From Candidatus Zixiibacteriota bacterium (GTDB taxonomy: Bacteria; Zixibacteria; MSB-5A5; SM1-73): a stretch of 26,853 nt of DNA. Below are positions 1-26,853 of this stretch, piece after piece. The notes beneath the pieces are model-generated. The model saw only the letters and a list, made by a program, of their open reading frames with translations. It had not been told where the DNA came from and did no database searches. Position numbers and translations under genes: made by a program. Numbering within the stretch: the stretch's first letter is position 1; each line of letters starts with the position of its first letter. The stretch is from the NCBI GenBank assembly GCA_023127875.1, contig JAGMFA010000009.1, positions 1 to 26,853 of the forward strand. The letters are read 5' to 3'.

Positions 1-185
1 CAATAGGGTTTTTCAACAGTCCCTTCAACCTGCGGGGCAGGGTGAGAAAATAGAAGCACTTTCCTCAAAGAAACTTGAAGAAACTTTTTTACAATGTTCA
101 ATTCATTTGGCTTGAACTGAGCCTGATAAATCAGGCAACTACGGGAGGGGGAGATAAACAAAACAAAGAAAATTCCGAGGTTTTT
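1..185. other. left edge, no gene recognised
   Basis: I see no complete gene here. The frame of the first gene can be extended back to a TTG at 75, but the extra 37 residues are low in family-like character and lack a clear ribosome site. I therefore treat this stretch as leader or intergenic DNA. Confidence 0.5.
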
Positions 186-638
186 GTGAACCAGCCGATC
201 TCCATCCAACGGCAAAAGGGAATTTATCAACTCTTGATTTATTTACCTAAATCTGTTTATATTAAAATTGGTAAAAAGGGGACATTCAGATTTCCGAAAG
301 GTTATTATATCTATACCGGCAGTGCCAAAAACGGACTGAAAGGGAGGGTGGAAAGACATCTTCGAAAAGAAAAGAACCATTTCTGGCATATAGATTATCT
401 TTTGGATCATGCTTCGGTCAAAAAGGTTTTTCTCTTCCCGGATGATGGAATAGATGAATGTTCCCTTTCTCAAAAAATGTTGAAAAGATCAAAGGCGAAG
501 GTGATAGTTCCCAAATTTGGTGCAAGCGACTGCGATTGTCCCAGCCATCTGGTCTTCTTTGGAAGACTAAAGGACGTTCCTAAAAATAGCAGAACTTATT
601 CTTTTCCTTTTGCAAAGAAGGTGAACCATGCCCAGTAG
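186..638 (+). CDS. DUF123 / GIY-YIG-related protein
   Basis: This is a DUF123 protein (COG1833, described as a Uri-superfamily endonuclease related to GIY-YIG nucleases). The product is about 150 residues. The visible family signature is GIYQLLIYLP at the start, then the GYYIYTGSAKNGLKGRVERH block, a WHIDYLL segment and a late CDCPSHLVFF block carrying paired cysteines and a histidine. A role in DNA cleavage or repair is inferred from the family only. I chose the GTG at 186 because a CGAGG ribosome site lies five bases upstream and the protein then begins just before the domain; a TTG at 75 in the same frame is the alternative. The 3' end overlaps the next gene by 11 bases, so the two are probably cotranscribed and translationally coupled. 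Confidence 0.85.
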   Translation: MNQPISIQRQKGIYQLLIYLPKSVYIKIGKKGTFRFPKGYYIYTGSAKNGLKGRVERHLRKEKNHFWHIDYLLDHASVKKVFLFPDDGIDECSLSQKMLKRSKAKVIVPKFGASDCDCPSHLVFFGRLKDVPKNSRTYSFPFAKKVNHAQ

Positions 639-1752
639 AGTCTATTTCATAGGTGCGCGGGTGGACAGATTCGATTACCAGGACAGTGTGGAGGGTAGAT
701 TGGAGCGCATCTTAGAAAAGATTGATCTAAAAAAATACTTCTCCAAGGACGAGTTGGTCCCCATCAAGATGCACTTAGGCAATCCGGGAGCACATCATAC
801 CATCAGACCTAATTTCGTCCGGGTGGTGGTGGATCAATTAAAGAAGATCAAAACCAAACCCTTTGTGACCGACTCGGTTCGAATAAAGGCTTATAAGTAT
901 CTGGAGGTTGCCAACCGAATGGGTTACAATCCCATGAGTTTGGGAGCACCGGTTGTCATTGCCGACGGCATCTTTGGATTGGATTCGATAAAGGTGAAGG
1001 CGGGGAAGATCCTGAAGGAGGTTGCCGTTCCCTCGGCCATCTATGACGCCTCATGTATGATGGTCCTCTCCCATGTGAAGGGACACATAGATTGCGGTTT
1101 AGGGGGAGCCATAAAGAATTTAGCCATGGGATGCGTGACCGCAATGCCCCGGGGATGTGACTGGAAGGAGGGGGGAAGAGGGAAGATGCACTTCCAGTTA
1201 GACGATTTGATGAGCTGGGATAAAGATCTGTGCACCTTCTGCGGTATCTGCGTTCGCACCTGTCCTCAGGATGCCATCTCGATAAAAGGAAAGATTTTCT
1301 TAGTGGATGAGAAAAGTTGTTGGAGGTGTGGAAGATGTGTGCGGGTGTGTCCGGAGAAAGCATTGACCGTCCCCATATCCATGGAGAACTTTTCCATCTC
1401 CTTAGCCGAAGCGGCAAAGGCAGTCCTCTCCACATTTAAACCTAAAAAAGTCTTCTACATAAACTTCCTTTTCGACATTCAGCCGGAATGCGACTGTATG
1501 GCCATGTCCGACACGCCGGTGGTGCAGGATCAGGGGATTTTGCTGTCAGAAGACATGGTGGCAATTGATAAAGCTTCTCTGGATTTGATTGCCAAAGCTA
1601 AAGCCCTACCCCAATCCAAGGCACAAGGACTGAAGGTCAAAAAAGGTTCTGACGTTTTAACCATGCTTCACGGAAAAGATTCTAAGACTCAGATAACGGC
1701 GGCGGAAAAGATAGGCTTGGGAAAGAGCGATTACCAACTGATGGAAGTTTAG
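628..1752 (+). CDS. DUF362 protein with two [4Fe-4S] ferredoxin motifs
   Basis: This is a 374-residue cytoplasmic iron-sulfur protein. The N-terminal two hundred residues match the DUF362 type (VPIKMHLGNPG, then SHVKGH and GGAIKNLAMGC). A ferredoxin insert follows: C202, C205, C208 and C212 in CTFCGICVRTCP, then C231, C234, C237 and C241 in CWRCGRCVRVCP, enough for two [4Fe-4S] clusters. The C-terminal part (about 250-374) resumes the DUF362 fold. An electron-transfer or redox role is expected from the clusters, but the substrate is unknown. The ATG at 628 lies inside the end of the DUF123 gene. It ends in TAG, which shows that TAG acts as a normal stop in this genome. Confidence 0.93.
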   Translation: MPSRVYFIGARVDRFDYQDSVEGRLERILEKIDLKKYFSKDELVPIKMHLGNPGAHHTIRPNFVRVVVDQLKKIKTKPFVTDSVRIKAYKYLEVANRMGYNPMSLGAPVVIADGIFGLDSIKVKAGKILKEVAVPSAIYDASCMMVLSHVKGHIDCGLGGAIKNLAMGCVTAMPRGCDWKEGGRGKMHFQLDDLMSWDKDLCTFCGICVRTCPQDAISIKGKIFLVDEKSCWRCGRCVRVCPEKALTVPISMENFSISLAEAAKAVLSTFKPKKVFYINFLFDIQPECDCMAMSDTPVVQDQGILLSEDMVAIDKASLDLIAKAKALPQSKAQGLKVKKGSDVLTMLHGKDSKTQITAAEKIGLGKSDYQLMEV

Positions 1753-1756
1753 ATTC

Positions 1757-1827
1757 TATTCCCAACGAATGAAAGGATAAGAAAGATGGCGAGAGATCAA
1801 CTTAATCTGCTGAATCCGTTGGGAATA
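1757..1827. repeat. 11-bp inverted repeat before the EamA gene
   Basis: TATTCCCAACG at 1757-1767 and its exact complement CGTTGGGAATA at 1817-1827 are separated by 49 bases. The pair lies in the short gap between the DUF362 gene and the permease start at 1848. There is no T-run behind it, so it does not look like a standard terminator. It could be an operator or a leader structure. Confidence 0.55.
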
Positions 1828-1847
1828 AATATAAACACTTTCAAAAC

Positions 1848-2702
1848 ATGTTAAGCACATCTCGCCGAGCGGAACTCTCCCTTCTTCTTTTAACCTTTAT
1901 CTGGGGAACTACCTTCCCTTTGGTTAAGACTGCATTGAACTTCTGTTCCCCATTTGTTTTTGTGAGCCTCAGATTTGGGCTAGCCACCTTAGCCTTCTGG
2001 CTCATCTTTTCCCAAAAAATATCTTTTAAGGATAAAGGCATTCTCAAAGCTGGAGTGGTAATCGGTATCTTTTTGTTTTTTGGCTTTGCCTTCCAGACCA
2101 TGGGTTTGAAGTACACCGCCGCCTCCAAGTCCGCCTTTATCACTGCTTTATTTGTGGTCATGATCCCTCCACTTTCTTACCTGATGTTGAAGGAGAAGAT
2201 CAGGATATTTTCCTTAATTGGGGTGATACTAGCTATAAGCGGGCTTTTTCTTTTAACCCGCCCCAAAGGCTCGGAGTTTAACTTAGGCGACCTTCTTACT
2301 TTTTTCTGCGCGGTCTCTTTTTCCTTTCAGGTAATCTTCGTGCAGATATACACTAAAAAATTTGATTTCCTCTCCCTTACTTTCATTCAGATACTCACCA
2401 CCACCTTTTTGAGTCTCCCCTTCATGTTCGTATTTGAAAGGACCAAACTGGTTTACCATCCCCAACTGGTTTTGGCTATTTTTGTCTGCGCCATACTCGC
2501 CACAGCTCTGGCTCTTTTTATTCAAAATCGGATGCAAAAAGATACCACCACGGTTAAAGCCGCTTTAATCTATGCTATGGAGCCGGTCTTTGCCGCCGTC
2601 TTTTCCTTCATTCTTTTGGGTGAAGTTTTGGGTTGGCTGGGAATTCTGGGAGGCGGGCTGATCCTATCCGGAATGCTTTGCTCTGAGTGGGGCAAAAGAT
2701 AA
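1848..2702 (+). CDS. EamA-family (DMT) permease
   Basis: This is an inner-membrane transporter of the drug/metabolite superfamily, 284 residues, the normal length for a ten-helix protein made of two EamA repeats. Hydrophobic segments run through the whole protein. The first repeat opens with the typical FIWGTTFPLVK motif near residue 18, and each repeat ends in a glycine-rich helix (IGVILAISGLFLL near 125 and GILGGGLILSGML near 265). The substrate cannot be read from the sequence; family members move amino acids, nucleotides or other metabolites, usually outward. The start has no obvious Shine-Dalgarno site. It is separated from the upstream gene by 95 bases holding a long inverted repeat, and it is followed by the iron-responsive region. 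Confidence 0.9.
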   Translation: MLSTSRRAELSLLLLTFIWGTTFPLVKTALNFCSPFVFVSLRFGLATLAFWLIFSQKISFKDKGILKAGVVIGIFLFFGFAFQTMGLKYTAASKSAFITALFVVMIPPLSYLMLKEKIRIFSLIGVILAISGLFLLTRPKGSEFNLGDLLTFFCAVSFSFQVIFVQIYTKKFDFLSLTFIQILTTTFLSLPFMFVFERTKLVYHPQLVLAIFVCAILATALALFIQNRMQKDTTTVKAALIYAMEPVFAAVFSFILLGEVLGWLGILGGGLILSGMLCSEWGKR

Positions 2703-2756
2703 AATCCTTCAGGATGATCCTCCTAAAAATTTTTTTCAAAGAATCCAATTTTTTCC

Positions 2757-2812
2757 TTGACATTCCGTAGAATAATGACGACTTTATTAATTGAGATTGA
2801 GATTCAGTCTCA
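2757..2812 (+). promoter_or_regulatory. fur promoter region with Fur-type box
   Basis: TGAGATTCAGTCTCA at 2798-2812 is a 7-1-7 inverted repeat with arms TGAGA and TCTCA. It is preceded by another TGAGATT at 2792, giving the stacked hexamers usual in Fur boxes. A consensus TTGACA lies at 2757-2762, although no convincing -10 is placed at the right distance. The fur start is 15 bases downstream of the box, which suggests autoregulation. The same motif recurs after the gene. Confidence 0.7.
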
Positions 2813-2827
2813 TTTGAGGAATAAAAT

Positions 2828-3253
2828 ATGATACATCCTATACAAGTTTTTGCCGAATACTTAAACTTAAAAAATCTCAAATTAACCAAAGAGAGAAAAG
2901 CTGTCCTGCATGAGATGTTTCTTCACCGGGGACATCTGGAGGCAGAAGATATTTTACATAGCTTGAGAAGGAAGAAAAAGGGTGCTTCCCGGGCAACTGT
3001 TTATCGAACTTTAGAGCTTCTGGTGGACAGTGAAATAGTGCGCAAGGTTGACTTGGGACACGGACATTCCCATTACGAGTTGGTTTTGGGACATGCTCAT
3101 CACGAGCATATGATCTGCCTCAAATGCGGAAAAGTGATCGAGTTTTCAGACAAAAAGATAGAGAGATTCTATAAGAAGCTGTGTGAACAAAACCAATTCA
3201 AGCCCACCTCTCACCATTTTCAGATCTTTGGATATTGCAAGGATTGCAAGTAA
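2828..3253 (+). CDS. fur: Fur-family metal-responsive repressor
   Basis: This is a 141-residue DNA-binding repressor of the Fur family. The N-terminal winged helix covers about 1-80 (ASRATVYRTLELLVDSEIV is the recognition-helix region). The metal-binding and dimerisation half contains HAHHEH at 89-94, C97 and C100 (CLKCG), and a second pair C137 and C140 (YCKDC) for the structural zinc. The start follows a GAGG site. Two near-identical palindromes flank the gene, one before its start and one just after its stop, as expected for autoregulation plus control of the next operon. Iron is the most likely cofactor because of the downstream receptor and Feo genes. PerR or Zur cannot be excluded from sequence alone; the HHEH motif fits Fur best. 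Confidence 0.92.
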   Translation: MIHPIQVFAEYLNLKNLKLTKERKAVLHEMFLHRGHLEAEDILHSLRRKKKGASRATVYRTLELLVDSEIVRKVDLGHGHSHYELVLGHAHHEHMICLKCGKVIEFSDKKIERFYKKLCEQNQFKPTSHHFQIFGYCKDCK

Positions 3254-3287
3254 TTTTTTTTGAAAGGTCTAATGAGAATGAGTCTCA
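3244..3287 (+). promoter_or_regulatory. Fur-controlled promoter of the uptake region
   Basis: TTGCAA at 3244-3249 and TCTAAT at 3268-3273 are 18 bases apart and form a plausible sigma-70 promoter. The palindrome TGAGAATGAGTCTCA at 3273-3287 begins on the last base of the -10 and covers the start point, so a bound repressor would block transcription. It shares the TGAGA-N5-TCTCA arms with the box before fur. It would control the small CxC gene and possibly the genes behind it. Confidence 0.7.
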
Positions 3288-3321
3288 ATATCAATTAATT
3301 AAACCAACACCGGAGGTGAGA

Positions 3322-3552
3322 ATGGACAAGAGAAGCAAAAACCTTGCTGCTGACAGACAATTACAGAGCAGTGTCAATCTATGTGAGTGTGGGGTGGTAC
3401 ATCTTAACTACTTCAATACTACTATTCGGTTTACCCCGAAAAATTTTCTCAACTTTGCTTTAATGGTAAATGAAGCTTATTACAGGTTGAAGAATACCCC
3501 ATCGGGGATGGTTGAGGATAATCAGACTGAAACTGAAGGGTCGAACCTCTAA
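3322..3552 (+). CDS. small CxC-motif protein, function unknown
   Basis: I do not recognise the family. The ATG at 3322 has an excellent GGAGGTGAG site seven bases or so upstream and gives 76 residues; the open frame continues upstream into the fur stop, but that extension has no ribosome site. The core NLCECGVVHLNYFNTTIRF (C21, C23, H27) followed by FTPKNFLNFALMVNEAYYRL looks like a compact fold that could bind a metal through CxC-x3-H. The tail is polar and acidic. No signal peptide or membrane segment is visible, so it should be cytoplasmic. It is the first gene behind the Fur box at 3273, which argues for an iron-starvation role, for example as a small metal-handling or regulatory protein. 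That role is inference. Confidence 0.75.
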   Translation: MDKRSKNLAADRQLQSSVNLCECGVVHLNYFNTTIRFTPKNFLNFALMVNEAYYRLKNTPSGMVEDNQTETEGSNL

Positions 3553-3702
3553 AAGAGAAATTTGACGGAATGACAGGTATCTTCTCTCACAGAAACAGCA
3601 AACCAAAGTCATGGCGTTAGAGAAAAATGAAAAAGGCACAGACCTGTCCTTCTGAATAAAGTTTTTAACAAGATGATTTACAAAAAAGGAGGAACATATA
3701 CT

Positions 3703-4428
3703 ATGTCAGTGTTGAGAAATAAAATTCTTAGACTGGGGAGTTTGACATTATTTCTTTTCATCTGGACCATTACTGCTTTTGCAGGGGTGAAGTGGTCCCA
3801 GAATTTTTACTCTGAGGTTGAGCCCATAAAAATCAAGGACCCTATGGCAGTTGTGGCGGGGTCAACAAAGCCGGGGGAGAATGTCTTTGAGATCGGGATA
3901 GACGATGTGGGGATGTATACGGGGCACATCTGCCCCTGTGTGGCTGGTGGCTATAAGCTTACCGAATTAGCACTTAAGAATCTTTATGGGACTCAAATTC
4001 CCGAGCGGGGGAAGATAAGAGTTGTGGCTAATGCTTCATCTGAGCCGCTTGAGGTGGTCTCCTACATTACAGGTGTCAGGATATTTTATGGAGCGGAAGA
4101 GGACAAAAGTGATCTTGTGGTAGATAAAAACCTCAATGGAGAAAAAGGTGATGTCATAATGATCTTTCAGCGGGAAGATACGAACAAAGCTGTTAAGGTA
4201 ACTTTCCATAAGCATCTGCTTTCATCTCCGGAAGAGAGAGGAAAATGCAAAATCTTAAAGAAAAAGATCATGGAGGGGAAGGCGACTCAAGAGGAGAAGG
4301 AGCATTTCTGGAAGACAAAACAAGGAAAGGTGAAGAAGATACTCCTGGATTCTCCTGAAGGTCTGTTCGAGGTTGAGGAGCTCAAATCCTTTATATTTCC
4401 TGGAACAAAGATGCGGGAGAAAAAATGA
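3703..4428 (+). CDS. secreted FmdE-like domain protein
   Basis: This is a 241-residue exported protein resembling the FmdE domain (PF02663, named from the formylmethanofuran dehydrogenase operon). The start at 3703 follows AAGGAGG and opens with a signal peptide (hydrophobic 11-26, cleavage near TAFA). The FmdE hallmark is GHICPCVAGGYKLTELAL at 74-91, with H75, C77 and C79 as likely metal or cofactor ligands. A lysine-rich helical section follows about residue 175. Canonical FmdE proteins are cytoplasmic; here the signal peptide places the domain in the periplasm. It lies 150 bases after the small CxC gene and 113 before the TonB receptor, so a role in metal or tetrapyrrole handling is reasonable, though unproven. 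Activity as a formylmethanofuran dehydrogenase subunit is not suggested by the context. Confidence 0.8.
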   Translation: MSVLRNKILRLGSLTLFLFIWTITAFAGVKWSQNFYSEVEPIKIKDPMAVVAGSTKPGENVFEIGIDDVGMYTGHICPCVAGGYKLTELALKNLYGTQIPERGKIRVVANASSEPLEVVSYITGVRIFYGAEEDKSDLVVDKNLNGEKGDVIMIFQREDTNKAVKVTFHKHLLSSPEERGKCKILKKKIMEGKATQEEKEHFWKTKQGKVKKILLDSPEGLFEVEELKSFIFPGTKMREKK

Positions 4429-4541
4429 AGACGGAACAAATGAGATCGAAGGATTGAAATTCTAAAGAACAGGAGAATAATGGAGCAGTGAATTTGTTAC
4501 AGTCTGAAATTTTAAAATTAGTAAAGGAAGGAGTAAAAAAG

Positions 4542-6926
4542 ATGAAAAAGATATATGTAGCAATCGTGCTGTTGGGGATTTTAAGCCTTTCATTACCCCA
4601 AACGGCAATCTCAGGAGGTTTCGGCAGAATCGAGGGAAGGGTGGTAGATAAAGAAACTGGTGAACCACTTCCCGGGGTTAGCATTATTATCAAAAAAACC
4701 ACCTTAGGAACAGCCGTGGGTGAGGATGGGAGATACTTCTTGACCAAAGTTCCCTCTGGAAAGCACCAGGTGGTGGCAACGGTAATGGGATATAAGTCTG
4801 AAATAAAAGAAGTTAAAATTTCTGCTGGCAAAACCTATACTCTCAATTTTGAGTTGGAGGGAAGCCCGATTGAGTTAGGAGGCGTGGTGGTCACCGGCAC
4901 CCGAACCCCCAGATACTTGAAGGACGTCCCCTTACGCACTGAGGTTATCACTAGCAAGCATATCGAAGAGAGGGAGGCAACGAATCTATACGAGGCCGTG
5001 GAGGGAATGCCCGGGATAAGGGTGGAACAGCAATGCTCCTTTTGTAATTTTTCCATTATCAGGATGCAGGGGCTGGAAAGTGGTCACACCCAGGTGCTTA
5101 TTGATGGTCAACCCATCTTCTCAGGCCTGGCAGGAGTGTATGGATTACAGCAGGTTCCTACAGCCAACATAGATAGGATAGAAGTGGTTAAAGGTGCAGG
5201 TTCTGCTCTCTATGGCAGTTCTGCTATCGCCGGAGTGATTAACGTCATAACCAAGAAACCAACAGCCAGACCATCAGTGGGGGCAAGGGTCAGCTTTGGA
5301 ACGCACAATACCAATAACTACACCCTCTCTGCCTCCAGAAGGTTGGAGAATATGGATGTGATGGTGACCGCACAGAAAAACACTGGTGATGAAATTGATG
5401 AGAACGATGATGGCCTTACCGATCGGGTTAAAACTGATAATCTCTCTTTGGGAGTGAGATTAAACTCGTATGATCTTTTGGGAAATGACCAGCTTACCTT
5501 CACTGGCAGAGCCTTAAATGAGTTCCGCCAGGGTGGTGAGTTGACTACCTGGGAGAATCCCTTTGCCGCAAGTGCAGAACACATTAAAACCACCCGCTAC
5601 GAGGCAGGAATTGGTTACAAGAGGAGATTTTCGATTGGAAACCAGATCAACCTTGATTTCGCTTATGCTAATCATCACCGCAATGCCACCAATGATTCCT
5701 TTCTTGGTGATTATGAGGAGATCAATGGAGAGGTTCCCCCAGAAGATGAAATGCAACCTTACCTGGCTGACGAAAACCTATATGTAATGGACTTGAATTA
5801 TTCCCATCCCCTCGGAGCAATGCATAATCTGTTAGCCGGAGTTCAATATTCCCACAATGAGTTAGATGAAACAGGTAGGTATGTAATTGTGGATGAGGAT
5901 GACCCCAATTATGGTGGCACCTATACATCTGAAAGCGAAAAATACGCCGACGACGTGGGGATTTATCTTCAGGACGAATTTTCTATAACAGACGCTCTGG
6001 AGCTGGTGTTGGGAGCAAGGTATGATATTCACCATTCAAAAGATGATTTCGGCGGCTCAGGTAAGGTTGCCCCTAAGAAGAGTATTAAGCTTGAATACGA
6101 CGAAGAAGCCTTTAGTCCCAGATTGGCAATAATGTATGAGGCCTCTGCTGAATTGACCTTACGAGGCAGTGTGGGAACTGGTTTCAGAGTCCCTTACGGT
6201 TTTAGTGAGGATCTACATCTTTGCAGTGGGTCTCCTCGGGTTAACAAACCAGCGGGCTTGAAGCCTGAGAAATCTATCAGTGTGAATCTGGGAGCAGACT
6301 ACTCGGCCAACAGATATACCCTTAATGTCAATTTCTTCCGCACCAACCTGAAAGATAAGATCGGGTTCACAGATGCTGATGAAGAATCCAAGAGACTGGG
6401 TTACACTTATGAATGGGACAACATAGGTGATGCTTATACACAAGGAATAGAACTGGGCTCCAGCATACTTCTGATAAAAGACGTTGCTCTCGACCTCGAT
6501 TTAGCTTATACTGATGCCCAATATGAGAACAGGCGAGAGGATTGGGTGGAAAGCCACCCAGAGTTCGCAGATGAAAGCAAATACATCTCTCGGGTTCCGC
6601 AGATCACCGGAGGAGTCAAGTTAGCCTATAAGCCGGGAAGCTGGAATCTGATCTTGGACACTGATTATACCGGCAGGATGTATATAGACTATTGTAAGGA
6701 AGAGGATATAGAGGACCCCGAAAGCAAGATCGTGCATACTCCTGATTTCTGGGTTGTGAATACCAAGGTATCCAGAAACTTTAACAATGGGATCACCTTA
6801 TTTGCAGGCGCCAAAAATATATTCGACTATGTCCAGAAGGAGAAACATCCTGATGATGCCGCCTTTATGTATGCGCCCTTTACTGGTCGCACTATCTATG
6901 GTGGAGTGGAAGTAGATTTCAGGTAA
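4542..6926 (+). CDS. TonB-dependent outer-membrane receptor
   Basis: This is a 794-residue outer-membrane transporter powered by TonB/ExbBD (not in this window). The ATG at 4542 follows a GGAAGGAG site and a clear signal peptide (MKKIYVAIVLLGILSLSL). Domains in order are a carboxypeptidase-regulatory-like beta-sandwich (about 28-108), a plug (about 118-235, with GVVVTGTRTP, IDRIEVVKGAGSALYGSSA and GVINVITKKP), and a 22-strand-type barrel to the end. The plug carries C165 and C168 (QCSFCNF), a CxxC feature I associate with haem/siderophore-type receptors in Bacteroidetes. The likely cargo is an iron chelate, haem or a corrinoid, judged by the adjacent fur, feo and chelatase genes. A 127-base gap without a Fur box separates it from feoA, so they may be one transcript. 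Confidence 0.93.
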   Translation: MKKIYVAIVLLGILSLSLPQTAISGGFGRIEGRVVDKETGEPLPGVSIIIKKTTLGTAVGEDGRYFLTKVPSGKHQVVATVMGYKSEIKEVKISAGKTYTLNFELEGSPIELGGVVVTGTRTPRYLKDVPLRTEVITSKHIEEREATNLYEAVEGMPGIRVEQQCSFCNFSIIRMQGLESGHTQVLIDGQPIFSGLAGVYGLQQVPTANIDRIEVVKGAGSALYGSSAIAGVINVITKKPTARPSVGARVSFGTHNTNNYTLSASRRLENMDVMVTAQKNTGDEIDENDDGLTDRVKTDNLSLGVRLNSYDLLGNDQLTFTGRALNEFRQGGELTTWENPFAASAEHIKTTRYEAGIGYKRRFSIGNQINLDFAYANHHRNATNDSFLGDYEEINGEVPPEDEMQPYLADENLYVMDLNYSHPLGAMHNLLAGVQYSHNELDETGRYVIVDEDDPNYGGTYTSESEKYADDVGIYLQDEFSITDALELVLGARYDIHHSKDDFGGSGKVAPKKSIKLEYDEEAFSPRLAIMYEASAELTLRGSVGTGFRVPYGFSEDLHLCSGSPRVNKPAGLKPEKSISVNLGADYSANRYTLNVNFFRTNLKDKIGFTDADEESKRLGYTYEWDNIGDAYTQGIELGSSILLIKDVALDLDLAYTDAQYENRREDWVESHPEFADESKYISRVPQITGGVKLAYKPGSWNLILDTDYTGRMYIDYCKEEDIEDPESKIVHTPDFWVVNTKVSRNFNNGITLFAGAKNIFDYVQKEKHPDDAAFMYAPFTGRTIYGGVEVDFR

Positions 6927-7053
6927 AAGAAATAATGTGTCTTGCGGCTAAAGAGCTTGGCAAAAAGATTAGTTGTCGATGGCAATTGAATAAAACAATA
7001 CACCGTATCTTGCTAAAGACCGGATAACCTGTTTTTCAGATGACCAAAAGAAA

Positions 7054-7290
7054 ATGGAAAATATAGACTTAACCCAATTAGAAGAAGGAGAGACCGGGGT
7101 GGTGGTGCACATTCACGGCGGATACGGTTTGGTCCGACGTTTAGAATCTTTGGGGATAAGAGTGGGCAAGAAGGTGACCAAAGTGAGTGCTCAGTTTATG
7201 CGGGGTCCTGTTACCGTTAGAATAGGGAATTCTCATGTCGCCGTCGGGTTTGGCATGGCAAAAAAGATCCTGGTGGAGATAAAAAAATGA
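7054..7290 (+). CDS. feoA: FeoA-domain protein
   Basis: This is a 78-residue cytoplasmic SH3-like protein that assists the ferrous-iron transporter FeoB. The family pattern is complete: LEEGETGVVVHI, then GLVRRLESLGIRVGKKVTKV, and the closing strand VTVRIGNSHVAVGFGMAKKI. Length is standard for a free-standing FeoA. The ribosome site is weak (AAAAGAAA). Its stop overlaps the start of the methyltransferase gene by four bases (ATGA), so those two are translationally coupled. FeoB is usually the next gene, but here it lies two genes and a repeat cluster further on. Confidence 0.93.
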   Translation: MENIDLTQLEEGETGVVVHIHGGYGLVRRLESLGIRVGKKVTKVSAQFMRGPVTVRIGNSHVAVGFGMAKKILVEIKK

Positions 7291-7907
7291 AGGATGAACA
7301 TTCCACATATGTTCTTCATTTCTTCAAAAAATGGGCTCCCTTCTACGATGTGGTTGATTTATTTATTCGGGGAATCAGGGAAAGGGTTTTTCATTTTACT
7401 GATCCGGAAAAAGAAGCAAAGATTTTGGACGTTTGTACCGGCACCGGCAAACAGGCTTTCGCCTTCGGCAAAAGAGGTTTTGAGGTCATTGGAATTGACC
7501 TTTCTGAAGATATGCTGAGGGTGGCAGCGAGGAAAAATCGATATGAGAATGTGAGGTTTGAAATAGGTGACGCAAAAGATCTGCCATACAGAGAGAGTCA
7601 TTTTGATATTTCCTGTATCTCTTTTGGTTTGCACGAGATGCCCCAGCCTCTCATAAAAAAGGTTCTTGGGGAAATGGTTCGGGTTACTAAATCACAAGGG
7701 AAGATCATAATAGTTGACTATGCTTCCCCCAAAGGAAAGATCAGAAATTTCTTGTTTTATCATTTTGTCCGGCTTTATGAAAGCAAATACTTCCCAGAGT
7801 TTATAAAAGCTGATCTGTCGGGTGTAATCGATGGCATCGGGCTCAAGCTCAGGGGATTCTGTGAGTGGGCGTTTGGATGTGTGAAGATTTGGAAATATGA
7901 GAAGTAG
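7287..7907 (+). CDS. class I SAM-dependent methyltransferase
   Basis: This is a 206-residue UbiE-like methyltransferase. Motif I is ILDVCTGTGKQAFAFG at 46-61, the acidic residue ending strand 2 is D71 in EVIGIDLSEDML, and DAKDLPYRESHFDISCISFGLHEM carries motifs II and III in the mid-region. No signal peptide is seen, so it works in the cytoplasm. The substrate is unknown; quinone, tetrapyrrole or small-molecule methylation are possible. It is coupled to feoA by an ATGA overlap and lies 51 bases before an exported chelatase, so a tetrapyrrole-linked role is attractive. The domain is too general to support that by itself. Confidence 0.88.
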   Translation: MKDEHSTYVLHFFKKWAPFYDVVDLFIRGIRERVFHFTDPEKEAKILDVCTGTGKQAFAFGKRGFEVIGIDLSEDMLRVAARKNRYENVRFEIGDAKDLPYRESHFDISCISFGLHEMPQPLIKKVLGEMVRVTKSQGKIIIVDYASPKGKIRNFLFYHFVRLYESKYFPEFIKADLSGVIDGIGLKLRGFCEWAFGCVKIWKYEK

Positions 7908-7958
7908 GTTGAATTAAGATTTTAACTATTGGAAAACAAAGGTAGGGAAAATCGAGCT

Positions 7959-8873
7959 ATGAAAAAATTAACATTCATCTTACTGCTGGCAATCATTATC
8001 GGTCCATTTTCTCCAGGATCAATTTGTGCCCAGGAGAGTTTGGGTCTGCTCATTGTAGCCCACGGTTCCCCTATGCCTGAATGGAACTCACCTGTTCTTG
8101 AACTTGAAGAAGAAGTGAAAAAAAGGATGTCTGAAAGGGGCAATAACCCCTTCAGTGAAATTCGAGTCGCTTTGATGGAATTTAATGAGCCGTCGATTAA
8201 TACTGCAATCAAAGGCTTCGAGAATGCCGGCGTTGATAAAGTTTACGCCATACCATTGTTTGTTGCTCCATCCGGACATTCTATGTATGATGTTCCAACT
8301 ATTTTAGGGCTGTACAGCGACAAAGAAATGATTGAGAGAATTAAAGAAGAAGGGATAACTATAATTGATACCAAAATGAAAATTACAATAGGACCATCGC
8401 TAAATAAGGGTGACATTTTAAAAGAGGTCATGTTAGATAGAGTAAAAGAGTTATCAACGGCACCCGATTCAGAAGGGGTGGTTCTTCTTGCCCACGGAGA
8501 TGCTCGTTTTGAGCCAATTTGGGATTCTATGTGCAGGGAGATTGGTTCTTATATCTGTGCCAAAACTGGCACCAATTACTTCGATTATACTTTTGTGGAG
8601 ATAGGTCAATCCTTTATCTCGGAAGGTATGCCGGTTATTCTGAAAACAGCAGACAAATGTAAGAAGACAATAGTGGTTGGACTATACCTCGTAATGAGTG
8701 TCGAAGATATGGCTCAAAATTCCATCTTACATATTGGTGAGATAAAAATGGAGAGTAAAAAAATGTTTGCTGGTAATAATATCTATTTTTCAAAACTTGG
8801 CCTTTTACCCGATAAACGGATATCAGAATGGATAGTTGATAGGGCTATGGAATGGGTAGAAAGATTGAAATGA
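7959..8873 (+). CDS. exported CbiX/CbiK-like chelatase
   Basis: This is a 304-residue protein of the sirohydrochlorin/ferrochelatase fold. Cytoplasmic members insert Co, Fe or Ni into tetrapyrroles. Two chelatase halves are visible, one opening LLIVAHGSP (H35) and the other VVLLAHGDARF (H179). The first half ends in the typical IPLFVAPSGHSMYDVPTILG block (H107). The ATG at 7959 begins a signal peptide (MKKLTFILLLAIIIG, cleavage near ICAQ), so the enzyme should be periplasmic. This recalls the periplasmic CbiK of Desulfovibrio vulgaris, where a chelatase homologue sits with transport genes. With a TonB receptor and FeoA upstream and FeoB downstream, it may act on an imported metallo-tetrapyrrole, either loading or removing metal. 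The direction is not decidable from sequence. A TTG at 7929 is an in-frame but less likely start. Confidence 0.85.
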   Translation: MKKLTFILLLAIIIGPFSPGSICAQESLGLLIVAHGSPMPEWNSPVLELEEEVKKRMSERGNNPFSEIRVALMEFNEPSINTAIKGFENAGVDKVYAIPLFVAPSGHSMYDVPTILGLYSDKEMIERIKEEGITIIDTKMKITIGPSLNKGDILKEVMLDRVKELSTAPDSEGVVLLAHGDARFEPIWDSMCREIGSYICAKTGTNYFDYTFVEIGQSFISEGMPVILKTADKCKKTIVVGLYLVMSVEDMAQNSILHIGEIKMESKKMFAGNNIYFSKLGLLPDKRISEWIVDRAMEWVERLK

Positions 8874-8980
8874 TTTCAACTTCGATCAACAGCAGATTTT
8901 GTCGGTTTTTTTCTCATTTCGTAAGTGTCAGCAGGATTCATGGGATTTATAATGTCAGAAATTAATACAAAAGCAAAAAA

Positions 8981-9216
8981 TGCGTATGCATCTTCGATAA
9001 GTTTACGTACCCCTCACCCTGACCCTGCGAAGCATTCATACGAATCTCCCACAAGGGGAGACGGTTCGACTTCGCTCCCTTCGACCTTGCTCAGGGACAG
9101 TGAGCGAAGTCGAACTGTCACCGTCCTGAGCCTGTCGAAGGAGGGAACTTCATAAATTTCCCCCTCCCTGGATGGGAGGGGGCCAGGGGGAGGGTAATGC
9201 GTATGCATTCATACGA
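8981..9216. repeat. cluster of palindromic repeats between chelatase and feoB
   Basis: The 391-base gap 8874-9264 holds no credible gene but many repeats. 9012-9049 matches 17840-17877 at all but two of 38 positions. A 14-bp perfect stem pairs 9064-9077 with 9102-9115 (arm GTTCGACTTCGCTC). 9123-9141 reappears inverted at 11302-11320 with one mismatch. CGTATG-CATT-CATACG at 9200-9215 recurs at 20871. The cluster separates feoB from the genes in front of it and may act as a transcript boundary. Confidence 0.8.
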
Positions 9217-9264
9217 ATTGTTTCAATTTATTCAATTCGTTTGTCATAGATGGAGGAGCTACTG

Positions 9265-10968
9265 GTGCGCAAAATCCTTTTGATGGGCAATCCCAATGTG
9301 GGCAAAAGTGTAATCTTCTCTCGACTCACCGGAGTGGATGTGATCGCCTCCAACTATCCCGGAACTACGGTGGAGTTCACCCGAGGTCGCATGAAATTGG
9401 AAGATGAGTTGGTGGAGATCATAGACGTGCCCGGAACTTATGACCTTAACCCTAACTCTCCGGCAGAAGAGGTAGCTGTCCGGATGGGAAAACAGGGGGA
9501 TGTGATCATCGATGTGGTGGATGCCACCAATCTGGAAAGAAACTTAAACCTCACCCTCCAGTTGCTCAAGGATGGAAAGCCGGTGGTGGTGGCTTTAAAT
9601 CTCTGGGATGAAACCCGTCATATTGGCATTTCCATTGATGTGGAAAAGCTTCAAAAGATTCTGGGCGTGCCGGTTGTCCCCACCTGCGCTATAACCGGAG
9701 AAGGAATCAAAGAATTGGTCTCGGAGCTTCCCCATGCCAGGGCAAATACTTTCCAGTATGAGGAGGAAAAAAGATGGGAGAAGGTGGGAGAGATCATCAG
9801 CCAGGTGCAAAGGATAACCCACCGTCATCATACCTTCTTAGAAAGGATGGAGGATCTTTCCATAAGACCGGTAACCGGTTTGCCACTGGCGGTAATAACC
9901 TTATTTGTCATCTTCCAAATCATTCGGTTTATTGGTGAGGGGCTAATCGGACTCATATTTGAACCTGTATTTGAGAAGCTGTGGGCACCTTTGATGATGC
10001 AGGTGTCAAGTCTTTTAGGTGGAGGCTTCATACATGACGTCCTCATTGGAAAGCTGATGGAAGGCCAGATAGACTTTGTGGAATCGTTAGGTCTTTTGAC
10101 CACTGGTCTTTTTGTTCCCATCGCCATGGTTTTACCTTATGTTTTTTCCTTCTATTTAGTTTTGAGTTTCTTGGAGGATTCAGGCTATCTTCCTCGTCTG
10201 GCGGTGTTGGTGGATAACGTGATGCACCGATTTGGCCTGCACGGACTGGCTATCATTCCCATGATGTTAGGCTTGGGTTGCAATGTGCCTGGAGCAATGG
10301 CCACCCGGGTTCTGGAGACAAAAAGAGAGAGGTTCATTGCCGCCACCCTGATGGCAATTGCGGTTCCCTGCATGGCGCAGACCGCCATGGTGGCTGGGTT
10401 GATAGGAAGATATGGAGCCAAAGGATTCGGGCTTGTCTTTGGAACCCTTTTCGTGGTATGGGTGGTGCTGGGAATTCTGCTGAACCGATTTTCAAAGGGT
10501 GAAAGTCCGGAGATTTTCGTCGAAATCCCCCCTTACCGGATGCCCTACTGGGGGGCATTGCTCAAGAAGCTATGGATGCGAATCCGAGGATTCTTGAGAG
10601 AGGCAATTCCTTTTGTCCTTTTTGGGGTATTAGTCACCAACATTCTGTATTCTTTGGGAATAATCCAATTTTTAGGACGGCTAACTTCTCCTGTAATCAC
10701 CGGAGTCTTGGGTCTGCCCCAGGATGCGGTGGGCGCCTTGATCATCGGCTTTCTGCGAAAAGACGTGGCAGTGGGCATGCTTCTTCCTTTGGGTCTGGAT
10801 CTTTCTCAACTGGTGGTCGCCAGCGTGGTTTTAACCATGTACTTCCCCTGTGTGGCTACCTTCGCCGTTTTAATAAAAGAGCTGGGGACCAAGGACATGA
10901 TAAAATCTGCCGCCATCATGATTTCCTCCGCTCTGATAGTCGGAGGTCTGCTAAATCTTATCCTTTAA
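9265..10968 (+). CDS. feoB: ferrous iron transporter FeoB, compact form
   Basis: FeoB imports Fe2+ across the inner membrane. The N-terminal G domain is complete: GNPNVGKS (G1), YPGTTVE (G2), DVPG (G3), NLWD (G4) and CAITGEG (G5). The transmembrane part begins near residue 195 and contains both conserved cysteine 'gate' motifs (GLGCNVPGA and AVPCMAQ) and a late MYFPCVAT. At about 567 residues it is shorter than the 773-residue E. coli protein, but compact FeoBs of this size are common. The GTG at 9265 is my start, because GGAGGAG lies six bases before it and the protein then begins VRKILLMGNPNVGKS as is usual; the ATG at 9250 would place that ribosome site inside the gene. Some 390 bases of repeats precede it, so it may have a separate promoter. 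Confidence 0.95.
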   Translation: MRKILLMGNPNVGKSVIFSRLTGVDVIASNYPGTTVEFTRGRMKLEDELVEIIDVPGTYDLNPNSPAEEVAVRMGKQGDVIIDVVDATNLERNLNLTLQLLKDGKPVVVALNLWDETRHIGISIDVEKLQKILGVPVVPTCAITGEGIKELVSELPHARANTFQYEEEKRWEKVGEIISQVQRITHRHHTFLERMEDLSIRPVTGLPLAVITLFVIFQIIRFIGEGLIGLIFEPVFEKLWAPLMMQVSSLLGGGFIHDVLIGKLMEGQIDFVESLGLLTTGLFVPIAMVLPYVFSFYLVLSFLEDSGYLPRLAVLVDNVMHRFGLHGLAIIPMMLGLGCNVPGAMATRVLETKRERFIAATLMAIAVPCMAQTAMVAGLIGRYGAKGFGLVFGTLFVVWVVLGILLNRFSKGESPEIFVEIPPYRMPYWGALLKKLWMRIRGFLREAIPFVLFGVLVTNILYSLGIIQFLGRLTSPVITGVLGLPQDAVGALIIGFLRKDVAVGMLLPLGLDLSQLVVASVVLTMYFPCVATFAVLIKELGTKDMIKSAAIMISSALIVGGLLNLIL

Positions 10969-11070
10969 TAATTATCTAATCTGTCATTAACTCAAAGTGT
11001 CGTAGGACGGGCTCCCAGCTCTGTGGACAAGCTTTTGGAAAACTTTGGCAGAAAAGTTTACAAGTGAACC

Positions 11071-11175
11071 GGTCAACGGATTGAACGGATGGGTCAACGG
11101 ATTCAACGGACGGGTCAACGGATGTAACGGATAAAAGTCGTTTGATCCGTTTGATCCGTTGTATCCGTTGACAGA
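11071..11175. repeat. three 21-bp tandem units plus inverted arm
   Basis: Three 21-base units starting GGTCAACGGAT lie at 11071-11091, 11092-11112 and 11113-11133. They are followed, after a short linker, by the inverse pattern (GATCCGTTTGATCCGTTGTATCCGTTGACA, in two blocks, 11144-11173). The whole could fold into one long hairpin. Related single pieces lie at 14597-14626 and near 20606. It occupies the 477-base gap between feoB and the convergent MFS gene; no gene is credible in it. Confidence 0.75.
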
Positions 11176-11227
11176 TTTGTTTAGGTGCAAACACGAGGAG
11201 GACGAGTCAACTGATTAAATGGAAGAA

Positions 11228-11288
11228 GTAGCGGAAGGTCAGTTGTTCATTTGAATCCATAGGAACTCAAATGAGCGTTAGCCTTCCA
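11228..11288. repeat. dispersed hairpin element, copy 1
   Basis: This is an imperfect hairpin whose arms both contain the TCATTTGA core. 11228-11256 is identical over 29 bases to the complement of 20574-20602, and 11262-11288 matches the complement of 20524-20550 with one mismatch. Copy 2 has about 18 more bases in its centre. It resembles a REP or miniature transposable element. Confidence 0.8.
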
Positions 11289-11301
11289 CTTTGGAAACTT
11301 C

Positions 11302-11320
11302 CCTTCGACAAGCTCAGGAC
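11302..11320. repeat. short dispersed repeat, CCTTCGACAAGCTCAGGAC type
   Basis: This 19-base piece is the inverse of 9123-9141 with a single mismatch. It directly follows the hairpin element. Related sequences are widespread small repeats in many environmental genomes. Confidence 0.6.
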
Positions 11321-11424
11321 AAGGAAAGGTCTCCGCTACATTCTTGAATTAATAGCTCAATCCGTTTTCTTTTGTCTTTTCAAGTAGGCAAGCCTTTATG
11401 GCATGTCCGCAGGATCTTGAGACC

Positions 11425-11447
11425 AGCCAAGCCGCGAAGGCTTGGCT
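11425..11447 (-). terminator. hairpin over the MFS stop codon
   Basis: AGCCAAGCC at 11425-11433 pairs perfectly with GGCTTGGCT at 11439-11447 around a five-base loop. The TAG stop of the MFS gene (11446-11448) is within the stem. No T-run follows on the minus strand, so termination would be weak or Rho-assisted. It may instead be another palindromic repeat. Confidence 0.45.
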
Positions 11448-12711
11448 ACGCAACCTTCGTCTTTTTAAGGAAGAGTGAGAGAAAGATCGAGACAAGCGAC
11501 AATAGGAACAAAATAACATACAGAAAAGCGAAAGAGGATATCTGGATGATCAACCCACCTACTGCCGATAGAAAGATGGTTGGTCCTACCACCGTGTTCA
11601 AAAAACCCACATAGATCGGCCGTCTCTCTTCAGGGGCGATCTGGAGAAGATAATTCATATATCCTAAATCCAGCCCGCTGATGGTGGCTCCCAGAAAGAA
11701 GAAAATCGCGCCATACACCCACAGAGGGGTTCTGAAAGCTATGTCGGATAAAACCAAAAGTGGACAAATCGCTGAAAAGAAGGCGGAGAGTACCAAAACC
11801 AACTTGTTGTTCTTCCGGTTGCTCAAGTATGCCCACAAGAGATTGGAAGAGAGATAACCCACCATCTGCACGGTCAAAAATACACCGGCTAAGCTGGCAG
11901 GGATAAAGAGATATTTTTTTGCGTAGATGATATAAAACGGCAAACCCATCACATAGCATCCAATAGCTATCCTGGTTAATAGAAGCATCCTGTAGTTTTT
12001 GTCCTTCTTTGTGATCTCAATGCCTAAAAGCAGATTTTTCTTGATGCTTCTTTTCTCGGGTCGCCTGGTTGTGGGAGGTTCCTTAACCATACAGAAGGAG
12101 ATTAAAGCGAGAATGATCAAAGCTGATGCAACCAAGAACAGAACTCCAAAATTCTTAGGGAAATCATAAAGCTTTAAAATTCTCTGAATCAAAAAACCAG
12201 CCAGCGCTGAAAGTCCTCCTCCGACAAGCATTCTGGCCCCAAAGAAGCTTCCCCTTTTTCCCTGGGGAATGGTCTTCCCAACTATATCAGTGAAGGAGAC
12301 ACCAGCTAAGCCTCCGCCAAAAGAATAGAGAGAGAACAAAAAGAAAAAAGTACCCAGAAGATAGGTGGGGTTTTCTTTCCCTAAGAAAAATACCAGGATA
12401 GCAAAAAGGAGAAAGGAGCCGCCTCTTAAGAAGGCGGTCTTTATATAAACCGGCTTTTGGTTCCTTCGGTGCAGGGTCATCGCGGCAATGGCAATCTGAG
12501 GAAGAAACCAACCCAATGCTTCCAGGGTGGAGGCTAAGCCTATCAGTATCTGGGAGGGGGTGAGCTGGCTGATGAAAAGAGGCAACACGGTGGAGGTGCT
12601 GGTAAAAGCCCAGGCGAAATTAAACAAAGCCCCATTGGAGACCCCCAAAAAGAAGTTTCGTTTGAAATGCTTTTGAGCGAATTGAGTTTGTGCCAAAGAT
12701 TGGTTAATCAT
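11446..12711 (-). CDS. MFS transporter
   Basis: This is a 421-residue major-facilitator-type permease of the inner membrane. Around a dozen hydrophobic segments span the protein, with a basic loop MTLHRRNQKPVY between the second and third segments in the motif-A position and a basic central loop (TTRRPEKRSIKKN) between the two halves. A second aromatic and glycine-rich half ends in a basic tail, LFLKKTKVA. The substrate is not readable; members of this look (FAWAFTSTSTVLPLF opening) are often annotated only as MFS. I chose the ATG at 12711; a TTG at 12771 adds 20 residues without support. A good promoter lies so close to this ATG that the transcript may be leaderless. It faces feoB and is divergent from the nitrilase gene. 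Confidence 0.88.
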   Translation of the reverse strand: MINQSLAQTQFAQKHFKRNFFLGVSNGALFNFAWAFTSTSTVLPLFISQLTPSQILIGLASTLEALGWFLPQIAIAAMTLHRRNQKPVYIKTAFLRGGSFLLFAILVFFLGKENPTYLLGTFFFLFSLYSFGGGLAGVSFTDIVGKTIPQGKRGSFFGARMLVGGGLSALAGFLIQRILKLYDFPKNFGVLFLVASALIILALISFCMVKEPPTTRRPEKRSIKKNLLLGIEITKKDKNYRMLLLTRIAIGCYVMGLPFYIIYAKKYLFIPASLAGVFLTVQMVGYLSSNLLWAYLSNRKNNKLVLVLSAFFSAICPLLVLSDIAFRTPLWVYGAIFFFLGATISGLDLGYMNYLLQIAPEERRPIYVGFLNTVVGPTIFLSAVGGLIIQISSFAFLYVILFLLSLVSIFLSLFLKKTKVA

Positions 12712-12718
12712 TAAAATC

Positions 12719-12746
12719 AAATTAACATCAAAAAAGCAATTGTCAA
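12719..12746 (-). promoter_or_regulatory. promoter of the MFS gene
   Basis: On the minus strand a consensus TTGACA (12746-12741) is followed after 16 bases by TAATTT (12724-12719). The expected start point is at about 12712, directly against the ATG at 12711-12709. No ribosome site precedes that ATG, so initiation on a leaderless message is likely. Confidence 0.6.
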
Positions 12747-12824
12747 GAAGTGCAAAAAAATAGGAGCGCAAATATCAGATATAACCACGTCTTTTGCACC
12801 AAAGACAAATCTTTATGCTTCTTT

Positions 12825-12905
12825 ACCTCTCTCCCTGCCTCCCCCTCTCCACTTCATGTTGAAAATTCCGCCGAAGGTGGAGGAGAGGGAGACAGGGGTA
12901 AGGTT
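12825..12905. repeat. pyrimidine/purine imperfect hairpin
   Basis: A C/T-rich arm (CTCTCCCTGCCTCCCCC) faces a G/A-rich arm (GGAGGAGAGGGAGACAGGGG) across about 30 bases. It lies in the 328-base gap between the MFS and nitrilase starts. It resembles the common intergenic 'CCTCTCC...GGAGAGG' repeats, also hinted at around 17885. I see nothing else definite in this gap. Confidence 0.55.
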
Positions 12906-13039
12906 AAATTTGTTAAGCTCTCAGATGACCTGAATTCGGATGACGAGGCTTTTACGCAAAAACTATTGACTCTTTCCTGCTTTTTGTTTCCTTAAGCTAA
13001 AGTCTGAGAGCAAAACGTCGAAAAATAAAAGGAGCAGAG

Positions 13040-13840
13040 GTGAAAATCGGATTCTTTCAGTTCTCTCCCCTATGGGGGAGGAACGATGAAAACGTTGAAA
13101 GAGCGATAAGCTCAATAAGGGGGGCTAAAGCTGACCTCTTGGTTCTTCCGGAGCTTTTCAACACAGGCTATCTGTTTGAAAACCAAGAGGAACTCAAGAG
13201 GTCAGCTGAATTTATTCCAGATGGACCCACATTCTCGAAGATGGCCCATTTGGCGGCGCAGGAGAATGTGAACCTTGTATTTGGAATCGCAGAAAAGGAG
13301 GGAGAAAGATTCTTCAACTCTTCGGTTCTGGTCACGCCGAGAAGAGATTTTTTAGTCTATCGAAAACTACATCTGTTTGATCGGGAAAAATTGTGGTTTT
13401 CTCCAGGCGATAAAGAACTGAAGGTGTTCGACATTGGCTCAGCGAAAGTGGGAATGATGATCTGTTTCGACTGGATCTTTCCGGAGACAGCAAGGATACT
13501 GGCCTTAAAGGGAGCAGAGATCATATGTCATCCCTCGAATTTAATCCTCCAATATTGCCAGAGGGCCATGACCACCAGATGTATCGAAAACGGAGTCTTT
13601 TCCATTACCGCCAACCGAACCGGGACTGAAGAAAAAGGAGGAGTAAAACTTACTTTCACAGGAAACAGTCAGATAGTGGATCCCAAAGGAAATGTTCTGG
13701 CGAATGCAGATGAATTAAAGGAAGGGGTGTGGACGGTAGATATCGATCCAGCTTTAGCCAGGGATAAGAAGGTCACCCCGCATAATCATCTTTTTGAAGA
13801 TCGAAGAATAGAATTTTACCGTAAGGGGAATCTATGTTAA
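13040..13840 (+). CDS. nitrilase-superfamily carbon-nitrogen hydrolase
   Basis: This is a 266-residue cytoplasmic amidohydrolase. The catalytic triad is visible: E38 in LLVLPELF, K109 in YRKLHLF and C142 in MMICFDWIFPE. A conserved HPSNL block follows the cysteine. It acts on a carbon-nitrogen bond of an amide or carbamoyl compound. The exact substrate is unknown, with omega-amidase and N-carbamoylputrescine amidase-like branches possible. The start is GTG at 13040 behind AAAGGAGCAGAG, and a methionine-lysine-isoleucine opening is usual for the family. Its end overlaps the response regulator start by seven bases, so the two are coupled; this pairing is uncommon. Confidence 0.93.
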   Translation: MKIGFFQFSPLWGRNDENVERAISSIRGAKADLLVLPELFNTGYLFENQEELKRSAEFIPDGPTFSKMAHLAAQENVNLVFGIAEKEGERFFNSSVLVTPRRDFLVYRKLHLFDREKLWFSPGDKELKVFDIGSAKVGMMICFDWIFPETARILALKGAEIICHPSNLILQYCQRAMTTRCIENGVFSITANRTGTEEKGGVKLTFTGNSQIVDPKGNVLANADELKEGVWTVDIDPALARDKKVTPHNHLFEDRRIEFYRKGNLC

Positions 13841-14316
13841 ATCCAAAATCTGATGGGGAAAATACAACAAGCACCTCTCAGGTCACCAAGGTTGCTGAAA
13901 TCAAGTCCGCAAAATCCATAAGAAAGGCCAAACCAGCTAAGATTCTGGTAATCGATGATGAGCCGGAGATCACCGACATAATTGAGACTTTTCTGGAGAG
14001 CGCCGGTTACGTGGTGAAATCGGAAAATTCCAGCATGATCGGCATAGAAAGAGCCAAAACTTTTCTCCCCGATCTGGTCCTTCTGGATATCATGATGCCC
14101 TTCATGGATGGTTATAAGATATGTGGTGAGTTGAAAAAAGATGAAAAGACCAAAAACATTCCGGTGGTGTTTTTGACCGGTAAGGATGCCCGAAGCGATG
14201 AAGGAAAAAGCTTCAAGGCCGGGGGGGTTTTATATGTAAAGAAGCCTTTTAGCTGTGAACGTCTTTTAGATATTGTCAAGATGGTCTTACAGACCGCAGA
14301 AAAAGAACACAAGTAA
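13834..14316 (+). CDS. single-domain response regulator
   Basis: This is a 160-residue CheY-like receiver with a 34-residue basic, low-complexity N-terminal tail. The phosphorylation site is D85 in LVLLDIMMPF, the acidic pair is D41-D42 (LVIDDEPE), the switch threonine is T115 (VVFLTG) and the conserved lysine is K137 (VKKPF). There is no output domain, so it must signal through partner proteins. No histidine kinase is encoded in the window. It overlaps the nitrilase gene by seven bases and is followed by a strong terminator, so the two genes form a short operon whose promoter should be in 12712-13039. Confidence 0.95.
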   Translation: MLNPKSDGENTTSTSQVTKVAEIKSAKSIRKAKPAKILVIDDEPEITDIIETFLESAGYVVKSENSSMIGIERAKTFLPDLVLLDIMMPFMDGYKICGELKKDEKTKNIPVVFLTGKDARSDEGKSFKAGGVLYVKKPFSCERLLDIVKMVLQTAEKEHK

Positions 14317-14381
14317 TTAAAGCGATAGCAAGATCAGATATCGACTTACTCATAGCCGAGACCAAAGGATAAGGGGGGTAA

Positions 14382-14462
14382 GCCCCGCACTATACGGTGC
14401 AGGGCAAGCCAGCACCCGACCCTGAAAAGACATTTTCAGGTTAGATGCTGGCTTCTTTTTTT
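14382..14462 (+). terminator. structured terminator after the response regulator
   Basis: Two hairpins lie in series. 14382-14405 forms GCCCCGCAC/GTGCAGGGC with one mismatch. 14406-14454 forms an outer stem AAGCCAGCA/TGCTGGCTT enclosing an inner stem CCTGAAAA/TTTTCAGG. A C and then seven Ts follow (14456-14462). The second hairpin with its T-run is a good intrinsic terminator. The extra structure upstream is more than a terminator needs. Confidence 0.8.
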
Positions 14463-14486
14463 GATATTTATATCGACTCATTTGTT

Positions 14487-14541
14487 CGGACAGGGGTTGT
14501 ACCCCTGTCCGTAGAAGGGGCAGGGGTTGAACCCCCACCCC
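14487..14541. repeat. GGGGTT palindrome pair
   Basis: CGGACAGGGGT at 14487-14497 pairs perfectly with ACCCCTGTCCG at 14501-14511 around TGT. A second, weaker GGGG...GGGGTTGAACCCCC...CCCC palindrome follows at 14517-14541. Both share the CAGGGGTTG core, so they look like two copies of one short repeat. No gene is seen in 14463-14631. Confidence 0.65.
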
Positions 14542-14596
14542 AACAAGAAAAATTTGTCAGGTATGTGCAAACAGGGAGACCCAGCCTTTGGTTAAT

Positions 14597-14626
14597 ATCC
14601 GTTTAATCAGTTTAATCCGTTGACAG
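14597..14626. repeat. GTCAACGGAT-type repeat fragment
   Basis: On the minus strand this reads CTGTCAACGGATTAAAC and continues with AACGGAT, the same pattern as the tandem units at 11071-11133. It abuts the stop codon of the neighbouring secreted-protein gene. Confidence 0.5.
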
Positions 14627-14631
14627 AACAT

Positions 14632-17600
14632 CTATCGCAGTAAAACCATCTTCTTGGTCTGCGAAAATTCGGGAGTCTTTATCCGATACAAATAGATTCC
14701 ACTGGAAACCACTTTCCCTTTTTGGTCCCTACCATCCCAATGTACACGATGCTGACCAGCCTTCTGAAATTCTTTTACCAATGCTCGAACTTTTTGACCT
14801 AATATATTATAAATGATTATTTCAACATCGGAATCTTTCGGAAGCTCATATTCTATGATCGTCTCTGGATTAAAAGGATTAGGATAATTCTGTTTCAAGG
14901 AAAAAGAAGCGGGCATGCTTTCTTCATCTTCGCCATCTTCCACACCTGAGGGATACATACCTAAATCATCTAAAGCTTGATGTAAAAGCTGGGTAGCTTG
15001 ATCTTCCTGGATGAAGTAAAGCGGGAAGCAGAAGAAGATCACCTGATGATCTGGACCTAAATGCCGGATGGCAACGGGCATACCTTCAAGGCTGGAGGTG
15101 TCCGGGTACGCAGAGTGATACGTATAGATTACTTCCCTCCAGTCTTGGGGTATAAAGTAGCCAATGCCCGGCAGTTTTCCATCCAGTTGATAAGAAGCCG
15201 GATCCATACTGCTGTTCACTCTGGCGGTATCGACATCCAAATCTGGATATCCCGGCAACTTAGACCTGGCACCCACAAACTCCCAGCTTGTATCCATGGG
15301 ATTGAACCGATCCCGATAAACCGCTTCCAAATGAAGCTAGTTGTATGGAAAGTCACACCACCAGTAAGGACCCAGATCATTCCACTTGTCGTATAAACCT
15401 AACCACCCCCAAAAAGCATCCCTGCCCTCAATAATCAGCTTACCTCCAGCCTTAAGATAATGTTTCAAGATAGTCTCACAAGAATCATCAAAGAGATGGC
15501 AAAAGTGTATCAGTTCTTCGCAGTGCAGGATACAAACTTGGTACGGGCTGAGTTCAGGCAAGGATACCTGGTCTGTGTGGGACTTGCAACTGTCGTGGTG
15601 AATGACAGTAAATTCATAAGATTGAAGTGCCCGACTATAAAAGGAATCCACACTGTCGCCGTATTGGAAATCCCACTCGTAGGTCTGTGCATTTGTCTGG
15701 TCCAATACAAGAATTCCCTGGTCAAATGCCATAGGCAATGCGTAAACTGTGTCAGATGGAAAACTTTCTAATTGAGTGGAGTCTACTCCCGTAATTCGAT
15801 AGTAATATATGGTCCCGTTAATCACAGTATGATCCCAAAAAACATTCTGCCATCCCACCGAATCTATCAAAACATAAGTGCTACAATCTTCCGTTCGGTA
15901 AATCTTATAGCCGATCACGTCCCCCTCCGGATTGTGTTGCCAGGACAGCGTAACCATATCTTTTTGACCTTCGGCGGAAAGACCGATGGGAATTGACGGT
16001 CTGCCCACAGTAACTTCCAAATCAGGTGAAAAGCCACCTTGCACATAGGACGTGTTTACACTGCTGATCGCATAGTAGTAAACTTCAGTCGCATGCAGTC
16101 CGGTATCTTCAAAAACTGTGTCTGTTATAACGGAGCTATTGATCGGAGGGTCATTGTGCTCTCCCGGAACTGTGGAGCGATAAAGGTTATAGCCAAGTAA
16201 ACTATGATATGTTTTTGGAGACCAACTCAGTCCGACAGTTGTGTCGGTTGTGCCGGTCAGTCTTAGATTTTTAGGAGGACCGGGGGGAGGCAAAGTATAC
16301 CCGCTCTGGTAGACTAAAAGTGCGGTCTCGGAGTTTTCCACCAGTTTGGAAAAATTCAAGTTGGAGTAGAATCTATCCGGATCAGTCATGTCGGGATCCT
16401 GGAGTAGATTGGTGGGATCCACATGGAAGCTATCTCCAGCCACCCAAGCGACGGCGAAATGGAGGCTGTCTCCGGGAGCAAGTGGATCAAAGGGACCAAA
16501 GGATAACAAAAAGCGAGTATCGTATCCATTGGCAAAGTCCGTACACAGGCTGTCATCGGGCGGAAGCCATCCTTCTGCAGTCTGATCCACGCAGGAGTAT
16601 ATCTGATCATAATCAATTTCGCCGTTGGACATGATGAAATACTTGGCGCAGTCGCCTCCGGGCGTGCCCAGAACATGCTCGGGAAAGAGACTATCTCCGG
16701 GGGTGTTGCAGTCCTCCTGCGCCCATATGCCCTGATTTTCTTGTTTCCAGGGACCCCAGTCTTTGGGAAGCCCCCGCCAGTTGGAAAACCACCAATTATA
16801 GAACAGCTGCAATCCCGGCGTGGAACTACCCAGAAGCTTCATTCCCACCACCGCAGTCGGGCTTTTCCCGGGGGTGAATTCTGTCGCCATCATTCCTCCA
16901 TCTTCCTCTCCGTGTCCATCATTATCGGCTGTCCAGGCAATGTTCACAGTATCTTCCTCATAAACCTTTAAGAAACCGGTTATATCATCCTGAGCCCCGT
17001 ATGGGCCATATGGACACTCGTCGATGTGGGCTATATCTGCGTCCATGTAAAACCCTATGTAGGACTCATATAATGTCTCGTCTCCAATATTCTCGATGGT
17101 GTAATCCAATATTATAATTTCGTCATATCCAGGAGTCTCCCAGCAGTAGCTATGCTGATTGATCTTTATGCCCAGAGGACGATGTCTCTCCGGAGGAGGC
17201 CATGGCCAATAGTCCGGGATCAAGGTATCAGCATACACGGCGATGAATTCTTGGTCGCCCCACCACCCGTTGTCCGCAATGGAACCGGCCACACCGGAAT
17301 CTGGCCACAGATCGTAAATCCACTGCCAACCATCAAGCCCCACAGAGACATAAGGAGTATCGTTAACCACTGCCCCAATCCATATACCTCCCTGAAATAG
17401 ATATTCCAGATCGGACCCTCCCGGAAAGGGGGAAGACGGAAGGGGCAAGCCTGTTTCAGGATCGTTCAAATTTCTCAACTGGCTTCCCAAGAATCCATAA
17501 TTCGAGATGCAGAGCCACAGCTTGCTTGCTGTGTGGACCCGGTATTGCACGTTAGGAGTGGCCTGCGTGGTGTCATTCTCTTGGCCTATGATTTGAGGGA

Positions 17601-17682
17601 TTTTGGTTCTCGATTGAGATTCTGGAATTGAAGCCCCCAGCAGGACAAACGAAGCCAACAACATACCCAGAGCTTGTTTCAT
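14632..17682 (-). pseudogene. secreted FnIII protein interrupted by an in-frame TAG
   Basis: This reads as one 1015-residue exported protein with a TAG at codon 782 (15339-15337) and no frame change. The start at 17682 has a GGAGGTAAGG site and a signal peptide (MKQALGMLLASFVLLGAS). Residues 25-460 are a beta-rich region I do not recognise, two fibronectin-III domains follow (about 467-645), and then a mixed domain that the TAG splits. Past the stop the frame continues with LEAVYRDRFNP and ends in a FlgD-Ig/sorting domain (from about 925: YPNPFNP, VEIIIYNILGQKV, GIYLYRI, KMVLLR). It is therefore a cell-surface or secreted protein. Without readthrough the product stops at 781 residues and lacks its sorting domain. 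The second part has no ribosome site of its own. A sequencing error, a recent nonsense mutation or readthrough are all possible. Confidence 0.85.
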
Positions 17683-17839
17683 CCTTACCTCCGCCGAAAA
17701 AGGTTCGGTTCCTTCACCTGCCAGCTGTAGAAGAGAAATTAATCTTTCATAATTGAATACGAAATTAATTTACTCCTCTAACAACGAAAAGTTAATGGTA
17801 TTATCGCGCACTAGGTCACAGAGCTTTGATCTTTGCCAA

Positions 17840-17915
17840 CCTCACCCTAACCCTGCGAAGCATTCATATGAATCTCCTTGGGAAGGAGAGGGGAAACAAA
17901 CTCTCCTCTTTTTTT
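17840..17915. repeat. 38-nt dispersed repeat plus small hairpin
   Basis: 17840-17877 matches 9012-9049 with two mismatches and contains ATTCATATGAAT, a perfect palindrome. Directly after it, GGAGAG (17885-17890) pairs with CTCTCC (17901-17906), followed by TCTTTTTTT on the plus strand. Both flanking genes are transcribed leftward, so the T-run is on the wrong strand for the gene ending here. It is best read as a repeat insertion, perhaps a bidirectional block. Confidence 0.65.
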
Positions 17916-20478
17916 ATTCTTGCAGATAAGTTAGCTTTTCATCCATCTGCCAGTCAGAGTCGAAAAAGCCGGCACACAGAACGCCGCCCCAACCTTTATA
18001 TTTCACTTCATCATCAAAGATGACAAAATCGGGCAATCCAGCCCCGGAGTATAGCGCGGTGAAAAAAGTGGAAAGCTTAAGTCCTTCCAGACCCACCCCT
18101 TGATGAACGAACACGAATCTCTCAGGATTGGCTGGATTCGGGTAGATGAATTCGGCCGCTATATTATCACCATGTATTTCTTTTCTTCCAAAGAATATTT
18201 TTTGATCTTTTACTTTTATAGGTAAACTTTTGTTTAGTTTGGCGGTCACAAAATTCTCTTCTGGTCCCCCGAAAAGAATTAAGTTATACTTCTTCATTAC
18301 CTCCGATGTTACCTCCGTATCCGGGAGTATTTCGGCAAAGCCGTTTGCTCTTCTCCACCATCGGGCCGCTTCCAGCCTGGCTTGATGAAACGCTATCTCG
18401 GTTTTAAGTGAGTCCCCTTTCGTCCCGTAAACCAGCACAAAGGGAGAAAAGTAAGCTTGTTTTATGGGACCGTAAAATTCCGGTGATTTTGTCAACGGAG
18501 GATGTTTAATTCTGCCTATTCGAAATTTGTTTCCCTTTTTGTAGAAAGTCAACTTTTCGTTGGTTTTGAGGATGTAGCCAATCTTTTTTCCATCTATCAG
18601 GAAAGCAATCCTGCCGTAAGGGAGAAGGTCTTGTGATAAAGATAGGGCAAACTGGCGTATATTTTTGGTTTTTATTTCGATTAGTTCATCTTTCACATCA
18701 GCCTCAAGTCTGGATTCAAAGAATGGTTTTTCTTGCTGGATTATCTCCACCCAGTAACTCTTATGGCTCTGCCCGATATTGGTGGTTTTGAATATCACAT
18801 GTTTGGGGAAGAAATCCCTTTTTTTACTTTTTAGGAAATCCATAAGCTCAGGGTCATCCACACATACGATCTTATCCAGAGTATCAAGATTAAACCAGTG
18901 CCCTTTGTTTGGAATTTCCTTGTAATGATACTCATAGCCCAACTCTTCCAAAAGAGAGACGAAAAGCCTGGAATGTACTGTGGGAACATTATCGTCGTTG
19001 CCTCCGTGGGAGATGAAGATTGGCAGATTCAAAGCATTCTCCACAAAATTGGGAGCAAAATCCTCTCTTAGGCTCATATCCCTTATAGCGATTTGTCCCG
19101 GCTCGGCGAACATATAGCTTTTTTGCAAAAACCAGGGGATATAAAGCTGAAAGCAGGTCCATCCGGCTAAGGGGGCAGCGGCGGCAAAAAGATCAGTGTG
19201 TGTTAGAGCTATATGCCAGGTTCCGTGTCCTCCCATGGAATGACCGGTGAGATAAACTCTGTTGGTATCGATGGGAAAGGTTTTTTTTGCCAGATCCAAA
19301 ACCTCTAAGGCATCCAGTCTTCCCCAATCCTGCCAATCAAATCCGAATCTCCGTCGGTTGGTGGGAACAACCACGAAAGCCCAATCCTTTTGACTGTAGC
19401 AATCCACCAAGCCCGAGGCTTCAACTCCTGCTCCATGCAGAGTCAGGATAAGGGAATATTTACCTTGAGGGTCATAATCTTTGGGAGGGAGAACGGCATA
19501 ATATTGGCAGGAACGGTCAATTTTCGATATGAAGGTCAATTTATACGATTTCCCCTTCTCTCTTATTCTTAAGGGTAAACGATCTTCTGAGGAAAAGTCC
19601 TGATAAGAGATTTTGACCCTAATGGAAGTTGTGTCCATTCCGCTTAAAGGTTCAACTATCTCTATTTCAATAGGGATTTTTTTCACACAGAGGGGCATGA
19701 GAGAGGAAATTGTGATCTCATTTTCTTTAAAGAATTGCCCGCCTCTAATGGAGAGCTTGATGTTTCTCAGTCTCTTTGACGTGGTATTAAGAATTGTGAT
19801 CCCAGTCCATAATTTTTGTTTTTCTCCCTCAATTATGTCGGGCAAGGTTACATCTTTGGGAATGAGCATAACTGGGAGGGGGGCGGGAATAAGCTTGAAC
19901 ATGAAACGATGATCGCCATACCCGCTTAATGGCACCAGAACCCGATTCATGCCATCCTCTAAGATCACCGGAGCCCTGACCAGATTATGCGCATAGGGAT
20001 CACCTCGGAAACGCTTGCCGTTTAGATAGAAAGAACCCACCTTCTCGGCAATTACTAAAGCTCTTTTTTTGCCTGTGTTTTCAAATTCCGTGTAAGCATA
20101 TCCGGCGTCCAAAATGCCGGGAACCCCATAGTAATCCATGAGAGTATCCCACTGCACATTTTCATATTCCAGCTTTACCCAGCCCAGAGAGTCAGGGGCT
20201 GTCCTCTTCCAACTCACCTTTCCACCCTGTGGCAGGATGCTTCTATGCTCATCTCCCTCCTGAGGACGAAAACTCTCCAAATCTTCGATTACACCTACAA
20301 TCCCTTCCCTTGCGCCTATTGAAAAGGGACCGGCGTAAAGCCAATCCGTGGGGCACAATGTGTCCTCAATTGTGGGAAGGAATTCGTTCTGTGCAAAAAG
20401 AGATGGGGGAAGGAAAGCAAAGATGAAAACAAACATCTTAAGCCTCAACCAAATTTTCATTAGCGCTGAATTCAGCAT
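17914..20478 (-). CDS. secreted alpha/beta-hydrolase, prolyl-oligopeptidase type
   Basis: This is an 854-residue exported hydrolase. I chose the ATG at 20478 because AAGGAGG lies five bases upstream; the open frame runs 30 residues further but without a site. A signal peptide follows (KMFVFIFAFLPPSLFAQ). The N-terminal 300 residues look beta-rich. The catalytic domain carries LTLHGAG (oxyanion region), GHSMGGHGTWH with S414, the acid in GGNDDNVP (D495 or D496) and H527 in KGHW. That is the layout of prolyl-oligopeptidase-like and feruloyl/PHB-depolymerase-like esterases. A further domain of about 250 residues follows, ending ...DSDWQMDEKLTYLQE, with no sorting domain. The substrate, a peptide or an ester, is unknown. 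It lies upstream of, and in the same orientation as, the interrupted FnIII gene, with 231 bases and a repeat between them. Confidence 0.88.
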   Translation of the reverse strand: MLNSALMKIWLRLKMFVFIFAFLPPSLFAQNEFLPTIEDTLCPTDWLYAGPFSIGAREGIVGVIEDLESFRPQEGDEHRSILPQGGKVSWKRTAPDSLGWVKLEYENVQWDTLMDYYGVPGILDAGYAYTEFENTGKKRALVIAEKVGSFYLNGKRFRGDPYAHNLVRAPVILEDGMNRVLVPLSGYGDHRFMFKLIPAPLPVMLIPKDVTLPDIIEGEKQKLWTGITILNTTSKRLRNIKLSIRGGQFFKENEITISSLMPLCVKKIPIEIEIVEPLSGMDTTSIRVKISYQDFSSEDRLPLRIREKGKSYKLTFISKIDRSCQYYAVLPPKDYDPQGKYSLILTLHGAGVEASGLVDCYSQKDWAFVVVPTNRRRFGFDWQDWGRLDALEVLDLAKKTFPIDTNRVYLTGHSMGGHGTWHIALTHTDLFAAAAPLAGWTCFQLYIPWFLQKSYMFAEPGQIAIRDMSLREDFAPNFVENALNLPIFISHGGNDDNVPTVHSRLFVSLLEELGYEYHYKEIPNKGHWFNLDTLDKIVCVDDPELMDFLKSKKRDFFPKHVIFKTTNIGQSHKSYWVEIIQQEKPFFESRLEADVKDELIEIKTKNIRQFALSLSQDLLPYGRIAFLIDGKKIGYILKTNEKLTFYKKGNKFRIGRIKHPPLTKSPEFYGPIKQAYFSPFVLVYGTKGDSLKTEIAFHQARLEAARWWRRANGFAEILPDTEVTSEVMKKYNLILFGGPEENFVTAKLNKSLPIKVKDQKIFFGRKEIHGDNIAAEFIYPNPANPERFVFVHQGVGLEGLKLSTFFTALYSGAGLPDFVIFDDEVKYKGWGGVLCAGFFDSDWQMDEKLTYLQE

Positions 20479-20523
20479 GACATCCTCCTTGATACCTGAT
20501 TTGAAGATAGATGTAGCCCCTAA

Positions 20524-20602
20524 TGGAAGGCTAAAGCTCATTTGAGTTCCGATGGTCATTTGACTCAACTGAGATTCAAATGAACAACTGACCTTCCGCT
20601 AC
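20524..20602. repeat. dispersed hairpin element, copy 2
   Basis: This is the inverted counterpart of 11228-11288: the outer 29 and 27 bases match with 0 and 1 mismatches. It lies 46 bases upstream of the hydrolase start codon, where it may carry or disturb regulatory sequence. It is the first item in the 789-base gap 20479-21267, which holds repeats but no gene that I can support. Confidence 0.8.
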
Positions 20603-20835
20603 ATCCTAATCTGTTGACAACAAATTGCACATGTTAGAGGAGGATGTCAATAAAATTCTCTAATCGTCTAAAAAATAAAAATTACCATCTCCTAACTTCA
20701 TCTTAGCTTTCCTTTCTCTCACACCGTTCTTTACCCACGGGCAGTGAAGCTCCCATGTGATTCACATTCTCCACTGCATCCAGATTTGTTTGTCTCAACT
20801 TGCTGGCACTCAAAAACTTTAGACCAAGTCAACTA

Positions 20836-20856
20836 CCCCCGACTAAAAGTCGGGGG
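20836..20856. repeat. isolated IS200/IS605-like end hairpin
   Basis: CCCCCGACT at 20836-20844 and AGTCGGGGG at 20848-20856 form a 9-bp perfect stem with an AAA loop, in the context CAACTA-stem-CTTGG. This resembles the subterminal hairpins of IS200/IS605-type elements. No transposase or TnpB is near, so it would be a solo end or a REP-like derivative. Confidence 0.55.
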
Positions 20857-20870
20857 CTTGGAATCCGATG

Positions 20871-20886
20871 CGTATGCACTCATACG
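20871..20886. repeat. CGTATG-CACT-CATACG mini-hairpin
   Basis: A perfect 6-bp stem encloses a four-base loop. The same stem with loop CATT is at 9200-9215, preceded in both cases by G and followed by A. It appears to be a short dispersed repeat. Confidence 0.6.
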
Positions 20887-20900
20887 AGCTGAAGAGGATT

Positions 20901-20932
20901 TGTCAAGCAGGCTACGCCATGCTTGACCTACA
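20901..20932. repeat. TGTAGGTCA-family hairpin, short copy
   Basis: Read on the minus strand it is TGTAGGTCAAGCA, a ten-base loop and TGCTTGACA, with a perfect 8-bp stem. The same TGTAGGTCA...TGACA frame is seen at 23264-23292. It is a probable member of one small element family. Confidence 0.6.
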
Positions 20933-20964
20933 AAACTTGCTGTGAGGTAACCTCTCTTGTATTA

Positions 20965-20986
20965 TGTCAGGACTGAGATCCTGACA
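20965..20986. repeat. TGTCAGGA/TCCTGACA hairpin
   Basis: A perfect 8-bp inverted repeat has a six-base loop CTGAGA. The TGTCAGGA arm also opens the second half of the element at 23302. No T-run follows, so it is not an obvious terminator. Confidence 0.55.
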
Positions 20987-21136
20987 AAACATAAATGAAC
21001 CGTGAACCATGAACCGCCTTTAGGCGTTCGTGCATGGCTGGTAGGCTTGACCGATTTTAGAAAATTTTCCTTGCTTTTTACCAATCTCTAGATTATTCTT
21101 AATCAGATTCTCGACAGATTTTATGTTTAGGGTTTT

Positions 21137-21247
21137 AACTTTAAACCTTAAACTCTCAACTCTAAACTCTTAATGAACTTTGAACCTTAAACTCTCGACT
21201 TTGAACTCTTAATGAACTTTAAACCCTAAACTTTGAACTTTTAACTT
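21137..21247. repeat. 39-bp tandem repeat before the SBBP gene
   Basis: Units 21137-21175 and 21176-21214 are both 39 bases and differ at only a few positions. A degenerate third unit runs to about 21247. The pattern is AACTTTRAACC with TTAAACTC and ends TTAATG. It lies directly upstream of the ribosome site of the SBBP gene, in a very AT-rich stretch. Confidence 0.75.
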
Positions 21248-21267
21248 TATTTTGTGGGAGGTGCATG

Positions 21268-23290
21268 ATGCACAAGAAAATCTTATTGCTTTTGTTGTTT
21301 GTCTTCTGGGTTCTGCCTGCTTTTGCCCAGGTCGATACCGCCTGGGTGAGACGTTACAACGGACCGGGGAACGGTCGGGACGAAGCTCGTGCAATAGCCG
21401 TCGATGATTCAGGCAACGCGTACGTCACGGGACACAGTTTGGGCGGCGGCACTCAGTATGACTATGCCACAATAAAGTATAATCCCAATGGAGACATTGC
21501 TTGGGTAAGAAGATACAACGGACCCGGCGACGGTGGTGATTGGGCTCATGCCGTAACCGTGGACGATTCCGGAAAGGCTTACGTCACGGGAAAGAGTCAG
21601 GGTGACTATGCCACAATTAAGTATTATCCGAACGGAGATACGGCTTGGCTGAGGACGTATGACGGCCCGGGAGGCGGAGACGACGAGGCTTACGCAATAG
21701 CTATAGATGATAGCGGCTGCGTCTACGTCACGGGGAAGAGCTCTGGCAGCGGGACATCATATGACTATGCCACTATCAAGTACTACTCCAATGGAGACAC
21801 TGCTTGGGTGAGAAGGTACAACGGACCGGTAAGTGTAGAAGATGAAGCCTTTGCCTTGGCGGTGGATGACTCAGGCAATGTCTATGTCACAGGAGCGAGC
21901 GGGGGGGATACCAGTTTTCTAGGTTGCACGTCTGACTATGCCACTATAAAGTATGACCCAAGTGGAAATCAGGTTTGGGCGTCAAGATATGATCGACCTG
22001 GGATGTTCCCGGACTCCGCTTTTGCCATAGCTGTAGATGATTCTGGCAATGTTTATGTGACTGGGTATAGCTACGATAGCGCGACATACCAAGATTATGC
22101 CACCATAAAGTACTACCCCAATGGAGATACTGCTTGGGTGAGACGATACTATGGACCAGGAAACAGTTGGGATGAAGCTCGTGCAATAGCCGTCGATGAT
22201 TCAGGCAACGTGTACGTGACAGGATTTAGTACGGGCGATGGGACAGATTATGACTACGCCACAATGAAGTATTCTGCCAATGGAGAGACCTCGTGGGTAA
22301 GAAGATACGACGGGCCAGCTAGCGGTTACGATGCGGCATATGCTTTGACGGTACATGATCCCGGAAACGTTTGTGTCACTGGAGTAAGCTGGGGCGGCGT
22401 TGGGTCAAAGGAAAACTATACAACCATAAAGTACGGTCCTAGTGGAAGTATTGTATGGCTGGAAATCTATGACAAAACAGGAAACGCAAGCGGAGGGGGC
22501 ATCTGCCATAGCCGTCGATGACTCCGGCTATGTCTATGTTACGGGAGTAGGCTCTGACGACTATACCACTATAAAGTATGTGGAGTCGGAAGCAGATGTT
22601 GGTGTCTCGGTTATTCTTAGCCCCCCGGATTGCATAATAATCGACTCATCCTATGCGCTCATTTCCCAGGTGACTAACTACGGGACCGGTTCCCAGACCT
22701 TTGACGTTGTTTTCGAGGTGAAAATAGGCGAATTTGACTCTCCACCGGATATAGCTGATACAGCCACGATTACTGCAATGTCCGGAAGCTCTGTTGACAC
22801 GGTCACTTTCACCAAGACGCTGGAACCGACAGTCGATACCATTTACTATCTGGTCTCGTACACTGCTCTTTTAGGCGATGAAAACGGACTCAATGACTCC
22901 AGTCTCGCAACTAGCCACACTGTACCTTCCGTAATAGCGGATTTCTCGGCTGACCCGACTTCGGGCTTTGCCCCTCTGGAAGTTCTGTTCACGGATTTGT
23001 CGGAGGGCAATCCCACCTCCTGGCTATGGGACTTTGGTGACGATTCCACCAGCACCGAGCAACACCCGACACATACGTACAATGACACCGGGTATTTTGA
23101 CGTGAAGTTGATTGCTTCAAATGAATGTGATTCTGATACCGCGATCAAAGAAAGCCATATTCATGTTACCCCTTACATAAATCACATAATCCATGTTCCC
23201 TCTGACTACCCCACAATTCAGGAAGGGATAGACGCTTCCCAAGATGGCGACACTGTCTTAGCTTGTAGGTCAGGTGCCCTGCGCACCTGA
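21268..23290 (+). pseudogene. secreted SBBP-repeat/PKD protein, frameshifted and truncated
   Basis: This is a decayed or misread gene for an exported beta-propeller protein. It begins at ATG 21268 (GGGAGG six bases upstream; 21265 is possible) with the signal peptide MHKKILLLLLFVFWVLPAFAQ. About eight SBBP-like repeats follow, each built on WVRRYNGP, AIAVDDSGNVYVTG and DYATIKY. At a GGGGG run (22495-22499) the frame shifts: removing one G joins the first frame to SAIAVDDSGYVYVTG in the second. That frame continues through a CARDB-like region, a PKD domain (ADFSADPTSGFAPLEVLF, WDFGDDSTST) and the opening of a beta-helix (HVPSDYPTIQEGIDASQDG). There it meets a palindromic element at 23264 and ends eight residues later. 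The C-terminus, probably with a sorting domain, is missing. Confidence 0.82.
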
Positions 23291-23350
23291 CAAATGAGTA
23301 GTGTCAGGAGCCCGGACAGGCCCGTCTGGGCACGGGGCTTCTGACCTACA
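23264..23350. mobile_element. 87-bp palindromic element with TGTAGGTCAG ends
   Basis: The ends TGTAGGTCAG (23264-23273) and CTGACCTACA (23341-23350) are exact inverted repeats. Inside are two hairpins: TCAGGTGC/GCACCTGA (23270-23290) and GTCAGGAGCCC/GGGCTTCTGAC with one G-T pair, itself enclosing GCCCGGAC/GTCTGGGC. It has the form of a miniature non-coding element and replaces the expected continuation of the beta-helix coding sequence. No clear target duplication is visible. Confidence 0.65.
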
Positions 23351-23400
23351 ATTACTGTTTAACAAATCTCAGGAAATAAGTGGACCTTTTTGTGACCATG

Positions 23401-23433
23401 AAAAAACCTCCTTAGACGTAACCTAAAGAGGTT
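23401..23433 (-). terminator. intrinsic terminator of the tRNA-Lys transcript
   Basis: On the minus strand AACCTCTTTAG and CTAAGGAGGTT pair over 11 bases with one G-U around a seven-base loop, followed by further Ts (23404-23401). It lies 10 bases after the tRNA 3' end, so the tRNA is a monocistronic unit. Confidence 0.85.
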
Positions 23434-23443
23434 CTATAAAAAA

Positions 23444-23517
23444 TGCGCCTTGAGGGAATCGAACCCCCGACCCACTGATTAAGAGTCAGTTGCTCTACCT
23501 AGCTGAGCTAAAGGCGC
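23444..23517 (-). tRNA. tRNA-Lys (anticodon CTT)
   Basis: The minus strand folds as a complete cloverleaf of 74 bases. The acceptor stem GCGCCTT/AAGGCGC is perfect, U8-A9 precede the D stem GCTC, the anticodon stem ACTGA/TCAGT holds loop CTCTTAA with anticodon CTT, and the T arm has GGTTCGATTCC. The discriminator is A and CCA is not encoded. It has its own consensus promoter and terminator. Confidence 0.97.
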
Positions 23518-23525
23518 ATGGTGTA

Positions 23526-23554
23526 ATTATATGACTTGCTACGCCTTATGTCAA
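23526..23554 (-). promoter_or_regulatory. consensus promoter of tRNA-Lys
   Basis: On the minus strand a perfect TTGACA (23554-23549) and a perfect TATAAT (23531-23526) are separated by exactly 17 bases. The -10 lies nine bases before the mature tRNA 5' end. It points away from the recombinase gene, whose start is about 29 bases behind the -35. Confidence 0.9.
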
Positions 23555-23582
23555 GAAATTTTTTGAAACGGGGTTGTTTAAA

Positions 23583-24518
23583 ATGAGTTCAATTTCGCCT
23601 GATTCCTTAAAGATGCTGATTGACTCTGTCGATCACTCAAGCATGAGAAAATATCTGGAGAGTTTCTATTTCGACTGCAAGGTGAAAAATCTCACCCCTA
23701 AGACCATGGATGGATATGGGGAGAGGCTGGAGAATTTCCATCGATTTATTCAATCAAAGGGCGTCCCCTTTGAGAAGGTGGACAGACATCTAATTCAGTC
23801 CTACATCCTCTCAATGAAGGACCGGGTCTCTGATTATACCATAAATGGAAGAATCCGGGTTGTTAGGCTTTTCTTTAATTATCTACAGAGGGAAGGCCTT
23901 TTAAATAATGGAAATCCTATCAGCGGCATAAAGCTGATAAGAGTTGAAAAGAAATTCCCCAGGATAGTTACCATAGATGAAATGGAGAAACTTTTGGCTA
24001 TTCCTAATAAGAGGACCTTTGTTGGATATCGGAATTATATTATGCTCCTTCTTTTTTGGGATGCCATGATTCGCCTCAGTGAAATGCTAAGCCTCAAGCT
24101 TTCGGATATAGACTTGAAATCCGGGATGATTAAAGTATATGGGAAAGGACGGAAGGAGAGATGTATTCCTCTTGGAGCGAGGAGCATTAAGGCACTTCAC
24201 TATTTCTTGATGAAGTTCAGATCTAAATTCCCCGGAGAGTACCTGATATGTAAAGCAGATGGTTCTCCATTTAGTTTAAGAGCTGTAGAACAAATTCTTG
24301 AAAGGATAGGGAACAAAGCTGGAATTAAGGTTACTCCTCATCTGCTGAGGCATTCAGCCGGGACATTCTGGATTAAATCTGGAGGGTCATCGAGCATCCT
24401 ACAAAAGCTTTTAGGACACACCACACAGAGCACAACCCAACTATATGTTCATCTGGCAGGAGCTGATGTTAAGGAATGGCACAATAGATTTTCTCCTGCG
24501 GATAGATTGAAGGGTTAA
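23583..24518 (+). CDS. tyrosine recombinase (XerC/D-like integrase)
   Basis: This is a 311-residue site-specific recombinase. The N-terminal SAM-like core-binding domain covers about 20-120 (LTPKTMDGYGERL, INGRIRVVRLFFNYL). The catalytic domain has R164 (IRLSEMLSL), the K188 region (YGKGRKERCIPLG), H253 and R256 (HLLRHSAG), H279 (LLGHT) and nucleophile Y288 (TTQLYVHL). All six catalytic positions are present, so it should be active. One oddity is AMIRLSE where ATGLRISE is usual. I prefer ATG 23583; a TTG at 23574 is also in frame. It begins 65 bases from tRNA-Lys, on the 5' side of that gene, whereas integrases normally use the tRNA 3' end. It may belong to a small island running right, or be a chromosomal Xer-like protein. 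Confidence 0.92.
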   Translation: MSSISPDSLKMLIDSVDHSSMRKYLESFYFDCKVKNLTPKTMDGYGERLENFHRFIQSKGVPFEKVDRHLIQSYILSMKDRVSDYTINGRIRVVRLFFNYLQREGLLNNGNPISGIKLIRVEKKFPRIVTIDEMEKLLAIPNKRTFVGYRNYIMLLLFWDAMIRLSEMLSLKLSDIDLKSGMIKVYGKGRKERCIPLGARSIKALHYFLMKFRSKFPGEYLICKADGSPFSLRAVEQILERIGNKAGIKVTPHLLRHSAGTFWIKSGGSSSILQKLLGHTTQSTTQLYVHLAGADVKEWHNRFSPADRLKG

Positions 24519-24602
24519 GAAGTTTGAAAAAGGTTCTCCTAAGGTAGGATTCCCGTTCCTTCACCAAAATCGTATATTATTAAGAGAGAGTAGATTTTTC
24601 TG

Positions 24603-24631
24603 TTGCTCAATTCTGCCTAATTGCTTATAAT
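24603..24631 (+). promoter_or_regulatory. promoter of the DUF5678/retropepsin pair
   Basis: TTGCTC at 24603-24608 and a perfect TATAAT at 24626-24631 are 17 bases apart. The expected start point is near 24638, giving a leader of about 60 bases before the ATG at 24698. Confidence 0.7.
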
Positions 24632-24697
24632 TCCTGAGTAATATGGAATCGTCAAGATACTTAAATCTTTAAACCAGATCTAAAACAGGTGAGAGGA

Positions 24698-24904
24698 ATG
24701 AAGGTAAGCAAAGCTTTTGATTGGTACACCCAACATCCGGAAGAGCTCAAGAAATATGCCGGCAAGCATATTGCCATAATTGATGATCAAGTTGTGGGAG
24801 TGGGCAACTCTGCCAAAGAAGCCTATAGGGTCGCCAGGGAAAAATATCCAGACAAAACTCCACTTTTGACCTACATCCCCAAGGGACAAACTCTGGTATT
24901 ATGA
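24698..24904 (+). CDS. DUF5678-type small protein
   Basis: This 68-residue protein matches the DUF5678 pattern as I know it: WYTQHPEELKKYAGKHIAII, then DDQVVGVGNSAKEAYRVARE and KYPDKTPLLTYIPKG. The function of the family is unknown. It is soluble, with a predicted beta-alpha-beta arrangement and no signal peptide. The ATG at 24698 is preferred over a GTG at 24689 because AGGTGAG precedes it. Its stop overlaps the start of a retropepsin-like gene by four bases (ATGA), so the two are made together, and a promoter with TATAAT lies upstream. A small protein coupled to a protease-fold partner invites comparison with two-gene stress or toxin-antitoxin modules, but nothing in the sequence proves that. 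Confidence 0.8.
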   Translation: MKVSKAFDWYTQHPEELKKYAGKHIAIIDDQVVGVGNSAKEAYRVAREKYPDKTPLLTYIPKGQTLVL

Positions 24905-25308
24905 AAAGATACTGTTTCCCTTACAAGAAAGAACCCTCCAAGATATTCGGGGAGATCTACCGACCTGTTGTTGAGTTTCATTTGGGAGCGAAAGATAAAG
25001 AATGGATATTGGTCTCCGCCTATGCCGATTCTGGAGCAGATATTACGATTTTTCCCAAGACAGTTTGTACCCTTATAGGACTGGAGCTCAGGAAGGGAGA
25101 AAGAAGTACTATCACGGGAGTTTCTGGCATTGGGATCCCCTTTTACATCCATAAGGTCAAAATCAAAATTGGTGATAAAGAGCTTGACATAAGAGCAGGA
25201 TTTGCTGAAAGAGAGAACATACCATATTTACTTGGGAGGACCGATATACTCGAACATTTCGATGTTCTTTTTCAGAGTGATAGAGCATGCTTTATTGAAA
25301 AAGATTGA
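24901..25308 (+). CDS. retropepsin-like aspartic protease
   Basis: This is a 135-residue single-lobe aspartic protease of the retropepsin fold. The catalytic motif is YADSGADITIF with D43, S44 and G45, and the second psi-loop motif is YLLGRTDILEHFDVLF near the end, equivalent to the LLGRD...F block of the family. Such single-lobe proteins work as homodimers. The GVSGIGIPFYIHKVKI strand pair supplies the flap region. No signal peptide or membrane anchor is seen, so it is cytoplasmic. It overlaps the DUF5678 gene by ATGA, and the tight coupling suggests that the two proteins act in one module. The substrate is unknown. Confidence is high for the fold and low for the biological role. Confidence 0.88.
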   Translation: MKRYCFPYKKEPSKIFGEIYRPVVEFHLGAKDKEWILVSAYADSGADITIFPKTVCTLIGLELRKGERSTITGVSGIGIPFYIHKVKIKIGDKELDIRAGFAERENIPYLLGRTDILEHFDVLFQSDRACFIEKD

Positions 25309-25673
25309 TCAGTTAATGTTTCATTAGATTACGGATAATTCCTCTCCCCCTCCGGCTTAAAAGCGTTCGAACACACAAATCTCGCCATTATTCACACAGT
25401 TTCTGGCTAAGGTCATACATATCTCAATAGAGGAATACCTGCAGATTACGCATTTTGCGTTACGCCGCTTGCATATCCATATCTCTTCCTTGACCTAGTA
25501 TTAATTTCATAGCGTTTAATGGATTTGCCTCCCGTTGTTTGAAGCTGTCTGGATCATATAAAAACTGAGCCAATATCATATAAACTATTCTATTACCCTC
25601 CTACTTCTTATAGAGACAGGGGATATAATGGAATTCTTAAATCTGTCGATCTACTTGTTAGGGGGTAAGTGAA
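25309..25673. other. 365-base gap, no gene seen
   Basis: I find no gene, repeat or clear terminator here. The stretch is AT-rich. Some TATAAA-like sequences (for example 25579-25584) lack a matching -35. It presumably contains the promoter of the following two-gene unit. Confidence 0.5.
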
Positions 25674-26225
25674 ATGAAAAACAGAGAAAAGAAAAGGGCG
25701 AGGAGTGATACGGCGACCATTATTTCGAGTGGCATTGGTTTTTTTGTTACATTATTTATAATGCCACCGCTGGCAGTGGCCTTTGCTATAATTTTTGTCG
25801 TTATGGTGATTAAAAAATTAGCGGAAATGTCGTTAAACAAAAAAATCAAAAGGATAGATCAGGAATTGGTTCACATGGCAAATGCACAGGAAGTAGTAAA
25901 GGACGCAGTATTCAACAAGGAACTATCAACGAAGCCAGCGGTAGATGAAATCACTCAAAAAAATCAAGTCCAAATTCAAATAATAGAAGAAGCCCTTGAA
26001 AAGTTGGTTAAACAAACCACTGAAAATGGTAGAGCAGTTTGGTATTATGTAGCTCTTCAAACTATCGATAAGGATGGAGATACAGTGGATGAGTTACTCC
26101 TCATATCAGGGATAAAAATGGTTTTAAAGAAGGCTTTAAAGAATTCTCTAATAACGTTTGACGAACTTTACAACGCAGATGACAATATAGAAGTTTGGCA
26201 TAAGAAAAAAGAGGAGGTGAATTAA
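25674..26225 (+). CDS. membrane-anchored protein, function unknown
   Basis: I do not recognise this 183-residue protein. A basic N-terminus (KNREKKRARS) is followed by a long hydrophobic stretch at about 14-47 (ATIISSGIGFFVTLFIM, PPLAVAFAIIFVVMVI). This is enough for two short helices hinged at the PP pair or one long anchor. The rest is soluble: a charged helical region likely to form a coiled coil (NKKIKRIDQELVHMAN to IEEALEKLVKQ) and a C-terminal mixed section (AVWYYVALQTIDKDGDTVDE). The start has an AGGGGG site. The next gene begins one base after its stop, behind a strong ribosome site inside this gene's end, so both form an operon. It may form part of a small membrane complex. Confidence 0.8.
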   Translation: MKNREKKRARSDTATIISSGIGFFVTLFIMPPLAVAFAIIFVVMVIKKLAEMSLNKKIKRIDQELVHMANAQEVVKDAVFNKELSTKPAVDEITQKNQVQIQIIEEALEKLVKQTTENGRAVWYYVALQTIDKDGDTVDELLLISGIKMVLKKALKNSLITFDELYNADDNIEVWHKKKEEVN

Positions 26226-26226
26226 A

Positions 26227-26739
26227 ATGAAAAAAAGACATAGTGGAATATGGAACTTGATTATGTTTTTACTTGGAACTTGTTTACTTCTTTGTGTGGC
26301 AGTATTGTTTAATAATAAGTTTTTCGGGACAGGAAGTCCACGAATAACCGTCAAGCAAGTTAAGAAAGTAGAGCATCAAACAATGAAGGAGCATTTTGAG
26401 TTGTTGGCGAAGCAACATGAGTATCCGCAAACCCAAAAGGATTTGGAGCTTGCAAAACAAAAGGAGGAAAAGCAAAAAGTAATATCTCAAAAAGTTGCAA
26501 AACAGAAAGCTGTTCCTCAAAAAAGAGAGTGGATTCGAGCCCGGCTCCGTCCAAGAGTGAAAGTATATTATGGAAATGGTGCAAAGAAGAGATATGCAGG
26601 AACAGTGCTGGATTATGGAGAGCAAGATGGAGTGAGGTATGTTCTTCTTGAGATGCCAAGTGGAAGGTGTGAGTGGAAGTTGAGAAATAAGATGCTTGAA
26701 TGGGGCTGGGTTTTAAGTGATGACCCAGCTTTACAGTGA
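26227..26739 (+). CDS. single-pass membrane protein with SH3-like C-terminus
   Basis: I do not recognise the family. The 170-residue product starts with a signal-anchor (LIMFLLGTCLLLCVAVLF at 11-28). A Lys/Gln/Glu-rich helix follows (about 55-98, with repeated KQKxx and AKQK patterns), typical of a coiled coil or flexible linker. The C-terminal 65 residues (RLRPRVKVYYGNGAKKRYAG, then a YVLLEMPSGRCEWKL strand pair) look like a small beta-barrel of SH3 or Tudor type. GGAGGTGA before the ATG is an excellent ribosome site. It is the second gene of a two-gene unit and is followed by an intrinsic terminator. Both proteins of this operon have an N-terminal membrane anchor and a coiled-coil section, so they may interact. 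Confidence 0.82.
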   Translation: MKKRHSGIWNLIMFLLGTCLLLCVAVLFNNKFFGTGSPRITVKQVKKVEHQTMKEHFELLAKQHEYPQTQKDLELAKQKEEKQKVISQKVAKQKAVPQKREWIRARLRPRVKVYYGNGAKKRYAGTVLDYGEQDGVRYVLLEMPSGRCEWKLRNKMLEWGWVLSDDPALQ

Positions 26740-26747
26740 AAAAAAAT

Positions 26748-26774
26748 AACCGCCATTGGAAGGCGGTTTTTTTT
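26748..26774 (+). terminator. intrinsic terminator of the membrane operon
   Basis: AACCGCC (26748-26754) pairs perfectly with GGCGGTT (26762-26768) around a seven-base loop and runs into eight Ts (26767-26774). It lies eight bases after the stop of the upstream gene. The A-rich left flank could make it work in both directions. Confidence 0.92.
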
Positions 26775-26853
26775 GCTTAATTTTAAGCGATTTTCCTATA
26801 AAAGCAATGTTGAGATTATAAAAAAATGGACGTTGTCCCAAATGTCTGTGATT

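Follow-up and report, generated by a model that had tools for sequence, protein, structure and literature searches.

The question raised by this locus is why an apparently exported chelatase of the kind that handles tetrapyrroles should be encoded between feoA and feoB, downstream of a TonB receptor gene and of two Fur-type boxes. We propose, with a probability of about 0.6, that the cluster is a Fur-controlled system that obtains iron by importing a metallo-tetrapyrrole, in all likelihood haem, and removing the metal from it, which would make it the class II counterpart of the HmuS route. Both the direction of the reaction and haem as its substrate are what we infer. Throughout, the window means the whole 26.9-kb stretch of DNA analysed, and the genome-wide results (on HemC, HmuS and others) come from the genomes of relatives.

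The gene cluster and its control

The sequence-only reading had described eight genes and two Fur-type boxes on a single strand, and the Pfam and NCBIfam matches bear this out, all of them lying on the + strand. The cluster begins with a fur-family regulator (2828-3253, +; PF01475, 112.7 bits), which reaches none of the listed NCBIfam equivalog cut-offs, so that the score does not settle its Fur, PerR or Zur specificity. The Fur-type box TGAGANTNANTCTCA, searched for with up to one mismatch permitted, occurs twice in the 26.9-kb window, each time without a mismatch, where shuffles lead one to expect 0.08. Operator 1 (TGAGATTCAGTCTCA; 2798-2812, +) lies just 5' of fur, and operator 2 (TGAGAATGAGTCTCA; 3273-3287, +) between fur and the next gene. 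The box 5' of fur is also found in the two nearest relatives, with one mismatch in L001 and none in L002, where the 5' end of the longest fur open reading frame contains it. A promoter scan gave no more matches than were found in shuffles. Some loci of relatives are of the DtxR type. DtxR-type boxes match ten times across 8 of these 11 loci; plain shuffles give about 3.4 matches. Six of the ten, from four of the 11 loci (L008, L009, L012 and L019), precede dtxR or tonB by at most 60 bp; those of L010, L014 and L038 are found 650-750 bp before tonB and that of L005 after dtxR, while L018, L042 and L067 have none.

The gene after fur (3322-3552 in its best reading, +) encodes a 76-aa CxC protein, for which we found no Pfam match, PF20391 (DUF6686) included, and no family at E 0.01. 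It has eight homologues besides itself and aligns at 29% identity with the DUF6686 protein of L025, one of four chelatase loci (with L077, L079 and L082) in which Pfam DUF6686 proteins are present; in sequence it resembles DUF6686, of which it may be a short relative. It is followed by an FmdE-domain protein with a signal-like N-terminus (3703, the likely start, to 4428, +; PF02663, 43.8 bits, cut-off 22.9), whose place in the FmdE family is indicated by both the profile match and the fold, and whose sequence gave nothing useful when compared with solved structures. Our literature search found no paper that contained both FmdE and TonB. The TonB-dependent receptor (4542, the likely start, to 6926, +; PF00593 and PF07715) carries a CxxC motif in its plug domain, as do 11 of 25 receptors, this one included, of at least 600 aa encoded within four genes of a chelatase. 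Its best NCBIfam subfamily is the haem/haemoglobin model TIGR01785, at 166.2 bits against a cut-off of 316.85, and it misses every substrate-level cut-off among the matches listed; its matches to solved structures are mostly at the level of the plug (CirA, BtuB, PhuR and others) and indicate no substrate.

Next come feoA (7054-7290, +; PF04023, 74.1 bits) and, overlapping it by 4 bases, a gene for a UbiE-like SAM methyltransferase (7287-7907, +; PF13649 and PF01209), which falls below the cut-offs of 25 NCBIfam families among the matches listed (of 55). The methyltransferase is not supported as a conserved partner, being found among 5/344 genes near the chelatase and 7/463 far from it. An ICMT-type methyltransferase occurs in 3/344 near and 0/463 far genes, numbers that are too few to read. 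The cluster ends with feoB (9250-10968, +; TIGR00437, 376.3 bits, cut-off 315.65; FeoB_N, Gate and FeoB_C domains), so that both halves of a FeoAB transporter, a family whose function is Fe2+ uptake, are encoded here. The 376-bp gap between the chelatase gene and feoB holds an imperfect inverted repeat (9057-9122, no strand assigned) with 24-nt arms that are 88% complementary.

An exported class II chelatase with an N-terminal site

The gene before this gap (7959, the likely start, to 8873, +) encodes a 304-aa protein that matches PF01903 at 48.0 bits (cut-off 22). Its sequence family, its two-domain class II fold and a His/Glu/His metal site place it in the class II superfamily (CbiX, SirB, CbiK and HemH), as a SirB/CbiX-type member; the correspondence of the site was drawn by alignment to CfbA and from the available text of PMC11301274. 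In the chelatase alignment, His35 and His107 are conserved in 55/55 sequences and Glu74 in 54/55, all in the N-terminal half, and the three residues are kept together in 20/20 of the relatives found later (L076-L095). His179, in the second half, is also invariant in the alignment (55/55), but it is Tyr in 19 of those 20 relatives, which limits a three-histidine active site as a hallmark of the family. An internal repeat suggests that His179 is equivalent to Arg134 of SirB, a point that we do not use in our argument. A hydrophobic N-terminal segment is present in 61 of 65 chelatases (the window's and those of 64 other loci), and this upholds the earlier description of the enzyme as exported.

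This protein fits neither the CbiK nor the CobN type. Its match to PF06180 reaches 16.0 bits where the cut-off is 26.2, its His/Glu/His set is N-terminal rather than in the C-terminal half as in the CbiK type, and its profile aligns with FetB and CbiK weakly and one domain out of register. As for HmuS, the protein is only 304 aa long, and no CobN match was obtained with Pfam among the window genes scanned.

Iron and haem genes recur around the chelatase

The expectation that this neighbourhood would be kept in other genomes held for sub-sets of the genes and failed for the exact set of eight. The order fur, feoA, chelatase, feoB is identical in L001 and L002, where it is flanked by homologues of the genes that flank it in the window, so the arrangement exceeds chance. 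However, the CxC, FmdE, TonB and methyltransferase genes are missing at the corresponding place in both relatives, and FmdE and FeoA/B are found together within four genes of the chelatase in 0/64 annotated loci; the eight-gene set is thus not conserved as such. In L001 and L002, which have neither receptor nor FmdE gene here, the chelatase might contribute to the uptake of Fe2+ by some other means.

One scan yielded 68 loci, from two genomes that hold two each (L020 and L032; L026 and L034) and others, and a chelatase open reading frame was picked in 64 of them, which makes 65 with the window. L044, L047, L059 and L064, in which none was picked, were left out of the counts; L069-L075 are short and outside the annotated set, and L069-L074 repeat earlier loci. 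Relatives of the chelatase were seen in Bacteroidia, Zixibacteria, Eisenbacteria, Aminicenantes, Planctomycetota, Elusimicrobiota and other groups. At 42 of the 64 loci, at least one of TonB/SusC receptor, HmuY, ChaN, FeoA/B, Fur, DtxR or FmdE is encoded at most four genes from the chelatase: TonB/SusC at 30, Fur or DtxR at 10, FeoA/B at 8, HmuY at 7, FmdE at 5 and ChaN at 3. The other 22 have no such partner within four genes, many of their contigs being short; in several, the neighbours scanned are unrelated genes. Such partners make up 75/344 genes within three genes of the chelatase and 16/463 further out, a comparison that is partly circular, because these same loci had supplied the clusters behind the partner profiles. 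A tree of 63 of the 65 chelatases (rows shorter than 240 aa were removed) shows partners gained and lost repeatedly, with 13 changes for TonB, five each for HmuY, FmdE, Feo and DtxR, and four for ChaN. The recurring element, therefore, is the pairing of an exported chelatase with genes for iron or haem uptake, and its receptor, haemophore, FmdE, Feo and redox partners are exchanged for one another from lineage to lineage.

A redox gene behind the chelatase in Bacteroidia

In answer to this circularity, we made an even draw of 385 Bacteroidia genomes and found a relative of the chelatase in 20 of them, 19 of these being new and 28-32% identical. Across 20 loci, L095 from another draw included, partner profiles matched 23/157 genes within four of the chelatase and 5/118 further away (p 0.005). 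A same-strand TonB receptor lies within four genes in 14/19 of the new relatives, and HmuY in the locus of 13/19. Moreover, the next downstream gene encodes a membrane redox protein in 19/19, with gaps of -20 to +14 bp: seven are FMN_bind plus Fer4_5 proteins and twelve are PepSY_TM-like. The redox partner was discovered within this draw itself, not predicted, and the 19 loci represent related genomes rather than 19 independent events. As a general part of the system it is limited: with the same two profiles, such a gene is seen only in L006 among the 65 first loci, and L095 has a transporter in its place, so the redox link holds for the Bacteroidia cousins and not for the window's own branch. 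No HmuY, ChaN or redox partner was recognised among the window genes scanned with Pfam.

A proposed route for iron and the alternatives to it

The sequence-only reading had also suggested a route of import, iron removal in the periplasm and uptake through Feo. In the version we favour, the TonB receptor would carry an iron tetrapyrrole into the periplasm, where the exported class II chelatase would bind it between its two domains, and the conserved His35/Glu74/His107 site would run the ferrochelatase reaction backwards to yield Fe2+. Reduction of the iron before its release may, in the Bacteroidia cousins, fall to the membrane redox protein whose gene comes straight after that of the chelatase, and FeoAB would take up the freed Fe2+. 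We could speculate that FmdE holds or hands on metal and that the methyltransferase modifies the left-over ring, but both are guesses. The route is favoured by the recurrent context across phyla, the export signals, the iron-type regulators, and the haemophore and redox partners of relatives; on the other side, the whole window set is not a conserved unit. As a precedent, Bacteroides fragilis frees the iron of haem in its periplasm and needs FeoAB, according to the available text of PMC6460266, which also reports that disruption of a cbiK-type gene had no effect on the use of haem iron. We count this last result against our explanation, together with the statement, in the part of PMC10913741 available, that IhtB of Porphyromonas gingivalis, the closest idea to have been studied, is not regulated by PgFur.

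The strongest competing idea is that the enzyme works forward, placing Fe2+ into a scavenged porphyrin and providing periplasmic haem for exported cytochromes in organisms that lack HemH, with Feo as a general iron supply. Class II chelatases are known as metal inserters. Among 23 hand-picked chelatase genomes, 22 of which have a partner near the chelatase, HemH above its cut-off is absent in 22, which makes a substitute ferrochelatase conceivable, and the partner data give no direction, as a reductase could equally keep iron ferrous for insertion. However, iron-type repressors and boxes together with FeoAB fit a need for iron better than they fit haem assembly, and HmuY-family haemophores are known to bring haem that is already metallated. 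We consider the forward reaction unlikely.

Next in standing, and also improbable in our view, is a different substrate, be it a corrinoid, a nickel or cobalt tetrapyrrole or a porphyrin metallophore, from which the chelatase frees the metal or into which it loads it. The window receptor misses the haem cut-offs, CxxC-plug receptors have FmdE nearby in 4/11 loci and HmuY in only 1/11, a ZIP metal transporter gene directly follows the chelatase in L025, and class II enzymes work with Co, Ni and Fe, as stated in the available text of PMC11301274. Against this, the haem-binding families HmuY and ChaN recur, and in L031 a CxxC receptor, FmdE and the chelatase are accompanied by HmuY and another TonB receptor. 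Very unlikely, finally, is a sirohydrochlorin chelatase from siroheme or cobalamin synthesis that has been relocated and lies near iron genes by chance: SirB is indeed the best fold match, the best NCBIfam matches are sirohydrochlorin nickelochelatase models (below cut-off, at 82 of 120 bits), and HemC is found in 4/23 genomes and in five further ones of a single phylum, but the export signal is present in 61/65, HemC is absent in 19/23, and no cobalamin-pathway gene occurs among the neighbour families scanned at chelatase loci.

Returning to haem-iron release, HemC absence was rejected as a general rule, since in the phylum of G002 five of seven chelatase genomes, and 87 of 132 genomes overall, have HemC. 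The exported protein is the sole CbiX-family gene in 21/23 chelatase genomes, which, with the frequent lack of HemC and HemH in this set, speaks against a biosynthetic role. CobN/HmuS is missing in 22/23; we rejected this absence as proof of replacement, because CobN/HmuS is rare in Bacteroidia anyway (6/385) and the zero overlaps of CobN and chelatase in two draws are near the expected values of about 0.3 and 0.6.

It is tempting to extend these observations, tentatively and at less than even odds, to an unrecognised haem-iron system spread over a wide range of phyla. A secreted SirB-type class II chelatase would act in reverse, with electrons from an interchangeable PepSY_TM or FMN/4Fe-4S membrane partner, swappable receptors and haemophores feeding it and Feo emptying it, and would provide anaerobic demetallation where CobN-type HmuS is missing; in environmental lineages such as that of the window, it may act on non-haem porphyrins, with FmdE as a periplasmic metal carrier.

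Relation to known systems

The window FmdE protein shares the domain and fold of its family (PF02663) but appears exported, and FmdE lies beside a TonB receptor or chelatase in 5/64 other loci. The biosynthetic enzymes Bacillus SirB/CbiX-L and archaeal CfbA carry two histidines in the site, which makes four for the CfbA dimer, whereas the chelatases described here look exported and the window's has the extra His179 in its second half. The periplasmic cobaltochelatase CbiKP of Desulfovibrio vulgaris belongs, by name, to the CbiK lineage; its physiological role was reportedly left unsettled by Romao in 2011.

The exported IhtB/FetB of P. gingivalis is likewise of the CbiK type, and Iht is found with an ABC transporter where the window has Feo. 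The sole profile match to FetB is weak (E 0.0088) and lays the active-site stretch of the window family (76-112) on the C-terminal half of FetB (205-241), the half that holds the active-site residues of CbiK in the available text of PMC4063343. Removal of haem iron by this CbiK-like protein was suggested in 2000 (cited in PMC6460266, as far as its available text goes; also PMC10913741), and we found no proof of its activity in the portions of the literature available. Stripping of haem by a chelatase outside the cytoplasm is thus an older idea, and in this respect the proposed route is not new; the lineage with an N-terminal site and its linkage to redox, HmuY and Feo genes look new.

A further comparison is with the hmu operon of Bacteroidota. 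HmuY with its receptor, as in the Hmu haem-uptake operon, was not found among the window genes scanned, but some relatives of the chelatase do adjoin a TonB receptor and HmuY as HmuS does. Direct evidence for HmuS dates from 2025: in the available text of PMC12583661, this membrane-bound protein releases Fe2+ from haem anaerobically after TonB/HmuY import, with uptake by FeoB. The enzymes differ, as had been anticipated from the sequence: HmuS is a CobN-type class I protein of about 1,450 aa, for which the accessible part of PMC13227078 reports no similarity to CbiK or HemH, and the chelatase here is a class II protein of about 300 aa. The head and neck domains of HmuS nevertheless have a distant structural likeness to class II chelatases (PMC12583661, available text). 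A further difference is that, in the Bacteroidia cousins, electrons may come from a separate PepSY_TM or FMN/4Fe-4S gene. The release of iron from haem without oxygen in anaerobes is a partly solved problem, and the arrangement of chelatase, redox protein, receptor and haemophore outside the CobN family offers a testable second solution, which could account for some HmuY operons without HmuS. Exported proteins annotated as sirohydrochlorin cobaltochelatases may be iron scavengers rather than vitamin B12 enzymes.

Results

On its + strand, between 2.8 and 11.0 kb, the window carries fur, a CxC protein (76 aa), an exported FmdE-domain protein, a TonB receptor, feoA, a UbiE-like methyltransferase, an exported class II chelatase (7959-8873) and feoB, a gene content that bears out the one-strand set described by the sequence-only reading. 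The two boxes that it placed at fur were also recovered: the gene is bracketed by two copies of the Fur-type palindrome TGAGANTNANTCTCA, which has no other match in the window (0.08 expected from shuffles). Intergenic gaps range from 51 to about 150 bp, apart from feoA and the methyltransferase, which overlap by 4 bases, and the 376-bp gap between chelatase and feoB, which holds a 24-nt imperfect inverted repeat (9057-9122), possibly a small mobile repeat. Near the window end, a tRNA-Lys (23443-23518) adjoins a phage-type integrase gene (23574-24518), a likely integration site.

The plug of the TonB receptor (4542-6926) contains a CxxC, CSFCNFSIIRMQGL, which may be a metal site or a disulfide; CxxC-plug receptors by the chelatase form a distinct group (the window, L008, L009, L010, L012, L014, L015, L019, L031, L032 and L038). 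Small two-cysteine proteins turn up repeatedly in chelatase loci, close to FmdE or the TonB receptor, as DUF6686 in L025, L077, L079 and L082 and as a short look-alike in the window (3322-3552). The closest FmdE relatives (alignment A3, P0128-P0138) include a second group with no signal-like N-terminus and with an insertion absent from the exported ones.

The window groups first with L001 and then with L002 (Zixibacteria) in a 63-sequence chelatase tree. Both loci carry an EamA-type gene, fur, feoA, chelatase and feoB in the same place, along with homologues of the genes downstream in the window. Gene order is shared for the fur-feoA-chelatase-feoB core; the CxC, FmdE and TonB genes in the fur-feoA interval and the methyltransferase before the chelatase are additions of the window. 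Therefore, the receptor and FmdE were either gained by this core or lost from L001 and L002.

Scanning genome contigs once with an alignment of 29 sequences recovered 68 loci, and the chelatase ORF was picked in 64. With the window included, 61 of 65 chelatases have a hydrophobic N-terminal segment, which supports the predicted export across relatives; the other four are either truncated by the end of a contig or had the motif matched at another place. Neighbours were named by Pfam or likeness to window genes, yielding TonB and SusC receptors, DtxR repressor, HmuY, ChaN, M16 peptidase, SusD, FeoA, FeoB, Fur and FmdE. Within four genes of the chelatase we found a receptor in 30 of the 64 loci, Fur or DtxR in 10, FeoA/B in 8, HmuY in 7, FmdE in 5 and ChaN in 3, and at least one of these in 42; subsets of the neighbourhood, not the whole set, are conserved outside this genome. 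Partner genes make up 75/344 within three genes of the chelatase vs 16/463 further out (window included; Fisher p 2e-16, with no kinship correction and with partly circular partner profiles). On the tree, TonB changes 13 times, HmuY, FmdE, Feo and DtxR five times each, ChaN four times and Fur twice. The palindrome TTAGGNNNNCCTAA, allowing up to one mismatch, has 10 matches in 8 of 11 DtxR-type loci (plain shuffles would give about 3.4), six of them, from four loci, lying in the 60 bp that precede dtxR or tonB.

Twenty further neighbours, mostly from partner-less loci, were mostly unrelated or unnamed; a methyltransferase lies beside the chelatase in L033. In L025, a ZIP-family metal transporter (4453-5256) directly 3' of the chelatase holds the slot of FeoB in the window and its kin. 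Eight Prevotella-type loci (L046, L048, L049, L051, L053, L055, L058 and L060) share a SusC-SusD-DUF4929-M16 peptidase set near the chelatase, with ChaN in seven; this appears to be a separate island for the uptake of haem or haem-peptide.

To keep context out of locus choice, 385 Bacteroidia genomes were drawn evenly. Chelatase relatives occur in 20 and CobN in 6 (both E 1e-20), and HmuY in 53 (E 1e-10). Chelatase and CobN never share a genome (0.3 expected); chelatase and HmuY do in seven (Fisher p 0.012, or 0.031 once the seed genome G021 is removed). The 19 new chelatases, taken with their flanks, are 28 to 32% identical to that of the window. A same-strand TonB receptor lies within four genes in 14 of these loci and HmuY is present in 13, recognised by Pfam on protein (L077, L083, L085, L086, L087, L088, L091, L094), by place (L079, L081, L084, L089) or by a purpose-built profile (L090). 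All four upstream proteins scanned have a type IX sorting domain, three with a weak HmuY match too (L077, L089, L094). Counting L095, from a family-level draw, His35, Glu74 and His107 are conserved in 20/20, and His179 is Tyr in 19/20. In L079, a hemerythrin-domain match barely above cut-off (9207-9815) lies between chelatase and receptor.

Directly downstream of the chelatase, all 19 draw-set loci (L076-L094) carry a membrane redox gene, at gaps of -20 to +14 bp, from two unrelated families: PepSY_TM-like (12) and FMN_bind+Fer4_5 (7). This redox link is not general across relatives. The two profiles matched one of the 65 first loci, L006, where fur-feoA-feoB-chelatase is followed directly by a 4Fe-4S-domain protein; L095 (HmuY-TonB-chelatase) has a transporter in place of the redox gene, and no recognised redox gene was found in the window.

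Among 23 hand-picked chelatase genomes, many metagenome-assembled and possibly incomplete, CobN is absent from 22, HemH over cut-off from 22 and HemC from 19. The exported chelatase is the sole CbiX-family gene in 21, the exceptions being G013, with another exported copy, and G017, with a weak additional hit. A genome truly without HemC must draw its substrate from outside; against this, HemC is present in 5 of 7 chelatase genomes from the phylum of G002.

Discussion

Our work documents a cluster with defined gene content, export signals, a conserved metal site and iron-type operators, and a recurrent linkage of its chelatase with receptors, haemophores and Feo, in the Bacteroidia cousins also with redox proteins. 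We propose that haem or a similar ring would be imported via the TonB receptor, its iron reduced, and Fe2+ removed by the chelatase and taken up through FeoB. That two unrelated redox families fill one slot points to a redox step in the cousins and, short of proof, agrees somewhat better with removal than with insertion. Iron release in B. fragilis was concluded to be periplasmic and to depend on FeoAB (PMC6460266), demetallation by HmuS was concluded to be NADH-dependent (PMC12583661), and PepSY-domain genes in B. thetaiotaomicron receptor loci are strongly iron-regulated (PMC10434189), which fits an iron role for the PepSY family.

In the open-licence literature, which most subscription papers lie outside, we found no paper on this exported SirB/CbiX-type lineage, on its association with HmuY and with PepSY_TM or FMN/4Fe-4S proteins, or on FmdE with TonB. 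The general idea of a chelatase stripping haem outside the cytoplasm has already been published for IhtB; the lineage described here is SirB/CbiX-type.
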